Assembly (NCBI RefSeq): GCF_937951745.1
Contig: NZ_CALFBQ010000073.1
Coordinates: 1-64,000 of the forward strand
Length of the DNA: 64,000 nt
Reading direction: 5' to 3'
Source: an uncultured Chloroflexus sp.
Lineage (GTDB): Bacteria > Chloroflexota > Chloroflexia > Chloroflexales > Chloroflexaceae
Below the pieces are notes generated by a model that made no database searches, had not been told where the DNA came from, and saw only the letters and a program-made list of their open reading frames with translations. Shown here one piece after another: positions 1-64,000 of the stretch. Position 1 is the stretch's first letter. Every line of letters begins with the position of its first letter. The translations under genes and the position numbers were made by a program.

Positions 1-1
1 C

Positions 2-259
2 GACCGCGTCTTTTTTGCCGAACTCAAAGCCCGCCTAACGGCAAACGACGCCCTGCAAGCCAGCGCTCGCATCAATCCACCCGAAAGTGTGCGATTACTC
101 CACGATACTCTCTTCGATAGGGTACTACAGACCATGATTGAAAGTAATTTTGAGATGTTTCGACGTATCAATGACGATGAGTCATTTGCCCAAGCGATAC
201 GGGAGAAAATTTTTAAGATAGTATATCAAGAGTTACAACAACAGTATCAAAGACGGTAG
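2..259 (+). CDS. Type I restriction enzyme R subunit, C-terminal end (partial)
   Basis: Open reading frame entering from the left edge and stopping with TAG at 257-259; about 85 residues remain. The tail (residues near FFAELKARL, NPPESVRL, MIESNFEMFRRINDDESFA) resembles the helical C-terminal region of HsdR-type restriction subunits, which bind the methyltransferase core and carry the ATP-driven translocase upstream. No catalytic motif is inside the window. The stop codon and the last Arg codon lie in a palindromic intergenic repeat (255-285), so the repeat may have set the present C-terminus. The family call rests on resemblance of a short tail and could be wrong. Confidence 0.55.
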   Translation, partial: DRVFFAELKARLTANDALQASARINPPESVRLLHDTLFDRVLQTMIESNFEMFRRINDDESFAQAIREKIFKIVYQELQQQYQRR

Positions 260-285
260 AGGTGTAGCATTGCCACGCCTCTACC
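255..285. repeat. Palindromic intergenic repeat
   Basis: Near-perfect inverted repeat with GGTAGAGGTGT on the left and ACGCCTCTACC on the right, around a short AGCATTGC centre. It belongs to a group of similar small palindromes in this window (375-423, 10871-10905, 49586-49616, 49666-49690, 50385-50407). It overlaps the stop codon of the restriction-subunit frame and could also act as its terminator hairpin. Confidence 0.6.
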
Positions 286-298
286 ACGTTCACGCGGC

Positions 299-373
299 TT
301 TGAGGCGATCAATGTCGCCGGCGGTATGCGCGCATGGAAGGCCGCCGGCTATGCGATGATGGTTGGCCCGTAA
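299..373 (+). pseudogene. Rhodanese-domain C-terminal remnant
   Basis: Reading from 299 gives 24 residues ending at TAA 371-373, containing NVAGGMRAWKAAGY. This matches the conserved end of rhodanese (sulfurtransferase) domains, where VxGGxxAWxxAG follows the active-site loop. The upstream part of the domain, including the catalytic Cys loop, is absent: the frame runs into the palindrome at 255-285. It is best read as a decayed gene end left after a deletion. There is no start codon or ribosome site for a stand-alone peptide. Confidence 0.55.
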
Positions 374-374
374 C

Positions 375-423
375 CGGTAGCGACGCACGGTTGTGCGTTT
401 CTACCGGTTGTGCGTCTCTACCG
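375..423. repeat. Compound palindromic repeat
   Basis: CGGTAGCGACGCAC pairs with GTGCGTTTCTACCG (375-406), and a second right arm, GTGCGTCTCTACCG, follows directly to 423. The left arm is thus followed by two copies of the right arm, as expected of an expanding intergenic palindrome. It ends exactly at the stop of the minus-strand DUF35 gene and may serve as its transcript end. Confidence 0.55.
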
Positions 424-819
424 TTATCGAATACAGGGACGGAACTTATACCCGTACACCAAAACCCCATCCTCGCCGGTATCCATCAACCGGCGGGTGA
501 CCATCTCAACCGGCATGCCGATTGTGAGATCGGCTTCGTCGCAATCGGTCAATTGGGCAGTCACCATTGGTCCTTCTTCTAACCGAACCAGCGCGACCGG
601 GTAGATGCCGAGGCTCTCATACCCCGACGGTACTTGCCGGATCACGCTGAAACTGTAGATTTCGCCGCGTCCGCTCAGTTGATACGGTTCCCAGTCATTC
701 GGGTCTTCATCAAGGGTAGGCGGCTGGGATGGGAAACGCACCTCGCCGGTGTGGCGATGGCGTTGCCCTTCCAACCGATAGCGGGTCGTCCGTTCCCGCC
801 AGTGTCGAGCAATATTCAT
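424..819 (-). CDS. DUF35 OB-fold protein of the HMG-CoA synthase/thiolase complex, zinc ribbon degenerate
   Basis: 131-residue protein. In archaea DUF35 proteins have an N-terminal rubredoxin-like zinc ribbon and a C-terminal OB fold, and bridge acetoacetyl-CoA thiolase and HMG-CoA synthase in one channelling complex. The OB-fold half is recognisable (YSFSVIRQVPSGYESLGIYP, VALVRLEEGPMVTAQLTDCD, IGMPVEMVTRR). The N-terminal part (about residues 14-35, RYRLEGQRHRHTGEVRFP) keeps the usual spacing but none of the CxxC cysteines. It overlaps the upstream Yip1-like gene by 4 nt (ATGA), so the two are translationally coupled. It is the last gene of the HMGR-HMGS-thiolase cluster. Confidence 0.75.
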   Translation of the reverse strand: MNIARHWRERTTRYRLEGQRHRHTGEVRFPSQPPTLDEDPNDWEPYQLSGRGEIYSFSVIRQVPSGYESLGIYPVALVRLEEGPMVTAQLTDCDEADLTIGMPVEMVTRRLMDTGEDGVLVYGYKFRPCIR

Positions 820-1382
820 GGTGCAAAACCTCCACCAAGTAAGATTGCAATCGTAGCTAGTCCAACGGTCGCACAGACAATAAGTATGCCAATGACGGCT
901 AAAATGATGGCAATGTAGAGCGCCTTCTGGGCGGGCAAGTTCATGCCCGACTGAATAGCCAGATAGGTAAGATAGACGCCATAGAGAGTCAGTGCGAGCG
1001 AAATGATCCCGCCGATGAAGGGAATGACAGTGGCAATACCTTGACCGACTGCTAATGGTGAAGAGAAGAGGGAAAGTCCCCACGCCAATTCGCCAAAGCT
1101 ACCCGTGCCGCCAAAAGCGCGACCAAGGAGATAAATGATACCCCACCCGATCAACGAACCGATAATGGTACTGAGGACAGCGCTGAGAATGATGGCGATC
1201 AGTTCGCTGATTCCGCCACCGCTTAACAGTGAGGAAAAGGCTACAATAACTCCATTGATCACGCTGGCAATAACGGCGTAGATCAATGCCCACACTAAAT
1301 TGTCGCGCTCGTGACGCTCGAAGGCTTGTACCGACGGTTGAGTAAGGACTGCGATACTGCCGTTGACCATCTCCTGAATCAC
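816..1382 (-). CDS. Yip1-family integral membrane protein
   Basis: About 188 residues with a short cytoplasmic N-terminus (QPSVQAFERHERDNLVWALIYA) and roughly five hydrophobic segments rich in Gly, Ile and Ala, typical of bacterial YIP1-domain proteins of unknown function. I chose the GTG at 1382 because AGGAG lies 7 nt upstream; a TTG at 1406 in frame lacks this. It sits between the thiolase and DUF35 genes, 79 nt after the thiolase and overlapping DUF35 by 4 nt. That position suggests a membrane-linked role in the same pathway, but nothing in the sequence shows a catalytic function. Confidence 0.7.
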   Translation of the reverse strand: MIQEMVNGSIAVLTQPSVQAFERHERDNLVWALIYAVIASVINGVIVAFSSLLSGGGISELIAIILSAVLSTIIGSLIGWGIIYLLGRAFGGTGSFGELAWGLSLFSSPLAVGQGIATVIPFIGGIISLALTLYGVYLTYLAIQSGMNLPAQKALYIAIILAVIGILIVCATVGLATIAILLGGGFAP

Positions 1383-1461
1383 AGGAATACTCCTTTGGTT
1401 ATCCAAAAAGGCGGAAAGCAGCCTTATTGTACCTTACGCAACTACCGGCGTAAAGGGGTAA

Positions 1462-2628
1462 TCACGCTTCCCGAATCAGGACATGGCTCACCGCAGTTGC
1501 ACCGATCCCGCCGAGTGACTGAGCTAACCCAACGCGGGCATTGCTAACTTGGGTCGCGCCAGCCGTACCGCTCAGTTGGCGGGCAAGTTCGATGATCTGA
1601 TAAACTCCGCTTGCTCCACCAACATCGCCACGCGCCTTGTAGCCGCCGGCAGTAGCAATTGGCGTCTTGCCGGTTGGTGTGATCGCGCCTTCGGCAGCGT
1701 GGCGCGGGGCCGTGCCGGGTTCGTAACAGCCAATCGCTTCTAACGCCAAGGTTGCAGCAATGCCGTGCGGATCGGTCAGCTCCCACACATGCACATCGCC
1801 AACGCCAAGGTGGGCACGACCAAGGGCAATGTGGGCACTGGCGCGGGCCGCGCTTAGTTCGAGCGGGTTGCGCCGGCGATGCAAGGCCGGGGTGTCAGTG
1901 GCGACAGCAGCGCCGGCGATGCGGATGCGCGGGCCGTCAAGTTCGCGTGCCAACTGCTCGCCGGCAATGAGGAGAGCGGCAGCGCCATCGGCCAGCGTGC
2001 TGCAATCGAGCAGGTTGAGCGGCGAGGCGACCATAGCCGCTTTGCGATACTTGTTGGCATCAATGGTAAACCGGTAGAGCGCCAGCGGATTTTTTGCCCC
2101 GTTGGCATGGGCATTGATCGGGAATGGCGCGAAAGCGTCGGCAGTGTAGCCGTACTCGTGCATATAGCGGCGCATGAGCATCGCCCACTGCGCAGTAAGG
2201 GTGATGCCGTGCAACGCTTCCTCGTTGCTGTCTGCGGCCATAGCCTGCGCGGCCTCGATCACGTCTTCGAGGTGGTCGGTGACCTTCTCAACCCCGATCA
2301 CCAGCGCAAGCGGCAGGCCGTGCTGTACCGCTTGCACCGCTTGGGAGAGCGCCATTGCGCTGCTAGCGCCAGCGGCTTCAATGCGGAAGGCCGGAATCGA
2401 TGGCGAGAGGCCGAGCATGCTGGCGAGATACGCACCAAGCTGGCCCTGCCCGTAAAGTTCTTCGCTGTAGGCGCTGCCCACATAGAGCGCACCGATCTGG
2501 TGTGGCGCCAAACCCGGCGCGCTCGCGAACGCGGCTCGCGCCGCTTCACTGGCCAGATCGGCTAGATCACGCCCGTAGTGCTCGCCGACGGCAGTCGCGC
2601 CCATGCCGGCAATATAGACGTTGGTCAT
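1462..2628 (-). CDS. Thiolase-superfamily protein of the mevalonate cluster, lacking the catalytic cysteine
   Basis: 388 residues of the archaeal/SCP2-type thiolase family, which normally condenses two acetyl-CoA to acetoacetyl-CoA. The start is firm: AAGGAG sits 5 nt before ATG 2628. The nucleophile region, usually EAACASG, reads EAAGASS (Gly codon GGC), so the acyl-accepting Cys is gone. The C-terminal GHPxGATG loop reads ARGDVGGASG, losing the His. HVWELTDPHG replaces the usual HDAF/HE region. The fold is otherwise intact with no frameshift, which suggests a maintained protein with a non-catalytic or altered role, perhaps a scaffold or CoA-binding partner of the HMG-CoA synthase 39 nt upstream. 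Confidence 0.8.
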   Translation of the reverse strand: MTNVYIAGMGATAVGEHYGRDLADLASEAARAAFASAPGLAPHQIGALYVGSAYSEELYGQGQLGAYLASMLGLSPSIPAFRIEAAGASSAMALSQAVQAVQHGLPLALVIGVEKVTDHLEDVIEAAQAMAADSNEEALHGITLTAQWAMLMRRYMHEYGYTADAFAPFPINAHANGAKNPLALYRFTIDANKYRKAAMVASPLNLLDCSTLADGAAALLIAGEQLARELDGPRIRIAGAAVATDTPALHRRRNPLELSAARASAHIALGRAHLGVGDVHVWELTDPHGIAATLALEAIGCYEPGTAPRHAAEGAITPTGKTPIATAGGYKARGDVGGASGVYQIIELARQLSGTAGATQVSNARVGLAQSLGGIGATAVSHVLIREA

Positions 2629-2667
2629 AGTGACTCCTTACTCTTACCTTCCCTATTCCTTACTTCC

Positions 2668-3717
2668 CTACCCCATCACCAACTTACCGCGCCACTTGGC
2701 ATAGATCGCGTAATCGATCATCACAGCGCGCTTGAGGTAGGCTGCGGTCAAGGGCGCTCGCTCGCGCCGCTCCAGAATCGCGTCGGTGACTGTGAGCGCA
2801 TAGGCGTCAGAACCGGCTCCGCTGCCGTAGCTGGTCACGAAGATGGTGTCACCCGGTTTGGCTATATCGAGAATGGCGCACAGACCGATAAGTGCTGCGC
2901 CCGAATAGGTGTTGCCGATCTGTGGACTGAGCAATCCCGGTGCGATTTGGGCGTCGGTAAAGCCGAGCCGTTTGGCAACTACTTGGGGGAATTTGGCGTT
3001 TGGCTGATGAAAAACGGCATAGGTAAAGTCAGCAGCCGTGCAGTTCAATTGACGTAACAATTCGGCGGCTGCCGATTGAATCTGGTGAAAGTAGGCCGGC
3101 TCGCCGGTGAAGCGATTGCCATGCACCGGGTAGGGCCGATCGGCGCGGCGGTAAAAGTCGGGTGTGTCAGTGACATACGAGAGGGTGGCGTCGATGGTGG
3201 CCAGCGCCTGCTCGGCAGGGCCGACGATCAACGCTGCTGCACCGGCTGAGGCGGTGTACTCCAGTGCGTCACCGGGCCGGCCTTGGGCCGTATCGGCACC
3301 AATTGCCAGCGCATAGCGCTGCATCCCGCTGCCGACCAACGCCATCGCTGCCGTCAGCGCCTCTGAGCCGGCTTTGCAGGCAAACTCCCAGTCGGCGGCG
3401 CTGACCCACGGGCCGGCACCGAGCGCATCGGCGACTACTGTGCCCGATGGTTTGACACTGTACGGATGGCTTTCGCTGCCGATCCAGACCGCACCGAGAT
3501 CGGTAGCAGAAATGTCAGCGCGCGCCAGCGCGTTGCGCGCTGCTTCGATCGACATCGTGATGGTGTCTTCATCGGGACCGGGGACGCTTTTGGCTTCCAC
3601 CGGTACCCCGTTTTGGCCATCGGTCCAGATGCGGGCAATCTCACGGGCCGCGATCCGGTAGCGCGGGATGTACACGCCGTAGCCGATGATGCCAACCGGT
3701 TGCTGAGGCTTCATCAT
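2668..3717 (-). CDS. Hydroxymethylglutaryl-CoA synthase, archaeal type
   Basis: 349 residues. Condenses acetyl-CoA with acetoacetyl-CoA to HMG-CoA, the committed step of the mevalonate route to isoprenoids. The N-terminus GIIGYGVYIPRYRI is typical. The acyl-enzyme Cys is in ADWEFACKAGSEAL, the His in YAVFHQPNAKFP, and the C-terminal loop is GSGAGSDAYAL. The start at 3717 has GGAG 11 nt upstream; an adjacent ATG at 3714 is equally possible, while the in-frame extension to 3813 is not family-like. It lies 206 nt after HMG-CoA reductase and 39 nt before the thiolase homologue, the order known for the archaeal three-protein complex. Confidence 0.88.
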   Translation of the reverse strand: MMKPQQPVGIIGYGVYIPRYRIAAREIARIWTDGQNGVPVEAKSVPGPDEDTITMSIEAARNALARADISATDLGAVWIGSESHPYSVKPSGTVVADALGAGPWVSAADWEFACKAGSEALTAAMALVGSGMQRYALAIGADTAQGRPGDALEYTASAGAAALIVGPAEQALATIDATLSYVTDTPDFYRRADRPYPVHGNRFTGEPAYFHQIQSAAAELLRQLNCTAADFTYAVFHQPNAKFPQVVAKRLGFTDAQIAPGLLSPQIGNTYSGAALIGLCAILDIAKPGDTIFVTSYGSGAGSDAYALTVTDAILERRERAPLTAAYLKRAVMIDYAIYAKWRGKLVMG

Positions 3718-3878
3718 AGAATGGTTCTCCACTTTTGTAAGACACATAGACCCATGCTCGGCGCAGTGCGACGAACTGACTGTCGACAGCAAACGGCTGC
3801 CAAATAGGCCCACGCTTTAGTTTGGAAGACAAAAATCTCGCCCCACTGCGCAGATCGTTCGCAGTAAGGCAACACTAG

Positions 3879-3911
3879 CGGCGGCCTGTCTCAACGACGA
3901 ACAGGCCGCCG
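3879..3911 (-). terminator. Hairpin after HMG-CoA reductase
   Basis: Perfect 11-bp stem (CGGCGGCCTGT at 3879-3889, ACAGGCCGCCG at 3901-3911) with an 11-nt loop, just beyond the reductase stop. There is no T-tract, so it may attenuate or stabilise rather than fully terminate before the HMG-CoA synthase gene. Confidence 0.45.
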
Positions 3912-3923
3912 TAAGTTTGGGCA

Positions 3924-5246
3924 TTAGTTCTTGGCGGGGTCGCCGACGACACGCCGGCCTTCGAGTTCGGCGATAATCTCTTCGGCGCGAGCCGGTTTGA
4001 TGTTGCGCTCGGCCACCATGCGGCGGGCAACTTCATCGACCAGCGTGCCGGAAGCGCCGGCAGCCATCGCAATCTGGCGGGCATGCAAACCCATGTGGCC
4101 CTGCTGGATGCCTTCACACGCTAGCGCGCGCATCGCAGCGAGGTTGTTGGCCAAGCCGGCAGCGACGCAGACTTCGGCCAGTTCGTTGGCACTCCGCACA
4201 CCGAGCAGTTTCAACGCGGCTTGGGCCGTCGGGTGTACTTTCGTGGCCCCGCCGACAATCCCGACCGAGAGCGGCATTTCGAGCGTGCCAACCAGATTGC
4301 CCTGCTCATCACGCTCCCAGTGCGAGAGCGAGGTATAGTGACCGTTGCGGCTCGCATACGCATGGGCGCCAGCTTCGACCGCACGCCAGTCGTTGCCGGT
4401 GGCGACGAGCACCGGATCAATGCCATTCATGATCCCTTTGTTGTGTGTCGCCGCTCGGTAGGGATCAACCGCGGCAAAGGCGTAGGCCCAAAGAATACCT
4501 TCCACCACCTCTTCGCCGGTGAGGCCGTCGCGGGCCAATGAGGCTGCCGGCACAACGCAGCGGGCACGCGCCAGTCGGCGATCGGTCAGATTCGAGAGGA
4601 TGCGCAAATAGACGCGCCCGCCAGTCATCTCGGCCAAGAGCGGCGCTACCGCTTCGGCCATCGTGTTGACCGCATTGGCACCCATCGCGTCGCGGCAATC
4701 AACGATAAGATGGACGATCAGCATCGGCCCCATCGGGCTAGTGGGAAAGAAGCGCACCTCAACATCACGCGCGCCGCCGCCGAGCGTCACCAGTGAACGG
4801 CTTTGGGCATTGGCTAGTGCCAGAATTTCTTCCTTGCGAGCGAGAATCGTCTGGCGAGCCTGATCGGGATCGGCGACATGCACCAACTGCACCTGCCCAA
4901 TCATCAGCGGTTCAGTGCTGCTGGTCTGAAACCCACCGCCATCCCGCACCATGCGAGCGGCATAGCTCGCACCGGCCACAATTGATGGCTCTTCCACCAC
5001 CATCGGGATTAGGTAATCGCGCCCGTTGATGCGGAAGTTGGTGGCAATACCGAGTGGCAAATTATATGTGCCAACCACATTCTCGATCATCTTGTCGGCG
5101 CGCTCAATACTTAATGCGCCGCCACTGCCGCCATGCAGTGCACGTAAATCTTCATCAACCAGTCCGTCGAAGGACTTTACCATCTGGAGCCGCTCAAACG
5201 GATTGAGTTGGTAGAAACCTTGAAGTCGTGAATTTTTGGTCCCCAT
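3924..5246 (-). CDS. mvaA: Hydroxymethylglutaryl-CoA reductase, class II (degradative-type fold)
   Basis: 440 residues, the usual length of class II enzymes. Reduces HMG-CoA to mevalonate. Visible motifs are [14 protein letters not shown] near residue 53 (substrate loop), [14 protein letters not shown] (cofactor/active-site Asp), [12 protein letters not shown], the [16 protein letters not shown] loop, and the C-terminal GHMGLHAR flap with the catalytic His. AAGGAGG lies 9 nt before ATG 5246, one of the best ribosome sites in the window. As first gene of the minus-strand mevalonate cluster it likely carries the main promoter. Established work on Roseiflexus describes an alternative mevalonate route in this phylum; the later enzymes are not in this window. 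Confidence 0.93.
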
Positions 5247-5383
5247 GAGAGGACACCTCCTTAACCGTACACGAGTGTTGGCATCTGCTTCCCTTACTAC
5301 GATACCACGATGCTAGTGAAAAACGGTTAATAACAACTCTCAAAACCTATCATGCGCCTGTCTGGTGGCTGTCATAAGAGGAC

Positions 5384-5412
5384 TTGAACACCATTACGGG
5401 GGTTGTGATACA
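5384..5412 (+). promoter_or_regulatory. Candidate sigma-70-like promoter for the lipoprotein gene
   Basis: TTGAAC at 5384-5389, a 17-nt spacer, then GATACA (5407-5412) followed by AT. The match to consensus is partial. If real, transcription would start only a few bases before the GTG/ATG at 5422-5425, giving a nearly leaderless message; no ribosome site is visible upstream of that start. Confidence 0.3.
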
Positions 5413-5424
5413 ATAAGCAACGTG

Positions 5425-6105
5425 ATGTACAAACGTTTGTTCGTATTATTCATCTTGCTGTGGGTAAGCGCATGCGCTTCACCGACGGCGTTGCCGTTAC
5501 CGACTGATGTCGTCGCGACGGCGGCGCTGGGCCAGCAACAGCTCATCGCCTTCTTGTACCGTGATGAGCAAGGGGTGAGGTTGGTCAACGGTCTGAGTGT
5601 CAGTACCGCTCGCCCCATCCCACTTGATCCACCCGACCAGCAAGTCTGGATCGGAGAGGTTGCGCTACCTGCCAATTTGGCGCTCACCGAGGCTGGCGAT
5701 GTGCAATATGGGATGGTCATCGCGCAGGGAGATTGGCAGCCTACCGGCCAATATGGGCCGGGCGGGTTATGGCCGCACGCGCTGGCTTCGCCGCGCCTGC
5801 AACCTTTTACGCCGGAAACGGTGGCTCTCGCGGACTTGCTGAGTGATACCCGCTACGAAGGGCAAGTGGTTCGGCTGCGTGCAGCATTGATCGTTTCTAC
5901 CGGCACCAGTTTGCTGGTCGAAGCGATCGGTCCCGGTGGCGTGCCGGCGGCTGATGCGCGGCAAGTGAAGCTTTGGCACGGCGATCGCGATCAGGCGTTG
6001 ATCGAGCGCTTGCAGGTGAGCGGGGCTGTACGGTTTGGCTATGTTGAAGTGGTTGGACGGTGGCGGCAAGGGCGGGTTGAGCCATTATTGATTATCCTAC
6101 CGTAA
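5425..6105 (+). CDS. Predicted lipoprotein
   Basis: 226 residues. The N-terminus YKRLFVLFILLWVSAC is a lipoprotein signal peptide with the lipidated Cys near residue 16, so the protein should be anchored to the outer face of the cell membrane. The C-terminal third (QVVRLRAALIVSTGTSLLVE onward to VEPLLIILP) alternates hydrophobic strands in a way that suggests an OB-like barrel, but I recognise no named family. It converges on the hybrid kinase gene, with stop codons overlapping by 14 nt, and is divergent from the mevalonate cluster. Confidence 0.7.
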   Translation: MYKRLFVLFILLWVSACASPTALPLPTDVVATAALGQQQLIAFLYRDEQGVRLVNGLSVSTARPIPLDPPDQQVWIGEVALPANLALTEAGDVQYGMVIAQGDWQPTGQYGPGGLWPHALASPRLQPFTPETVALADLLSDTRYEGQVVRLRAALIVSTGTSLLVEAIGPGGVPAADARQVKLWHGDRDQALIERLQVSGAVRFGYVEVVGRWRQGRVEPLLIILP

Positions 6106-8017
6106 GCACAGCTCGTACCCGTTGTAATAACTGTTGCAGGGTAAATGGCTTGGTCAGTAAACGCTCGCTAGACACGCTGATTGGCTCGTTGCCGGCATAC
6201 GCTGACACGTAAAGAACACGCATTCCCGGCCGTTGCGCAGTGAGGCGGCGATACAGCTCGTCACCGGTCATCATTGGCAGCGTGACATCGCTGATCAGCA
6301 GGTCAATCGCGCCTTCGTAACTGTTTGCTATCCCCATCCCGCGTTGTGGATCAAGCGCCTCAAGCACTCGATAGCCGTAAAGGCGTAGCGCACTCGCAAT
6401 CAGGTGCAGGACTGCCGGCTCGTCTTCCACAACCAACACCGTCTCGTGCCCGATCAAGCGTTCACCGGTAAACGGCTCATGAGCGGCAATTGGTGCGACA
6501 TCGGCAAACGCCGGCAGGTAAATGGTAAATATGGTTCCTTCTCCTAATACGCTCTGTACATCAATATGACCATAGTATTGCTTGACAATGCCGAAAACAG
6601 TTGCGAGGCCGAGACCGGTACCTTGACCTTGCGGTTTGGTCGTAAAAAACGGTTCAAAGATGCGAGGGAGAATAGCCGGGTCAATCCCGCAACCGGTGTC
6701 TTGCACCTGTAACATCACGTATCTGCCTGCAGCAAGGTTTGGCACGTGAGGGACGGCATTCTCATTAATCTGGACGAGCGCCGTGGTGATGGTCACCGTA
6801 CCGTTGCCGCTGATGGCGTCGCGGGCGTTAATGACTAAATTGAGCAGCACCTGCTCGATTTGACCAGCATCGGCCATGATTGGCAAAAGGTTCGGACTCA
6901 GATGCAGATCAATCGTGATCCGTTTGTCAATGAGTCGGCGCAAAATACCGGCAAAATCGCTGATCACCTGATTCAGGTTAATCAGTTTTAGCTCCAGCCG
7001 TTGACGACGGCTAAAGGCCAGAATTTGGCGAGTCAAGGCAGTAGCACGGATGCCGGCAGCGCGAATCTGATCAAAATTCGCGTACAGTTCCCCTTCAGGC
7101 GGTGCTTCGAGCATGCCTATCTCGGCAAAGCCGATGATTAGTACGAGCAAATTATTGAGATCGTGGGCGATACCGCTAACTAACGATCCGATTGCCTCAA
7201 ACTTTTGGGCTTGGAAGAGCTGTTCGGTAAGCTGCCGTTGCTCCTCTTCCATTTGCTTACGCGCAGTGAGATCAACATGCGCGCCGAGCATGTGGGTAGG
7301 TCGTCCGTGCTGATCGTAGATCAGCGCTGCTTGTGACTGTATCCAGTGGTAACTACCATCTTTATGCCGTAGACGAAACTCGAGGGTAAAATCGGGCCAC
7401 GGTTGACGCAGGTAGCGGTTGATCGTGTTCAAGCATCGCTCGCGATCATCGGGATGCAGCCGCTCTTCCCATGCTTCAAAGGTATCGATAATCTCATGAG
7501 CTTCGTAGCCAAGCTGTGCTTTCCATTCCGGAGAAAAGAAGACCCGGTTCGTGGTCAGGTCCCATTCCCACAAACCAATATGGGCCGATTGCACCGCCAA
7601 TCGCAGCCACATCTGGATGTTTACCAGCAGCGACTGCTGTAACTGATTAACCTCCAGTGCCAGCCGGCGGGCGCGGAGCAGGATCTCGATGCGGGCGTGC
7701 AATTCGACTTTCTGAATAGGACTAATGACCAGTTCATCGATGGTGCGCCAGAGGTGGCGTGTATGCAGTTGTACGTCACGCCGGCTGGTGATCAGCAAAA
7801 ATGGAAGAAACAGCGGGTGATCGATGGAACGACGTTCCTGAATTGCCGCTTCGTAGCGATCAAGTATCTGCCCATCGATGATGCAGAGCTGGAACGGTTG
7901 CTGGAGATCGGCGATGCAATGACCTTCAATAATCTGATACCGCGATTGCAACCAATCACGGAGCTGGTTCTGATTGGTGGTGTTGGCGAGGAAGAGCAAA
8001 ATCGTATTGTCCGCCAT
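6092..8017 (-). CDS. Hybrid sensor histidine kinase with PAS and C-terminal receiver
   Basis: 641 residues, no membrane segment, so cytoplasmic. In order: a receiver-like N-terminal domain (about 1-125; CIIDG at the phospho-Asp position), a PAS_3 domain (about 145-260, IGLWEWDL to GAHVDLTARK), HisKA with the phospho-His in GIAHDLNNLL, a HATPase domain (NARDAI, GCGID, GTGLGLA), and a full receiver (VLVVEDEP, ISDVTLP, TKPF) at the end. I prefer ATG 8017, with GAGG 9 nt upstream; a GTG at 8032 would overlap the KaiC-like gene by 4 nt. It directly follows the KaiC-like gene on the same strand, so the two probably work in one signalling pathway. Confidence 0.88.
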   Translation of the reverse strand: MADNTILLFLANTTNQNQLRDWLQSRYQIIEGHCIADLQQPFQLCIIDGQILDRYEAAIQERRSIDHPLFLPFLLITSRRDVQLHTRHLWRTIDELVISPIQKVELHARIEILLRARRLALEVNQLQQSLLVNIQMWLRLAVQSAHIGLWEWDLTTNRVFFSPEWKAQLGYEAHEIIDTFEAWEERLHPDDRERCLNTINRYLRQPWPDFTLEFRLRHKDGSYHWIQSQAALIYDQHGRPTHMLGAHVDLTARKQMEEEQRQLTEQLFQAQKFEAIGSLVSGIAHDLNNLLVLIIGFAEIGMLEAPPEGELYANFDQIRAAGIRATALTRQILAFSRRQRLELKLINLNQVISDFAGILRRLIDKRITIDLHLSPNLLPIMADAGQIEQVLLNLVINARDAISGNGTVTITTALVQINENAVPHVPNLAAGRYVMLQVQDTGCGIDPAILPRIFEPFFTTKPQGQGTGLGLATVFGIVKQYYGHIDVQSVLGEGTIFTIYLPAFADVAPIAAHEPFTGERLIGHETVLVVEDEPAVLHLIASALRLYGYRVLEALDPQRGMGIANSYEGAIDLLISDVTLPMMTGDELYRRLTAQRPGMRVLYVSAYAGNEPISVSSERLLTKPFTLQQLLQRVRAVLTVG

Positions 8018-8028
8018 GCGGTGTATCC

Positions 8029-9477
8029 TCACGATTGGTCAGTCCATGTCGGCATGCCAATAAGAATACCACGCAGGTTGGTGAGCGGTTTACCGACCTT
8101 GATTCCGTAGCGTGAAATCGTGAACTCGCGCAGCGTCTTCTCAAAATCGCTCAATCGTTTCTTCAAGACGCCGATAGCTTTGCGTAATTCACCCTCTATT
8201 TCCAAAAAGCGTAAGAAAATGATGTTATCACCCAAGTAACTAGCACCAATGTCAGTGACTTGGAAATCGCCAACGATACTATTTGTGTCCATAATAAAAA
8301 TAACAGTAACACCTTTACTCTGTAAATACTTGCCCAAGGCGTGTAGTTGACTGATAAGGTCTTCACCCTGCATACAGAGCCGATAACCGGTGACACTATC
8401 GATCATCACCATTGTTACCTGTTTGTGTTCCACCCAGAAACGCACGTATTGGGCAAATTCGTCCGGGTTATACTGCAACGGTTCGATCTTTTCGACCCTA
8501 AGCAGGTTGTTGGCCTGCATTGCCCGCACTGGGATATTCACCGCTTCGCAGCGTTCTACCATAATCTCGACCTCTTCCTCAAACGAGAAGACGATCGACT
8601 GCTCGCCGCGACTGGCAGCTTCTTTCATAAATTGAAAGCCGAGCGTGGTTTTTCCTACGCCTGATGGCCCAGTAATTAGCGTTATCGTGCCACGCTCGAT
8701 CCCGCCGTTGAGCAACTCGTCGAGTTCCGGCACGCCAGATGGCATGAGGGTAAAGGAATGCCCTGTTACCAACGGGCTAGGAATGATACGCGGGAAGACA
8801 GACAGACCACGGCCAGTGAGCCGCATCGCGTGGCGGCCACTGCTGAACGATGAACCGCGCATTTTGCTGACGCTGAGATAGCGCCCGTTCTGCGTGAGTT
8901 CAAGCGTTATAATGCCATCGGCGATATACTGCAGATCATCATCGGGAAAAGCAGTACTATTTTCAGCCGAAAAGATAACCGTTGTTTGCTGTTCAGCCAA
9001 AAAGCGGAGGAAGGAGATAACCTGTTTGCGGAATTGGAAGAGGTCAGGGGTGAGGTAACGAAATTGCGTGATGGGATCGAAAAAGACCCGGCTTGGTCGT
9101 AACCGCTGCACGCTCTCGACAATCTGGCGTGTAAGCGGTTCACGCTCAACCTCGGCTGGCGAGAAAATATCGTAAATTTCGGTTTTGGCAAAGAAATCAG
9201 ACGATGGGCTGAGGTCAAGAATGTGGACGTTACTAAGATCGATGCCAATATTTGCCGCATTACGACGAATCTTGCTTGCAGATTCTTCAAGACTAATGAA
9301 GAGCGCTGTTTCTCCCCGCGCAGCGCCAGTTGCCAAAAAGTGTAGGCCAAGCGTGGTTTTGCCGGTGCCGGGTCCTCCGCGCACGAGATACGCATCATGT
9401 GGAACCAATCCGCCACCGATCACTTCATCAAGTCCGGGGATACCAGTGGGGAGACGGTTCATTGCTCCTACGTCCAT
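8029..9477 (-). CDS. KaiC-like double RecA-domain ATPase
   Basis: 482 residues. Two RecA/KaiC domains, with Walker A motifs GGPGTGKTT (first) and GPSGVGKTT (second). Both keep paired catalytic glutamates (LEES, FEEEVE). Cyanobacterial KaiC is a clock ATPase/autokinase; homologues outside cyanobacteria often act with histidine kinases. At the place of KaiC T426/S431/T432 this protein reads VTDIGASYLG, that is Thr, Ser and Tyr, so part of the phosphorylation site set is kept. AGAGG lies 8 nt before ATG 9477. No kaiA or kaiB is nearby; the downstream hybrid kinase is the likely output partner. Confidence 0.88.
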   Translation of the reverse strand: MDVGAMNRLPTGIPGLDEVIGGGLVPHDAYLVRGGPGTGKTTLGLHFLATGAARGETALFISLEESASKIRRNAANIGIDLSNVHILDLSPSSDFFAKTEIYDIFSPAEVEREPLTRQIVESVQRLRPSRVFFDPITQFRYLTPDLFQFRKQVISFLRFLAEQQTTVIFSAENSTAFPDDDLQYIADGIITLELTQNGRYLSVSKMRGSSFSSGRHAMRLTGRGLSVFPRIIPSPLVTGHSFTLMPSGVPELDELLNGGIERGTITLITGPSGVGKTTLGFQFMKEAASRGEQSIVFSFEEEVEIMVERCEAVNIPVRAMQANNLLRVEKIEPLQYNPDEFAQYVRFWVEHKQVTMVMIDSVTGYRLCMQGEDLISQLHALGKYLQSKGVTVIFIMDTNSIVGDFQVTDIGASYLGDNIIFLRFLEIEGELRKAIGVLKKRLSDFEKTLREFTISRYGIKVGKPLTNLRGILIGMPTWTDQS

Positions 9478-9721
9478 GAGTTGCCTCTGTAATGTGAGAT
9501 TACTACGCTTATCCTAACGATCTGGTCAAGCTGCGTCAAGAATCTTGTTGGTAGTATGCCGATGTTTCTCTAATAGCCCAACAAGTGCTCTCCCCATGGC
9601 TATCAATGACGGCCTTGGCGGTAGCATTTGCCCCCTACCTTTAGAGCATGATTGCAGCGATCACGATGATGTAGCATACTTGCAAGACGGATTAGTATTG
9701 CGTGTTTGAAAGGAAACTGTG

Positions 9722-10801
9722 ATGATGGAACGGTTGCAGCGGTTGCGTGCCACATTGGTCGAGCAAGCATTGCCGGCAATGCTGCTCACCGCGCCAACCA
9801 GCCGGCGGTATCTGAGCGGGTTTACCGGCAGTGCCGGCGCGTTGTTGATCAGCGCCGAGGCAGCTTTCTTGCTGACCGATGGCCGGTATACGGTGCGTGC
9901 TGCGGCTGAGGCGCCGGCATTTACCCTGCGCGAAGTGCGCGCAGCCGTGAAGCCAATGCCAAAATTGGTAGCTGAACTGGCAGCGGAATTGGGTCTGAGC
10001 CGGCTTGGCTTTGAGGCGGCGGCGATGACGGTAGCCGAGTATCAGCAATTTACAAAGGCGTTGGGTGAAGCGATTGAGCTGGTGGCTACTGAGAATCTGG
10101 TGGAAGAGTTGCGGATGGTGAAAGATACGGGCGAAATTGAACTATTGCGGCGCGCAGCGGCGATCACCGATGCGGCGTTGGCTGCGGTGTTGCCGGTGTT
10201 GTCGCCTGAGATGACCGAGCGTGAGGCGGCGTGGCGGATTGAGGTGGCATTGCACGAACGAGGCGCCGATGGGCCGTCGTTTCCGATTATTGTCGCCGCC
10301 GGTCGTAATAGTGCCCGTCCGCATCACGAGCCGGGCCACGATGTGTTGGGTGAAGGACAGCCAATCATTATTGATATGGGAGCGCGACTCGACGGCTATC
10401 ACGCCGATCTGACCCGCACCATTGTGCTTGGTCAGCCTGACGACACCTTCCGCGCGGTGTATGCGGCGACGCTCGCAGCGCAACAAGCGGCGATTCGCGC
10501 GTTGCGGCCCGGTTTGCCGTGGGCTGAAGCCGATGCGATTGCCCGCCGGGTGATTGAAGAAGCCGGCTATGCCCATGGCATTGCTCACAGCCTTGGCCAC
10601 GGCGTTGGGCTGGCAATCCACGAAGCGCCGTGGTTGCGAATTACGGTACCTGATGCGCCGCCAAGCCCGCCGTTGCAAGCTGGTATGGTGACGTCGGTTG
10701 AGCCGGGGATTTATCTACCGGAGTGGGGCGGGGTGCGGATCGAGGATTTAGTGTTAATTACCGCTGACGGGTGTGAGGTGCTGTCGCAGGCGCCGCGCTA
10801 G
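9722..10801 (+). CDS. M24-family Xaa-Pro aminopeptidase
   Basis: About 359 residues. Removes N-terminal residues before proline using a dinuclear metal centre. The N-terminal creatinase-like domain covers about residues 1-125 (YLSGFTGSAG, LLTDGRY). The C-terminal pita-bread domain has all five metal ligands: two Asp in IIDMGARLDGYHADLTR, His in HSLGHGVG, and two Glu in TSVEPGIYL and GVRIEDLV. AGGAAA precedes a GTG-ATG-ATG cluster at 9719-9727; I chose the first ATG. It is transcribed divergently from the KaiC-like gene, with 244 nt of apparently empty sequence between. Confidence 0.9.
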   Translation: MMERLQRLRATLVEQALPAMLLTAPTSRRYLSGFTGSAGALLISAEAAFLLTDGRYTVRAAAEAPAFTLREVRAAVKPMPKLVAELAAELGLSRLGFEAAAMTVAEYQQFTKALGEAIELVATENLVEELRMVKDTGEIELLRRAAAITDAALAAVLPVLSPEMTEREAAWRIEVALHERGADGPSFPIIVAAGRNSARPHHEPGHDVLGEGQPIIIDMGARLDGYHADLTRTIVLGQPDDTFRAVYAATLAAQQAAIRALRPGLPWAEADAIARRVIEEAGYAHGIAHSLGHGVGLAIHEAPWLRITVPDAPPSPPLQAGMVTSVEPGIYLPEWGGVRIEDLVLITADGCEVLSQAPR

Positions 10802-10870
10802 GAACAGCGTGGGCAGCGCGGTGCCCTTACAAGATGAGGGGTGCGTAGTGCTGTCGCAGGTGCCGCGTTC

Positions 10871-10905
10871 ATCGTAGGGACAGTGCAGCGCACTGTCTCT
10901 ACGAT
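10871..10905. repeat. Palindromic intergenic repeat after the M24 peptidase
   Basis: ATCGTAGGGACAGTGC pairs with GCACTGTCTCTACGAT around a central AGC/GCG, a 35-nt hairpin of the same build as the one at 49586-49616. Just before it, about 20 nt of the peptidase 3' end (GTGCTGTCGCAGGCGCCGCG, ending at 10799) recurs at about 10850 as a near-copy, so the intergenic stretch grew by a short tandem duplication. Confidence 0.6.
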
Positions 10906-10939
10906 CATGCCCCCGCGACCGGATATGCGCGCATACCGG

Positions 10940-11422
10940 TTACAATTCATGCACCGTCACTTTGGTCATTTTATCGCCTTGTTGAATGGCGTACACCACA
11001 TCCATTCCCGCCACAACCCGGCCAAACACGGTATGGCGGCCATTGAGGTGGGGTTGGGGAGTATGGGTAATGAAAAACTGGCTGCCATTCGTGTTTGGGC
11101 CAGCGTTTGCCATCGAGATAACGCCGGCCTCGTGCTTGAGCGGGTTGCCCATCACCTCATCGGCGAAGCGATAGCCGGGGCCGCCGCTGCCGCGCCCGGT
11201 TGGGTCGCCACCTTGAATAACAAAATCCTTAATGACGCGATGGAAGGTGAGACCATCGTAAAAGCCTTCGCGGGTGAGGAAGACAAAATTGTTGACAGTC
11301 ATCGGCGCGTGTTGCGGGTAGAGATCAAGCTCGATCGTACCGCGGGTCGTCTCTATCGTCACCCGGTACGTCTTCGTGACATCAATCTGCATTGCCGGCG
11401 GGCTATTCCATTGTTTGGCCAC
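10940..11422 (-). CDS. Cyclophilin-type peptidyl-prolyl cis-trans isomerase
   Basis: 160 residues, single cyclophilin domain without a signal peptide, so a cytoplasmic protein-folding helper. Motifs: [20 protein letters not shown], the catalytic Arg in [32 protein letters not shown], and the His/Asn loop [12 protein letters not shown]. The GTG at 11422 is chosen because GAGGAG lies about 9 nt upstream; an internal ATG at 11386 would give MQIDVTK with no ribosome site. It follows the VWA gene on the same strand after 94 nt. Confidence 0.9.
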
Positions 11423-11516
11423 GGATCTGCTCCTCGTTTGTACAAATCGTGAGATGATACGTATTGTACCATTGAATGAAAGATGGAATAGCTTGGCCAT
11501 TCCTTCCATTCTTGAC

Positions 11517-12857
11517 TCATAGCCCCATCTCACCCAACCGGCGTGTTGCATACGTCAATTCTTTGCCGGTCGCACTAGGCTGATGGGTCTGTTCGAGCGT
11601 GATAGCTTCGTTGAGCGCCAATGCTGCCAACTCCGTTTCCCCGGCGGCGCGCAGGCGCGCCGCCAGTTGGCGCAACAGATTGGCTGCCGTAGCGTAGTCG
11701 CCTTGTTGGCGGGCAAGGTTGGCGCGCTGGTGGAGGTGGGCGATGCTGGCGCGAGTAATGATCGGCAGGAAGGCAGGCGGCGGGTTGGTAGCTTGAAGCT
11801 CGTAGTGGGCGATGAGGTCGTGGTGTTGTTCGTGTTGGCCGCTGCTGACGCGGAGACGGGCTAGCCGGCGCTGACTGCCGGGCGGGCCGGGGGCGACGAG
11901 GAATTCGCATAGCAATCGCACTGCTTCGCCCCGGCGCAGATCACCAAGCGGTAGGGTCATACGCCGGCCATGCTCGGCGCTGAGCGGGGTAAGTACGCTA
12001 AGTTCGGGCGCGAGGCGGGTGATCCGGCGCAGCGTCACCGTCTGCGGCAGCGCCATCTGCATTGTGACCGCCTGCGCCGAGGTCTGGCGGGCGCTTTCCA
12101 GCTCGGCGGCGATGATGGTTGGGATATGACTCGCTTCATGCACGAAACTGGCTCTCCCACCACTCAGATCGGCAAGCTGGGTGAGTAACTCTTCCTCAAA
12201 TGCACCACCTAGCCCAACCGTGCTTATCGTGATACCGCGCGCTGCTGCTTCCCGCGCTACAGCAACGCAAAGGGTCGTGTCGGTGGTAAAGCCATCGGTC
12301 AGCAACACGATCCGCCGCACTGCCGGCTCATCGGTCACGACAAACTGGGCAAGCGCCAGTTGTAACCCTTGGGCGAGATTGGTCGTTTCGCCGAGCCGCA
12401 ACGCAGGCAAGCGGGCAATGGCGGCGACCAACTCGGCGCGGCGGTCGCCGGGGGTGCTCGGCGCAAGCACGATGGCGTCGCTCGCGCAGGCGATCAGTGC
12501 CAGCCGGTCGGTCTGATCCAGTCGTTCGATCAGGCTATGCAGGGCGCGCGCGGTATAGTCGATCGGGCTAGGGTAGCGGGCGCGCATTTCACTCGCAAGT
12601 GGCGTACCCAATTGCCACACCGGTACCCCGTCAACCAGCACCTCATATGCGCCGCTGCTGCGCACCAACTCGCGAAATTGGTCTTCATCGACAATTGGAA
12701 TGCGCATCGAGCGGCTGGCGTCAGCCACAATTGCAAGCTGTAGCGGCAGGTCGCGATAGCTATCAGCGACAATTGCCAGATGGACATACGCCACTTGCGG
12801 TTGCGACAGGGCAGGCAAGACGACCGGTTCAGGAACGGAGCGCACCTGTAACGGCAT
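11517..12857 (-). CDS. Von Willebrand factor A (VWA) domain protein
   Basis: 446 residues. A VWA domain spans about residues 35-230 with a MIDAS metal site: DASRSM (DxSxS), the Thr in [10 protein letters not shown], and LLTDGFT. A beta-rich middle ([30 protein letters not shown]) and a helical, TPR-like tail ([25 protein letters not shown]) follow. There is no signal peptide or membrane segment; similar proteins bind partners in a metal-dependent way. AAGGAAA lies about 9 nt before ATG 12857. Only 11 nt separate it from the membrane protein gene upstream, so they share an operon and maybe a function. Confidence 0.85.
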
Positions 12858-12868
12858 ACGCAGTTTCC

Positions 12869-13240
12869 TTAGCGGCAATCGGCTGGTAACGGCGGATCGC
12901 TGAAGACCAATTCCAGTACCGAGCCATTATTGTAGGTGGTGACGCGCCGGGTACGGGTAATAGACTGCAATTGATCCCTACCGGCGACCCGAATGCAGGA
13001 ATCGACGCTAGTCGCCTCGATGGTTTCCCGGATACCGCCGCGAGTGACGCCAATAATAAATTCTTGGGCAATAGCAAGTTTGACCGGTTGCAAAAAGCCG
13101 AGTCCAATCAGGCTGATTGCCAGCATCGTGATTACGAAGAGCCAAAGAAAGCAGCCGCTGAGGCCACGCCGTTTGGAGGCAGGTGCTTGTTGTGCGGCTG
13201 GGGATCTACTAGGCTGACCGGCTGATGATTGCGCTGCCAT
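12869..13240 (-). CDS. Small single-pass membrane protein of unknown function
   Basis: 123 residues. A Ser/Ala/Gln/Pro-rich cytoplasmic leader (about 1-24), one transmembrane helix (GCFLWLFVITMLAISLIGLG), then a compact outer domain that mentions EFIIGVTRGGIRETIEATSVDSC and ends SDPPLPADCR, with two Cys that could form a disulfide. No family recognised. ATG 13240 is the first ATG; a TTG 18 nt upstream is possible. It sits between the biotin carboxylase (32 nt) and the VWA gene (11 nt). Confidence 0.65.
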   Translation of the reverse strand: MAAQSSAGQPSRSPAAQQAPASKRRGLSGCFLWLFVITMLAISLIGLGFLQPVKLAIAQEFIIGVTRGGIRETIEATSVDSCIRVAGRDQLQSITRTRRVTTYNNGSVLELVFSDPPLPADCR

Positions 13241-13272
13241 ACCTTCATTCCGTAACAATCAATCAAAAGCGT

Positions 13273-15237
13273 CTATTCGGTTCCCGGCAGTGGTTCGAGA
13301 TCAACCAGATGGGCGCCAGCGGCAACGCTGGCACCCGCCTGATACGGCAACCGGCGCACAATGCCGGCATACGGCGCGACGACGGTGTGTTCCATCTTCA
13401 TCGCTTCGAGCACCAGTAGCGGCTGGCCTTCGCGCACCTGCTCGCCGACGGCGACGTGCAGCCGCACGATCGTGCCCGGCATTGGCGCGTTGAAGCTGGC
13501 CGCATTCTGGTCACTGGTGCGAGTGACAGTATCGGCGGTGAGCGGCGCCGGTCGCGTGAGGTGATGACTCTCGCCGCGCCATGCAATGTGCCAACCTTGC
13601 TCGGCGCGGGCGAAAAAGAATTGCACCCGCTGCCCGTTGATCGTGAGGGCTAATTCGTGGTCGCCGTGGTGCGCTAAAGCGACCTGTGCGTTCCAATCTT
13701 GCCCGCTTACCTGCCAGCCATCTACGCGCGGCGTCACTCGTAACCGGTGCTCGCCGTGTGCGGTAAAGGTGAGCGGGATCGTATCGCCGCCAAGTCGCCA
13801 GACAGCGGCCAGCGGGTCGCGGGCCGGCGGTTCGGCGGTAACGGCGAGGATTGCTGCTGCAATCAACACCTCGCGCGGGGGCGGGCCGGGTGGCGGCACG
13901 ATCCCTTCGTGTTCGACGAGAAAGCCAGTATGGGTCGCGCCATCGGCGAAAGCTGGATGCTCGGCAATCGCTTGCAACAGCGGCAAGTTGGTGGTGGGGC
14001 CGAGCACCGCCATCTCGCGCAGAGCGCGACGCAGGCGAGCCACCGCTTGCCGCCGGTCAGTCCCGGCCACAATGAGCTTAGCCAGTAGCGGATCGTAATG
14101 CACCGTTACCTCATCGCCGCTAGTCAAGCCAGCGTCAACCCGCACTCCCGGCCCCTGTGGCGGCACAAAGAGCGCTACTTTGCCAATTGCCGGCAAATAG
14201 GTACGCGGGTCTTCGGCGTATAACCGCACCTCGATCGCGTGTCCGCGCACGGCAACATCTTCTTGGCGGAAGGGGAGCGGCTCGCCGGCGGCAATCGCAA
14301 TCTGCAAGTGAACCAGATCGTAGCCGCAGACCAGCTCGGTTACGGGATGCTCCACTTGCAGCCGAGTATTCATCTCAAGAAAGTAGAATTCACCATTAGG
14401 GGCGAGAATGAATTCAACCGTACCGGCATTGACGTAGCCGGCAGCACGGGCGACGGCGACGGCGGCATTGCCCATTGCAGCGCGCAGTGCCGGGGTGAGG
14501 GCTGGTGAAGGCGCTTCTTCAACCACCTTTTGATGGCGGCGCTGGATCGAACAATCGCGCTCGCCAAGATGCACCACGTTGCCGTAGCGATCGGCCAGCA
14601 CCTGAATCTCGACGTGGCGCGGGCGCAGCACCAGCCGCTCGATAATTAGCCGGTCGTCGCCGAAGGCAGCGCGCGCTTCGCGGCGCGCGCCTTCGATCGC
14701 TGCCGGCACGTCGGCGACATCGCCGACCGAGCGCATGCCCTTGCCGCCGCCGCCAGCGCTAGCCTTGATCAGTAACGGCGGCCCGATCCGGCGCGCCTCA
14801 GCGATCAGGCGCTCATCGCTCTGATCTTCGCCATCGTAGCCGGGCACGACCGGCACCCCAGCAGCCTGCGCGAGCAAACGTGCTTCTGCTTTTCCGCCCA
14901 TCGCCGCAATCGCTGTCGGCGGCGGGCCGATGAAGGTAATGCCGGCAGCGGCGCACTGTTCGGCGAGTTTCACACTCTCGCTAAGGAAGCCGTAGCCGGG
15001 ATGAATCGCTTGCGCGTTCAGTTTTAACGCCGCCTCGACAATCGCCTCAGCGCGCAAATAGCTCTGGGCAGCGGGAGGCGGCCCGATCAGGGCAGCGGCA
15101 TCGGCCATGCGCACGTGCAGCGCTTTAGCATCGGCTTCGGAATAGACAACCACCGGGCTAATGCCCAATTCGCGGCAAGCGCGGATGATCCGCACCGCAA
15201 TTTCGCCGCGGTTAGCGATCAAGATGCGGTTGAACAT
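13273..15237 (-). CDS. Acyl-CoA carboxylase alpha chain (biotin carboxylase fused to biotin carrier)
   Basis: 654 residues, typical of MccA/PccA proteins. The biotin carboxylase domain starts RILIANRGEIAVRIIRA and covers about 1-445: an ATP-grasp Gly-rich loop (KASAGGGGKGMR), GERDCSIQRRHQK, and the active-site Glu/Arg stretch EMNTRLQVEHPVTE. A poorly conserved bridge follows. The carrier domain at the C-terminus has the biotinylated Lys in EAMKMEH. It would carboxylate propionyl-, acetyl- or methylcrotonyl-CoA with a beta subunit that is not in this window. The start overlaps the upstream oxidoreductase by 19 nt, indicating one transcript. Confidence 0.88.
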   Translation of the reverse strand: MFNRILIANRGEIAVRIIRACRELGISPVVVYSEADAKALHVRMADAAALIGPPPAAQSYLRAEAIVEAALKLNAQAIHPGYGFLSESVKLAEQCAAAGITFIGPPPTAIAAMGGKAEARLLAQAAGVPVVPGYDGEDQSDERLIAEARRIGPPLLIKASAGGGGKGMRSVGDVADVPAAIEGARREARAAFGDDRLIIERLVLRPRHVEIQVLADRYGNVVHLGERDCSIQRRHQKVVEEAPSPALTPALRAAMGNAAVAVARAAGYVNAGTVEFILAPNGEFYFLEMNTRLQVEHPVTELVCGYDLVHLQIAIAAGEPLPFRQEDVAVRGHAIEVRLYAEDPRTYLPAIGKVALFVPPQGPGVRVDAGLTSGDEVTVHYDPLLAKLIVAGTDRRQAVARLRRALREMAVLGPTTNLPLLQAIAEHPAFADGATHTGFLVEHEGIVPPPGPPPREVLIAAAILAVTAEPPARDPLAAVWRLGGDTIPLTFTAHGEHRLRVTPRVDGWQVSGQDWNAQVALAHHGDHELALTINGQRVQFFFARAEQGWHIAWRGESHHLTRPAPLTADTVTRTSDQNAASFNAPMPGTIVRLHVAVGEQVREGQPLLVLEAMKMEHTVVAPYAGIVRRLPYQAGASVAAGAHLVDLEPLPGTE

Positions 15238-16217
15238 GGGCGTAAGTTGGGCAAGACAGCTTCACCAAACGCTTTAATCCATTCCACCTGATTGCGACCG
15301 ACATTATGCACATAGATCTCGTCAAAGCCGAGATCGATAAATTGTTGGAGGTGGGCGCGGTGCTGGTCGAGATCGGAAGAAATCAACACTCGCCCGCGAA
15401 AATCTTCGGGTCGCACCAGCTTAGCCATCGCAGCGAAATCTTCGGGAGAGCGAATATCTTGCTTGGGGAAGTTCATACCGCCGTTCGGCCATTGGTTCAG
15501 CGCATTCTGCAACGCCTCTTCATCAGTCGGCGCCCATGAGACATGCAGTTGCAACAGCTTCGGCATCTTATCAGGGTCTTTGCCAGCCTCGCGCGCGCCG
15601 GCGGCAAAATCGGCCAGAATCCGGCGCAGCTTGTCAGGCGCGGCCCCCGGCGTAATCAGGCCATCGCACGTCTTGCCGGCCCAGCGCAGTGTCTGCGGCC
15701 CAGTAGCAGCGATATAGATCGGCACCGGCTGCTCTGGCAATGTCCACAGCCGCACCTTATTCATCTGAAAATAGCGCCCGCGATAGCGAGTCTCTTTGCC
15801 GCTCAGCAGCTTCTGAATAATCTCGGTTGCCTCTTGGAGCATCTCAAACCGTACCAGCGGTTCAGGCCACACGCCGCCAACAACATTCTCGTTCAGCAAT
15901 TCGCCACTGCCCAAGCCAAGCCAGAAGCGACCGGGAAACATCGCGCCAAGCGTAGCCGCCGCCTGCGCGATGACCGCCGGGTGAGTGCGGAATGAGGGAC
16001 AAGTTACCCCCGGCCCAAAGCGGTGACTCGTCATTACGCCGAGCGCGCCCATCCAACTATAAACGAAGGCGTTATGGCCTTGGGCCGGCACCCACGGTTG
16101 GAAGTGGTCGGCGGCCATCACGCCGCGGAAGCCGTATTGCTCAGCGAGCCGGCAATGTTCGAGCAGTTCGTTGGGGTGAAACTGTTCTAGCGCTGCGGAT
16201 AGGCCAATTGTTGCCAC
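15219..16217 (-). CDS. LLM-class oxidoreductase, F420-dependent G6PDH-like family
   Basis: 332 residues, a luciferase-like TIM barrel. The N-terminus MATIGLSAALEQFHPNELLE, the AADHFQPWVPAQGHNAFVYS segment and GRFWLGLGSGELLNE are characteristic of the subfamily near F420-dependent glucose-6-phosphate dehydrogenase. Its cofactor is therefore F420 or FMN; no F420 biosynthesis gene is present here to decide. The substrate is unknown. The 3' end overlaps the carboxylase alpha chain by 19 nt. ATG 16217 fits the family start and is followed directly by the first beta strand. Confidence 0.82.
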   Translation of the reverse strand: MATIGLSAALEQFHPNELLEHCRLAEQYGFRGVMAADHFQPWVPAQGHNAFVYSWMGALGVMTSHRFGPGVTCPSFRTHPAVIAQAAATLGAMFPGRFWLGLGSGELLNENVVGGVWPEPLVRFEMLQEATEIIQKLLSGKETRYRGRYFQMNKVRLWTLPEQPVPIYIAATGPQTLRWAGKTCDGLITPGAAPDKLRRILADFAAGAREAGKDPDKMPKLLQLHVSWAPTDEEALQNALNQWPNGGMNFPKQDIRSPEDFAAMAKLVRPEDFRGRVLISSDLDQHRAHLQQFIDLGFDEIYVHNVGRNQVEWIKAFGEAVLPNLRPCSTAS

Positions 16218-16285
16218 AATCGTTACCCTTATTGTTTCAGGTGAAGTCTAGCGCATAGTATACCACGAGGCGGCGTGCCGCCTTG

Positions 16286-16999
16286 TCACGGCGCTGGCAT
16301 GGCGATCGTGACCAAGCGGTGAGTCAATTCGACGTTTCCTTCCACGATCACCCGATCTCCAATACACGATACTAATGTTAGTCGTTCATCGCCGGTAGGC
16401 AAAATGTATTGCACTTGGTCGGGAGTGACGCGCTCTTTGCGCGCCACCACATAGCGAAAGACGGTGCCGTCGGCGCTGTAGAGGAAGATCTCACTGCCAA
16501 TTGCTAACCGTTCTACATCGGCAAAAGGCGCAGGAATATGCGGTGCTTTACGGAAGCGCAAGACGTGTCCCCACAACACGATGTTCTCGCCTTGACCCGG
16601 TTTGGCGCTGTAGAGGTACCAGCCAACGTCGTGATCGAGCACAATCGGCACATTGTGTTTGTCCAACCCAACCGGATATAGTTTACGATCGAGGTTAATG
16701 GCCGGAATGACCAACCGTGCCGGTGTGCGGTCGCCGGTAGGCAGCGGGGTAGGCGCAAGCGTTGCGGTTGGCATTGGGGTTGGGATAGGTTTGGCGGTAG
16801 GGGTGAATGTTGGCGCAACGGTAGCAGTTGCGGTTGGGAGCGCAGTTGAAGTGGCGGTTGGCGTTGCTGTTGGTACACTGGTGAGCGTGGCGGTTGCGGT
16901 AGGCGACGGTGCAGCGAGTGCCGCAGCATCGGTGGCGGCGGCGCTGCACGCCCCGAGCAAGCCGCCGGCCAGCAGGATCAGCAATAACATTCGTGTCAC
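16286..16999 (-). CDS. Lipoprotein-anchored sortase-family transpeptidase
   Basis: 237 residues. The N-terminus TRMLLLILLAGGLLGAC is a lipoprotein signal peptide with lipidated Cys at about residue 18. A Thr/Pro/Ala-rich spacer follows (about 20-90). The sortase domain at the end has the catalytic His in IVLWGHVLRF, the Cys in LTLVSCIGD (TLxSC rather than TLxTC), and a late Arg. Sortases cleave and reattach surface proteins; no LPxTG-type substrate is visible here. The GTG at 16999 is preferred because AGGTGA lies 4-6 nt upstream; ATG 16990 is the alternative. A small GC hairpin without T-tract (16263-16280) follows the gene. Confidence 0.85.
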   Translation of the reverse strand: MTRMLLLILLAGGLLGACSAAATDAAALAAPSPTATATLTSVPTATPTATSTALPTATATVAPTFTPTAKPIPTPMPTATLAPTPLPTGDRTPARLVIPAINLDRKLYPVGLDKHNVPIVLDHDVGWYLYSAKPGQGENIVLWGHVLRFRKAPHIPAPFADVERLAIGSEIFLYSADGTVFRYVVARKERVTPDQVQYILPTGDERLTLVSCIGDRVIVEGNVELTHRLVTIAMPAP

Positions 17000-17108
17000 G
17001 GATCACCTCAGTCCAGTTCATCGTCCCTCTAGTAGCCTACCACAGGTCACTGTAGAGTGCGACAGTGCAACTGCCGCCGACAAACAGTGTGCGGGCGAGT
17101 GACCGTCT

Positions 17109-17278
17109 GTCATTGCGCGGGAGCGACGGCTGCCAGCCGCGCTGGGTACTGCTCGACCGCAGCAATCTCCGCTAGAGTAGAGGGGATGCCTAAGCGGATC
17201 CGTTCCGCGCGAGCAAGAGATTGCTGCGCCGGGTGAGGGCAGCGCCCTGCGCTGCCTCGCCCCGCGACTCGCAATGAC
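17109..17278. repeat. 170-bp intergenic element with 9-bp terminal inverted repeats
   Basis: Begins GTCATTGCG (17109-17117) and ends CGCAATGAC (17270-17278), exact inverted repeats. Inside are GGGAGCGACGGC, CGACCGCAGCAATCTC and several smaller palindromes (GAGGGCAGCGCCCTGCGCT). Related partial copies occur at 20786-20900 and 44196-44247. This matches the widespread non-coding CATTGCGAGG...GCAATCTC class of bacterial intergenic repeats. It lies in the 340-nt gap between the sortase and lipB genes, which otherwise holds nothing I recognise. Confidence 0.65.
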
Positions 17279-17339
17279 CCAAGAATTATGGTGTACTATA
17301 CCTTTGACAGAGTCATTGCAACAGCTTCACATGACACCT

Positions 17340-18005
17340 ATGCGTACATTAACCGTCCACCAGTTGGGTCGCATGGATTACACCGCCGCGTGGGAGGTTC
17401 AGCGCCAGTTGGCCCGCCAACGTTCGAGCGGCCAGATCGGCGATGCCCTGCTGTTGGTTGAGCATCCACCGACAATCACGCTGGGAAACAAAGCCCGTCT
17501 TGACCACGTGCTTGCTCCGCCGGAGGTGTTGGCAGCGCGAGGGGTGGCACTCGTGCAAAGCGATCGCGGTGGTGAAGTGACCTACCATGCGCCGGGGCAA
17601 CTGGTCGCCTACCCGATTTTCAAGCTCTCACAGCACGGCAGCGATGTCAGACGCTACGTGCGCGGCTTGGAAGAGAGTGTCATTCAGGTGTTGGCTAGCT
17701 ACGGCATCACCGGCGAGCGGGTTGCCGGTTTGACCGGCGTGTGGGTGCGTGGCGGCGCAGCCAAAATCTGCGCGATTGGCGTCAAGCTCAGCGCGAGCGG
17801 GGTTACGACACACGGGTTGGCGCTAAATGTCGATCCTGATCTGAGTGGTTTTGATCTGATCGTACCCTGCGGTATCACCGACCGCGGCGTTACCTCGTTG
17901 GCCGCCGAGCTTGGCGTGGCGCCGCCGCTGACCGAGGTAGCTGAGCGGTTGATTACCCAGATTGCCGAGGTGTTTGATTTGCAACCGGTGTCAGGGACGA
18001 CGTAA
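17340..18005 (+). CDS. lipB: Lipoyl(octanoyl) transferase
   Basis: 221 residues. Moves octanoyl groups from acyl carrier protein to the lipoyl domains of 2-oxo acid dehydrogenases and glycine cleavage H protein. Motifs: DYTAAWEVQRQL, RGGEVTYHAPGQLVAYPI, the catalytic Lys in GGAAKICAIGVKLS, and the catalytic Cys in LIVPCGITDRGVTSL. I start at ATG 17340 (MRTLTVHQLG) because the family begins about ten residues before YxxAW. ATGs at 17331 and 17274 are in frame, but the latter lies in the repeat end. No clear ribosome site is visible. lipA follows after 142 nt. Confidence 0.93.
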   Translation: MRTLTVHQLGRMDYTAAWEVQRQLARQRSSGQIGDALLLVEHPPTITLGNKARLDHVLAPPEVLAARGVALVQSDRGGEVTYHAPGQLVAYPIFKLSQHGSDVRRYVRGLEESVIQVLASYGITGERVAGLTGVWVRGGAAKICAIGVKLSASGVTTHGLALNVDPDLSGFDLIVPCGITDRGVTSLAAELGVAPPLTEVAERLITQIAEVFDLQPVSGTT

Positions 18006-18147
18006 GTTATTTCTATTTCTCACTGCTCAGGCTAAAGACCGACCATACCGCTCGCAATCAGGTAATTTGCGGTACAATACAAGCGCCAATCGAAATAATG
18101 ATCGTTGATCGTTCCTATGCGGCGATCACTGGAAGGCGAGAGCGCCA

Positions 18148-19068
18148 ATGGCAGAACTGATTCCGTTGAGCGAGGTGGGAATATCTAACACCGCACCTGC
18201 CGCTACCAACCGGCCCCGCCGGCCCGAATGGCTTAAGGCTCGCGCCCCCGGCGGCGCTAATTATCACGATGTGCTGCGCCTCATGCGCGAGAAAGGTCTC
18301 AATACCGTCTGTGAAGAGGCGCGTTGTCCGAATATCGGCGAGTGCTGGAGCCATCGCACGGCGACGTTCTTGCTGCTCGGCGATACCTGCACCCGCGGTT
18401 GCCGGTATTGCGCGATCGGCAAGGGTAAACCCAAGCCAATTGACGAGAATGAACCGGAACGGGTGGCCGAGTCGGTGGCTCACCTGAAGCTGAAGTTTGC
18501 CGTGCTGACTTCGGTCAACCGCGACGATGTGCCCGATGGCGGGGCGCATATCTTTGCCCGCACGATTGAGCTGATCCGGCAGAAGGTGCCCGATTGCCGG
18601 GTTGAGGTGCTGATTCCCGATTTCGACGGCAATTGGGATGCGCTAGCGATGGTGTTAGACGCCGAGCCGGACGTGCTGAACCATAATATCGAGACGGTGC
18701 CGCGGCTGTTTCGTCGTTTCCGCCCGCGAGCCAAATTTGAGCAGAGCATCGAACTCTTGGCGCGGGCCCGCGCTGCTCGTCCGCATTTGGTGACGAAGAG
18801 CGGGATGATGGTCGGCGCTGGCGAGACGAATCAAGAGGTGTTCGAGGTCATTGACCGGCTGCGCGAAGCCGATGTCAATGTGTTGACCATCGGCCAATAC
18901 CTTGCCCCCGACGCCAGCTACTGGCCGGTGCATCGCTACGTCACCCCTGCTGAGTTTGCCGAGTTCCGCTCATATGCATTGGCTCGTGGCTTCCGCCACG
19001 TCGAGAGTGGCCCGCTCGTGCGCTCCAGCTACAATGCCCATCTGCACGTCGGCGCGGCCCAGCATTAG
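18148..19068 (+). CDS. lipA: Lipoyl synthase (radical SAM)
   Basis: 306 residues. Inserts two sulfurs into octanoyl-lipoyl domains. The auxiliary-cluster cysteines are in CEEARCPNIGEC (CX4CX5C); the radical-SAM cluster is CTRGCRYC (CX3CX2C). The C-terminal RSSYNAH serine ligand of the auxiliary cluster is present. ATG 18148 has GGAAGGCGAGAG upstream. A TACAAT box near 18073 could be its -10. It acts with LipB upstream and makes the cofactor for complexes whose E3 subunit is encoded downstream by lpdA. Confidence 0.95.
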   Translation: MAELIPLSEVGISNTAPAATNRPRRPEWLKARAPGGANYHDVLRLMREKGLNTVCEEARCPNIGECWSHRTATFLLLGDTCTRGCRYCAIGKGKPKPIDENEPERVAESVAHLKLKFAVLTSVNRDDVPDGGAHIFARTIELIRQKVPDCRVEVLIPDFDGNWDALAMVLDAEPDVLNHNIETVPRLFRRFRPRAKFEQSIELLARARAARPHLVTKSGMMVGAGETNQEVFEVIDRLREADVNVLTIGQYLAPDASYWPVHRYVTPAEFAEFRSYALARGFRHVESGPLVRSSYNAHLHVGAAQH

Positions 19069-19071
19069 GCT

Positions 19072-19200
19072 TAAACGCGAAGGCGCAAAACAACGTGATG
19101 AGCGACGGTTGTTGGTAAGGACAGTAGAGACATAAGTATGTGCTGGTCATTACTGTGTGTTCATCATAAACTCTTTGCACCTTTGCGTCTTTGCGTTTAT
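19072..19200. repeat. Inverted-repeat pair of CGCAAAG-type sequence
   Basis: TAAACGCGAAGGCGCAAAA (19072-19090) is complementary in pattern to CTTTGCACCTTTGCGTCTTTGCGTTTA (19174-19199). The same CTTTGCG-rich sequence recurs at about 53320-53375. It fills the lipA-lpdA gap and looks like a non-coding intergenic repeat. Confidence 0.5.
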
Positions 19201-19282
19201 TATCCTACCCATCATTACTATGAGGCCATTCCAGCGGCGTAGACGGTGGCAGTGCCGCTGTCAGAAATGAAAGGGTTGTTCC

Positions 19283-20695
19283 GTGAGCGAGCAAGTGTAT
19301 GATTTGATTGTGCTTGGGTCAGGGCCGGGTGGTTACGTGGCCGCTATCCGTGCTGCCCAACTGGGCATGAAGACAGCAGTTGTTGAGGTCAATGCGCTCG
19401 GCGGTGTGTGTCTCAATATCGGCTGCATCCCAACGAAAGCGTTGCTCCACAGCGCCGATCTGCTCGAAGAGGTGAAAGAGGCCAAGCGGTTTGGCATCTT
19501 GGCCGAGAATGTCGGTTTCGAGCTGGCCGGCGCGATGAAGCACAAAGATACCGTCGTCAAACAGAGCACTGACGGCGTCGCCTTTTTGATGAAGAAGAAC
19601 AAGGTTGACGTGGTGGCGGGTTGGGGCCGGCTAATCGGGCGCGGCCAAGTGCATGTGCAGTTGAACGAAGGCGGCGAGCGGGTGCTGGCGGGCAAGCAGA
19701 TCATCGTCGCCACCGGTGGTCGTCCGCGTCCTTTCCCCGGTGTACCGTTCGATGGCGAGCGGGTGCTCTCTTCGACCGATATGCTCAACTTGAAGGCGGT
19801 GCCGAGGAGCTTATTAGCGATTGGCGCCGGTGCGATCGGGGTTGAGTTCGCCTCGATGTTCCGCTCGTTCGGCAGCGAAGTGACGGTAGTCGAAGCATTG
19901 CCGCGGATTGTGCCCAACGAAGACGAAGAGGTCAGCGCCGAGTTGACCAAAGCCTTTCAGCGCCGTGGGATCAAGACACTGGCTGGCGCCAAGGTCGAGA
20001 GCATTGATGTGGGCAGTGAGCAGGTGGTCGTGACAGTGATGGATAGCGCCGGCAAACCGCAGCAGATCGCAGTCGAGAAGCTGCTTGTCTCGATCGGTAT
20101 CGCCCCTAACACCGAGAACATTGGCTTGGAAGAGGTTGGGGTGAAGGTTAACAACCGTGGCTTTATCGAGACCGACGGCTTCCTCCGCACCAGTGCCGAG
20201 GGCATCTACGCGATTGGCGACTGCACTACCAACACGCCGTGGCTGGCCCACAAGGCTAGTGCCGAAGGCATTCTGGCCGTTGAGCATATGGCTGGTCATC
20301 ACGTCACTCCAATCGATTATGGCAAGATTGCAGCCTGCACCTACTGCAATCCCGAAATCGCCAGCGTCGGCCTGACCGAAGCCAAAGCTCGCGAGCGCGG
20401 CTATCAGGTCAAGGTCGGCAAGTTCCCCTTCTCTGCCAATGGCAAGGCCCGCGTGCTTGGCCAGACTCGTTTTGGCTTTGTGAAACTGGTCGCCGAAGCC
20501 CAGTACGGCGAAATCTTGGGTGTTCACATGATCGGCCCGCGCGTCACCGAAATGATCGCCGAAGGCGGCATTGCTCTCAGCCACGAGGCCACCGGCGAGA
20601 GCATGATGCAAACCATCCATGCCCACCCGACGCTCTACGAAGCGATCGGTGAAGCGGCCCATGCCTTGGTGCATGGCGCGCCGATCCATTTGTAG
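19283..20695 (+). CDS. lpdA: Dihydrolipoamide dehydrogenase (E3)
   Basis: 470 residues. Reoxidises dihydrolipoamide on E2 or H protein, passing electrons to NAD+. The FAD site is VLGSGPGGYVAAIRAAQ, the redox disulfide GGVCLNIGCIPTKALL, the NAD site LLAIGAGAIGVEFASMFRSF, the second FAD motif GIYAIGDC, and the C-terminal catalytic His/Glu pair HAHPTLYEAIGEA. The start is a GTG at 19283 with AAAGGG upstream. Placing lpdA after lipB-lipA suggests joint supply of lipoate enzymes; no E1 or E2 gene is present here. Confidence 0.95.
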   Translation: MSEQVYDLIVLGSGPGGYVAAIRAAQLGMKTAVVEVNALGGVCLNIGCIPTKALLHSADLLEEVKEAKRFGILAENVGFELAGAMKHKDTVVKQSTDGVAFLMKKNKVDVVAGWGRLIGRGQVHVQLNEGGERVLAGKQIIVATGGRPRPFPGVPFDGERVLSSTDMLNLKAVPRSLLAIGAGAIGVEFASMFRSFGSEVTVVEALPRIVPNEDEEVSAELTKAFQRRGIKTLAGAKVESIDVGSEQVVVTVMDSAGKPQQIAVEKLLVSIGIAPNTENIGLEEVGVKVNNRGFIETDGFLRTSAEGIYAIGDCTTNTPWLAHKASAEGILAVEHMAGHHVTPIDYGKIAACTYCNPEIASVGLTEAKARERGYQVKVGKFPFSANGKARVLGQTRFGFVKLVAEAQYGEILGVHMIGPRVTEMIAEGGIALSHEATGESMMQTIHAHPTLYEAIGEAAHALVHGAPIHL

Positions 20696-20713
20696 CATGT
20701 CGTTGACCACGGC

Positions 20714-20754
20714 GAGCGCCGAAGATGCGGTGTCAAGCTGTATCATCGGCGCTC
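20714..20754 (+). terminator. Terminator-like hairpin after lpdA
   Basis: GAGCGCCGA (20714-20722) pairs with TCGGCGCTC (20746-20754), followed by GTTTCAGTTT. The long loop can extend the stem through GAT/ATC. Position just beyond the lpdA stop supports intrinsic termination. Confidence 0.6.
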
Positions 20755-20785
20755 GTTTCAGTTTATGATATGCTTTACTTTCCCT

Positions 20786-20900
20786 GTCATTGCGAGGGAG
20801 CGGCGGTATCCAGCACGGCTGGATGCCGCCCGACCGCAGCAATCTCCTGCTTCAGCGCGATGCATGGCTGAGCGGGGGCAATCCGTGCGTGAGGGAGATA
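20786..20900. repeat. Partial copy of the CATTGCG intergenic element
   Basis: GTCATTGCGAGGGAGCGGCG at the left and CGACCGCAGCAATCTC inside match the element at 17109-17278, but the right terminal inverted repeat is missing. It occupies much of the 364-nt lpdA-lipoprotein gap; the rest shows nothing recognisable. Confidence 0.55.
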
Positions 20901-21059
20901 GTGTTGCCGCTGATCGTCAATAGATCTTAAGCATGCGTTAAACCCTCTCGCCTCAATCGCCCGCTCGCCCTCACATCGCATTGCGGTATCATAGCCAGTG
21001 GCAGTCTCGCTGTCACTGGTTTCGTTCTCTTGCTCAAAACTAAACTAGAATGACGTTGT

Positions 21060-21581
21060 ATGCGCCAACGAATATTCTTGCTAACGCTTGTCTTGATCCT
21101 CGCTGGCTGTGGTCGGTCATTCATTCCCGAACCGGTGCTTGCCCCACCTGATGCGCCGGTACACGTTCAGTACCTCTTGCCACCTACCTTCGCCGATGAC
21201 TACGAAGTGTTGCCAGACCCAACCCCGTTTGCCGACGAACGAGGCTTTCTGGTTGCGCTACGCCCTCGGGGTGGTACAGCCACGATCACGATCGGCGGCG
21301 GTACCCCGGCCCGCGCCGTGTGGGAACAACATCAGCCGGTTGAGGGGAGTGATCGAGTAAAACCGTATCTCCTCCGTGGTGCTCGGGGGGTGAAGGTAGT
21401 CGATCCCGGTCTGATCACGATGGCATGGGTGGCTGATGGAGTGCCATACTACGTTTCAGTCACGACGGTCGATGACAAGACGGTAGAGATTTTTACGAAT
21501 GCGTTGGCTGTTTACGATCTCAATGCATGGCAGAGCCGCGTGGCAAAGGGACGCAGCAGCGCTGCGCCCCGCACCCCGTGA
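21060..21581 (+). CDS. Predicted lipoprotein
   Basis: 173 residues with a lipoprotein signal peptide (RIFLLTLVLILAGC, Cys at about residue 17). The mature part is beta-rich (TATITIGGGTPARAVWE, TMAWVADGVPYYVSVTT), and ends with an Ala/Ser/Arg/Pro tail. The last 15 codons coincide with a palindromic repeat (GGACGCAGCAGCGCTGCGCC), related to one near 21800, so the natural end may be earlier, around NAWQSRVAK. No domain family recognised; gene start ATG 21060 has no strong ribosome site. Confidence 0.65.
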   Translation: MRQRIFLLTLVLILAGCGRSFIPEPVLAPPDAPVHVQYLLPPTFADDYEVLPDPTPFADERGFLVALRPRGGTATITIGGGTPARAVWEQHQPVEGSDRVKPYLLRGARGVKVVDPGLITMAWVADGVPYYVSVTTVDDKTVEIFTNALAVYDLNAWQSRVAKGRSSAAPRTP

Positions 21582-21966
21582 ACGGTATAGGTTCGGCGTG
21601 TGTTACCGTCTATTCCGTCGTATGCGGGGCATAGTACCTTGCACCTCGTGCCCTCTCCCCCTAGGGATGATGGCGAACATCGACCAGTAAATGCATCAGT
21701 GCTTCCCTCTCTCCACTAGGGAGCGGGGAAAGGGAATGATGGTCAGCAGTCATTATCCAAAGGCGACGTATAGGCAATGCCGGTCACCAATGGAGGGGTG
21801 CAGCACTGCTGCGCCCCACACCCGGGATAAGGGCGGAGGGTATGCCACCCATCCATCGTGTGCGGGGCACGGGGTGAGGTACCCAGCAGTCATTACGCGG
21901 AGGCGATGAGGGGGTTCAGATCACAAGCCGTTACCGAAGGCATACTCTCGCTATCATCTTACTTTC
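21582..21966. repeat. Repeat-filled 385-nt gap
   Basis: No gene. Contains a CCCTCTCCCCCTAGGG / CCACTAGGGAGCGGGG pair (21650-21730) and the palindrome GGTGCAGCACTGCTGCGCC near 21797-21817, which resembles the repeat at the end of the preceding lipoprotein gene. These look like short mobile palindromes typical of this genome. Confidence 0.45.
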
Positions 21967-23382
21967 CTATAACCTATTCACCACCGTTTGCATCAGCTCC
22001 CACAGCGCAGCCACATCAGCATGCTCGGTTGGTTCAGCGCCGATGCTAATCCGCGCCATCCAACGGCCATCGAGGATGGCCGGCGTCAAGTAAGCTGCGC
22101 CACTAGCATTGATTGCGCCAATCCAACCCAAGGTATGGCGGTCAAGCACTTCACCGGCAAGACCCGGCGGCTCATGACGCACACAGACAGTCTGCAACGG
22201 CACCGGCGCCAGTCGCCGCCACTGCGGCGTTGCATCAATCTGCGCAGCCAGCCAGCGGGCGTTGGCAAGATCACGGCGCAAGCGGGCACGCAAGCCCTCG
22301 GCCCCTTCGCAGCGCAACAGGAAGTAGAGCTTGAGCGCGCGGAAGCGCCGGCCCAGCGGGATGCCCCAGTCACGGTAGTTGGTAACAGCGCCGTCGGCGC
22401 TTGTCTGCAAATAGCTAGGGTTGGTTGACATCACTCGAATCAGATGCTGCGGATCGCGCACGTAATAGAGAGAGCAGTCGAACGCCGCTCCTAGCCATTT
22501 ATGCGGATTCAGCACCAGACTATCGGCCTGCTCGATCCCTTGCCAAAGGTGGCGACATTCGGGCAAGATCATCGCCGAGCCGGCCATTGCTGCATCAACG
22601 TGCAGCCAAACCCCTTCGCGTTGGCAAATTGCGCCGATCGGTTCAAGTGGATCGCAGGCAGTAGTCGCCGTTGCGCCGGTGCTAGCGACGACGGCGCACG
22701 GCGTTCGTCCAGCAGCCCGATCAGCAGCAATAGCGTCCTCAAGGGCATCAACACGCATCGCGAAGCTTTCGTCAACCGGGATGAAGCGCAGATTATCGCG
22801 GCCAAAGCCGGCCAGCAACGCCGCCTTCTCAACCGAACTGTGACTCTGAGTTGAGGTATAGACGACCAGTGGCTGCGGTAGCGCCTGCAACCCGCCACGC
22901 GCTTGGCTATGGTCGCTGGCCCGCTCGCGGGCGCAGAGCAGTGCCACCAAGGTACTGGTGCTGGCCGTATCCTGAATCACTCCGCGCCATGCCTCGCTCA
23001 ACCCCAACAACTGCCGCATCCAATCGGTCGTCAGCTCTTCTAGCTCGGTGAGGGGCGGGCTTGCCTGCCAATTCAACCCCAACTGGCCCAAACCACCGCT
23101 CAGCATATCACCCAACAGCGAAGCGAGACTGGCGTTGGCCGGGAAGTAGCCGAAAAAGCGCGGGTGTTGCCAATTCGATAGGCGCGGCATGATGAGCTGC
23201 TCGACATCGGCCAAAATTACTTCTGGCGGTTCGGCTTGTTCGGGCGGGGCAGCCGGCAACTGGTTGCGCAATTCGCCGGGATGGGCCTGCGACCAGACTG
23301 GGCGTCTAGCGATGGTGGCGCGGTAATCGGCGATCAGATCAATGATTTGGTAGCCAAGGCGACGAAATTCATCGGGGTGCAT
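21967..23382 (-). CDS. PLP-dependent group II (aromatic-L-amino-acid type) decarboxylase
   Basis: 471 residues. Members decarboxylate tyrosine, tryptophan, DOPA or related acids to amines. The PLP-binding Lys is in LNPHKWLGAAFDCS; the Asp contacting the pyridine N is in HVDAAMAGSA; the N-terminal swap region includes HPRFFGYFPANASLASLLGDML. AGGA lies 8 nt before ATG 23382. Family members sometimes act as aldehyde synthases, distinguished by active-site loop residues I cannot settle here. It stands alone, with no transporter or catabolic partner beside it. Confidence 0.88.
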   Translation of the reverse strand: MHPDEFRRLGYQIIDLIADYRATIARRPVWSQAHPGELRNQLPAAPPEQAEPPEVILADVEQLIMPRLSNWQHPRFFGYFPANASLASLLGDMLSGGLGQLGLNWQASPPLTELEELTTDWMRQLLGLSEAWRGVIQDTASTSTLVALLCARERASDHSQARGGLQALPQPLVVYTSTQSHSSVEKAALLAGFGRDNLRFIPVDESFAMRVDALEDAIAADRAAGRTPCAVVASTGATATTACDPLEPIGAICQREGVWLHVDAAMAGSAMILPECRHLWQGIEQADSLVLNPHKWLGAAFDCSLYYVRDPQHLIRVMSTNPSYLQTSADGAVTNYRDWGIPLGRRFRALKLYFLLRCEGAEGLRARLRRDLANARWLAAQIDATPQWRRLAPVPLQTVCVRHEPPGLAGEVLDRHTLGWIGAINASGAAYLTPAILDGRWMARISIGAEPTEHADVAALWELMQTVVNRL

Positions 23383-23421
23383 GGCATATTCCTGTCCATC
23401 ACAACGCGATCAATCGTGTGC

Positions 23422-23499
23422 AGCCGCACGGCGGTGCGGCTCCATAACCGGTGCCTCACAGTGCGATCCATTCTATAACAGCCGCGCGACGGTGCGGCT
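23422..23499. repeat. Pair of GCCGCAC palindromes
   Basis: Two similar hairpins, AGCCGCACGGCGGTGCGGCT (23422-23441) and AGCCGCGCGACGGTGCGGCT (23480-23499), separated by 38 nt, directly upstream of the decarboxylase start. They could be stacked copies of one small repeat. Confidence 0.55.
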
Positions 23500-24013
23500 T
23501 CATGATGGCGCAACCGGCGATCTGTCACATTGACCGATATGATACCAAAAACAAACAAAGCCGCGCGTTGCGTGACCTTTCGATGTACCTGCCATCTGCG
23601 CCATTCGCTGGATCGAGCCGCTTGTAGCTCAGCGCAGGTGGTCTGGTCAGATTTCTTACTGAGCGGATACCCGCCAGCCGTGGTAGCAAAGCGACTGTGG
23701 TTGCTGGTTCATTAGTAGCAGAAAGGGGACAATAAAGCTCATTTCAGCCAGTGAAGTCTCTCAGCTTTTTGCAATGATATGGAGTGCTCATATAAATCTA
23801 TAAACGTATGTGGTCTCCTCCCACCAACTCTTATCATACGGGATGTGTATCTACGAGGGGGTAGCGATCTTGGGCCCCGGCTCGATCAGCCTCGTAATGC
23901 ACATCTGATCCGACCAAGCGGGTGGATGCGCTAGGAACAGCGGCGATCGCAACGTGATGGCTCAGCCTGCCTGCGGTGGCGCTGCCCGGCGTGGGTGCCC
24001 TCGTACAAAATGC
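23500..24013. other. Gap without a recognisable gene
   Basis: About 510 nt between the palindrome pair and the tRNA-Asn terminator. No frame has a ribosome site and coding character on either strand. The segment GCGCTAGGAACAGCG near 23928-23942 and GGTGCCCTCGTACAAAATG near 23996 echo GCGCTAGGAACAGCG...GGTGCCCTTACAAGATG downstream of the M24 peptidase (10796-10834), here split by an insert of about 45 nt. Confidence 0.4.
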
Positions 24014-24042
24014 AAACACCCGGCAAATATCGCCGGGTGTTT
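24014..24042 (-). terminator. Terminator of tRNA-Asn
   Basis: Perfect 11-bp stem: AAACACCCGGC (24014-24024) with GCCGGGTGTTT (24032-24042), 7-nt loop. Reading the minus strand it lies 17 nt after the tRNA CCA end and closes with TTTGCATTTTG, a fair T-rich tail. Confidence 0.75.
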
Positions 24043-24058
24043 CTGATGGAACATTTTG

Positions 24059-24133
24059 TGGCTCCCCAACCTGGATTCGAACCAGGAACCCGCTGATTAA
24101 CAGTCAGCTGCTCTACCATTGAGCTATTGGGGA
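24059..24133 (-). tRNA. tRNA-Asn (GTT)
   Basis: 75 nt on the minus strand including an encoded CCA. Acceptor arms TCCCCAA and TTGGGGA pair fully; D arm AGCTCAATGGTAGAGC; anticodon loop CTGTTAA with GTT; T arm GGTTCGAATCC. Followed by an intrinsic terminator. Confidence 0.96.
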
Positions 24134-24363
24134 TTGATTTCGGTTGAGAGTATAGCACAGGTCGGTAAAACGTGCAAGTGGCTGGAGCAAGGATCCCTGT
24201 ATGGTGTTTTATGGCTTCCTGATGCGACGAACATCAATGAGGTCGAGTGTTAGAAGAATGTTGGGATTCTGAGATGTTGGTAACACACTGGCGATTTTGC
24301 TGCACAGTGGTGGCGTTTCTTTGCCGGTGTGCTCGCTCTAGCATCCGTGATCAAAAAACATAA

Positions 24364-24389
24364 CGCAGCCATAACGATCTACGGCTGCG
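24364..24389 (-). terminator. Terminator of the Phd-type antitoxin gene
   Basis: CGCAGCC (24364-24370) pairs with GGCTGCG (24383-24389). On the minus strand the hairpin is followed by TTATGTTTTTTGATC, a good T-tract, 30 nt beyond the antitoxin stop codon. Confidence 0.7.
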
Positions 24390-24418
24390 CTTGTGTGTGG
24401 TAATATGCCGGCAGTTGA

Positions 24419-24664
24419 TTACTCGGCGCCCTCGCTATGGCCGTTGCGCTCAGCTTCATAGCGCTCGGCCAGTTCGCGCAGGGCGGTAAACAGTTCAACA
24501 TCGAGCAAGACCCCAGCCGGATAGCCCTTCTGGGTGACAATAATCGGCTGGTGGGTGGCCTGTGAGCGCTTGATCAGCGCGGCGAGCGATGATGCTGCCT
24601 TCGAGATTGGCACTACGCCTTGGCGAAGGTCAACATTGAGTAGGTTTTTGGTGATGTCGGACAT
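24419..24664 (-). CDS. Phd/YefM-family antitoxin-like protein (no toxin adjacent)
   Basis: 81 residues. N-terminal DNA-binding Phd fold (VPISKAASSLAALIKRSQ, HQPIIVTQKGYPAGVLLDVELF), then a charged C-terminal helix (LRELAERYEAERNGHSEGAE) of the type that wraps a toxin. GGAG lies 7 nt before ATG 24664. No RelE, Doc or PIN-type toxin gene is on either side: 285 nt of empty sequence and a tRNA follow, and tgt is divergent. It may be a solitary repressor or one half of a system whose toxin was lost. Confidence 0.75.
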   Translation of the reverse strand: MSDITKNLLNVDLRQGVVPISKAASSLAALIKRSQATHQPIIVTQKGYPAGVLLDVELFTALRELAERYEAERNGHSEGAE

Positions 24665-24886
24665 TGGTCGCTCCATTCTACAAGTAGAAACTTGCTTTTT
24701 GCCTTTGATTCTCTCTTTGTGACCGGTCATGAGAGCCAATGCCGAGCAAAGTAGATGATGCATCTACCTTGTAGCTGCACACGCGGCAGACGAAACCGGT
24801 ACAAATAAGGAATCAGATTCAGTATGCTTCTGCGACAGTATAGCGCATCATATACTAAATTTCAACTCTAGATTATTGTTAGGAAT

Positions 24887-26002
24887 ATGTCTATATCGCT
24901 GACCCTCAACCATGGCCAATTAGCCTTGCCGGTTTTTTTGCCTGATGCTACGTTTGGCACGGTGCGCGCCGTTGATAGCCGTGATTTGGTTGAGGCCGGC
25001 ATCACGGCGTTGGTGATGAATGTGTTCCACCTGATGCAACGACCCGGTAGTTCGACGATCGCTGCGCTCGGCGGGTTGCACCGGATGGCGGCGTGGGATG
25101 GGCCAATTGTGACTGATAGCGGCGGTTTTCAGGCCTATTCGCTGATCCGGAATAATCCAAAGCAAGGCCGGATTTCGGATCAGGGTTTAGTTTTTCAACC
25201 GGAAGGCGCTGAGCGACGCTTTCAACTGACCCCTGAAAAGAGCATTCAACTGCAACTGAGCTATGGCGCTGATATTGTGATCTGCCTCGATGATTGCACG
25301 CATGTTGATGATTCGCCTGCCGAGCAGCGCCGTTCGGTCGAGCGGACGATCCGCTGGGCGCGGCGGTGCCGCGCGGAGTTTGACCGGCAAGTTGCCCAGC
25401 AAAAGCGCAGCGGGCCGCCGCCGTTGCTGTTTGCGGTGGTGCAGGGCGGCGGCGATTTGGCGTTGCGGGCTGAATGCGCAGCGGCGTTGCTTGAGATTGG
25501 GTTTGATGGCTTCGGCTTCGGCGGCTGGCCGCTCGATGCCCAAGGTCAGTTGCTGAGCGAGACGCTCGCCTTTACCCGCGCGCAGATTCCGGCCCAGTTT
25601 CCCATGCATGCGCTCGGCGTCGGCCATCCGGCCAGTGTGGTGGCCTGCGCGCGGATGGGCTACGATATCTTTGATAGCGCGCTGCCGACCCGCGATGCCC
25701 GGCAGGGTCGCTTGCTGGCCTTTACTGCTGACCCGCAGCGGCCCGGCTTTCGCTTGACCGGCGAGTGGTTTAGCTATGTCTACCTTGCCGATCGTAAGCA
25801 TATCAAGGCTGATACGCCGATTTCGCCGGGGTGCGCGTGTTTTACCTGCCGTCGCTATAGCCTTGGCTATCTGCACCACCTGCACAAGCTGGGTGAGACG
25901 CTGGCGTTGCGATTGGCGACGATCCATAACTTGCATTTTATGGCGCAGGTGATGGAATTGATTCGGCGGGAACGGAGCGCAGCGCAACCGGGTGAGGTGT
26001 GA
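24887..26002 (+). CDS. tRNA-guanine transglycosylase family protein, divergent
   Basis: 371 residues. TGT exchanges G34 of GUN tRNAs for the queuosine precursor. Present: TDSGGFQAYSL (general-acid/base Asp), GVGHPASVV, the nucleophile loop FDSALPTRDARQG, a C-terminal zinc site CACFTCRRYSLGYLHHL, and IHNLHF. Unusual: RDARQG replaces the near-invariant RNARNG, LVMNVFHLMQRPG replaces TNTYHL-LRPG, GFGFGGWPLD replaces the GGLSVGE loop, and the DGLTFRSHLDG stretch reads DQGLVFQPEGA. It may be a paralogue with another substrate. AGGA lies only 2 nt before ATG; a TATACT box sits at 24851. Confidence 0.82.
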   Translation: MSISLTLNHGQLALPVFLPDATFGTVRAVDSRDLVEAGITALVMNVFHLMQRPGSSTIAALGGLHRMAAWDGPIVTDSGGFQAYSLIRNNPKQGRISDQGLVFQPEGAERRFQLTPEKSIQLQLSYGADIVICLDDCTHVDDSPAEQRRSVERTIRWARRCRAEFDRQVAQQKRSGPPPLLFAVVQGGGDLALRAECAAALLEIGFDGFGFGGWPLDAQGQLLSETLAFTRAQIPAQFPMHALGVGHPASVVACARMGYDIFDSALPTRDARQGRLLAFTADPQRPGFRLTGEWFSYVYLADRKHIKADTPISPGCACFTCRRYSLGYLHHLHKLGETLALRLATIHNLHFMAQVMELIRRERSAAQPGEV

Positions 26003-26110
26003 TGAACTCGACAGCAAGCCACAAGCGTGGCTAAGGCATGGTACGAAGTGCCGCAAGCGAAGCAAGCACACCCTACTCCTTCCTCTGCGCTAACGGATGA
26101 ACCATCGAAA

Positions 26111-26171
26111 CACAGAGGCCCAGAGGTGTCAGAAAGAGCGACCATACCCTCCTCCCTCTATGCCCTCTGTG
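26111..26171. repeat. CACAGAGG inverted repeat
   Basis: CACAGAGG (26111-26118) followed by CCAGAGG pairs with CCTCTATGCCCTCTGTG (26155-26171). Non-coding, in the 233-nt gap between the TGT-like gene and the rRNA methyltransferase; similar CACAGAGG pairs are common intergenic repeats in bacteria. Confidence 0.45.
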
Positions 26172-26235
26172 GTAAACTCCATGACGCGCTGCTAGGGGCA
26201 AGCAAACGTTCGCGTTCTCTGCGGTACAGACACGT

Positions 26236-27060
26236 ATGGCACATTTTGACGATCAATTGATTGAACTGATCGCCGCCGTGCAGGCGAGCGCGCACTACCG
26301 TACCATTGATCCGCAGGTGATCGAACGGGTGGGCTGGTCGGCGTTGCAGCGTTATCCATCGCTGAAAGCGGCGATCAAAGCGACCAAGACCGAATTACAC
26401 CAGATGATCGGCGCCTATGCCGATCGCGCGCCGCAGTATGCACAGTGGCTCGCTGAATTGCAATCAGCGCCAAACGAGGCAACCCGCCAAGCGGTGTGTC
26501 GGCGCTTGCTGTCCAAGCACGCCTCGACCCGCGAGCGCTTGCCGGCGCTAGCCCAGCTCTACCCGGCGTGTTTTGGCGGCCAACCGCCGCAGCGCGTGCT
26601 CGACCTTGGCTGCGGGCTTAATCCGCTCGCCATCCCGTGGATGGCCTTGTCCCCAACCACGTGGTACGCTGCTTACGATATTGACACCGCCCTCTGCGCG
26701 TTTTTGCACGCAGCCCTGCCGCTGCTCGGCGTGCAGGGAGCAGCCGGCATCTGCGATTTAATCGCGGGGCCGCCGCCAGTAGCGGCTGATGTCGCGCTCG
26801 TCTTGAAAACGATCCCGCTGCTCGAACAGCAACGGCGCGGCGCCGGCGCCGATCTTCTGCGCGCTATCCAAGCTCCCCGGCTCGTCGTTTCGTTCCCCAC
26901 CCGCAGCTTGGGCGGGCGCAATGTGGGCATGGCGACGACCTACCGCGGCTACATGGACACCCTAGCCGCCGCCGAAGGGTGGTCGCCGCGCGTGATCGAA
27001 TTGCCCAACGAACTCGTGTTTGTGATCGAACGTCACACCCCCTCGCGTTCGCGGATGTAG
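26236..27060 (+). CDS. 16S rRNA (guanine-1405 N7) methyltransferase family (ArmA/RmtB/FmrO-like)
   Basis: 274 residues (RmtB has about 251). This family methylates G1405 in the decoding site and gives high resistance to 4,6-linked aminoglycosides. From memory of RmtB, the match runs end to end: an N-terminal helical domain with TELHQMIGAYADR, then KHASTRERLPAL, the SAM site VLDLGCGLNPLAIP, ALVLKTIPLLEQQRRGAGADLL, and the hallmark VVSFPTRSLGGR. These blocks are family-specific rather than generic methyltransferase motifs. The 3' end overlaps the antisense phosphatase gene by 28 nt. No mobile element or aminoglycoside pathway gene adjoins it. A housekeeping or self-protective role is possible; activity is inferred. 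Confidence 0.88.
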   Translation: MAHFDDQLIELIAAVQASAHYRTIDPQVIERVGWSALQRYPSLKAAIKATKTELHQMIGAYADRAPQYAQWLAELQSAPNEATRQAVCRRLLSKHASTRERLPALAQLYPACFGGQPPQRVLDLGCGLNPLAIPWMALSPTTWYAAYDIDTALCAFLHAALPLLGVQGAAGICDLIAGPPPVAADVALVLKTIPLLEQQRRGAGADLLRAIQAPRLVVSFPTRSLGGRNVGMATTYRGYMDTLAAAEGWSPRVIELPNELVFVIERHTPSRSRM

Positions 27061-27509
27061 GCCAACAAATTGCGGCACGCCGTCTCGATCAACTGGTACA
27101 CTTCCTCGAAGCGACCGTTGTAGTAGGGATCGGGCACCTCAGTGACCCCTAATTCCGGCGCAAAACTCAACAACAGTTTAGCCCGTTCGCGCGCTTTGGG
27201 GTGGAAACGGCCTATATCAGCCAGATTCTCGCGATCCATCACCAAAATGTAGTCAAACTGATCAATATCAGCCGAGCGCACCTGCCGTGCCCGCATCCCG
27301 GCGGTCGAAATGTTATGGCGGGCCAGCACCCGCTGCGTCCCCGGATGCGGTGGCTCGCCGACGTGCCAACCGCCGGTGCCGGCTGAATCGATCTCAAACT
27401 GATCGCTGAGACCGGCTTGCTCGACCAAATGGCGGAAGATGGCTTCGGCCATTGGCGAGCGGCAGATATTGCCCATACAGACGAACAGGACGCGGATTTT
27501 TTGTTGCAT
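27033..27509 (-). CDS. Low-molecular-weight protein tyrosine phosphatase
   Basis: 158 residues. The P-loop VLFVCMGNICRSPMAE holds the nucleophile Cys and Arg (CX5R) at the N-terminus, and the general acid is in VPDPYYNGRFEEVYQLIE near residue 130. Soluble. In bacteria such enzymes act on tyrosine kinases, arginine phosphate or small phosphoesters. It starts 12 nt after the alkaline-phosphatase-superfamily gene, so the two are cotranscribed, and its 3' end overlaps the opposing methyltransferase gene. Confidence 0.92.
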   Translation of the reverse strand: MQQKIRVLFVCMGNICRSPMAEAIFRHLVEQAGLSDQFEIDSAGTGGWHVGEPPHPGTQRVLARHNISTAGMRARQVRSADIDQFDYILVMDRENLADIGRFHPKARERAKLLLSFAPELGVTEVPDPYYNGRFEEVYQLIETACRNLLAYIREREGV

Positions 27510-27521
27510 AGCTTCCTCGTG

Positions 27522-28427
27522 TTAGATGTTAGCCAACGCGGCCAAGATCGCATCGGCCACTTCATCAATCCGGCGCACATGGCGGAAATAGCCGACGTGC
27601 GGCCCGATCACCAACAGCGGCGTAGGCGCGGTGGTGTGGGTAGTGGTGGCCGCCTGTTCGATATTGCCATGATCCGACGCAATCAGCAAGCTGTCGGTTA
27701 GCCGGCGCGCGCGCAGCCAACCGGCCAGCAAACCATCAATACGGGTGAGCGCGGTAACAGCGCCGTCAGGGTCAAGCCGGCCATGGCCGGCGAGATCGGG
27801 CAAAAAGCTCTCGAAAAAGACCAGATCGTAGTCGCTCGCCAAACGCGCCAGCCGCTCACCGGCCTCTTGCGGGCTAACCGGCGCGATTGTCGCTGCCTCC
27901 GGATCGCGCGCTGCCAATCCCTCGCCGGTAATATCCCAACTCAACGCGCGCCCGGCCCGCAAATCGTCAAGGTTGCGCAGATAGAGACCGGCACCCTCGG
28001 CAGCGATCACACTCGCCGAACGGCGCAGCCGGCGGGCGGCTAGCGCCTGCCAGTAGCCAGCGGTGAAGACATTGGCAAACGCTACTCGCTTCCCCGCCGC
28101 TTGCGCGCGCCGGAAGAGCGAGCGTTCGGCCAATAGTGGGCGCAGCGCCACCGGCGGAAAATGCGGTTGGTGTCTCCCGTGCAGCGCCGGTGCGTTGACG
28201 CCAGCCAGCAAGGCGACGTGGTTAGTGCCGCTTTGCGGCAGACCTTCCACCCCTAGGCAAGCATCGAGCGGCGCAAGCAGCACTCCATCGCGATCGCCGA
28301 TCTGCTCAACCGTCAATGGCCCGCCAAGCAACCCTTGCAGCGTCGGCATCGGCACATTCGCCAGCGGATTGGTTGGTGAAGATGGAGCTAATCCTACCCC
28401 ATCCAGAAACACAAAGATGAATGCCAT
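27522..28427 (-). CDS. Alkaline-phosphatase-superfamily metalloenzyme
   Basis: About 301 residues. The first metal Asp is in FIFVFLDGVGLAPSS, the GTNHVALLAGVNAP segment sits where the nucleophile Ser/Thr lies, and the late ligands are in FFESFLPDLAGHGR and IASDHGNIEQAATTTH. The pattern resembles cofactor-independent phosphoglycerate mutase and related phosphopentomutase-like hydrolases, but it is shorter than iPGM. Substrate unknown. ATG 28427 is chosen because MAFIFVFLDG is the natural first strand; ATG 28442 is possible. Its promoter region overlaps the divergent S1 promoter. Confidence 0.78.
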   Translation of the reverse strand: MAFIFVFLDGVGLAPSSPTNPLANVPMPTLQGLLGGPLTVEQIGDRDGVLLAPLDACLGVEGLPQSGTNHVALLAGVNAPALHGRHQPHFPPVALRPLLAERSLFRRAQAAGKRVAFANVFTAGYWQALAARRLRRSASVIAAEGAGLYLRNLDDLRAGRALSWDITGEGLAARDPEAATIAPVSPQEAGERLARLASDYDLVFFESFLPDLAGHGRLDPDGAVTALTRIDGLLAGWLRARRLTDSLLIASDHGNIEQAATTTHTTAPTPLLVIGPHVGYFRHVRRIDEVADAILAALANI

Positions 28428-28482
28428 GCCAGAATCGTTCATTAAAATAAGGCAAACACCCTTTGCCCGGCTTGTGAAAATG

Positions 28483-28511
28483 TTGACAGGTTCACCATCA
28501 TCGCCTATAAT
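28483..28511 (+). promoter_or_regulatory. Consensus sigma-70 promoter for the S1-domain gene
   Basis: TTGACA (28483-28488), a 17-nt spacer and TATAAT (28506-28511) match the consensus at all twelve positions. Predicted start of transcription is near 28518. The position, 240 nt before the S1 start codon and divergent from the metalloenzyme gene, fits a strong promoter for a translation gene. Confidence 0.85.
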
Positions 28512-28517
28512 TGCCGC

Positions 28518-28750
28518 CATTGTAAAACAAGTCTCGACTTCCGCGACGGTCAACTCCACCGACTGGAACGGTACGACGGCCTTGGAGCACTTGCCAGCCT
28601 GCGGAGCCGGCGGCTCGCGCCAGCGTAGCGATCTGCACACAAAGCATTTTGCGCGACCTGACGTGTACCACCGCACGACCCGGATCGCGCTCTTTTTGCG
28701 CCGCCGCGGCAGTTGAGACAAACTAAATCTCTTTGAGGAGGCTTTGTAGC
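28518..28750 (+). other. Long 5' leader of the S1-domain gene
   Basis: About 230 nt between the predicted start of transcription and ATG 28751. It contains the hairpin GGAGCCGGCGGCTC near 28616, a GC-rich stretch GCGCCGCCGCGGC near 28700, and a strong ribosome site GAGGAGG at 28736. Ribosomal S1 leaders are autoregulated in other bacteria; here a structured leader is visible but its function is inferred. Confidence 0.45.
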
Positions 28751-29923
28751 ATGTCTGTCCAGCCCGACCCTGTGACCCGGCAGAACGAGGAAGATCTGGA
28801 TTGGACCCAGTTGCTCGATGAGTATGATTATGCCCGTCCCCAGCGCGGTGAGCTGCGCGAAGGCTTGATCATGCACATCGAAGAGAGTGGTGTTCTGGTC
28901 TCGATTGGCACCAAGCGTGAAGGCGTGATTCCGGCTCAAGATTTGCGCCAGATGGGTGATGATTTCATCAACTCGCTGAAAGTTGGCGATACGGTTCAAG
29001 TGTATGTACAAGAGCCGGAAAACCGCGACGGTGACTTGATTCTCTCGCTTACGATGGTGCAGGTGGCGAAGGACTGGGAAGTAGCCGAGCAGCTCTTCCA
29101 CGATGGTGGCATTACCCGCTGCAAGGTGATCGGTTTCAACAAGGGCGGTTTGTTGGTGCAGTTCAACCGCATTCGCGGCTTTGTGCCGGCGTCGCAGGTG
29201 GCGCAACTGCACGGGCGTACCGCTGCTGATGAGCGGCAGCAAGCGCTGCAAAAGATGGTCAATCAGGAGATTCCGCTCAAGGTGATCGAGGTTGATCGCG
29301 AGCGCAACCGGTTGGTGCTCTCTGAGCGGGCGGCAACCCAAGAGTGGCGCAAGGCGCAGAAGCATCGTTTGCTCACCGAGTTGCAGCCGGGTGATGTGCT
29401 GGTGGGGCGGGTCAACCAGCTTACCAATTTCGGCGCGTTTATCGATCTGGGCGGCGCCGATGGCTTGGCCCACATCTCCGAGTTGAGCTGGCAGCGGGTC
29501 AATCATCCGCGTGAGGTGCTCCAACCCGGCCAAGAGGTCAAGGTGGTTGTGGTCGAGATTGACCGCGAGCGCGAGCGCATCGGTCTGTCGATCCGCCAGT
29601 TGCAGAACAACCCGTGGGAAACAATTGACCAGCGTTATACGCTCGGCCAACTGGTGACCGGCCCGGTGACGAATGTGACGCCGTTTGGTGCTTTCGTGCA
29701 GGTAGAGGAGGCGGTTGAGGGCCTGATCCACGCCAGCGAGCTTGACGCCGATCCGCAGACGCAGCCGCGTGATGTGTTGCAACCCGGCCAGATAGTCACC
29801 GCGCGCGTAATTAGCCTCGATCGCCAGCGCCAGCGGATGGGGCTGTCGCTGCGCCGGATCAACGACAATGAGGTGGCTCCTGCTCCGGCTGAGACCGAGA
29901 GTGATCAGCCGGCGCAGGCATAG
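28751..29923 (+). CDS. rpsA: S1 RNA-binding domain protein (ribosomal protein S1-like)
   Basis: 390 residues with four S1 domains at about 32-103, 117-195, 210-280 and 292-365; clear repeats are EGVIPAQDL, RGFVPASQV, DGLAHISELSW and EGLIHASELD. S1 helps mRNAs bind the 30S subunit. A four-domain form, instead of six as in E. coli, is common in Gram-positive-like lineages. The C-terminal tail is acidic and Pro/Ala-rich. GAGGAGG lies 9 nt before ATG 28751; the in-frame ATG at 28733 is not needed. Driven by a consensus promoter and closed by a terminator at 29989-30022. Confidence 0.88.
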   Translation: MSVQPDPVTRQNEEDLDWTQLLDEYDYARPQRGELREGLIMHIEESGVLVSIGTKREGVIPAQDLRQMGDDFINSLKVGDTVQVYVQEPENRDGDLILSLTMVQVAKDWEVAEQLFHDGGITRCKVIGFNKGGLLVQFNRIRGFVPASQVAQLHGRTAADERQQALQKMVNQEIPLKVIEVDRERNRLVLSERAATQEWRKAQKHRLLTELQPGDVLVGRVNQLTNFGAFIDLGGADGLAHISELSWQRVNHPREVLQPGQEVKVVVVEIDRERERIGLSIRQLQNNPWETIDQRYTLGQLVTGPVTNVTPFGAFVQVEEAVEGLIHASELDADPQTQPRDVLQPGQIVTARVISLDRQRQRMGLSLRRINDNEVAPAPAETESDQPAQA

Positions 29924-29965
29924 GTGTGGCACACGGATCGCGATTTGATAATCTTACATGGTAAA

Positions 29966-29984
29966 GCCGTTGCATTGCAACGGC
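29966..29984. repeat. Small palindrome after rpsA
   Basis: GCCGTTGCATTGCAACGGC, a perfect 19-nt palindrome with the TTGCATTGCAA core also seen at 49666-49690. It lies 5 nt upstream of the rpsA terminator stem. Confidence 0.5.
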
Positions 29985-29988
29985 TCCT

Positions 29989-30022
29989 AAAACCGGCATA
30001 GATTCCCATCCGTGCCGGTTTT
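29989..30022 (+). terminator. Intrinsic terminator of rpsA
   Basis: AAAACCGGCA (29989-29998) pairs with TGCCGGTTTT (30013-30022), a 10-bp stem with a 14-nt loop and a T-run ending the stem. Only 45-50 nt later the next gene begins. Confidence 0.75.
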
Positions 30023-30073
30023 GTCGTATGATAAGAGGCGGTTACGGTTCGCACGACCAACGAGGAGGTGGGC

Positions 30074-31060
30074 ATGCGATTTCTCTCGGCGACTGATGTC
30101 GCACAGGCCGTGCCGATGACAGCAGCGATTGATGCGGTGGAGCAGGCTTTTGGCATGCTCGCGCGCGGCGAAGCTGACATTCCGCTACGTACCGCAATTG
30201 CAACCCCCGCGTATGCCGCGACAACCTTCTTTATGCCCGGGCGGCTGGGCGGCGATTCACCAGCGCTCGGCCTCAAGACCGTCTCGGTCTTTCCACAGAA
30301 TATCTATCGTGCCGAACCAACGATCTACGCGCTCGTGACGCTCTTCGATCCGGCGAGCGGGCGACCGCTGGCGGTGCTCGATGGCACGTACCTGACCGCG
30401 TTGCGCACCGGCGCGGCGTCAGGGGTGGCGACCCGCTGGCTGGCCCGCCCCGATGCGCGCACGCTGGTGGTGTTCGGCGCCGGCGCACAGGCATTGCCGC
30501 AAGCGCAAGCCGTGCTGGCTGTGCGGCCCGCAATCAATAATGTCTGGATTGTCAATCGAACCCGTGATCGGGCAACCCTTCTTGCTGCGCGTCTGCGCGG
30601 CGAGGGTTTTCGCGGTGATATTCGGATTGCGACCGATCCAACGATGCCGCTTGCAGAAGCTGATGTGATCTGTACCGCTACGAGTAGCGCCACGCCGCTC
30701 TTCACCGCCAATCTCGTGCGGCCCGGTACCCATATCAACGCTATCGGCGCGTATCGCCCGGATATGGCCGAGATCCCGCCGGCGCTGGTTGCGCGCAGCC
30801 GACTCTTCGTCGATCAGCGCCACGCGGCATGGGCCGAAGCCGGTGATCTGATCCAAGCGCGTGCCGCCGGCCTCATTGATGAACAGCATTGTATCGGTGA
30901 GGTGGGCGAATTAGTGAACGGGATGGTTGCCGGACGCACCGCCGCCGATGAGATAACGCTTTTCAAGTCGGTGGGGAATGCAGTGCAGGATCTCGCGGTG
31001 GCGGCGTTAGCGTTGCAACGCGCTCATGAATTAGGGTTAGGGACTGAGGTCGCCCTCTGA
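30074..31060 (+). CDS. Ornithine cyclodeaminase / mu-crystallin family protein
   Basis: 328 residues. NAD(P)-dependent family that includes ornithine cyclodeaminase, alanine dehydrogenase and imine reductases. Motifs: LKTVSVFPQNI, LAVLDGTYLTALRTGAASGVATRWLARP, the nucleotide-binding VVFGAGAQALPQAQA, HINAIGAYRPDMAE and VDQRHAAWAEAGDL. GGAGG lies 5 nt before ATG 30074. Which amino or imino acid it uses cannot be read from sequence. No proline or arginine pathway gene is next to it. Confidence 0.88.
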   Translation: MRFLSATDVAQAVPMTAAIDAVEQAFGMLARGEADIPLRTAIATPAYAATTFFMPGRLGGDSPALGLKTVSVFPQNIYRAEPTIYALVTLFDPASGRPLAVLDGTYLTALRTGAASGVATRWLARPDARTLVVFGAGAQALPQAQAVLAVRPAINNVWIVNRTRDRATLLAARLRGEGFRGDIRIATDPTMPLAEADVICTATSSATPLFTANLVRPGTHINAIGAYRPDMAEIPPALVARSRLFVDQRHAAWAEAGDLIQARAAGLIDEQHCIGEVGELVNGMVAGRTAADEITLFKSVGNAVQDLAVAALALQRAHELGLGTEVAL

Positions 31061-31178
31061 GCTTTTGTTATCAATGGGTGCAGCATTATTCATCGAAATG
31101 TCATGTCTGTTGCGTACAACAATAAGTAAAATGCCGTGGATCGGGTCGCTATCCACGCTGACGTAAGGAGACACGATC

Positions 31179-32519
31179 GTGAAGAACATTTGTGTGGTAG
31201 GTACCGGGTATGTAGGTCTAACGACCGGCGTCTGTTTCGCCGATCTTGGCCACTCGGTTACGTGCATCGAGATTGATCTGCACAAGCTCGAACTGCTGCG
31301 CAGCGGCAAATCGCCGATCTTCGAGCCCGGTCTCGAAGAGTTGCAAGAGCGGAATATGCGCGCGGGGCGGTTGCGCTTTACTGATGATTATGCGGTCGGC
31401 ATTCCTGACGCAGAGTTCATTTTCATTACGGTAGGGACGCCGATGGGTGAAGACGGGTCGGCTGATCTGACCTATGTCAAAGCGGCGGCGCGCAGTATCG
31501 GCAAGCATTTACGCTCAGGTTCGATTATCATTGACAAGAGTACTGTACCGGTAGGCACCGGTGATATGGTTGAAAACATCATCGCCGAGCACGCTGGCCC
31601 TGATGTCAAATTCGATGTTGTTTCAAACCCTGAATTTTTGCGTGAAGGCAGCGCGCTGAGCGACTTCTTCAAACCCGACCGGATCGTGCTGGGGGCAAAG
31701 AATCGCGAAGCGGCGCAGCGGGTGGCGGCGTTGCACGAAACCCTCGGCGCGCCGATTATTATCACCGATCTGCGCACGGCGGAGATGATTAAGTACGCCT
31801 CGAATGCGTTCCTCGCTACCCGTATCTCGTTTATCAACGAGATTGCCCAGATCTGCGAGCGGTTGGGCGCTGATGTGCGTGAAGTGGCCCGTGGTATGGG
31901 CGCCGACAAGCGGATTGGCCCCCACTTCCTCGAAGCCGGCATTGGTTATGGCGGCTCCTGCTTCCCCAAAGATGTGCTGGCACTTTACCACATGGCTGCC
32001 TCGTCCGGCTGCCACCCGCAACTGTTGCAGGCAGTGATGGATATCAATAGCGATGCGCGAAAGCGGTTTGTCAAGAAGGTCGAGACGGTGCTAGGCGATC
32101 TGACTGGCCGTCTGATCGGTGTGTTGGGGTTGTCGTTTAAGCCCAATACCGACGACATGCGCGAAGCGCCGAGCGTTGATATTATCAATGCGTTGCTCAA
32201 GAGAGGGGCGCGGGTGAAGGCTTACGACCCGGTCGCGATGCCGCGGGCCGAAGAGTTGTTGCCGACCGTGACCTTTACTGCGACCGCCTACGATGTAGCT
32301 AAGGACGCCGATGCTCTGTTGCTCGTCACTGAGTGGAATGAGTTTAAGCAGTTGGATTGGCATCGGATCAAGCGCTATATGCGCCAGCCGGTGGTGATCG
32401 ACGGGCGCAATCTCTACGATCCGCGCGAGATGCGCAGTCTTGGCTTTACCTACTGGGGTGTCGGGCGCGGCGAGGCGCCAGTGGCGTTGTGGGAAGAAGC
32501 AACGAAGATTAGTGATTAA
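31179..32519 (+). CDS. ugd: UDP-glucose 6-dehydrogenase
   Basis: 446 residues. Oxidises UDP-glucose to UDP-glucuronate for cell-surface polysaccharides. NAD site [33 protein letters not shown]; hinge Lys in [17 protein letters not shown]; the catalytic Cys in [15 protein letters not shown]-terminal domain from [24 protein letters not shown] lies 8 nt before the GTG start. It stands alone here; debranching enzyme and galT elsewhere in the window touch the same hexose pool. Confidence 0.95.
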
Positions 32520-32554
32520 TTGGGGGCAAGATCCCGCCGGATGTTATCATCGCG

Positions 32555-32580
32555 CAGAGCTGCACGTCAGTGCAGCTCTG
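32555..32580 (+). terminator. Perfect 11-bp hairpin between ugd and ilvD
   Basis: CAGAGCTGCAC (32555-32565), loop GTCA, GTGCAGCTCTG (32570-32580). No T-tract follows, only TCCATG and a second small dyad TGTTTGACCAAACA. It could end the ugd message or be a regulatory structure in the ilvD leader. Confidence 0.5.
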
Positions 32581-32677
32581 TCCATGTTTGACCAAACATT
32601 CCTCCATTGCGTCGCCAAATCCAAATCGCGTTACAATACGCTATGTATCCGGTTCAGACGCATTGAGGAGGCTCGCG

Positions 32678-34363
32678 ATGAGCGATAACCGCCGTAGTCG
32701 CATGATCACCGAAGGCCCGCAGCGTTCGCCCAATCGGGCAATGCTGCGCGCGGTCGGGTTTGGCGACAAGGATTTTACCAAGCCGATTGTGGGAGTGGCG
32801 AATGGCCATAGCACACTGACCCCGTGTAACTCAGGGTTAGGTGCGCTTGCTGCTCGCGCGGAAGAGGCTATTCGCGCCGCCGGTGGTATGCCGCAGATAT
32901 TCGGCACGATTACCGTCAGCGATGGTATCTCAATGGGTACCGAAGGCATGAAGTATTCGCTGGTCAGCCGCGAGGTGATTGCCGATTCGATTGAAACGGT
33001 GGTCAATGCTCAACGCATGGACGGCATTCTCGCGGTGGGTGGCTGCGACAAGAATATGCCCGGTGCCTTGATTGCTATGGCTCGGCTCGATATTCCGGCT
33101 ATCTTTGTCTATGGCGGCACCATTAAACCCGGCCATTACAAAGGCCGCGATCTAACCATTGTCAGCGCATTTGAGGCGGTCGGTGAATACAGCGCCGGCC
33201 GGATCGACGAGCACGAACTGCTTGAGATCGAGCGCCACGCTTGCCCCGGCGCCGGTTCGTGTGGCGGGATGTACACCGCCAACACAATGTCGTCGGCGAT
33301 TGAAGCGTTGGGCCTGAGCTTGCCCGGCTCTTCGACGATGGCCGCCGAAGACGAAGAGAAGGCGATGAGTGCAGCGCGCTCAGGCGAGGTGCTGGTTGAA
33401 GCGATCCGGGCCAATCGCACTGCCCGCCAAATGCTCACCCGCAAATCGTTTGAGAATGCGATTGCGGTGGTGATGGCGCTTGGTGGTTCAACTAATGCCG
33501 TTTTGCATCTGCTGGCGATTGCCCATGCCGCTGAGGTGCCGTTGACCATTGACGATTTCGAGACCATTCGCCAGCGCGTGCCGGTGCTCTGCGATCTGAA
33601 ACCGTCGGGCCGCTATGTGGCGACCGATCTACACCGGGTAGGCGGGGTACCGCAGGTGATGAAGATGTTGCTCAACGCTGGCCTCATCCATGGTGATTGT
33701 ATGACTGTTACCGGCCAGACGATCGCCGAAGTGCTGGCCGATGTGCCCGACGAGCCGCCGGCTGATCAGGATGTGATCCGCCCCTTCTCGCAACCGATCT
33801 ACGAGCAGGGCCATCTCGCCATTTTGCGCGGCAATCTGGCCGAAGAGGGTTGTGTCGCCAAGATTACCGGCATCAAGCAGCGCCGTATCACTGGCCCGGC
33901 TCGCGTCTTTGACGCCGAAGAGGAGTGTCTTGAGGCGATCTTGAGCGGGAAGATCAAAGCCGGCGATGTGGTCGTTATCCGCTATGAAGGGCCGAAGGGT
34001 GGCCCCGGCATGCGCGAAATGCTGGCGCCAACCTCAGCGATTATCGGCGCTGGGTTGGGTGATAGCGTCGGTCTGATTACCGACGGGCGCTTCTCTGGCG
34101 GCACCTACGGCTTGGTCGTCGGTCATGTCGCGCCGGAAGCGGCGGTGGGCGGCACGATCGCGTTGGTTGAAGAGGGTGATAGCATTACTATCGATGCTGA
34201 TGCGCGCCTCTTGCAGCTCAACGTTTCCGACGAAGAGCTAGCCCGACGGCGCGCAGCATGGCAACCGCGTCCGCCGCGCTATACTCGTGGCGTGCTGGCC
34301 AAATATGCTAAACTGGTTTCCTCGGCTAGCCTTGGCGCGGTGACCGACCGGTTTACCGAGTAG
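32678..34363 (+). CDS. ilvD: Dihydroxy-acid dehydratase
   Basis: 561 residues. Dehydrates dihydroxy-isovalerate and -methylvalerate in valine, leucine and isoleucine synthesis. Fe-S cysteines in [14 protein letters not shown] and [17 protein letters not shown]-terminal domain motifs [12 protein letters not shown] and [28 protein letters not shown] lies 6 nt before ATG 32678; in-frame codons back to 32570 are leader. No other ilv or leu gene adjoins. A GGAGCC hairpin follows the stop. Confidence 0.96.
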
Positions 34364-34375
34364 AACAACCACAGG

Positions 34376-34401
34376 AGGAGCCAACCAACCGGGCGGCTCC
34401 T
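34376..34401. terminator. Hairpin between convergent ilvD and Mur-like genes
   Basis: AGGAGCC (34376-34382) pairs with GGCTCCT (34395-34401). It lies between two converging genes and overlaps the last bases of the minus-strand one. No T-tract, so bidirectional termination is only likely from position. Confidence 0.4.
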
Positions 34402-35341
34402 ACCCATCACTCGTTGCATACCCGCCCCACCCAATCACCCCATTGGGCGCATAGCTTAACAAGGCGTGCAACGCCGGATCGGTGAGGTTGATTAAGGTGG
34501 GGGCAGTGCTGCACAGCATCGGCAATCCCAATGCCTTCAGCCATTCGTCGTCATCGAAAGCGGCGGGCGGGCGCGGGCCGGTGCGGTCGGTGATCACCGC
34601 GAGATCGCAGCGATCGAAGGGCAACCCTTCGCGCAACAGGCTATCAGTGGCAAACCCAATCACCAACGCTGCGCAAGTAGAATCGGCCAGCGCTGCGAGA
34701 ACTGCAGCGCGATCAGCTTGGTCGATTGCACGGGCTTGGTAACGGGCGGCTTGCTCGGCGACGGCATAGCTGCGGTAGCATTCGCCGGTGACAGCGATAA
34801 TCGGGATGCGTCCCAGTTGCGACCACGGCGGTTGCAGGTCGGGTGCGGCCCGCAGATCGGCCACCGTCACTGTCCAGCTCCGTTCGCCATACCCCAGCAG
34901 CAAGCGCCCGCCGGGCAATACCGTGGCCGGAAGATCGTGCCGGCGAGCATTGGCGATCAGTTGTAGCGCGGCGACCGGTAATGCCTGCGCTTGGCGGCGG
35001 TCGTGCAACGCCAGCAGCGGCTCGTCGGGATCCCACGTCTCGTCGCCGGTGATTTCGGCGTTCATGCCATCGATCACGTACTGGCATAATTCGGCGCCGA
35101 ACTCCGGTTCGTTGGTGGTGAAGAAGGCGCTTAGCAGCACATCGTCTGATCGTGGTTGCGCGCTGACGTGCAGATGGGCAATGACCAGCCCGATCGCCAG
35201 CGCACCGCCTTTGATAGCGCTGCGGAGCCGTTCACTGTGGTCGGCGCTAGCAACGGCCCGCAAGACCACGCCGGGTTGCGGGCGGTAGATGTTGGGGCCG
35301 TGTAGTGCGGCGAGTTGTACGATGGTGATTGGTTGCTGCAT
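34400..35341 (-). CDS. Cyanophycin-synthetase/Mur-ligase-like protein without a functional P-loop
   Basis: 313 residues. Pieces follow the order of cyanophycin synthetase: LHGPNIYRPQPGVVLR at the start (compare LRGPN), VAALQLIANARRHDLPATVL, LLLGYGERSWTVTV (compare LQLGYG), IPIIAVTGECYRSY where PIIAVTGTNGKTT is expected, and DRCDLAVITDRTGP where the Mur centre reads DVAVVTNI. The ATP-grasp half, the P-loop Lys and the Mur C-terminal domain are missing. The frame is open throughout, so this is a maintained shortened relative rather than a fresh pseudogene. Function unknown. The homology is recognised by eye and moderate. Confidence 0.5.
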   Translation of the reverse strand: MQQPITIVQLAALHGPNIYRPQPGVVLRAVASADHSERLRSAIKGGALAIGLVIAHLHVSAQPRSDDVLLSAFFTTNEPEFGAELCQYVIDGMNAEITGDETWDPDEPLLALHDRRQAQALPVAALQLIANARRHDLPATVLPGGRLLLGYGERSWTVTVADLRAAPDLQPPWSQLGRIPIIAVTGECYRSYAVAEQAARYQARAIDQADRAAVLAALADSTCAALVIGFATDSLLREGLPFDRCDLAVITDRTGPRPPAAFDDDEWLKALGLPMLCSTAPTLINLTDPALHALLSYAPNGVIGWGGYATSDG

Positions 35342-35475
35342 ACGGGTGTGTATTCCGCCAAAGTGCTACGCCGCCGAGCGATGGCAGGTTGCAATGCGGT
35401 TATGTTTGATCAACTATCCAATCCCTTTGCGCATCAGCGTTTTATCACTGTGCGCCTTTGCCCCCTTCACGCCTT

Positions 35476-36138
35476 ATGATACCACTGTTGCACGAACCCT
35501 ATTTGCCGCGCATTCGCCACGCCCTGCTCGCCGCCACGCCCGCCGGCGCGCGCATCGCGCTTGATGTTGGCTGTGGCGACGGCGCCAAAACTCAGTGGCT
35601 GCGTGAGCAATGTGCCGCTGATGCACTGCTGATTGGTATCGACCGCGATGTAACTGCGTTGCGGTCAGCATCGGCCTTGGCTGCCATTGCCGGCGCTGCC
35701 GAGGCGTTGCCGTTGCGCGATGGCTGCGTCGATCTAATCTGGTGTGTGGCTGCGCTGCAACTCTTTGCCGATCGGCAACAAGCCTTGCGCGAGTTGTGGC
35801 GGGTATTGCGGCCCGGCGGGATGCTGCTGATCGCGACGGCGGGCGAGTATTGGGTGCGCATGCACTGCCATCCGCCAGCGTTACTGGCCGCCCTGCCGTC
35901 GGTGTTGCCGCTCGCTCCCGCTGATGGCTTGGCCGATACGTGGACGCTCTTGCTGGCTGGCGCAGGTTTTGCCACGCCGCAAGTGCAGGCCTATCTGCTC
36001 GACGGCGCTGAACCGGCGCAGGCGGCGTTGATTGATAGCGCCGATTTAGCAGCGTATGCCGGTCTGCCATTAACAGCCAGCTCTATCACCGAACCCGACC
36101 CTCGCCTAGTGTTGTTTGTGGTCAGCGGGCGAAAGTGA
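35476..36138 (+). CDS. Class I SAM-dependent methyltransferase
   Basis: 220 residues. SAM-binding motif I IALDVGCGDGAKTQWL, motif II IGIDRDVTALRSA, and the post-motif LWCVAALQLFADRQQALRELWRVLRPGGMLLIAT typical of the Methyltransf_11 group of small-molecule or quinone/lipid methylases. ATG 35476 gives MIPLLHEPYLP, a usual helical start. Substrate unknown. It is divergent from the Mur-like gene and converges on the debranching enzyme with 20 nt between stops. Confidence 0.8.
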   Translation: MIPLLHEPYLPRIRHALLAATPAGARIALDVGCGDGAKTQWLREQCAADALLIGIDRDVTALRSASALAAIAGAAEALPLRDGCVDLIWCVAALQLFADRQQALRELWRVLRPGGMLLIATAGEYWVRMHCHPPALLAALPSVLPLAPADGLADTWTLLLAGAGFATPQVQAYLLDGAEPAQAALIDSADLAAYAGLPLTASSITEPDPRLVLFVVSGRK

Positions 36139-36158
36139 GATGGCTCGGCACGCCGCTG

Positions 36159-38144
36159 CTACCTGATTTCATACAACCCGCGCAAGACCTCGGCCACGCT
36201 CCACGCTTGGGCGAAGCAGCCGCGCGGCTGGTGGGGCGGGTCGCCGTCGAAGATTTCGCTAATGGTGCCGATGCAGCCATCACTGAGGTGATCGAGCAGC
36301 GGCGTGAGCAGCCGTCGGGTGGTGGCTCGATTACCGGTGAGCCGATAGACGGCGCTAGCATACGGGCCGAGCAGCCATGCCCAGACCGTGCCTTGATGGT
36401 AGGCAGCGTCGCGCTGCAAGAGTGGTCCAGTGTAGCGAGGTGCGTAATCGGGATGGGCCGGATCGAGGCTACGCAGACCAACGCTGGTCAACAGGGCTTG
36501 GGTGCAAGCGCGGACAACTGCCTGTTGGCGGCCACGGTCGAGCGGGCTGTGCGGCAGACTGGCGGCAATGATCTGGTTGGGTCGGAGCGTCGCATCGAAC
36601 CCGTTAGGAGTGTCGATCACGTCGTACAAGTATTGGCCGTTCGTATACCAAAATCGGTTGAAACCGGCGCGCGCCGCCGCTGCCATCGCCTGATACCGCT
36701 CGGACGGGCGGCATAGCCGTTGGGCAAAGCCGGCCATACTCTGCAAAGCGTTATACCAGAGTGCGTTGATCTCAACCGGTTTGCCAGAACGCGGCGTGAC
36801 CACCCATCCCTGCACGCGCACGTCCATCCACGTCAATTGGGTGGTCGGTGTACCGGCCCGCAACAAGCCATCGCCACGATCCAACCCGATCCCATCACGC
36901 GTGCCGCGCACGTGCCAGTCGATGATCTCTTCAAGGGTCGGAAACAGTTCGGCGAGCAGACCATCGTCGGCAAAAGCGGCATGGTGGGCACGCACCGCTT
37001 CGAACAGCCAGAGGGTTGCATCCGCAGTGTTGTATTCGGGCGCTGCGCCTTCATCGGGGAAGCGATTGGGCAGCATACCGCGATCAACAAACCGGACGAA
37101 GGTGCGCAAGACATCCGCCGCAACCTCTGGCCGGCGAGTGGGAATGGTCAAGCCGGGCAAGCTGATCATCGTGTCACGGCCCCAGTCGGTAAACCACGGG
37201 TAACCAGCAATGATGGTGCGTCCGCGCATCCCGCCGGGCACTGGCCGCTCGACGATGAACTGATCGGCAGCCAGTGCGAGCTGGCGAACGAATGGGTCAT
37301 CCGTCCAGTCAATTCGCTCTAACAACGCGGCTTCATAATCGGCGCGCAGCTTCCACGCTGCCTCGCTGTCGAGGGTAGCTGAAGGTTCGGTGGTGGCGAC
37401 GACCAACAGCGACTCTCCCGGCGCGAGAGTGGTGGTCAGCCGGCCAACCCGGCGCAGGTTGTCGATCGCTGCTTGGCCACGTTCAGCTTCGATGGCTAGA
37501 TAAAGATCGGTGAGCCAGCCGCCGAGCGGGGTGAAGGTTCCTCGATCGCTGAGCAAGCGCAGATGGCGACCGCCGGCCAGCGGCCATATCCGCAACCCGT
37601 TGGCGATTGGCTCGGCTTGCAAGGGAATGTCGCCTACTTGCGCCACTGCGTGATGGTCACGCGCCGTTGCCAAGGTGTCGAGCCGGAGGGAGAGCGGGGC
37701 TGAGGCGCGTAAGACGGTGTAGCGAATGTAGGTGGTGTTGGCGCCGGGCGCCATCCAGATCCGCTGTTCGAGCAGCGCATCGGCCAGCGCATACTCCCAC
37801 ACCGGCGTGGTTCCTTCCAGCCGCCAACGCTCGAGCCATAGGCAAGCGCGGGCGGACTGGCCGGTGCGCCGGTGGGTGGTGAGATCGAAGGTCTGGCCGA
37901 GATAGCTCACATACGCATCGAGCGAGGCTAACGTTAGCACCCGGCCAAGCGGCGGTTCGAGCGCAGCAATCAGCAAACCGTGATAACTGCGTGTAAGCGT
38001 TCCAGCGATAGTTCCAGCGGCATAGCCGCCAATCCCGTTCGTCACTAGCCATTCGCGCTGAGCGGCAAAGGCTGGTTCGGCACCCAAAGCGCGTCCGAAG
38101 CTAAACACAATGGCAGCTCCTTCCTGAGACGGTTCCATGACCAT
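36159..38144 (-). CDS. Glycogen debranching enzyme (amylo-alpha-1,6-glucosidase type)
   Basis: 661 residues. N-terminal beta-sandwich domain (REWLVTNGIGGYAAGTIAGTLTR, YHGLLIAAL) and C-terminal (alpha/alpha)6 barrel with GYPWFTDWGRDTMISLPGL, YNTADATLWLFEAV, GWVVTPRSGKPVEINALWYNAL and HQGTVWAWLLGPY. These fit the bacterial GDE family that hydrolyses alpha-1,6 branches in glycogen. ATG 38144 is used; ATG 38138 is equally possible and neither has a good ribosome site. It may share the storage-sugar pool with the GH13-like and PfkB genes elsewhere in the window, but they are not in one operon. Confidence 0.9.
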   Translation of the reverse strand: MVMEPSQEGAAIVFSFGRALGAEPAFAAQREWLVTNGIGGYAAGTIAGTLTRSYHGLLIAALEPPLGRVLTLASLDAYVSYLGQTFDLTTHRRTGQSARACLWLERWRLEGTTPVWEYALADALLEQRIWMAPGANTTYIRYTVLRASAPLSLRLDTLATARDHHAVAQVGDIPLQAEPIANGLRIWPLAGGRHLRLLSDRGTFTPLGGWLTDLYLAIEAERGQAAIDNLRRVGRLTTTLAPGESLLVVATTEPSATLDSEAAWKLRADYEAALLERIDWTDDPFVRQLALAADQFIVERPVPGGMRGRTIIAGYPWFTDWGRDTMISLPGLTIPTRRPEVAADVLRTFVRFVDRGMLPNRFPDEGAAPEYNTADATLWLFEAVRAHHAAFADDGLLAELFPTLEEIIDWHVRGTRDGIGLDRGDGLLRAGTPTTQLTWMDVRVQGWVVTPRSGKPVEINALWYNALQSMAGFAQRLCRPSERYQAMAAAARAGFNRFWYTNGQYLYDVIDTPNGFDATLRPNQIIAASLPHSPLDRGRQQAVVRACTQALLTSVGLRSLDPAHPDYAPRYTGPLLQRDAAYHQGTVWAWLLGPYASAVYRLTGNRATTRRLLTPLLDHLSDGCIGTISEIFDGDPPHQPRGCFAQAWSVAEVLRGLYEIR

Positions 38145-38180
38145 GGTACACTACTTGAAGGGTGGTGATTAGGGATATGG

Positions 38181-38256
38181 CCCCCTCCTAGCCTCTCCCC
38201 GCTAGGGGGAGGAGTCGGATCCCTCCTCCGCAGGGGGAGGGCCGGGGGGTGAGGGT
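38181..38256. repeat. CCCCCTC/GAGGGGG palindromic repeat
   Basis: CCCCCTCCTAGCC and CTAGGGGGAGG, then CCCTCCTCCGCAGGGGGAGG, form two nested GC-rich hairpins ending in GGGGGGTGAGGG. Related copies are at 21650-21730 and 53221-53262. Non-coding. Confidence 0.55.
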
Positions 38257-38308
38257 ACTAGCGACTGGGGAATGAGGAGCACATGGATACGGAGGGTGTT
38301 ACACACCG

Positions 38309-39208
38309 ATGAACATAAACATAGCTGTTCTTGCCGACATTCATGCGAATTTAGCTGCTTTTCGTGCAGTCATTGCCGATATTGAGCAGTGGCAGCCTGA
38401 TACGGTCATCATCGCTGGTGACATCATCAATCGTGGCCCGCAACCACGCCCCTGCCTTGAGCTAGCCTTGCAGATGCAGCGGGAACGAGGCTGGCATGTG
38501 TTGCGCGGCAATCATGAGGGCTATATCCTCAGTTATGACCACGATCTGAGCATAGGCCATCCGCCGCAGGGCGGTAAGCGCGCATTACAGGGGCCGATTA
38601 TCTGGACACATCAGGAAGTGGTTGATCTGTTGCCGCAGGTCAAGACGCTCCCCACGAGTTTGGCGTTAGAAACACCGGGTGGTACGGTAATGGTCTATCA
38701 CGGTTCGATCCATCACGATCGTGATGGCCTCTTACCCTCGCACTCTCAGCTCGAATTGCAGACCAAGATCGATCCGCATGCTGCGGTGTTTTGCACAGCT
38801 CATACCCATATGCCTTTCACCCGGTGGGTTGAGCAGACGCTGGTGGTGAATGTAGGGTCGGTTGGGTTGCCCTTTGATGGCGACTGGCGGGCCGCTTACG
38901 CTCGTCTGACCCTCGACCAGCACGGTTGGCAGGCGCAGATTGTGCGGGTGACGTATGATCGCACTGCTACGCTGCACGCTGCGCGCGCGGTGATGCTTCC
39001 CGCTTGTGGGCCGATTGCCCAGATTATGGTGCGCGAGCTGGAAATGGCGCGCTCGTTTCTGTTCGATTTTGTGCCGGTGTATTACGATCCGGTGATCGCC
39101 GGCAAGATGAGCGTAGACGAGGCTGTCCACCGGTTTTTGGTTGACCTTGACCGGATGCCAGCTACGTCTCCTGCACTCGTAACGGCGCCGTCGCTTCTAA
39201 TGCCTTAA
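38309..39208 (+). CDS. Calcineurin-like metallophosphoesterase
   Basis: 299 residues. Metal ligands in AVLADIHANL, IIAGDIINRGPQP, VLRGNHEGY, MVYHGSIHHDRDG and FCTAHTHMPF, followed by NVGSVGLPFDGDWRAAY, the order of YfcE/ApaH-like phosphodiesterases. Soluble. A helical C-terminal extension (about residues 225-299) ends in AVHRFLVDLD. Its last 47 nt overlap the opposing panE gene. Confidence 0.87.
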   Translation: MNINIAVLADIHANLAAFRAVIADIEQWQPDTVIIAGDIINRGPQPRPCLELALQMQRERGWHVLRGNHEGYILSYDHDLSIGHPPQGGKRALQGPIIWTHQEVVDLLPQVKTLPTSLALETPGGTVMVYHGSIHHDRDGLLPSHSQLELQTKIDPHAAVFCTAHTHMPFTRWVEQTLVVNVGSVGLPFDGDWRAAYARLTLDQHGWQAQIVRVTYDRTATLHAARAVMLPACGPIAQIMVRELEMARSFLFDFVPVYYDPVIAGKMSVDEAVHRFLVDLDRMPATSPALVTAPSLLMP

Positions 39209-40088
39209 CCAGATTGCACAACATTTCGTTGAACGGCGTTGGCACGCCGAGCCGGCGTCCTTCGCGTACAATGGCGCCGTTAATGGTGTCAATTTCGGTG
39301 GGTGCGCCGCGCAAGATGTCTTGCAACATTGACGATCGGTTCGTAGCAGTCGCTTGGGCCACAGCCAGCGTTTCGGCAACGGGATCGGCTAAAGCCAGTG
39401 TAATGCCGGCGGCGCGGGCTACTGCCACCGCTTCCTCTACGGCTTGCCGGACAAGAGCGGATGCTGCTGGCACGCTTGCCAAGGCACCGTTGGGAACGCG
39501 CAGGATCGCGGTAAGCGCGTTGATGCCGACGTTCACAATCAGTTTCCCCCACACTAAGCTGTCCAGATTGGTTGCAACCCCAGCCGGCAAACCGGCGGTG
39601 CGAAACGTGTTGGCGAGTGCGTAGGCGATGCTGAGCGACGGTACCGCGCCAAAGGTGGTTGGCCCGCGACCGGCGAGGCGAACCCGTCCGGGGCCAAGCA
39701 GGGTTGCGCCGAGCGTGGTGACTGCTTGCCCGACGCGCAATGGGCCTAGCCGCCTGCTCAACACTTCGGCGTTCCCTAGCCCATTTTGCAAGGTGTACGC
39801 TACCCCGCCGGATTTCAAGAGCTGCGCGGCTGTCTCAGCGGCCCAAGCGGTCTGAGCGGACTTGACGGTAACAAGCGCGACATCAAACGGCTCAATACTC
39901 GCCGGGTCAGTCGTCGCTGGGATCGAACGGGTGGTTTCGCCGCCATCGTAGGCGCAGCGCAACCCGGATGCGTTGATCGCGCCAATGTGTTCAGCCCACG
40001 AATCTACGAGCATGATCGAAATGACAGGCGCGAGGTGGAATCCAATCACACTACCGAGCGCACCGGCGCCAATGATTGCAATCTTCAT
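39162..40088 (-). CDS. panE: 2-dehydropantoate 2-reductase
   Basis: 308 residues. NADPH-dependent reduction of ketopantoate to pantoate for CoA synthesis. N-terminal MKIAIIGAGALGSVIGFHLA, VTVKSAQTAWAAE, LQNGLGNAEVL, the catalytic Lys region GKLIVNVGINALTAIL, and the Glu-containing EIDTINGAIVREGRRLGVPTP near the C-terminus. Divergent from the LppX-type lipoprotein gene; the shared 64-nt region has a CCATGG dyad and TTATACT. Confidence 0.9.
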   Translation of the reverse strand: MKIAIIGAGALGSVIGFHLAPVISIMLVDSWAEHIGAINASGLRCAYDGGETTRSIPATTDPASIEPFDVALVTVKSAQTAWAAETAAQLLKSGGVAYTLQNGLGNAEVLSRRLGPLRVGQAVTTLGATLLGPGRVRLAGRGPTTFGAVPSLSIAYALANTFRTAGLPAGVATNLDSLVWGKLIVNVGINALTAILRVPNGALASVPAASALVRQAVEEAVAVARAAGITLALADPVAETLAVAQATATNRSSMLQDILRGAPTEIDTINGAIVREGRRLGVPTPFNEMLCNLVKALEATAPLRVQET

Positions 40089-40152
40089 GGTGGACGACCT
40101 CTGTTATACTACTGTCACGACCATGGTAGCACAGCAGATGAGAAGGTGCGCT

Positions 40153-40875
40153 ATGAAGCAGAGCTGGAGATGGCTCATCGCGAGTCTGGTCCTGTGGCTG
40201 GTTGGTTGTGGGGGAGTGGCAGCGCCGCCGACACCGACGCCGACACCCGATCCGCGCGCGTTGGCATCGGCCATTGGTCAAGCTACCCAAAATAGCCAGA
40301 GCGTCCATTTTCGGATTACCCTGATCGGTAAGCCGGTGGCGCTCGATGCGGGCGGGGTGACGACGCTGAATAGCATTGAAGGCGATTTGCGTCGCCCTGA
40401 TGCTGTGCTCTCGGTTCTCAACATCACACTAGGCAATGCGATTGGCGAGATCCGGACGGTTTCGCTGGCTGGCAAGCAGTATACGACTAATCCGATTACG
40501 CGCCAGTGGATGTGTCTGCAACCCGGCTCGACGTTCGATCCGGCGGTCTTATTTGCTCCCGATATTGGGATCGAAGCGTTGCTGGCCAACCAATTTGCCG
40601 ATGTGACGCTGGTGGGGATTGAAGACCTGAACGGTCGTCCGCATTACCACCTGCGTGGTACGCTGCCGGCTGAACAGTTGCGCGCGATTAGCCTTAATCT
40701 GCTGGGAGCGGGGCCGGTCACCGCCGATCTGTGGGCCGATCAAGCGACCATGCGCGCTAGCCGAGTAGTGTTGGTCGATACCGCAACCGATGCCGCCAAT
40801 CCGAGCACGTGGACGCTTGAGTTTAGCGAGTACGACAAGACGGTTGATGTCCGCGAACCGGTGCAATGCCCATGA
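40153..40875 (+). CDS. LppX/LprAFG-family lipoprotein
   Basis: 240 residues. Lipoprotein signal peptide WRWLIASLVLWLVGC with lipidated Cys at about residue 19, a TPTPTPDP spacer, then the half-barrel domain of the LppX/LprG/LprA/LprF family (SVHFRITLIGKPVALDAGG, SIEGDLRRPDAVLSVLN, RQWMCLQPGSTFDP, HYHLRGTLPAEQL, VTADLWADQATMRASRVVL). Mycobacterial members carry triacylated lipids. AGAAGGTG precedes ATG 40153. The stop overlaps the start of the MFS exporter gene (ATGA), the same arrangement as the mycobacterial lprG-Rv1410c lipid-export pair. Confidence 0.82.
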   Translation: MKQSWRWLIASLVLWLVGCGGVAAPPTPTPTPDPRALASAIGQATQNSQSVHFRITLIGKPVALDAGGVTTLNSIEGDLRRPDAVLSVLNITLGNAIGEIRTVSLAGKQYTTNPITRQWMCLQPGSTFDPAVLFAPDIGIEALLANQFADVTLVGIEDLNGRPHYHLRGTLPAEQLRAISLNLLGAGPVTADLWADQATMRASRVVLVDTATDAANPSTWTLEFSEYDKTVDVREPVQCP

Positions 40876-42413
40876 CGAATCCTGCGTTGACTAAAGCCGA
40901 AGTGCGCGCGTTCGACCCTCGGATTACACTAGGATTGGTCTGCTTGGCCATCTTTATCGGCGCGGTTGACTTGACTGTCATTAGCGCGGTGTTGCCGAAG
41001 GTCATGATCGACCTGCGCCTGTCGCTCGATACCGAGCTTAACCGGGCGTCGTGGGCAGTGAGCGGCTATTTGTTGGCCTATACGGTGAGCATCACCTTTA
41101 TGGGCCGCTTGTCGGATCTGCTTGGGCGGCGCATGGTCTATCTTGTTTGCTTGATCGTCTTTTTGATCGGGTCGGCGTGGGTGGCAGCCGCGCCCAATCT
41201 GACGATGCTCATCATTGGCCGGGTGGTGCAGGCGCTAGGTGCGGGGGCGATGGTGCCGGTTTCGATGGCACTGGTCGGCGATCTCTTTCCGCCCGGTCAG
41301 CGGGCGGCGGCGCTGGGGCTTATCGGCGCGGTTGACACTGCTGGCTGGATGGTTGGCCATCTCTACGGCGGCGTGCTGATGAGGATTTTTGACGATTGGC
41401 GGCTGCTCTTCTGGCTGAATCTGCCGATCGGGCTGGTGGCGTTGGGATTGACATGGTATGCACTGCGCCAGATTCCCACCCCGCCGCGAGCCGGTCATTT
41501 CGATTGGCTGGGCACGATGTTGTTGAGTGGCAGCCTTGTGGCGTTGAATGTCGGCTTGGCGGCCGGCAGTGAATTGGGTGCAACCGATTTCTACGGTGAA
41601 CGGCTGGGGCCACCGCCTTACGCCGGGCTGCTGGTACTTGTGGCGCTGGTTTTGCTGGCTCTCTTCGTTTGGGCCGAGCGGCGCAGCCCTGATCCGCTGA
41701 TCGGGCTGGAACTCTTTACCCGGCGCGATACGGCGATGGCCTGTGTGATCAATGTCATGGTCGGCTTTGGGCTAGCGATCGCGATCACGAATGTGCCGCT
41801 CTACATCAACACCTATTTGCTGCTCTACCACCCAACCGATAGCGATATTCTGCGGATTGCGGCATGGGATGCCGGCTGGATGCTTTCAGCCCTGACGTTG
41901 ACCATGGCAGCGGCAGCATTGCCGGGTGGTTTGTTGACCGGACGCTACGGTGGGCAGTTGCCGGCGTTGCTCGGTTTGGGCCTTGCCTTGGTTGGCTCTA
42001 CGCTGATGGCGTTTTGGGGGCCTGAAGCGACCTATCTGCGTATGGGTCTTGAGCTGGCATTGACTGGGATTGGCCTTGGCTTGGTAATCGCGCCGGTGGC
42101 CGATACGGTCGTAGCGGCAGCTGGTGAAGACCGGCGCGGCGCAGCGTCGGCGCTTGTGATCGCGTTGCGGTTGGTAGGGATGACGGTCGGTGTTGCGATT
42201 TTGACCCTCTGGGGTGTGCATCGTCAAGATGAGTTGCGCCGTGCTGGCGCCGATAACCCGCTGGCGATGACCGACCCGGCCCGCTTTCTGATGGAAATCG
42301 CTGCACAGGTGATCGGTGAGACGTTTTTGTTTGGCGTGGCGGCATATGTGGTCGGGCTGCTGGCGGCATGGTTTATGCGCCAAGCATCTGCCGATGCGGT
42401 TAGTAAGCAGTAA
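40872..42413 (+). CDS. DHA2-family MFS exporter coupled to LppX-type lipoprotein
   Basis: About 513 residues, 14 predicted membrane helices. Motif A-like GRLSDLLGRRMVYLVC between helices 2 and 3, DLTVISAVLPKVM in helix 1 (the acidic residue typical of DHA2), and motif C-like GLIGAVDTAGWMVGHLYGG. I use ATG 40872, which overlaps the lipoprotein stop by 4 nt; ATG 40866 is alternative. Mycobacterial Rv1410c, partner of LprG, exports triacylglycerides; the gene pair suggests lipid or drug export here. Specificity is inferred from context. Confidence 0.85.
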   Translation: MTNPALTKAEVRAFDPRITLGLVCLAIFIGAVDLTVISAVLPKVMIDLRLSLDTELNRASWAVSGYLLAYTVSITFMGRLSDLLGRRMVYLVCLIVFLIGSAWVAAAPNLTMLIIGRVVQALGAGAMVPVSMALVGDLFPPGQRAAALGLIGAVDTAGWMVGHLYGGVLMRIFDDWRLLFWLNLPIGLVALGLTWYALRQIPTPPRAGHFDWLGTMLLSGSLVALNVGLAAGSELGATDFYGERLGPPPYAGLLVLVALVLLALFVWAERRSPDPLIGLELFTRRDTAMACVINVMVGFGLAIAITNVPLYINTYLLLYHPTDSDILRIAAWDAGWMLSALTLTMAAAALPGGLLTGRYGGQLPALLGLGLALVGSTLMAFWGPEATYLRMGLELALTGIGLGLVIAPVADTVVAAAGEDRRGAASALVIALRLVGMTVGVAILTLWGVHRQDELRRAGADNPLAMTDPARFLMEIAAQVIGETFLFGVAAYVVGLLAAWFMRQASADAVSKQ

Positions 42414-42500
42414 CCCTTCTCGTTATGGAGTGTGTCAGTTTTCCTGCCGCATTTCATGATAGGCCCTCTGGGTACGTGATGTAGACTGCGGTGCTTCACG

Positions 42501-42522
42501 CTACCCGATCATTACCGGGTAG
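42501..42522 (+). terminator. Hairpin after the MFS gene
   Basis: CTACCCG (42501-42507) and CGGGTAG (42516-42522) with an 8-nt loop. There is no T-tract; the assignment rests on location in the 204-nt gap, which holds nothing else I recognise. Confidence 0.35.
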
Positions 42523-42617
42523 GAGTTGGGAAGCCGGGTTGGAGAGGTAAACTATCACATTGCCGTGTCACGCATTGCGAAAGAACTTGATCAACAAGAG
42601 CAGAACGGACACCCTCA

Positions 42618-43127
42618 ATGCATGACGAAGAGATTCAGCGCCTTATTACGCAGCGGTTGCCGGCTGAAGTGCGGGCTGGCCCGGCTGAGATTCGCCGGTA
42701 CAGTGACGAATTGATCATTATTTTGCCCATCGCTCGCCCGCTCGAAGAGATCCCACTCTTGCGCGAGCAGACCCGGCGCGACCGGATGCGGATTGCACGC
42801 GAGATCGAACGTCACAGCGGGGTGCCGGTGGCGTGGGGTATGCGCGCCGCCGACCACGAGGTACTCTTTACCACTCGCACGGTGCCGGTGATGACCCGGT
42901 TGGGCCGCGCTGAACGCGAATTACTCGATCTGTTGGTGGCGGTTGGCATTGCCGATACCCGCAGCAGCGCATTGGCCTATATTGCCCGCGCCTTTGCCTA
43001 CGAACACCGCGAATGGCTGGCCGAAGCCCGCCTCGCCGTTGGCGAAATGGCTCGCGTGCGCGCCCGGCTCCAACTCACGCCTCGCCCCGGCCCGCCCCCC
43101 GTGCCGCCAGTGGCTGAAGGTGATTGA
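42618..43127 (+). CDS. Hypothetical protein with RHH-like C-terminal half
   Basis: 169 residues, soluble, strongly charged. The N-terminal half (DEEIQRLITQRLPAEVRAGP, ELIIILPIARPLEEIPLLR) has no family I know. The second half contains VPVMTRLGRAERELLDLLVAVGIADTRSSALAYIARAF, close to the strand-helix-helix pattern of ribbon-helix-helix DNA-binding proteins (GIAxxRSEAL), then EHREWLAEARLAVGEMARVRARL and a Pro-rich end. It could be a regulator, but this is inference. The ATG at 42618 has no strong ribosome site. tRNA-Pro follows after 152 nt. Confidence 0.6.
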   Translation: MHDEEIQRLITQRLPAEVRAGPAEIRRYSDELIIILPIARPLEEIPLLREQTRRDRMRIAREIERHSGVPVAWGMRAADHEVLFTTRTVPVMTRLGRAERELLDLLVAVGIADTRSSALAYIARAFAYEHREWLAEARLAVGEMARVRARLQLTPRPGPPPVPPVAEGD

Positions 43128-43279
43128 TGCAAAACGAAGCTGCCGCCAGTCATCTACAACGATGGCTGGCTGGGCGGCTGGTACGGTTGATCCTTCCGCT
43201 AAAGCTATTCTGTGTCTGTTCGTGACTATTGACAACCCGCTTGACAAAATCCCTATCATGCTGCTAACCTTAAGGACGT

Positions 43280-43356
43280 CGGGGCGTGGCTCAGCCTGGT
43301 AGAGCACCGCGTTTGGGACGCGGGGGTCGTGGGTTCAAATCCCTCCGCCCCGACCA
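43280..43356 (+). tRNA. tRNA-Pro (TGG)
   Basis: 77 nt with encoded CCA. Acceptor CGGGGCG pairs with CGCCCCG; D arm GGCTCAGCCTGGTAGAGCA; anticodon stem CCGCG/CGCGG around TTTGGGA (anticodon TGG); T arm GGGTTCAAATCCC. Discriminator A. Confidence 0.96.
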
Positions 43357-43374
43357 CATTCGCCACGTGGCAAC

Positions 43375-43399
43375 GACCGCCGGCCCTTCACCGGCGGTC
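43375..43399 (+). terminator. Hairpin between tRNA-Pro and the response regulator
   Basis: GACCGCCGG (43375-43383) pairs with CCGGCGGTC (43391-43399), 7-nt loop, followed by TTCATG. It probably ends the tRNA transcript but the T-tract is short, so some read-through into the response regulator gene (start 43418) is possible. Confidence 0.6.
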
Positions 43400-43417
43400 T
43401 TCATGTGTGGAGCAGCT

Positions 43418-44116
43418 ATGGCGACGGTTCTGATCGTCGAAGATGAAACGACACTGGCCGAGACTCTGCAGTATAACCTTGAACGCGAAGGTTATTCGGT
43501 AATTGTCGCGGCAGATGGGGTGCATGGTCTCGACCGCGCCCGCCGCGATCAGCCCGATTTAATTGTGCTGGATATTATGTTGCCCCGGCTCGATGGCTTC
43601 TCAGTCTGCCGCATCCTCCGCCAAGAGAGCGATGTGCCGATTATGATGCTCACCGCCCGCCAAGACGAGGTCGACCGGATTGCCGGCCTCGAACTCGGCG
43701 CCGATGATTACATCAGCAAGCCGTTCAGCCTCGGTGAGTTTCTGGCGCGCGTGCGCGCTATTTTGCGCCGCAGCGAACGCCAGCCCCACTCGATTGTTCG
43801 TGAGGTGCTAGAGGCCGGTGTGATCCGGGTTGATACTAGCAGCCGGCGGGCATGGCGCGATGGCCAAGAGCTTAACTTGCCCCAAAAAGAGTTCGATCTG
43901 CTTACGTGTTTGATGCGTAATCGCGGCATTGCCCTGACCCGTGATCTGTTACTCGAACGAGTCTGGGGGCAAGATTTTATCGGCGACAGCCGCACCGTCG
44001 ATGTCCATATTCGCTGGCTGCGCGAAAAGATCGAACCCGATCCCGGCAAGCCGACCTATATTCAGACCGTGCGCGGCGTTGGCTACCGGTTTGAGCCGCC
44101 CGCCGAGCAGGTGTGA
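43418..44116 (+). CDS. OmpR/PhoB-family response regulator
   Basis: 232 residues. Receiver domain: ATVLIVEDET (acidic pocket), IVLDIMLPR (phospho-Asp), MLTARQ and DYISKPFSLGEFLARVRA (Thr and Lys). Winged-helix output domain from about residue 128: LNLPQKEFDLLTCLMRNRG and the recognition region SRTVDVHIRWLREKIEPDP-GKPTYIQTVRGVGYRF. GGAG lies 7 nt before ATG 43418. The cognate kinase gene follows after 197 nt. Confidence 0.93.
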   Translation: MATVLIVEDETTLAETLQYNLEREGYSVIVAADGVHGLDRARRDQPDLIVLDIMLPRLDGFSVCRILRQESDVPIMMLTARQDEVDRIAGLELGADDYISKPFSLGEFLARVRAILRRSERQPHSIVREVLEAGVIRVDTSSRRAWRDGQELNLPQKEFDLLTCLMRNRGIALTRDLLLERVWGQDFIGDSRTVDVHIRWLREKIEPDPGKPTYIQTVRGVGYRFEPPAEQV

Positions 44117-44195
44117 CCGGGGTTGCGCAGCTCGATGGAATGTGGCGGTGAAGCTGCCGCATGCGCGTATCGTTCAGAGGGCGGGCACCATGGCA

Positions 44196-44247
44196 ATCGC
44201 AGCAATCTCGCCGGGATTACTGCGCGAACTCCGCCCCTCACGATGAC
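44196..44247. repeat. Remnant of the CATTGCG intergenic element
   Basis: TCGCAGCAATCTCGCCGGG (44196-44214) and CCCCTCACGATGAC (44234-44247) match the inner and right-hand parts of the element at 17109-17278. It lies between the response regulator and its kinase, so the repeat entered a functional gene pair. Confidence 0.4.
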
Positions 44248-44313
44248 ATCCATGAGTGTGACCAGACCGGCTTTCCAAACTCGGCAGCGTACAGCTAACA
44301 TCACAGAATCTGC

Positions 44314-45606
44314 ATGACCCTGCTTGAATTGACGCTAACGGTGGCTACGGTAGTGCTGGCGGTGAGCTTGATCCTCAGCGTCCGCCGTTGGCGTCGGTTC
44401 GAGCGTAAGCTGGCCACAAGCGCCGCTACGTCGTCTCTTGCCTCGCCTGAGCCGCAACAGGATTACCTGATGATTTCGTCTGACCCTGCGCCGGAAACGC
44501 AGACTGATCCCGTTCCCGCACTACTCGTTCCCCACCACCAGCCCCTATTCCTTGCGCTGGCCCGAGCTGTTGATGCCGGCGTGATTGTGGTTGATGCCGA
44601 GCGCCAGATCGTATTTCACAATGAAGCGGCGATCCATCTGCTAGCTGGGCAAGGGAGCGCAACCGACAGCGGCTTAATTACGCTCTTGCGCGATCACCAA
44701 GCCGATCGGTTGGCGCGCGATGTGATCGCCGATGGTGAACGGCGGGAATTGACGATTCGCCCGCTGGCGACCGGTCGCACCTTGCATTTGCATTACGAGC
44801 CGCTGATCGTCCAAACTGGCCCGCCGGAAGGGGCGTTAATCGTTATTCGCGACCTGACCCAGATTAGCATGCTCGAACGGGCGCGGCGCGATTTGGTGGC
44901 GAACGTCTCGCACGAGTTGCGCACCCCGCTTGCTTCGCTCAAGTTGCTGGTGGAGACATTGCAATCGGCGCCGCCGCCCGATATTGCCGGAAGGATGTTG
45001 GGGCAGATGGCGCAAGAGATCGATGCGGTGACGCAATTGGTTGATGAATTGCACGAACTCTCGCGGCTTGAGTCGGGACGGGTGTCGCTCAAGTTAGCGC
45101 CGCTAGCGGTTGGGCCGGTGATCGAGCGAGCTGTGGAACGCATCCGGCCACAGGCCGATCGGAAACAGCAGACCATTTGCATCGAGTCGGCGCATGATTT
45201 GCCACCAGCGCTGATGGATAGCGACCGGATTGGGCAGGTGTTGCTCAATTTGCTGCACAATGCAGTGAAGTTCACCCCCGAAGGCGGCACAATCTCGGTT
45301 ACGGCCAAGGTGTTGTATATCGCGGTTGACGATCCGCCTTCGCGCGAGGATCGTCCGCCGCATCCCGCCGGCACGTGGGTGCTGATTAGCGTCAGCGATA
45401 CCGGCATTGGCATTCCAAGCCGCGAGTTGCGCCGGATTTTTGAGCGTTTCTACAAAGTCGACCGGGCGCGCACCCGTCACGCTGGTGGCACCGGCTTGGG
45501 CTTGGCGATCGCCAAGCATCTGATCGAAGGGCACGGTGGCCGGATCTGGGCCAGCAGCCAAGAAGGGCACGGATCGACCTTCTGGTTTACGCTGCCGGCG
45601 GCGTGA
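44314..45606 (+). CDS. PhoR-like sensor histidine kinase
   Basis: 430 residues. One N-terminal membrane helix (TLTVATVVLAVSLILSVRRW), a PAS domain at about 80-190 (DAGVIVVDAERQIVFHNEAA), HisKA with the phospho-His in NVSHELRTPLASLK, and HATPase with NLLHNAVKFTPEGG, VSDTGIGIPSRELRRIFERF and GGTGLGLAIAKHL. There is no extracellular sensor loop, so it likely senses an intracellular or membrane signal. It pairs with the upstream OmpR-type regulator. No phosphate transport gene is nearby, so the stimulus is open. Confidence 0.92.
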   Translation: MTLLELTLTVATVVLAVSLILSVRRWRRFERKLATSAATSSLASPEPQQDYLMISSDPAPETQTDPVPALLVPHHQPLFLALARAVDAGVIVVDAERQIVFHNEAAIHLLAGQGSATDSGLITLLRDHQADRLARDVIADGERRELTIRPLATGRTLHLHYEPLIVQTGPPEGALIVIRDLTQISMLERARRDLVANVSHELRTPLASLKLLVETLQSAPPPDIAGRMLGQMAQEIDAVTQLVDELHELSRLESGRVSLKLAPLAVGPVIERAVERIRPQADRKQQTICIESAHDLPPALMDSDRIGQVLLNLLHNAVKFTPEGGTISVTAKVLYIAVDDPPSREDRPPHPAGTWVLISVSDTGIGIPSRELRRIFERFYKVDRARTRHAGGTGLGLAIAKHLIEGHGGRIWASSQEGHGSTFWFTLPAA

Positions 45607-45609
45607 CGG

Positions 45610-46368
45610 TCACGCACTGCGGACAAAGAACCATACCGTCAACCCGATACTAATGACCACCACGGCTATGCGCACCCGGCGGGCATCGATCCGGCGGGCA
45701 ATCGCCGCGCCGCCATAGCCGCCGGCGATCGCGCCAATCGTCATGATCAGGGCCGGCAGCCACGCGATCAAGCCGGTTGTAACAAAGGTCGCTACGGCAA
45801 TCCCGTTGACCAGCGCCGCCTGCAACGTTTTGAGTGCATTCATGCGGTGAATGTTATCGTAACCAAGCAGAGCTAGCGCAGCTAGCGTGAGAATGCCCAA
45901 TCCGGCACCAAAAAAGCCACCGTAAATGGCAATGGCAAGGTAGATAACGACAACCAGCCAGCGCTGGCCGTTGCCTTTGCCGACCGTCCGTTGCGCAAGG
46001 CGGGTAATCTGCGGGCTAAAGGTGAAGACCAGCGTGGCGAAGAGTAGCAGATATGGGATCAGCGCGGTAAAGCGCCGCTCATCGGTGTAGAGCAACAAGA
46101 TTGCGCCGAGCAACCCGCCGAGCAGACTTAAGCCGCTAAAGAGCCAAATATCGCGTTGTTGGCCGCGCAGTTCACGCCGGTATGCGCCGATGCTGGCCAG
46201 CGTGCCCGGCCACAGCGCCAGCGCGTTGGTGGCATTAGCCACAATTGGCGGCACGCCGGCCACCAAAAGCGCGGGGAACGAGAAAAAACTGCCGCCGCCG
46301 GCAATCGCGTTCAGTGCGCCGGCCAGCAGTGCGGCGGTGAAGATAAGGAGCAGGTCGAAGAATTCCAT
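45610..46368 (-). CDS. TSUP (TauE/SafE) family membrane permease
   Basis: 252 residues, about eight membrane helices in two related halves. The first half has the typical GGGSFFSFPALLVAGVPP-IVANATNALALWPG; the second GGFFGAGLGILTLAAL and MNALKTLQAALVNGIA. The family moves sulfite, sulfoacetate, taurine-derived or other organic anions. AAGGG lies about 9 nt before ATG 46368. The GntR gene directly upstream and a candidate operator in its 5' region suggest substrate-controlled expression. Confidence 0.88.
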   Translation of the reverse strand: MEFFDLLLIFTAALLAGALNAIAGGGSFFSFPALLVAGVPPIVANATNALALWPGTLASIGAYRRELRGQQRDIWLFSGLSLLGGLLGAILLLYTDERRFTALIPYLLLFATLVFTFSPQITRLAQRTVGKGNGQRWLVVVIYLAIAIYGGFFGAGLGILTLAALALLGYDNIHRMNALKTLQAALVNGIAVATFVTTGLIAWLPALIMTIGAIAGGYGGAAIARRIDARRVRIAVVVISIGLTVWFFVRSA

Positions 46369-46388
46369 TTGCACTAACCCTTTTAATT

Positions 46389-46405
46389 CATCAGATCATC
46401 AGATG
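46389..46405. promoter_or_regulatory. Candidate GntR operator upstream of the TSUP gene
   Basis: CATCAGATC (46389-46397) overlapping CATCAGATG (46397-46405). The CATCAGATG word, or its complement CATCTGATG, occurs again at 47129-47137 and 47187-47195 around the same regulator gene. Position 21-37 nt before the TSUP start codon suits repression. Confidence 0.55.
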
Positions 46406-46422
46406 TTTTTGTAGACAAAAAA

Positions 46423-47103
46423 TCATGCGTCACTGGTGTGGTGACTTAGCGTTGCTTCGTGACGAGCTAGAATCTGGCGGGTCACGGCGACCGCCGCTGC
46501 GGCATCACCTGCTGCAATCGCCGCGACCAGATCGACGTGGGAGCGGTCATCAGCGGCTGGCGCGGCGGCGTCCCACAACACGCCGAGCGCGTCGTGGAGC
46601 GTGACGGCAAACATCCGGTACAGATCGCTGAGCATCGGGTTGTGGGTCGCGCGGGCAATTGCGCAGTGCAACTCGATGTCGGCAGCAAGCGCAGTGGCGG
46701 TATCGCCATTAGTCAGCGCCGCCGAGCGCGCCGCCAACCAGCGCTGGATTTCGGCCAGATCATCGTCGTTGCGCCGTTCGGCGGCCAATGCCACGACTTC
46801 CAGCTCTAATGCTCGTCGCACCTCATGCACCTCTTGCACTTTTGCCTGCCGCAGCCGCGCAGCCAACGGTTCGGCGATGGCCGTGGCGCGCACGTAGGTG
46901 CCATCGCCTTGGCGCACTTCGAGCAAGCCTTCGTGGGCTAGCGCCCGAATCGCCTCGCGCACCGTGGAGCGCCCGACGCCGAGCTGCGCCATGAGTTGGG
47001 GTTCGGGTGGCAACCGACTGCCGACCGGGTATGCTTGTGTCTTGAGTTGCTGTCGCAGGTAGTCAATGACCTGTTCAACTAACCGTTGCCGAGAAAGGGA
47101 CAT
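46423..47103 (-). CDS. FadR-subfamily GntR transcriptional regulator
   Basis: 226 residues. N-terminal winged helix (DYLRQQLKTQAYPVGSRLPP, ELMAQLGVGRSTVREAIRAL-AHEGLLEVRQGDGTYV) and a C-terminal FCD ligand-binding domain with metal/ligand histidines (ADIELHCAIARATHNPML, and a late RHEATLSHH). FCD regulators usually bind a small organic acid. GAGGTG lies 4 nt before ATG 47103. It sits 54 nt upstream of the TSUP permease on the same strand; the pair probably forms a transporter with its own control. Confidence 0.92.
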   Translation of the reverse strand: MSLSRQRLVEQVIDYLRQQLKTQAYPVGSRLPPEPQLMAQLGVGRSTVREAIRALAHEGLLEVRQGDGTYVRATAIAEPLAARLRQAKVQEVHEVRRALELEVVALAAERRNDDDLAEIQRWLAARSAALTNGDTATALAADIELHCAIARATHNPMLSDLYRMFAVTLHDALGVLWDAAAPAADDRSHVDLVAAIAAGDAAAAVAVTRQILARHEATLSHHTSDA

Positions 47104-47128
47104 AAGCACCTCTGCGAAAAAATCATAT

Positions 47129-47137
47129 CATCTGATG
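47129..47137. promoter_or_regulatory. Candidate GntR operator (autoregulatory)
   Basis: CATCTGATG, the pseudo-palindrome CATC-N-GATG, 26 nt upstream of the GntR start codon. Same word as at 46397 and 47187. Confidence 0.5.
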
Positions 47138-47186
47138 TGTTAGTTTACGCTCCTCGGTAGGTGTTTGTCAACTAGCATAACTTGCT

Positions 47187-47195
47187 CATCAGATG
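47187..47195. promoter_or_regulatory. Candidate GntR operator near galT
   Basis: CATCAGATG in the intergenic region between the divergent GntR regulator and galT, 50 nt from the site at 47129-47137 and 66 nt upstream of the galT start. The spacing would allow looping or shared control of galT. Confidence 0.45.
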
Positions 47196-47261
47196 CATTG
47201 CGGCTACAATACAAAGCATAGCGCAACGCTGCGGCTAACCGTCCGCTGTGGAGCAAGCCTC

Positions 47262-48251
47262 ATGTCCGAATTACGGCAGAATATTGCCACCCGCGAATGG
47301 GTGATCATTGCCAGTGAACGTGCGCGCCGTCCTAATGCCTTTACCGAAACCCGCCAGCAGCCGCTCACTGCCGAACGTCCGCCCCATGATCCGCACTGCC
47401 CCTTCTGCGTTGGTAATGAAGAACTCGATCTTGAAGTTGAGCGTTATCCGGCGACAGGCTCGTGGCAGTTGCGGATTGTGCGCAACAAGTATCCGGCCCT
47501 GCATGATCACGGGCCGGTGGTGCGCCATTTTGACGGAGTGCGGCGCACGATCAGCGGTTATGGCTATCACGAAGTGCTGGTCGAGCACCCGAATCACAAC
47601 ACGACGCTCGGACTCATGACCCATGATGAGGTACGGTCTGTGCTGGCCGTCTATCTGAGCCGTGGGCGAGCGATGAGCACTGATCCGCGGATTGAGCAGA
47701 TTGTCATTTTTAAGAATCACGGCGAACGGGCCGGTGCCTCGTTGCAACATCCGCACAGCCAGATAATGGCTGTGCCGGTAGTACCCAGCGACATTCGCCA
47801 CCGGATCGAAGAGGCGCGCCGGTTTTTTGATGATACTGGCCAGTGTGTGTTTTGCACGATGCTGGCCGATGAAGTGGCCCGCAATGAGCGGATAGTCTAT
47901 GCGAATGATGAGTTTGTCGCGTTTGTGCTCTACGCTGCTTCTTCGCCGTTTCACCTCTGGATTTTGCCGCGCAAGCATCGGGCGAGTTTTTTCCATCTTG
48001 ACGAATCTGAACTTGGTGGCTTAGCCGACGTGGTGCGCGAGGTCTTTCACCGGCTCTACTACCGGCTCAACGACCCCGATTTTAATCTGGTGCTCCGCTC
48101 GACGCCAGCCAAAGAGCCAGAAAACGGCTATTTTCATTGGTATCTGGCTGTCGTGCCGCGCCTGTCGTACATGGCCGGGTTTGAGATGGGCAGCGGCATT
48201 TTTATTAATCCCAGCATTCCCGAAGCGTGCGCGGCGTTTTTACGTGAATGA
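47262..48251 (+). CDS. galT: Galactose-1-phosphate uridylyltransferase
   Basis: 329 residues. Leloir-pathway enzyme exchanging UMP between UDP-glucose and galactose-1-phosphate. Zinc-type Cys pair in DPHCPFCVGNE, the nucleophile His in ASLQHPHSQIMAVP (HPHxQ), FCTMLADEV, and the C-terminal DFNLVLRSTP with NGYFHWYLAVVPRL. GGAG lies about 9 nt before ATG 47262; codons back to 47193 lack a family match. No galK or galE adjoins. Confidence 0.93.
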   Translation: MSELRQNIATREWVIIASERARRPNAFTETRQQPLTAERPPHDPHCPFCVGNEELDLEVERYPATGSWQLRIVRNKYPALHDHGPVVRHFDGVRRTISGYGYHEVLVEHPNHNTTLGLMTHDEVRSVLAVYLSRGRAMSTDPRIEQIVIFKNHGERAGASLQHPHSQIMAVPVVPSDIRHRIEEARRFFDDTGQCVFCTMLADEVARNERIVYANDEFVAFVLYAASSPFHLWILPRKHRASFFHLDESELGGLADVVREVFHRLYYRLNDPDFNLVLRSTPAKEPENGYFHWYLAVVPRLSYMAGFEMGSGIFINPSIPEACAAFLRE

Positions 48252-48426
48252 GGCAGATACGCTGGCAATTTGTGTGATTTCTAGTACATATTTGCAATTC
48301 GATAGCTTGCCTATTATTGCTGCAACAATAATTCAAAGATCGGTTATACTAACGTTTAACTACTTGGAGACAAGAGGTTCAGGCTAAGGTGCCAGTTGTT
48401 GCCCATGCCAAAGGAGTTCTGCTGCT

Positions 48427-49440
48427 ATGACCGGCGCATTCCCACTTAGCGACGAAACAATCAAAGCCCTTGCGCCGTGTGATTTGCCGTTCTTGCGCCA
48501 CGATCCCTTCGTGCGCAGCGTGAGCAGCATCAGCATCACCGCCTTGCCGGAAAACGTGCAGCCGGTGGTGCGGCGTCTGTATGATACGTTGCTCGCTATT
48601 TTTAGCCGATTTGACCAGATGCGTCGGGTTAAGCTCGACGAATTGCGCCAGTTTTTGCACGAGACGGGATGGCACGATTTGATGCATGAACTGCGTGGTA
48701 TTTCGCTCAGCCGGCACGATCCGGTGTTAGGGCAGGTGATCCACGATATTCGCGGCGGGTCGTTGCAAGCATTGGCGCTGCAATTGCAACTGATCGAATT
48801 CGAGCAGGCGCAGCCTGTTGATGTTGAACGAATCTATCTGCTGGTGCGCGATCACCTCAAGATTATGCGCAACTGCGTGCCCGATCTCGATCCGGTGCGC
48901 ACGGCGCGCGATATTGAATTGCGCACTCATGGCGTTGATCTGTTGCTAGAAAAGTGGCAGCAAGCCGATTATCGCTTGCCCGACGGCACGGCCCAGATTG
49001 TGGTGGATGCGCGCTACAACGGTGTCGTCGCTGACCGCTGCGTCGAGTTCTCGGCCCTCGATCGGGTGATCTACAACCTGATCAATAACGCAACTCGCCA
49101 CAGCGCCGATCACCGGGTGATGGTCGGCATTTACCCCCTTTTCGATTGCTCGTCGCCAAGTTTGCGCTTTGTCGTAGCAAACCGGATCGATCCGCTGCAA
49201 CGCAGCGCGCTCGATCAGCGCTTTGGCCAGCAGTGGAGCAATCTGTTCCGCGGCGGCTTTACGTTCAGCAGCGATGGTAGCAAGGGGCACGGCTTTGGTT
49301 TGGCGATTTGCGCCGAGCTAGTGGCGAATGCGTATGGTCTGCCCAATGGGCTCGCGGCAATTGCCGGTAACTATGTTGGTGCGATTCCTCATGGCGATCT
49401 GTTTGTGGCTTGGTTCCACTGGCCGATCGCAGCGCCCTAA
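48427..49440 (+). CDS. Soluble histidine-kinase-like protein
   Basis: 337 residues, no membrane segment. The phospho-acceptor region is LGQVIHDIRGGSLQALALQL (H-box HDIRGG), followed by an ATPase domain with an N-box YNLINNATRHS, a degenerate middle part and a G-box GSKGHGFGLAICAEL. The N-terminal about 100 residues (LPENVQPVVRRLYDTLLAIF, RRVKLDELRQFLHETGWHDLM) have no known sensor fold. AAGGAG is 10 nt before ATG 48427. No response regulator lies next to it, so it is an orphan kinase or a regulator that lost enzyme function. Confidence 0.78.
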   Translation: MTGAFPLSDETIKALAPCDLPFLRHDPFVRSVSSISITALPENVQPVVRRLYDTLLAIFSRFDQMRRVKLDELRQFLHETGWHDLMHELRGISLSRHDPVLGQVIHDIRGGSLQALALQLQLIEFEQAQPVDVERIYLLVRDHLKIMRNCVPDLDPVRTARDIELRTHGVDLLLEKWQQADYRLPDGTAQIVVDARYNGVVADRCVEFSALDRVIYNLINNATRHSADHRVMVGIYPLFDCSSPSLRFVVANRIDPLQRSALDQRFGQQWSNLFRGGFTFSSDGSKGHGFGLAICAELVANAYGLPNGLAAIAGNYVGAIPHGDLFVAWFHWPIAAP

Positions 49441-49585
49441 GCGCATCCGTGTCAATGGTTGAGCCTAGAGCCTGTTATGTACGTTCGACCATAACGGGAA
49501 TGAACCGCTTCCGTATGAGGAGCGCACTGGCCAGCACATGCACTCCGGCGAACGCACGCCATTCATGGACGAGCGCGGTGCGCTG

Positions 49586-49616
49586 AGTAGAGACGGTGCA
49601 TTGCACCGTCTCTACT
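49586..49616. repeat. Palindrome GTAGAGACGGTGCA
   Basis: AGTAGAGACGGTGCA and TGCACCGTCTCTACT form a perfect stem around a central T. It has the same layout as the palindrome at 10871-10905. Confidence 0.65.
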
Positions 49617-49665
49617 GGGAGACGGTGGGCCACGGCGGCAGATCGGTGGGCAGCATGCGCGTTGG

Positions 49666-49690
49666 AGCGACGTTGCATTGCAACGTCGCT
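49666..49690. repeat. Palindrome AGCGACGTTGCA
   Basis: AGCGACGTTGCA and TGCAACGTCGCT form a perfect stem around a central T, 50 nt after the previous one and with the same TGCATTGCA centre. Confidence 0.65.
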
Positions 49691-49906
49691 ACGCCCGTGT
49701 GAATGCTCCAACGCCATCCATTCACAACCTCACGCAGCGAGTGGTCGCGCTGCGGGGCGTCTTTAGTTATGAAGGTCAGGTAGAGAGCGATGAAGGCTCA
49801 CATCGCGTGGATAGGGTTGGTGTGTCATGCTGAACGCATCCCACGTTTATCTCCGAAGTGCGTAACAGGCTCTAGACAATGGCGTCTAGGCTCGTTGGGT
49901 TTGTTC

Positions 49907-50362
49907 CCCCCTCCCGTTTACCGGATCGGTTTTCTGGAAATGCACGATACTGCCGACTGCAACCCGCTGGCCGACGGCTTACGCGGCTCGCGACTAGTGC
50001 AGGCGCTGTGGGCCGTGATGCTGTTCAGTGGCTTAACGCCGGCCACGTGGAACGGGCAGGAGATTGCCGATCATCACATCTTGCCGCGCCTGCTCAACCT
50101 CTGGCAGCGTGAACCGGCACTCCGCCACGGCGCTATCGATTGGTGTGCCTTCAGCAGTGTACCCAGTGACATCGTAGCGATTCGCCGCATGCTCGGTAAG
50201 CGTAGTCTTGTCGGGGTGGTCAATCTTGGCGCATTACTTAGCTGCCTTGTCATCGCACAACAACTCGGCGCTGAACTGCTTGGTCTATTCCCGCTCAGTC
50301 GTGAGCGCCGCGGCGTGAGTGAGGAATTACGGTTGGCAGCATTTGGGGTTTGTTACTTCGAG
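49907..50362 (+). pseudogene. Truncated copy of the GH13-like gene (3' fragment)
   Basis: About 152 codons matching the C-terminal part of the full gene at 53384-55441, but on the opposite strand. From YRIGFLEMHDTADCNPL through RHGAIDW there is one visible difference in about 80 residues; after that (CAFSSVPSDIVAIRRMLGK onward) identity falls sharply although the frame stays open to a matching end (LRLAAFGVCYFEE). It has no start codon or 5' part of its own. The copy is joined on the left to the 411-bp element and on the right to a palindrome (50385-50407). Confidence 0.85.
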
Positions 50363-50384
50363 GAAAAAACCGCGTCACGAGGTA

Positions 50385-50407
50385 GAGGCGTAGCCCTGCT
50401 ACGCCTC
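50385..50407. repeat. Palindrome GAGGCGTAGC
   Basis: GAGGCGTAGC (50385-50394), loop CCT, GCTACGCCTC (50398-50407). It separates the GH13 fragment from the 3' end of the minus-strand lipoprotein and may terminate the latter. Confidence 0.6.
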
Positions 50408-50416
50408 CGCGACGGC

Positions 50417-51052
50417 TTACGGCTTGACCCGCGGCCCCATCTGCAATTCGCATAAGAACGGCGGTTGGTTATCGCCGCTATGGTAGGGGTAGAGCTGATC
50501 GCCAACCCGCAATAGAATCCGCAAGCCGTCAATTAACACCTGAATGTAGGCCATGCCGGGCCGCGGGCAACCGAGCGAACCATCAGACCACGTCACTGCC
50601 TCGACCGAAGCTACCTCAATCGCAGCGACATCAATCCCCAACCGCTGGGCCAAATCTTGCTTCGCCGCATCGATTTGGCGTTGGACAAAGCCATCAAACG
50701 GCGGCGTCAGCGGCTGAGCATTCGGTGCGGGAGCCGGCGGAATCGACATAGGGGTCTCCTTGATCGGTAAAACTGTTGGCACCAGCGTTGCCGCCGGCGC
50801 AGCAGTGGGCAGCAGAGCAGCCGGTGTCTCGGTAGGGGCGGGAGCCGGCGATTCGGTTGGACTATCAGGCAACCGCGTCGCCGTTGGTTCAACGTTCGCC
50901 GGCGGAGCAGCATCGCGCGTGGCTGCTGGCGGCTGAGTGGGAACAGGCTGATCAGGCGTGGCGGTAGGTTGGGCCGGCGCTGACGTGGTAGCGGCACTAC
51001 AGGCGGTAAGCGATAGCGAAGCGATGATTATGATCAAGAGTAACGTGCGCAT
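50417..51052 (-). CDS. Predicted lipoprotein with Pro/Thr-rich spacer
   Basis: 211 residues. Lipoprotein signal peptide RTLLLIIIIASLSLTAC (Cys at about 18), a long Pro/Ala/Thr spacer (about 20-110), and a compact C-terminal domain: IDAAKQDLAQRLGIDVAAIE, VEAVTWSDGSLGCPRPGMAY, LRVGDQLYPYHSGDNQPPFLC. The WSDGSLGCPxPG block with a second late Cys is a conserved small domain I recognise only as a domain of unknown function. ATG 51052 starts the signal peptide; an ATG 6 nt earlier is possible. It is divergent from the sigma-factor locus with a 436-nt AT-rich gap. Confidence 0.75.
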   Translation of the reverse strand: MRTLLLIIIIASLSLTACSAATTSAPAQPTATPDQPVPTQPPAATRDAAPPANVEPTATRLPDSPTESPAPAPTETPAALLPTAAPAATLVPTVLPIKETPMSIPPAPAPNAQPLTPPFDGFVQRQIDAAKQDLAQRLGIDVAAIEVASVEAVTWSDGSLGCPRPGMAYIQVLIDGLRILLRVGDQLYPYHSGDNQPPFLCELQMGPRVKP

Positions 51053-51325
51053 AGGCAATCCCTTGCAATCAGAAAACTGCTCTGATGAGATGACGCGAAA
51101 AGGAGGCAGAGAGTTCCCAGCGGCAGCAACAACCTAAGCAAATGAAACCACTTTAATGATCACTGATGCGCTTAAGCTACATTCCATTGAGCTGGGCAGG
51201 GTAAGATCACCGTCGCCAATTGATAACGTCTCATCTTATCAAATTATCATTGTAGTGATTTGCTTTCAGGTGAGGCCTAAAATCGATATATTGAAATGCT
51301 ATCTCAATGAAAATTTTGCAAAAAA

Positions 51326-51359
51326 TGTTACCGTTTTCAAACCTTTCGTAGTGTATACT
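51326..51359 (+). promoter_or_regulatory. Bipartite promoter motif of the ECF sigma gene
   Basis: TGTTACCGTTTT (51326-51337), 15 nt, GTATACT (51353-51359). The same two blocks with the same 15-nt spacer occur before the second copy (52207-52240), while the spacer sequences differ completely. This conservation suggests a selected promoter, probably read by the sigma factor itself. TTTTGCAAAAA directly precedes it in copy one; copy two keeps a similar stretch. Confidence 0.65.
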
Positions 51360-51488
51360 CCCTACTACCGGCACTCAGATAATCCACCGAAAGGAGGCAC
51401 GACCTTCATCACCCACCGCTCTGGCGAGCGGCACAGAGAGCGCTTACGTTTTGGCATTCGCGTGTTTGTAGCTTGCGGAGTTTGTGCA

Positions 51489-52070
51489 ATGACCGTTCCA
51501 TCCCACCACGACCTGATTACCGGACTTCAACAACGCGACCCGCAGATCGTGAGCTGGATCTATGAAACTTACGGGCCCCGCGTCTATCACTACCTGTGCC
51601 GCCGCTTGGGTGATGCCGAATTGGCCCGTGACGCCCACAGCGAGGTCTTTATCCGCCTGCTCGAACGGGCCACCCACTATGAAGACCGCGGTCTCCCCCT
51701 CACCGCGTGGCTGTTTCATCTTGCCCGTGATCAGGCCGCGAATATCCGCCGCCGGGCCGGACGTTTCGTACCGCTTGAAGCGGGCAACACCGAGCACGAC
51801 GGCGACCCCGAAACTCTCCTCGCCCCACAGTGGGACTGGGAGCACCTTCAGTACGTGCTGGCTGCCCTGCCCGACCACTACCGGCGCGTGCTCTGGCTCC
51901 GCTTCGGCTATGACCTGTCCCTCGAAGAAACGGCCCGCCAACTCGGTTGCACTGTCTCCGCCGCCAAAGCCCTCCAGCACCGAGCAATGATCCTTGCCCG
52001 CAAACTGGTGCGCGAGCAGCCAGAGCTGATCCCCAACCCGCGCCGGACGTATCAGCCACCGATGGCGTAG
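51489..52070 (+). CDS. ECF-type RNA polymerase sigma factor
   Basis: 193 residues. Region 2 covers about 10-80 (PQIVSWIYETYGPRVYHYLC, ELARDAHSEVFIRLLERATHY, LPLTAWLFHLARDQAANIRR), a short linker about 85-110, and region 4 from YVLAALPDHYRRVLWLRFGY to LSLEETARQLGCTVSAAKALQHRA with the recognition helix. GGAG lies 9 nt before ATG 51489. There is no anti-sigma gene next to it. Upstream lies a conserved bipartite promoter motif that also fronts the duplicate copy. The C-terminus (PELIPNPRRTYQPPMA) is lost in that copy. Confidence 0.88.
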   Translation: MTVPSHHDLITGLQQRDPQIVSWIYETYGPRVYHYLCRRLGDAELARDAHSEVFIRLLERATHYEDRGLPLTAWLFHLARDQAANIRRRAGRFVPLEAGNTEHDGDPETLLAPQWDWEHLQYVLAALPDHYRRVLWLRFGYDLSLEETARQLGCTVSAAKALQHRAMILARKLVREQPELIPNPRRTYQPPMA

Positions 52071-52206
52071 TAATGAGGGAGGGGGAACAGGGAGATAGGG
52101 GGCTGGGGGAAGGCGGGCAGGCACGCTGCGCTCGCACCACGAACTCTTTACGCGGAGAGAGGCAGCGGTGATGCGCCCTACCCCACCCCAAACATTTTGC
52201 AAAAAC

Positions 52207-52240
52207 TGTTACCGTTTTGCCCTGTGTACTGGCGTATACT
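52207..52240 (+). promoter_or_regulatory. Bipartite promoter motif of the second sigma copy
   Basis: TGTTACCGTTTT (52207-52218), 15 nt, GTATACT (52234-52240), identical blocks and spacing to 51326-51359. Flanking sequence has diverged strongly, and an AGGAGGCACG block (about 52280) is also shared further downstream. Confidence 0.65.
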
Positions 52241-52357
52241 ACGGAGTACCGGCGATTAACGCACTGCGTTATCAAGACAGGAGGCACGTATCCGCGTAAC
52301 CCACCCCGATGGGTACATGTTGGCATTCACGTGTTTGTAGCTTGCGGAGTTTGGGCA

Positions 52358-52957
52358 GTGATCGTTCCATCCCACCACGACCTGATTACCGGACTTCAAC
52401 AACGCGACCCGCAGATCGTGAGCTGGATCTATGAAACTTACGGGCCCCGCGTCTATCACTACCTGTGCCGCCGCTTGGGTGATGCCGAATTGACCCGTGA
52501 CGCCCACAGCGAGGTCTTTATCCGCCTGCTCGAACGGGCCACCCACTATGAAGACCGCGGTCTCCCCCTCACCGCGTGGCTGTTTCATCTTGCCCGCGAT
52601 CAGGCCGCGAATATCCGCCGCCGGGCCGGACGTTTCGTACCGCTTGAAGCGGGCGACACCGAGCACGACGGCGACCCCGAAACTCTCCTCGCCCCACAGT
52701 GGGACTGGGAGCACCTTCAGTACGTGCTGGCTGCCCTGCCCGACCACTACCGGCGCGTGCTCTGACTCCGCTTCGGCTATGACCTGTCCCTCGAAGAAAC
52801 GGCCCGCCAACTCGGTTGCACTGTCTCCGCCGCCAAAGCCCTCCAGCACCGAGCAATGATCCTTGCCCGCAAACTGGTGCGCGCGTGGCGTAACGGAGCG
52901 CGGGGGATCAGCGACGCCGGTCTCTCTTTGAGTACGGATAAGGAATCGCTAGGCTGA
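52358..52957 (+). pseudogene. Second copy of the ECF sigma gene, nonsense-disrupted
   Basis: Starts with GTG at 52358 (ATG in the first copy) and is nearly identical to it through region 4. At 52763-52765 TGA replaces the TGG of VLWLRFGY, cutting the protein just before region 4. The frame beyond the stop still matches (LRFGYDLSLEETARQL to ILARKLVR) until about 52885, where homology ends and unrelated codons run to TGA 52955. Other changes are few (Ala to Thr in ELTRD, Asn to Asp in AGDTEH). The truncated 135-residue product would keep region 2 only and could bind polymerase without promoter -35 recognition. Confidence 0.85.
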
Positions 52958-53383
52958 TATACGACAGGTATTTGTCAAAGACTCATATGACAATTCTTTC
53001 TCATTGCTTGGCAATTCGAGGTGGGGGTCAGCATCAGCAGGTTTATTTGATTTTACCTTATTGACAACAAACCTCTCAAAGTTCTTACCCTCAGGATCTG
53101 GATGCCCATCGGTACGCGGATAATGGATTGGCAGCGCTGGCACAGGATCGCGCAGCAAAGTCATGAGATTCGGTAATGTTCGGCAATTTGCGCAACGGTT
53201 TATCGTAGCAGCGCTTCATCTCGCCTCTCTCCTACCCCAGCGGGGCAAGGCTAGGGGTGAGGGTAAGTCGTTCACCGCAGAGAGCGCCGAGGGAAAGGGG
53301 AAGAGGTAACCCAAAACTCTTTGCACTTTTGGCGTCCGTTGCGCCTTTGCGCTTGAATACGCTGCGCCTTGGCGTTGTCTCCC
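52958..53383. other. Gap with degenerate sequence and repeats
   Basis: About 430 nt without a convincing gene. An open frame on the minus strand (52949-53164, 71 codons) starts TLLRDPVPALPIHYPRTDGH and is Lys/Asn-rich at its end, unlike neighbouring proteins in composition; it may be a fragment of a foreign gene. From 53221 there are repeats: a CCCCAGCGGGG hairpin, GGGGTGAGGG (53253) opposing CCCTCACCCC (53388), and CTTTGCG-type words. Confidence 0.4.
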
Positions 53384-55441
53384 TCACCCCTCAAAACAAT
53401 ACACCCCAAACGGCGCTAACCGCAATTCCTCGCCAGTGCCGCGCCGCTCGCGGCCAAGCGGGAAAAGACCGAGAATGTCGCCGCCAAGTCCGCGAGTAGT
53501 GATCAGACGGCTCGGCAATGCGCCGAGATTAACCACACCAACCAGACTGCGCTCGCTAAGGGTGCGACGGATGGCGAGCACATCGCCGGGTATGGCGCTG
53601 AACGGCTGCCAGTCGATCGCGCCGTGGCGGAGCGCCGGTTCACGCTGCCAGAGGTTGAGCAGGCGCGGCAAGATGTGATGATCGGCAATCTCCTGCCCAT
53701 TCCACATTGCCGGCGTTAAGCCGCTGAACAGCATCACAGCCCACAGCGCCTGCACTAGTCGCGAGCCGCGTAAGCCGTCGGCCAGCGGGTTGCAGTCGGC
53801 AGTATCGTGCATTTCCAGAAAACCGATCCGGTAAGCGGGAGGGTAGAGTTCGGCATAATCGGCTTGATAGGCGCACCATTCAGCCGGCGTGATCCGGCGC
53901 ATGGCAAGGTGAATCAGCATATGATGGCTGGGATAATCGAACCAGCCGCTGGCACATTGGGCCGAACGCGGCCCGGATAGGGTGCAGAGTATAGTCAAAT
54001 GAGGGCGCGCGGCAGCGATTTCGCTCACGGCTTGGGCCATGAACACCGCGCCGGCGCTGGCCCGCAACGGTGGCCGGCGGATCCACGCTGGCGCAGCCGG
54101 GTACGGTGCCACTACCCGCAACCCGTCAAGTGCAAAACGATCGATCTGCTCGATCACCCATTGCTGCCAGTACAACCGCCAGTCGTTGCGTGTCCAATCA
54201 AAATGGTAGCCGCCAGCCAACAATGCTACGCCGGGATGGCGGGCGGCTGCCGGGGAGTCGGACGGAATGCCGATCGCAAACGCGCCGACCTCGTCGCGCA
54301 CAAACCATTCGGGGTGTTCGTTAAGGTAGCGAGAGTCGGCGGCGCAGCCTTGCAACGCCACATCGAGCAACACTCGCATCCCCTGCCGGTGGGCAGTCTC
54401 AATTAGGTGGCGAATAGCCGGTTCCTCGCCACAAGCCGGATCGATCCGTTCAAGATCACCGATCAAGTGCGGTCGCTCGCCAACCGTGTGCCACGGTAAC
54501 AGACAGAGCGAATCAACCCCCAGCGCTGTCAATTCCGGTAGGTGAGCGCATAAACCATCGGCGCCGCCATAGTGGCGCAGATCGGCGACGTACAGTACGG
54601 CATCGCGCAGCCACGCCGCCGGCGGCTGTGGCAATGGCGTCAGCGCACGGTAAACGGCCAGCGCTGCCGGCCACGGTTGGGATACCAACGCGATGTGTTG
54701 CTGCCCGACCGCCAACCGCTGGTCAGAACGCAGCCAGCTCGCGATAGCGACCTCATACGCTAACGATACCGCTTCGTGACCGCCTTGCACGTAAGGCAGC
54801 GCCGCTTCATCGTCGCCGGCATACCAGCACAGCAGGGTAAGCGGTCGTTCGTCGTTCCACAACGCCATCACCCCCGGCCCCTGCGTTGGCGCCGGCTCGA
54901 AGGCACTGCCGCCCCGCAAACCCGGCGCAAAAAAGCGGCGCGGGAGAATGGTGCGATCTTGCGTCGCCGCAATGGCGAGCGGTGCGCGAGGCCGCACGCT
55001 GTTGCCCGGCGCCTCGAAGAGACAATGACTCGGTTCGCCTACACGTGCGTCCGGTATCACCAAACGCACACCGTATAGTCGCAGATCATCGCCACTGACA
55101 TTCTCAATCTCGATCCAGCGCTTGATAGCATCGCACCCGATCTGATAATGGTCAAAGATTTTGAGCGGGCCCAGCCCGACGATGACTGTCATCACCATCT
55201 GATCATCGTCGGCGCTCACCCGGTGCCACAGATAGCGGGCAAAGGTACGGCTGGTGATCCAGTTCGCTGGATCGCCCAAAGCGACATCTACCCCGGCAAC
55301 CGCCGGGCCATGCCCCAAAACATTCAAACTGTCATGGCGCTGGAAATGGATGAGTGCGCCGCTGTCGGTTGACCAGCCAAGCGTGTAGTCGTTGGTTCGT
55401 AGAATGATTTGATCGGGCTGTTCAGAGAGTTCGTAGCTCAT
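53384..55441 (-). CDS. GH13-like alpha-amylase-fold protein, catalytic residues altered
   Basis: 685 residues. An N-terminal beta domain (about 1-270) precedes a TIM-barrel-like part: DAVLYVADLRHYGGADGLCAHLPELTALGVDSLCLLPWH, GMRVLLDVALQGC (region I), FALDGLRVVAPYP (region II), LTILCTLSGPRS (region III) and RIGFLEMHDTADCN (region IV, HD kept). In active GH13 enzymes region II carries the nucleophile Asp (GxRxD) and region III the acid Glu; here these read Val and Leu. A C-terminal beta domain ends FGVYCFEG. It may be a non-catalytic binding protein or use other residues. Its 3' third is duplicated in inverted form at 49907-50362. Confidence 0.75.
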   Translation of the reverse strand: MSYELSEQPDQIILRTNDYTLGWSTDSGALIHFQRHDSLNVLGHGPAVAGVDVALGDPANWITSRTFARYLWHRVSADDDQMVMTVIVGLGPLKIFDHYQIGCDAIKRWIEIENVSGDDLRLYGVRLVIPDARVGEPSHCLFEAPGNSVRPRAPLAIAATQDRTILPRRFFAPGLRGGSAFEPAPTQGPGVMALWNDERPLTLLCWYAGDDEAALPYVQGGHEAVSLAYEVAIASWLRSDQRLAVGQQHIALVSQPWPAALAVYRALTPLPQPPAAWLRDAVLYVADLRHYGGADGLCAHLPELTALGVDSLCLLPWHTVGERPHLIGDLERIDPACGEEPAIRHLIETAHRQGMRVLLDVALQGCAADSRYLNEHPEWFVRDEVGAFAIGIPSDSPAAARHPGVALLAGGYHFDWTRNDWRLYWQQWVIEQIDRFALDGLRVVAPYPAAPAWIRRPPLRASAGAVFMAQAVSEIAAARPHLTILCTLSGPRSAQCASGWFDYPSHHMLIHLAMRRITPAEWCAYQADYAELYPPAYRIGFLEMHDTADCNPLADGLRGSRLVQALWAVMLFSGLTPAMWNGQEIADHHILPRLLNLWQREPALRHGAIDWQPFSAIPGDVLAIRRTLSERSLVGVVNLGALPSRLITTRGLGGDILGLFPLGRERRGTGEELRLAPFGVYCFEG

Positions 55442-55560
55442 GCGACCGATGGGCTAAGCGCGTGGGGCAAAGGGGCGCATTGCCCGGGCTGCTTGCAGTA
55501 ATCTCCTGTCTGAGTAACGCACTGATTTTGCCGACAATGTGAAGTGCCATCTATTATTAT

Positions 55561-56100
55561 TTAACTACCGCATTTACGGGGTGTCCAGCCGAATATGTGC
55601 TCGATCTGGCGGCGATACGCGGTCTTGATCTGAGACGGAGCGCACCGGATGTACTGCTCTGCACGTTCTTTCTTCTCACCGCTGAGATTGTTTAGATGTT
55701 CAATGATTTCATCCACATGAGTAAACGTAGGGTTGAGCGCCGTCCAGATAACTGCGTCAAGATTGCGCGCCTGCGCCCAGTCGGGCAGCTCGGGTATGGC
55801 CGCTGGCGCCGCTTCGCCGTGCCGCCACGATCCAATCCTCTTCTCCCAGTTTTTGGTTGGTATCCTCTCACGATCGCGCAGCGCCTTTTTCGCTGCTTGC
55901 AGCTCGGTGGGAAGCATTAGCGTCCACAATACCCGCACAGGTGTCGCATCAGTCTTGATCACAAGCGTGACGCGGCCATCTTCTGATTCACGGGCGAACT
56001 CGACAGGAACTAGCGGCCCATCTTCCAACCAGCGGCCCTGTATCGGCAACGAGCGGGGATCCCAGATAAGCGATCCCCATCCAAGACACGCGATTCGCAT
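55561..56100 (-). CDS. Gamma-glutamylcyclotransferase-fold protein
   Basis: 179 residues. N-terminal RIACLGWGSLIWDPRSLPI matches the YGSL(x)W substrate-loop signature of GGCT/AIG2-like proteins; VEFARESEDGRVTLVIKTDA and VLWTLMLPTELQAAKKALRDRE follow the usual barrel. The C-terminal half (LDAVIWTALNPTFTHVDEII, GEKKERAEQYIRCAPSQIKTAYR) is typical of a bacterial stand-alone branch. The substrate, perhaps a gamma-glutamyl or other small amide, is unknown. ATG 56100 directly begins the fold. It stands alone between the GH13 and TetR genes. Confidence 0.72.
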   Translation of the reverse strand: MRIACLGWGSLIWDPRSLPIQGRWLEDGPLVPVEFARESEDGRVTLVIKTDATPVRVLWTLMLPTELQAAKKALRDRERIPTKNWEKRIGSWRHGEAAPAAIPELPDWAQARNLDAVIWTALNPTFTHVDEIIEHLNNLSGEKKERAEQYIRCAPSQIKTAYRRQIEHIFGWTPRKCGS

Positions 56101-56293
56101 TCCATACCTCCAAGCCCATCGTTCTGACCGATTATAACACGAAGGCGATGCACGATGATGAGATTGCGGTAATTTATCAGCGCACTATGCCAGACGCGGC
56201 CCTCTGTTCACAACAGGCCAGCGCCAAGGGTTGTGCGGCAGTTGTCAAATCTTCTCTTACCATCAACTGTCGCGTATGGTATACTTACAGTGT

Positions 56294-56312
56294 AAATAAA
56301 CATCGTTTATTT
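56294..56312. promoter_or_regulatory. Candidate TetR operator
   Basis: AAATAAAC (56294-56301), spacer ATC, GTTTATTT (56305-56312): perfect 8-bp arms, 12 nt before the TetR start codon. A TATACT at 56280-56285 is likely the -10 box, so the operator would cover the start of transcription. A second dyad, TACCAT-N11-ATGGTA, overlaps that -10 on the upstream side. Confidence 0.65.
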
Positions 56313-56323
56313 TAAGGACTATC

Positions 56324-57013
56324 ATGCCTCGCCCACCCAAATCCCAACAAACCCCCAACTTACCGGAGGTCATCAAACAAACGGCTTGGCAGCAGATCGC
56401 AGTTCATGGTGCGCCGGCGCTGAGTCTGCGGGCGATTGCACGCGCATTGGGGATCACAGCACCGGCGATCTACAACTACTATCCTGACCGCGACACCCTT
56501 GTCACGGCGCTAATCATCGATGCGTACACCTCGTTTGGCGATGCCCAATTAGCTGCGCGCGACGCGGTTCCATCTGATAACCTCGTTGGCCGGTTGTGGG
56601 CTACCGGCATCGCCTACCGGCAGTGGGCGATCACCTACCCGGAACGGTACCAACTCATCTTTGGCACGCCGATTCCCGGCTACGTTGCGCCGATCGAGCA
56701 GGTGCTGCCGGCGGCGGCGCGCGCGTTGAGCGCGCTGGTGAGCGTGATCGAGGCGCTGCGACTGGCGGGCCGGTTACACGCGCCACCGCTTCCAGAGATA
56801 CCTCCGGTTTATCAGCCGATGTTCGCGCAATGGCAGCATTACGGCGGCGATTGTGATCCGCAGAGTTTTGCTCTCGCAATGTTGATCTGGGCGCGGGTGC
56901 ATGGGCTGGTCTCACTTGAGATTGGTCGTCAAATTCCGCCGTTTGGTGCTGATGGCGCCGCATTGTACCGGTATGAAATGGAGTGTATCCTGCAACAATT
57001 TGTTTGCTCGTGA
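56324..57013 (+). CDS. TetR-family transcriptional regulator
   Basis: 229 residues. N-terminal HTH: TAWQQIAVHGAPALSLRAIA-RALGITAPAIYNYYPDRDTLVTALI. The C-terminal ligand domain has the WHG-type pattern (YRQWAITYPERYQLIFGTPIPGY and WARVHGLVSLEI). The promoter region has a clear 8-bp-arm operator, so it is probably self-repressing. The twin-flavodoxin gene begins 13 nt after its stop, and the two form an operon whose inducer is unknown. Confidence 0.92.
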   Translation: MPRPPKSQQTPNLPEVIKQTAWQQIAVHGAPALSLRAIARALGITAPAIYNYYPDRDTLVTALIIDAYTSFGDAQLAARDAVPSDNLVGRLWATGIAYRQWAITYPERYQLIFGTPIPGYVAPIEQVLPAAARALSALVSVIEALRLAGRLHAPPLPEIPPVYQPMFAQWQHYGGDCDPQSFALAMLIWARVHGLVSLEIGRQIPPFGADGAALYRYEMECILQQFVCS

Positions 57014-57026
57014 AAGGAACATCGCA

Positions 57027-58328
57027 ATGCAGGTCGTCGTCCTAGATGGCTCCGCCGCTGAAGATGAGGTTGGTCAGCAGATCAGACAAACGCTGCTGGA
57101 TCGATGTGCAATGCAAGGCTATACTGTCCAGACTTTTACCCTCCGCTCGTGTAAGATCGGTAATTGTGCCGGTGATTTCTTTTGTTGGGTGCGTTCCCCC
57201 GGTCAATGCATGGTCGCCGATGATAATCGCACGATTGCGGCTGCCATTGTTGCGGCTGATGTGATGGTCTATCTCACTCCTATCACCTTTGGTGGGTATA
57301 GTTCACTGCTGAAGCAGGCGGTTGATCACCAGATTCAAAATATTGCGCCGTTTTTTACTACGCTCAACGGTGAAACGCATCACAAGCGACGTTACGAGCG
57401 GTACCCTAGCTTCTTGGCGATTGGTTGGCAAGCGACGCCAAACCCTCACACTGAAGCGATTTTTCGCCATTTGGTATGGCGTAATAGTCTCAATTTCTAT
57501 GCGCCAACTACCTATTGCGCGATTGTAACCGGGATGCCGCCAGAGAGCGAGCTAGCCGTACAGATGGATGCAGCGCTCACCGCCATTACTCGCGGTACGA
57601 CGATGATGGTGCCGCCGCTACCGACACTTCCCGCCGGTGTCATTCAGCACTCCCCGCCACGTAACGCGCTGTTGCTGGTGGGAAGTCCGCGCATGCGTAA
57701 GAGCACGTCGTATTCGTTAGGCGAGTATCTGATGCAGCACCTTGCAGCGCGTGGTATTGCGACCGAGACCGTCTTACTCTATCCAACGCTTAACAATCCC
57801 CTGAAATTGCAAGCGTTGCTTGCGCAACTTGACGCAACCGATCTCATTGTGCTGGTCTTTCCACTCTATATTGATACATTGCCTGCACCGGTCATCCGAT
57901 GGCTTGAGTTACTGGCCGTGCATCGGCGCAACCATCAGGTAGCGTCCAACCGGTTAGTAGCGATTGGGAATTGTGGCTTTCCCGAAGCCCATCATCTCGA
58001 TAATGCCTTGGCGATCTGTGCTGAATTTGCCCACACTGCTGGCTTTACTTGGCAAGGCGGTTTAGCGCTGGGTGGCGGCGAGATGGTACATGGCGAGCCG
58101 CTCGCCACTATGGACGGCAGGGTAATGGCGATCCGGCTGGCGTTGACGATGGCGGCCGAAGCGTTGGCCCAAGGACAACCGATCCCCCTCTTAGCGCAAC
58201 GTCGAATGCGGCAGCGTGCAATTCCAGTGTGGCTTTACCGTCTCATGGGAAGTATTGGCTGGCGAACTCAGGCGCGACGTTGGGGTATGCAGAGGCAGCT
58301 ATACCGGCGACCGTATCGCACGAAGTGA
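57027..58328 (+). CDS. Tandem flavodoxin-fold (NADPH-dependent FMN reductase-like) protein
   Basis: 433 residues made of two flavodoxin-like halves. The first (about 1-200) has MQVVVLDGSAAEDEVG, the Cys-rich SCKIGNCAGDFFCWVRSPGQ-C segment typical of iron-sulfur-flavoprotein-like FMN reductases, DVMVYLTPITFGGYSSLLKQ. The second (about 210-400) has NALLLVGSPRMRKSTSYSLG (FMN phosphate loop) and DLIVLVFPLYIDTLPAPVIR. A basic tail (RRMRQRAIPVWLYRLMGSIGW) may touch the membrane. AAAGGAA precedes ATG 57027. Being under TetR control, it could reduce quinones or xenobiotics; this is inference. Its 3' end overlaps the opposing kinase gene by 30 nt. Confidence 0.82.
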   Translation: MQVVVLDGSAAEDEVGQQIRQTLLDRCAMQGYTVQTFTLRSCKIGNCAGDFFCWVRSPGQCMVADDNRTIAAAIVAADVMVYLTPITFGGYSSLLKQAVDHQIQNIAPFFTTLNGETHHKRRYERYPSFLAIGWQATPNPHTEAIFRHLVWRNSLNFYAPTTYCAIVTGMPPESELAVQMDAALTAITRGTTMMVPPLPTLPAGVIQHSPPRNALLLVGSPRMRKSTSYSLGEYLMQHLAARGIATETVLLYPTLNNPLKLQALLAQLDATDLIVLVFPLYIDTLPAPVIRWLELLAVHRRNHQVASNRLVAIGNCGFPEAHHLDNALAICAEFAHTAGFTWQGGLALGGGEMVHGEPLATMDGRVMAIRLALTMAAEALAQGQPIPLLAQRRMRQRAIPVWLYRLMGSIGWRTQARRWGMQRQLYRRPYRTK

Positions 58329-59195
58329 ACCTTCCGTTGGTGGTGTTGTGAGCTGTTCGGTAGCAGCACGAGTAGCAAACGCCAATATCGCCGGCCAATC
58401 CCAGCCCCGCCATACACCGTAGGTCACACCGGCGCGGAAGATGTCGCCGGCGCCGGTGCTGTCGGTCACGGTCTGCACTGGCGGTAACACTTCATACCAA
58501 ACGCCGGCAACGAAGACGCGCGCCGGACGAGGGCCGTCGGTGAGAAAGACCGGCGCACCACGCACGTAATGGAGATCAGTCGCCCGTGCGAGCGGGTCAG
58601 GGTCAAGCAATGATGCTGAGGTAACAATGACGTCAGCAGCATGGGCGAGCGGTTCAGTCGGTGTTAGCACATCACCAACAATTACCAGTCGATCTAAGCG
58701 ACGGGCGGCCAACGCAACCTCAGTAGTGTACAGCCCGTAACGGCTCACACTAACGATCTGTGCTGCCGCTAGTGCTTCCGGCGGCGGTGGCGAGGCAGCG
58801 GTTCCCTCTCGAAGCGCGATAATAGTGCGCTCGCCGTCAGGTGTAATCAGGATATGGCAAACCGGCGTAGCTACCCGTGCATCACGTTCGATGTTGGCAG
58901 CGAGATTGAGTGCGCGCAGCTCAGTCGCTACCACCTCACCTGCTGGATCATCGCCTAACCGGTCACCGTAAAGGAGCGGCTGCACCCCCCACCACGTCAA
59001 TGCGCGCGCTTCGTTGAGCGCATTACCACCCGCTGACCAAGCGCTACGCAAGGCATGGACGCCACTGCCCGGCATGGGCCAGCGTGGCAGCCAGATGCGC
59101 AGATCGGCGCAGATTGAGCCATAGCAGAGAACATCAGCCACAGCTTCCACGTGCTCGCAATCCGGGTTGCGACACAGGAGCGGTGAGGTGTTCAA
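58299..59195 (-). CDS. PfkB-family carbohydrate kinase
   Basis: 298 residues. GGNALNEARALTWWGVQPLLYGDRLGDDPAG is the PfkB N-terminal signature region; the C-terminal catalytic loop is VTDSTGAGDIFRAGVTYG (usually DTxGAGDxF, here DS). Substrate is a sugar or nucleoside not identifiable here. The start is a TTG at 59195 with GGAG 7 nt upstream; the first about 15 residues (TSPLLCRNPDCEHVE) are atypical, and a later GTG start is possible. Lon lies 30 nt upstream on the same strand? No: Lon ends at 59226, so the kinase follows Lon closely and may be read from the same transcript. Confidence 0.82.
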   Translation of the reverse strand: MNTSPLLCRNPDCEHVEAVADVLCYGSICADLRIWLPRWPMPGSGVHALRSAWSAGGNALNEARALTWWGVQPLLYGDRLGDDPAGEVVATELRALNLAANIERDARVATPVCHILITPDGERTIIALREGTAASPPPPEALAAAQIVSVSRYGLYTTEVALAARRLDRLVIVGDVLTPTEPLAHAADVIVTSASLLDPDPLARATDLHYVRGAPVFLTDGPRPARVFVAGVWYEVLPPVQTVTDSTGAGDIFRAGVTYGVWRGWDWPAILAFATRAATEQLTTPPTEGSLRAIRSPV

Positions 59196-59225
59196 CTCAC
59201 CGCTCCGTTGAATGTCCCATCCCCA

Positions 59226-61703
<2,478 letters not shown>

Positions 61704-61748
61704 AGGTTCGGTATCTCCTACGTTCAGTGTGAACGTTGCTCCTGCGGT

Positions 61749-63554
61749 TTAATCGGATGCAATGGACAGCGTTGGCGCTTGAAATTGCAGTTCATATAGC
61801 CGGGCATACATCCCGCCACGGGCCAACAATTGGCGGTGGGTTCCCGCTTCGACCACTTCACCCGCCACCACCACGACAATCCGGTCAGCCCGCTGCACAG
61901 TGCTCAGCCGGTGAGCAATCACGATGCTAGTGCGACCGGCCATCAACCGTTCCAGCGCCTCTTGCACGAGCCGCTCGCTTTCGCTGTCGAGCGAACTGGT
62001 CGCTTCGTCAAGGATCAAGATGCGTGGATCCTTCAAAATAGCGCGCGCGATCGCGATTCGCTGCCGTTGGCCGCCGCTCAGACGCACGCCGCGCTCGCCA
62101 ACCGGCGTATCATACCCATCCGGCAAGTTGCAAATGAACTCGTGCGCATTCGCCATGCGGGCTGCTGCTTCTACCTCGGCATCGCTGGCCTCAAGCCGAC
62201 CATAGCGAATGTTGTCGCGGATGCTGCCGCTAAACAGCAGCGTCTCTTGTGGCACGATCCCGATCTGTGCGCGCAGCGACCGCATCTGCACCCGGCGCAC
62301 GTCATAGCCGTCGATAAGGACATTGCCGGCCTGCACGTCGTAAAAGCGCGGGATGAGATTCACGATGGTGCTTTTGCCGGCGCCGCTCGGCCCGACCAGC
62401 GCCACCATCTCACCCGGTTCGATTGCCAGCGAGAAGTTGCGGAGCACGACCGGCGCAGTTTGGCCGTTCTCGGCCCGCTGATAGGCGAACGACACCTCAC
62501 GAAACTCGACCCGGCCCTGCACTGGCGGCAGCGGGATGGCATCGGGAGCATCAGTCACCGCTGGCTGCTGGTCGAGCAGCTCGAACACCCGCGTTGTTGC
62601 ACCGAGCGCCTCTTGCATCTGCCCAAACAGACCAACGAACCCGCCCATCGACCCAGCCGCAATGCCGGCATAAAAGAGAAAGGCCACCAAACTACCCGGT
62701 GTTAACGATCCCGTGCTGACCAGAAACCCGCCAACAATCAGCATGCCGATCAACGCACCCCAGACCGTCAACAACATTGCCGGTTGAAAGAGCGCCCGCA
62801 CCCGCGCTCGTTTCATCGCTGCGGCAAAGGTTGCCTCAGTCGCAGTCTGAAATCGCGCGATTTCATATGGCTCGCGCCCAAACGAGCGCACCACCCGCAC
62901 GCCGGCCACCGTCTCCTCGAGGATGCTCGTTGCATCGGCGAGCCGATCTTGCACCGTAGTTGAGATCCGCCGCAGCCAGCGCCCAAAGAAGACTGCAATC
63001 AACACGAGTGTTGGCACAAGCACCAATGCCAACCCACTGAGCTGCCATGAAACAACCACCATCAAGATGATCGCACCAACCAACTGGATCACGCCTCCCA
63101 ACAGCATGCCCAGATTAGTGGTCACCATTGATTGAATCAACGTTACATCGTTGGTGATCCGCGATGTAATCTCACCGGTGCGACGCTGTTCAAAGAAAGC
63201 GAGGTCGAGCTGCTGGAGATGCTGGTACGCCGCTTGACGCAGATCGGTGACCACTCGTTCACCGACAAAGGTAAGACTGTAGGTCTGGATCAGACCGGTC
63301 ACTGCTTGCCCAGTAGCCACCAATCCCAACAGCAGGGCAATCTGGGTGATCGGCAGCGACTGATCACCGGTAATCAGATTGACCATCTGACCAATCACCA
63401 ACGGCATTACCAACCCCAAGCCAGCACCAACGACCATCGTCACTAGTGCGACAACCATCCATCCCTGATATGGCCTGAGATACCTTAGCAGACGTGACCA
63501 GCTCACGCCTTTCGGCAACTCAGCGGGACGAGTAAATTGCCATCGAAACCGCAT
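61749..63554 (-). CDS. ABC exporter, fused membrane and ATPase domains (ABCB/MsbA type)
   Basis: About 601 residues. Six membrane helices in the first about 320 residues (MVVALVTMVVGAGLGLVMPL, TLVLIAVFFGRWLRRIS and others), then an ATPase domain: Walker A LVGPSGAGKSTIVNLI, signature RLSGGQRQRIAIARAIL, Walker B ILILDEATSSLD, H-loop IAHRLSTV. Works as a homodimer or as half of a pair; substrate unknown, possibly lipid or drug. GGAG is 9 nt before ATG 63554, and a TTG lies just upstream. A MarR-type regulator gene ends 56 nt before it on the same strand, so expression is probably drug- or stress-responsive. Confidence 0.93.
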   Translation of the reverse strand: MRFRWQFTRPAELPKGVSWSRLLRYLRPYQGWMVVALVTMVVGAGLGLVMPLVIGQMVNLITGDQSLPITQIALLLGLVATGQAVTGLIQTYSLTFVGERVVTDLRQAAYQHLQQLDLAFFEQRRTGEITSRITNDVTLIQSMVTTNLGMLLGGVIQLVGAIILMVVVSWQLSGLALVLVPTLVLIAVFFGRWLRRISTTVQDRLADATSILEETVAGVRVVRSFGREPYEIARFQTATEATFAAAMKRARVRALFQPAMLLTVWGALIGMLIVGGFLVSTGSLTPGSLVAFLFYAGIAAGSMGGFVGLFGQMQEALGATTRVFELLDQQPAVTDAPDAIPLPPVQGRVEFREVSFAYQRAENGQTAPVVLRNFSLAIEPGEMVALVGPSGAGKSTIVNLIPRFYDVQAGNVLIDGYDVRRVQMRSLRAQIGIVPQETLLFSGSIRDNIRYGRLEASDAEVEAAARMANAHEFICNLPDGYDTPVGERGVRLSGGQRQRIAIARAILKDPRILILDEATSSLDSESERLVQEALERLMAGRTSIVIAHRLSTVQRADRIVVVVAGEVVEAGTHRQLLARGGMYARLYELQFQAPTLSIASD

Positions 63555-63610
63555 CAATCGTCACTCCTCGAACGAACGCAGGCTATGCCACCCCGTTCGT
63601 TGCTGCATTG

Positions 63611-64000
63611 TCAGGCCAGCCGTCCCGTTTCACTCCGTTCGAGGACGCGCGCCATTCCGGCTAACACTCCTTCCAACAATTCCAGCAGCCGTTCTGCATC
63701 AGCCGCCGGCAAGTGGCCAAGCGCCGCGTGGATCTGCTCGCGGCGGGCCTGCTTGATCGCGGCAATCATGGCAATGCCGCGCGATGTAATCTGCACCATC
63801 ACCTGCCGGCGGTCGCGTTCATGCCGGGTGCGCTCGACCAGTTGCTTATCGAGCAGGCGATCCACGACGCCGGTTAGCGCTGCCGCCGACTGCTGCGTTG
63901 CCTCGGCTAGATCCGACATCTTGCATTCGCCATTGGTCTGAGCCAGATGGAGCAGCGTGTAGAACTGGGTCAACGTGAGATTGAACCGGTCGTCGTCGAG
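63611..64000 (-). CDS. MarR-family transcriptional regulator (partial)
   Basis: 130 codons; the N-terminus is beyond the right edge. Winged helix: NLTLTQFYTLLHLAQTNGEC, KMSDLAEATQQSAAALTGVV, DRLLDKQLVERTRHERDRRQ with the wing Asp-Arg-Arg. C-terminal dimer helix ends GMARVLERSETGRLA. MarR proteins repress efflux genes until a phenolic or oxidant ligand binds. It is first in an operon with the ABC exporter. Confidence 0.9.
   Translation of the reverse strand, partial: LDDDRFNLTLTQFYTLLHLAQTNGECKMSDLAEATQQSAAALTGVVDRLLDKQLVERTRHERDRRQVMVQITSRGIAMIAAIKQARREQIHAALGHLPAADAERLLELLEGVLAGMARVLERSETGRLA

Follow-up and report, generated by a model that had tools for sequence, protein, structure and literature searches.

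The window, a stretch of 64,000 nucleotides from an uncultured Chloroflexus sp. that matches the neighbouring species C. islandicus at 94%, carries on its minus strand a mevalonate cluster with the gene order HMGR-HMGS-thiolase-Yip1-DUF35. By domain search, the cluster starts with an HMG-CoA reductase (positions 3924 to 5246; PF00368), which scores as TIGR00532, the class II or "degradative" type, despite its biosynthetic surroundings. The archaeal-type HMG-CoA synthase (HMGS; 2668 to 3714) reaches 509 bits against the TIGR00748 profile, and its active-site Cys and His, described as intact in the first-pass annotation, are indeed in place together with the Glu (motifs GSESHPY, EFACKAG and VFHQPN). 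The thiolase homologue (1462 to 2628) is followed by a Yip1-domain membrane protein (816 to 1406) and by a DUF35/ChsH2-type OB-fold protein (424 to 819; PF01796), the putative scaffold of a complex. The gap of 39 bases between the HMGS and thiolase genes and the overlap of 4 bp between those of Yip1 and DUF35 suggest a single transcription unit. Archaeal-type HMGS and DUF35 genes thus adjoin the thiolase gene, as a thiolase/HMGS/DUF35 complex calls for at the gene level.

This gene order around the thiolase is common to the sampled loci of the order Chloroflexales, the Yip1-domain gene being inserted between thiolase and DUF35 only in most Chloroflexaceae. The zinc-ribbon cysteines of DUF35 (CxxC...CPxC) are lost here, as in all Chloroflexales loci read and in locus L075, and are retained in most Anaerolineae, some with a catalytically emptied thiolase among them. 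Dxr is absent from the genome of the window and from 7 other genomes of the order that were tested, and the mevalonate pathway is therefore presumably the isoprenoid route in these bacteria.

The pseudo-thiolase and its catalytic residues

The thiolase gene is open over 388 codons, begins with ATG and has an AAGGAG a few bases upstream, so that the ribosome site and reading frame noted at first inspection both stand. The protein combines Thiolase_N (PF00108) and Thiolase_C_1 (PF22691), which places it in the archaeal-type (SCP2-like) thiolase family. The residues on which acetoacetyl-CoA thiolases depend, namely the nucleophilic Cys and the His of the GHP and HD-F blocks, are replaced by Gly87, Asp335 and Thr285, respectively. 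Codon 87 (2368 to 2370) reads GGC, and Gly87, within IEAAGASSA, occupies the same alignment column as the Cys of EAACASG in the solved homologues 7YVY and 6ESQ; the change of EAACASG to EAAGASS originally read from the letters is thereby upheld. Likewise, the C-terminal loop was correctly given as ARGDVGGASG. It aligns with ARGHPVGATG and AAGHALGATG in 7YVY and 6ESQ, and RGDVGG (residues 333 to 338; 1615 to 1632) takes the place of the RGHPVG catalytic-His loop, with Asp335 for the His. The earlier count of two missing active-site residues, nucleophile included, was right for both and too short by one, since it overlooked the HD-F block. There, TDPHG (residues 285 to 289; 1762 to 1776) replaces HD[AC]F[TSA], ELTDPHG standing against EVHDAFT and EVHDCFA in the solved homologues, with Thr for His285.

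A loss confined to the Cys is excluded by the replacement of both catalytic His. Another Cys aligned at the nucleophile position would have restored a conventional reading; the alignment with solved thiolases contains no substitute Cys at or adjoining this position. Nor does the protein reach the NCBIfam cut-offs for acetyl-CoA acetyltransferases, scoring 269 of 600 bits for NF053570 and 323 of 420 for NF004720. The Chloroflexus protein has therefore most likely lost thiolase activity, judging from its residues. The proposal that a probably non-condensing relative holds the thiolase position is well supported, with three catalytic residues replaced and the loss fixed in the order. Genome annotation of Chloroflexus would credit the first step of the mevalonate pathway to this protein, which is probably incapable of the thiolase reaction.

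Conservation in the order and cysteine loss elsewhere in Chloroflexota

The first-pass annotation asked whether the Gly is fixed in the clade, and an alignment of 57 thiolase sequences from four families of the order, with identity down to 47%, answers that it is: 55 of them have Gly at position 87, one has Thr, one (the copy of genome G115) has a clean in-frame deletion of 4 residues at the nucleophile, and none has Cys. Such agreement (55/57) rules out a sequencing error. Full-length copies of the order that were read have an open frame, and within the genus the dN/dS of the pseudo-thiolase is 0.05-0.07 at a dS of 0.5-1.6, indicative of purifying selection; at moderate dS, HMGS stands at 0.02-0.04 and the Yip1 gene at 0.1-0.16. 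A structure model of high confidence (pLDDT 96.8) matches 6ESQ chain A with a Z of 62.8 and an rmsd of 1.2 Å over 384 aligned residues, which ranks first among the structural matches. Given the low dN/dS and this match, the Chloroflexus-type thiolase has lost its catalytic residues while retaining its fold and remaining under selection. What had been presented as the oddity of a single gene is real as regards the gene; the condition itself is order-wide and has evolved repeatedly in Chloroflexota.

Presence of the gene follows that of HMGS. Pseudo-thiolase and archaeal-type HMGS occur together in the sampled genomes of the order, and the four genomes that have no pseudo-thiolase and no contig break to account for it (G028, G106, G129 and G144) likewise have no archaeal HMGS. 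In G140 the HMGS gene lies at a contig end that cuts off the thiolase, and G137 is fragmentary. HMGS retains its Glu, Cys and His in all loci read that include these residues. In three of the genomes devoid of the pair (G028, G106 and G129; Chloroflexales, 95-100% complete), neither Dxr nor a bacterial HMGS exceeding the cut-off was found; G144 has a fragment of a bacterial-type HMGS.

Of 25 HMGS-linked copies from Chloroflexota outside the order, 9 have the Cys and 16 have another residue (Gly in 11, Asp in 3, Gln in 1 and Glu in 1), whereas Cys, HD-F and GHP are all preserved in the 16 paralogues of that clade that are not linked to HMGS. The association of Cys loss with HMGS linkage (16/25 vs 0/16) gives a Fisher value of 3e-5 that ignores kinship; the phylogeny offers only 3 independent pairs for this comparison, too few for a correction. 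With the catalytic columns left out of the alignment, the tree has weakly supported deep branches, and on it parsimony requires at least 3 changes at the nucleophile. Good support places the Cys-less Thermoflexus-like copies L042 and L044 next to L040, which is intact. A grouping of all linked copies without Cys in one clade, defined after the tree had been seen, is rejected by the AU test (p-AU 1e-5; 2e-4 without the Thermoflexus pair), which rules out one ancestral loss for all of them. In HMGS-linked Chloroflexota copies, the Cys was thus, judging from these trees, lost repeatedly and independently, with varied replacements. In several Anaerolineae genomes, a dead copy linked to HMGS coexists with an unlinked one that is intact.

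A separate clade, unlinked to HMGS (L076, L077, L084, L146 and L152), has Thr for Cys ([ER]AATATG), with HD-F intact in 5/5 and GHP intact in the 4 that cover it. The generalization that every unlinked copy keeps the Cys is therefore false.

A putative non-catalytic partner of HMG-CoA synthase

Taken together, these observations lead us to consider it probable, though well short of certain, that an archaeal-type assembly of thiolase, HMGS and DUF35 retains, as an obligate subunit without catalytic function, a dead acetoacetyl-CoA thiolase, and that acetoacetyl-CoA comes from another thiolase. Synteny and fold, the two lines of evidence that bear on it, suggest an association of the protein with HMGS and DUF35; by analogy with the archaeal complex, the predicted assembly would bind CoA. 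HMGS would still depend on a partner with the thiolase fold, both to assemble and to hold the CoA thioester, and the pseudo-thiolase would complete the CoA site of HMGS. If HMGS cannot bind CoA thioesters without its partner, the cell has to retain the thiolase fold even once the thiolase activity has become redundant. A scaffold of this kind should be retained with HMGS and lost with it, its nucleophile should be replaced in varied ways, and the cell should contain other thiolases; the observations agree with all four expectations.

The substrate would then be made by one of the canonical thiolases of the genome and reach HMGS from solution. The genome of the window encodes 3 thiolases above the TIGR01930 cut-off, and the 2 of them that were checked have all four active-site motifs. 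A canonical thiolase is present in 80 of 82 genomes of the order, the exceptions being G157 (60% complete) and G090 (92% complete). In G090, the pseudo-thiolase is present and a canonical thiolase was not found, which counts against our preferred explanation. Outside the order, a canonical thiolase accompanies every dead linked copy (16/16 genomes), and in the three genomes without a canonical thiolase (G191, G362 and G278) the linked copy is always intact (Fisher 0.037, kinship ignored). A separate canonical thiolase therefore likely supplies acetoacetyl-CoA.

Among the three roles initially put forward, a structural or CoA-site subunit is favored by the co-occurrence with HMGS, the independent and varied Cys losses, the retained fold and operon, and the presence of other thiolases; a different reaction and a regulatory role fare less well. 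The strongest rival, unlikely but to be taken seriously, is a neofunctionalised enzyme in which a pocket of Thr/Ser285, His288, Asp335 and Trp148 would run another CoA-thioester reaction, in the manner of Ltp2 or Sal with DUF35. Across the order, 26 positions conserved in active homologues have another majority residue, and 7 of them lie no more than 4 residues away from one of the four catalytic blocks, against 2.4 expected (p 0.006). The new pocket residues are invariant or nearly so: Trp148 and His288 in 57/57, Asp335 and Pro287 in 53/57. The emptied active site is thus not drifting freely, which counts against a pure scaffold and is what a new ligand or a new chemistry would lead one to expect; the fixed Trp148, His288 and Asp335 could denote either new pocket chemistry or a sealed pocket. 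Moreover, Sal likewise pairs with a DUF35 protein and carries Gly at the nucleophile position (PMC12329534), and the structures 9MYR and 6OK1 are among the structural matches to the model. Nevertheless, the aldolase signature Y-D-[HC]-[FY] is missing, TDPHG standing in its place, which rules out an aldolase of the Ltp2/Sal type specifically; residue 285, the position of the base Tyr, is Thr, Ser, Cys or His. Cys-less HMGS-linked lineages outside the order differ in the pocket (F/Y288, mostly Ala148, and N, F, H or A at 335) and therefore share no new chemistry, and the operon shows no evident substrate beyond the mevalonate steps. It is quite unlikely, on our estimate, that the two readings divide by lineage, the Chloroflexales protein being a new enzyme (Trp148, Thr/Ser285, His288, Asp335) whose CoA-thioester reaction feeds or edits HMGS, and the subunit having become, independently, a dead scaffold in other Chloroflexota.

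A regulatory subunit that binds CoA, acetyl-CoA or acetoacetyl-CoA and tunes flux through HMGS would also explain the kept fold and operon and the pocket conserved within the order; being hard to tell from a structural role by sequence, it is distinctly improbable as a separate explanation. Continued thiolase activity, based on some atypical nucleophile or on residues that a partner contributes, could be argued from the gene being the sole thiolase-like one of the operon, at the usual place; the replacement of Cys and both catalytic His, the deletion at the nucleophile in G115 and the existence of other canonical thiolases make it very improbable. A decaying pseudogene or assembly error would account for the missing catalytic residues and can be dismissed in view of purifying selection (dN/dS around 0.05) and conservation, with frames open in full-length copies and Gly in 55/57.

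Comparison with known systems

Several known systems share parts of the predicted arrangement. The closest solved sequence is the Pyrococcus furiosus thiolase PFC_04095 (7YVY; phmmer E 1.3e-70, around 40% identity), in which, unlike in Chloroflexus, EAACASG, EVHDAFT and ARGHPVGATG are intact. Sulfolobus tokodaii ST0096 (4YZO) is thiolase-like and has Ser rather than Cys at the aligned nucleophile position, but it keeps the GHP loop and is only 26% identical. The steroid side-chain aldolases Ltp2-ChsH2 (6OK1) and Sal-Shy (9MYR) combine a thiolase fold with a DUF35 partner and show, in Sal, the same replacement of the nucleophilic Cys by Gly (PMC12329534). Their catalytic Tyr motif, YDHF or YDCY, is missing from the Chloroflexus protein, and they serve steroid degradation whereas the latter belongs to a mevalonate operon. 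The Friedel-Crafts acylase PhlABC (5M3K, 5MG5) unites HMGS-like, thiolase-like and DUF35 subunits, with only one thiolase-fold subunit engaged in acyl transfer (PMC6392133). In that enzyme, however, the thiolase-like PhlC is catalytic and the HMGS-like subunit is not, the reverse of what is proposed for Chloroflexus.

A literature search of partial coverage found neither a Cys-less Chloroflexi thiolase nor a dead thiolase subunit fixed, by repeated evolution, in a thiolase/HMGS/DUF35 complex. The type of complex is already known, and a repeatedly evolved dead thiolase subunit within it appears, in the literature so covered, to be new. The archaeal complex of Methanothermococcus thermolithotrophicus (6ESQ/6ET9) has homologues of all three subunits, its thiolase sharing the fold (Z 62.8) at 34% identity (sequence match E 2.6e-48). 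It differs in that its thiolase has the Cys and both His, all replaced in Chloroflexales, and in its DUF35 zinc cysteines, which Chloroflexales have lost. Published work puts CoA at the interface of all three proteins in the solved archaeal complex (PMC6392133) and describes a CoA site common to thiolase and HMGS, by way of which the intermediate moves on (PMC12329534). The complex is explained as a channel that leads acetoacetyl-CoA from thiolase to HMGS. Half of this channel looks catalytically dead across a bacterial order, and independently elsewhere, yet it is kept with HMGS. If this is confirmed, it would not be channelling that preserves the complex but its assembly or the CoA site that the subunits share, and natural separation-of-function mutants would be available to test what does.
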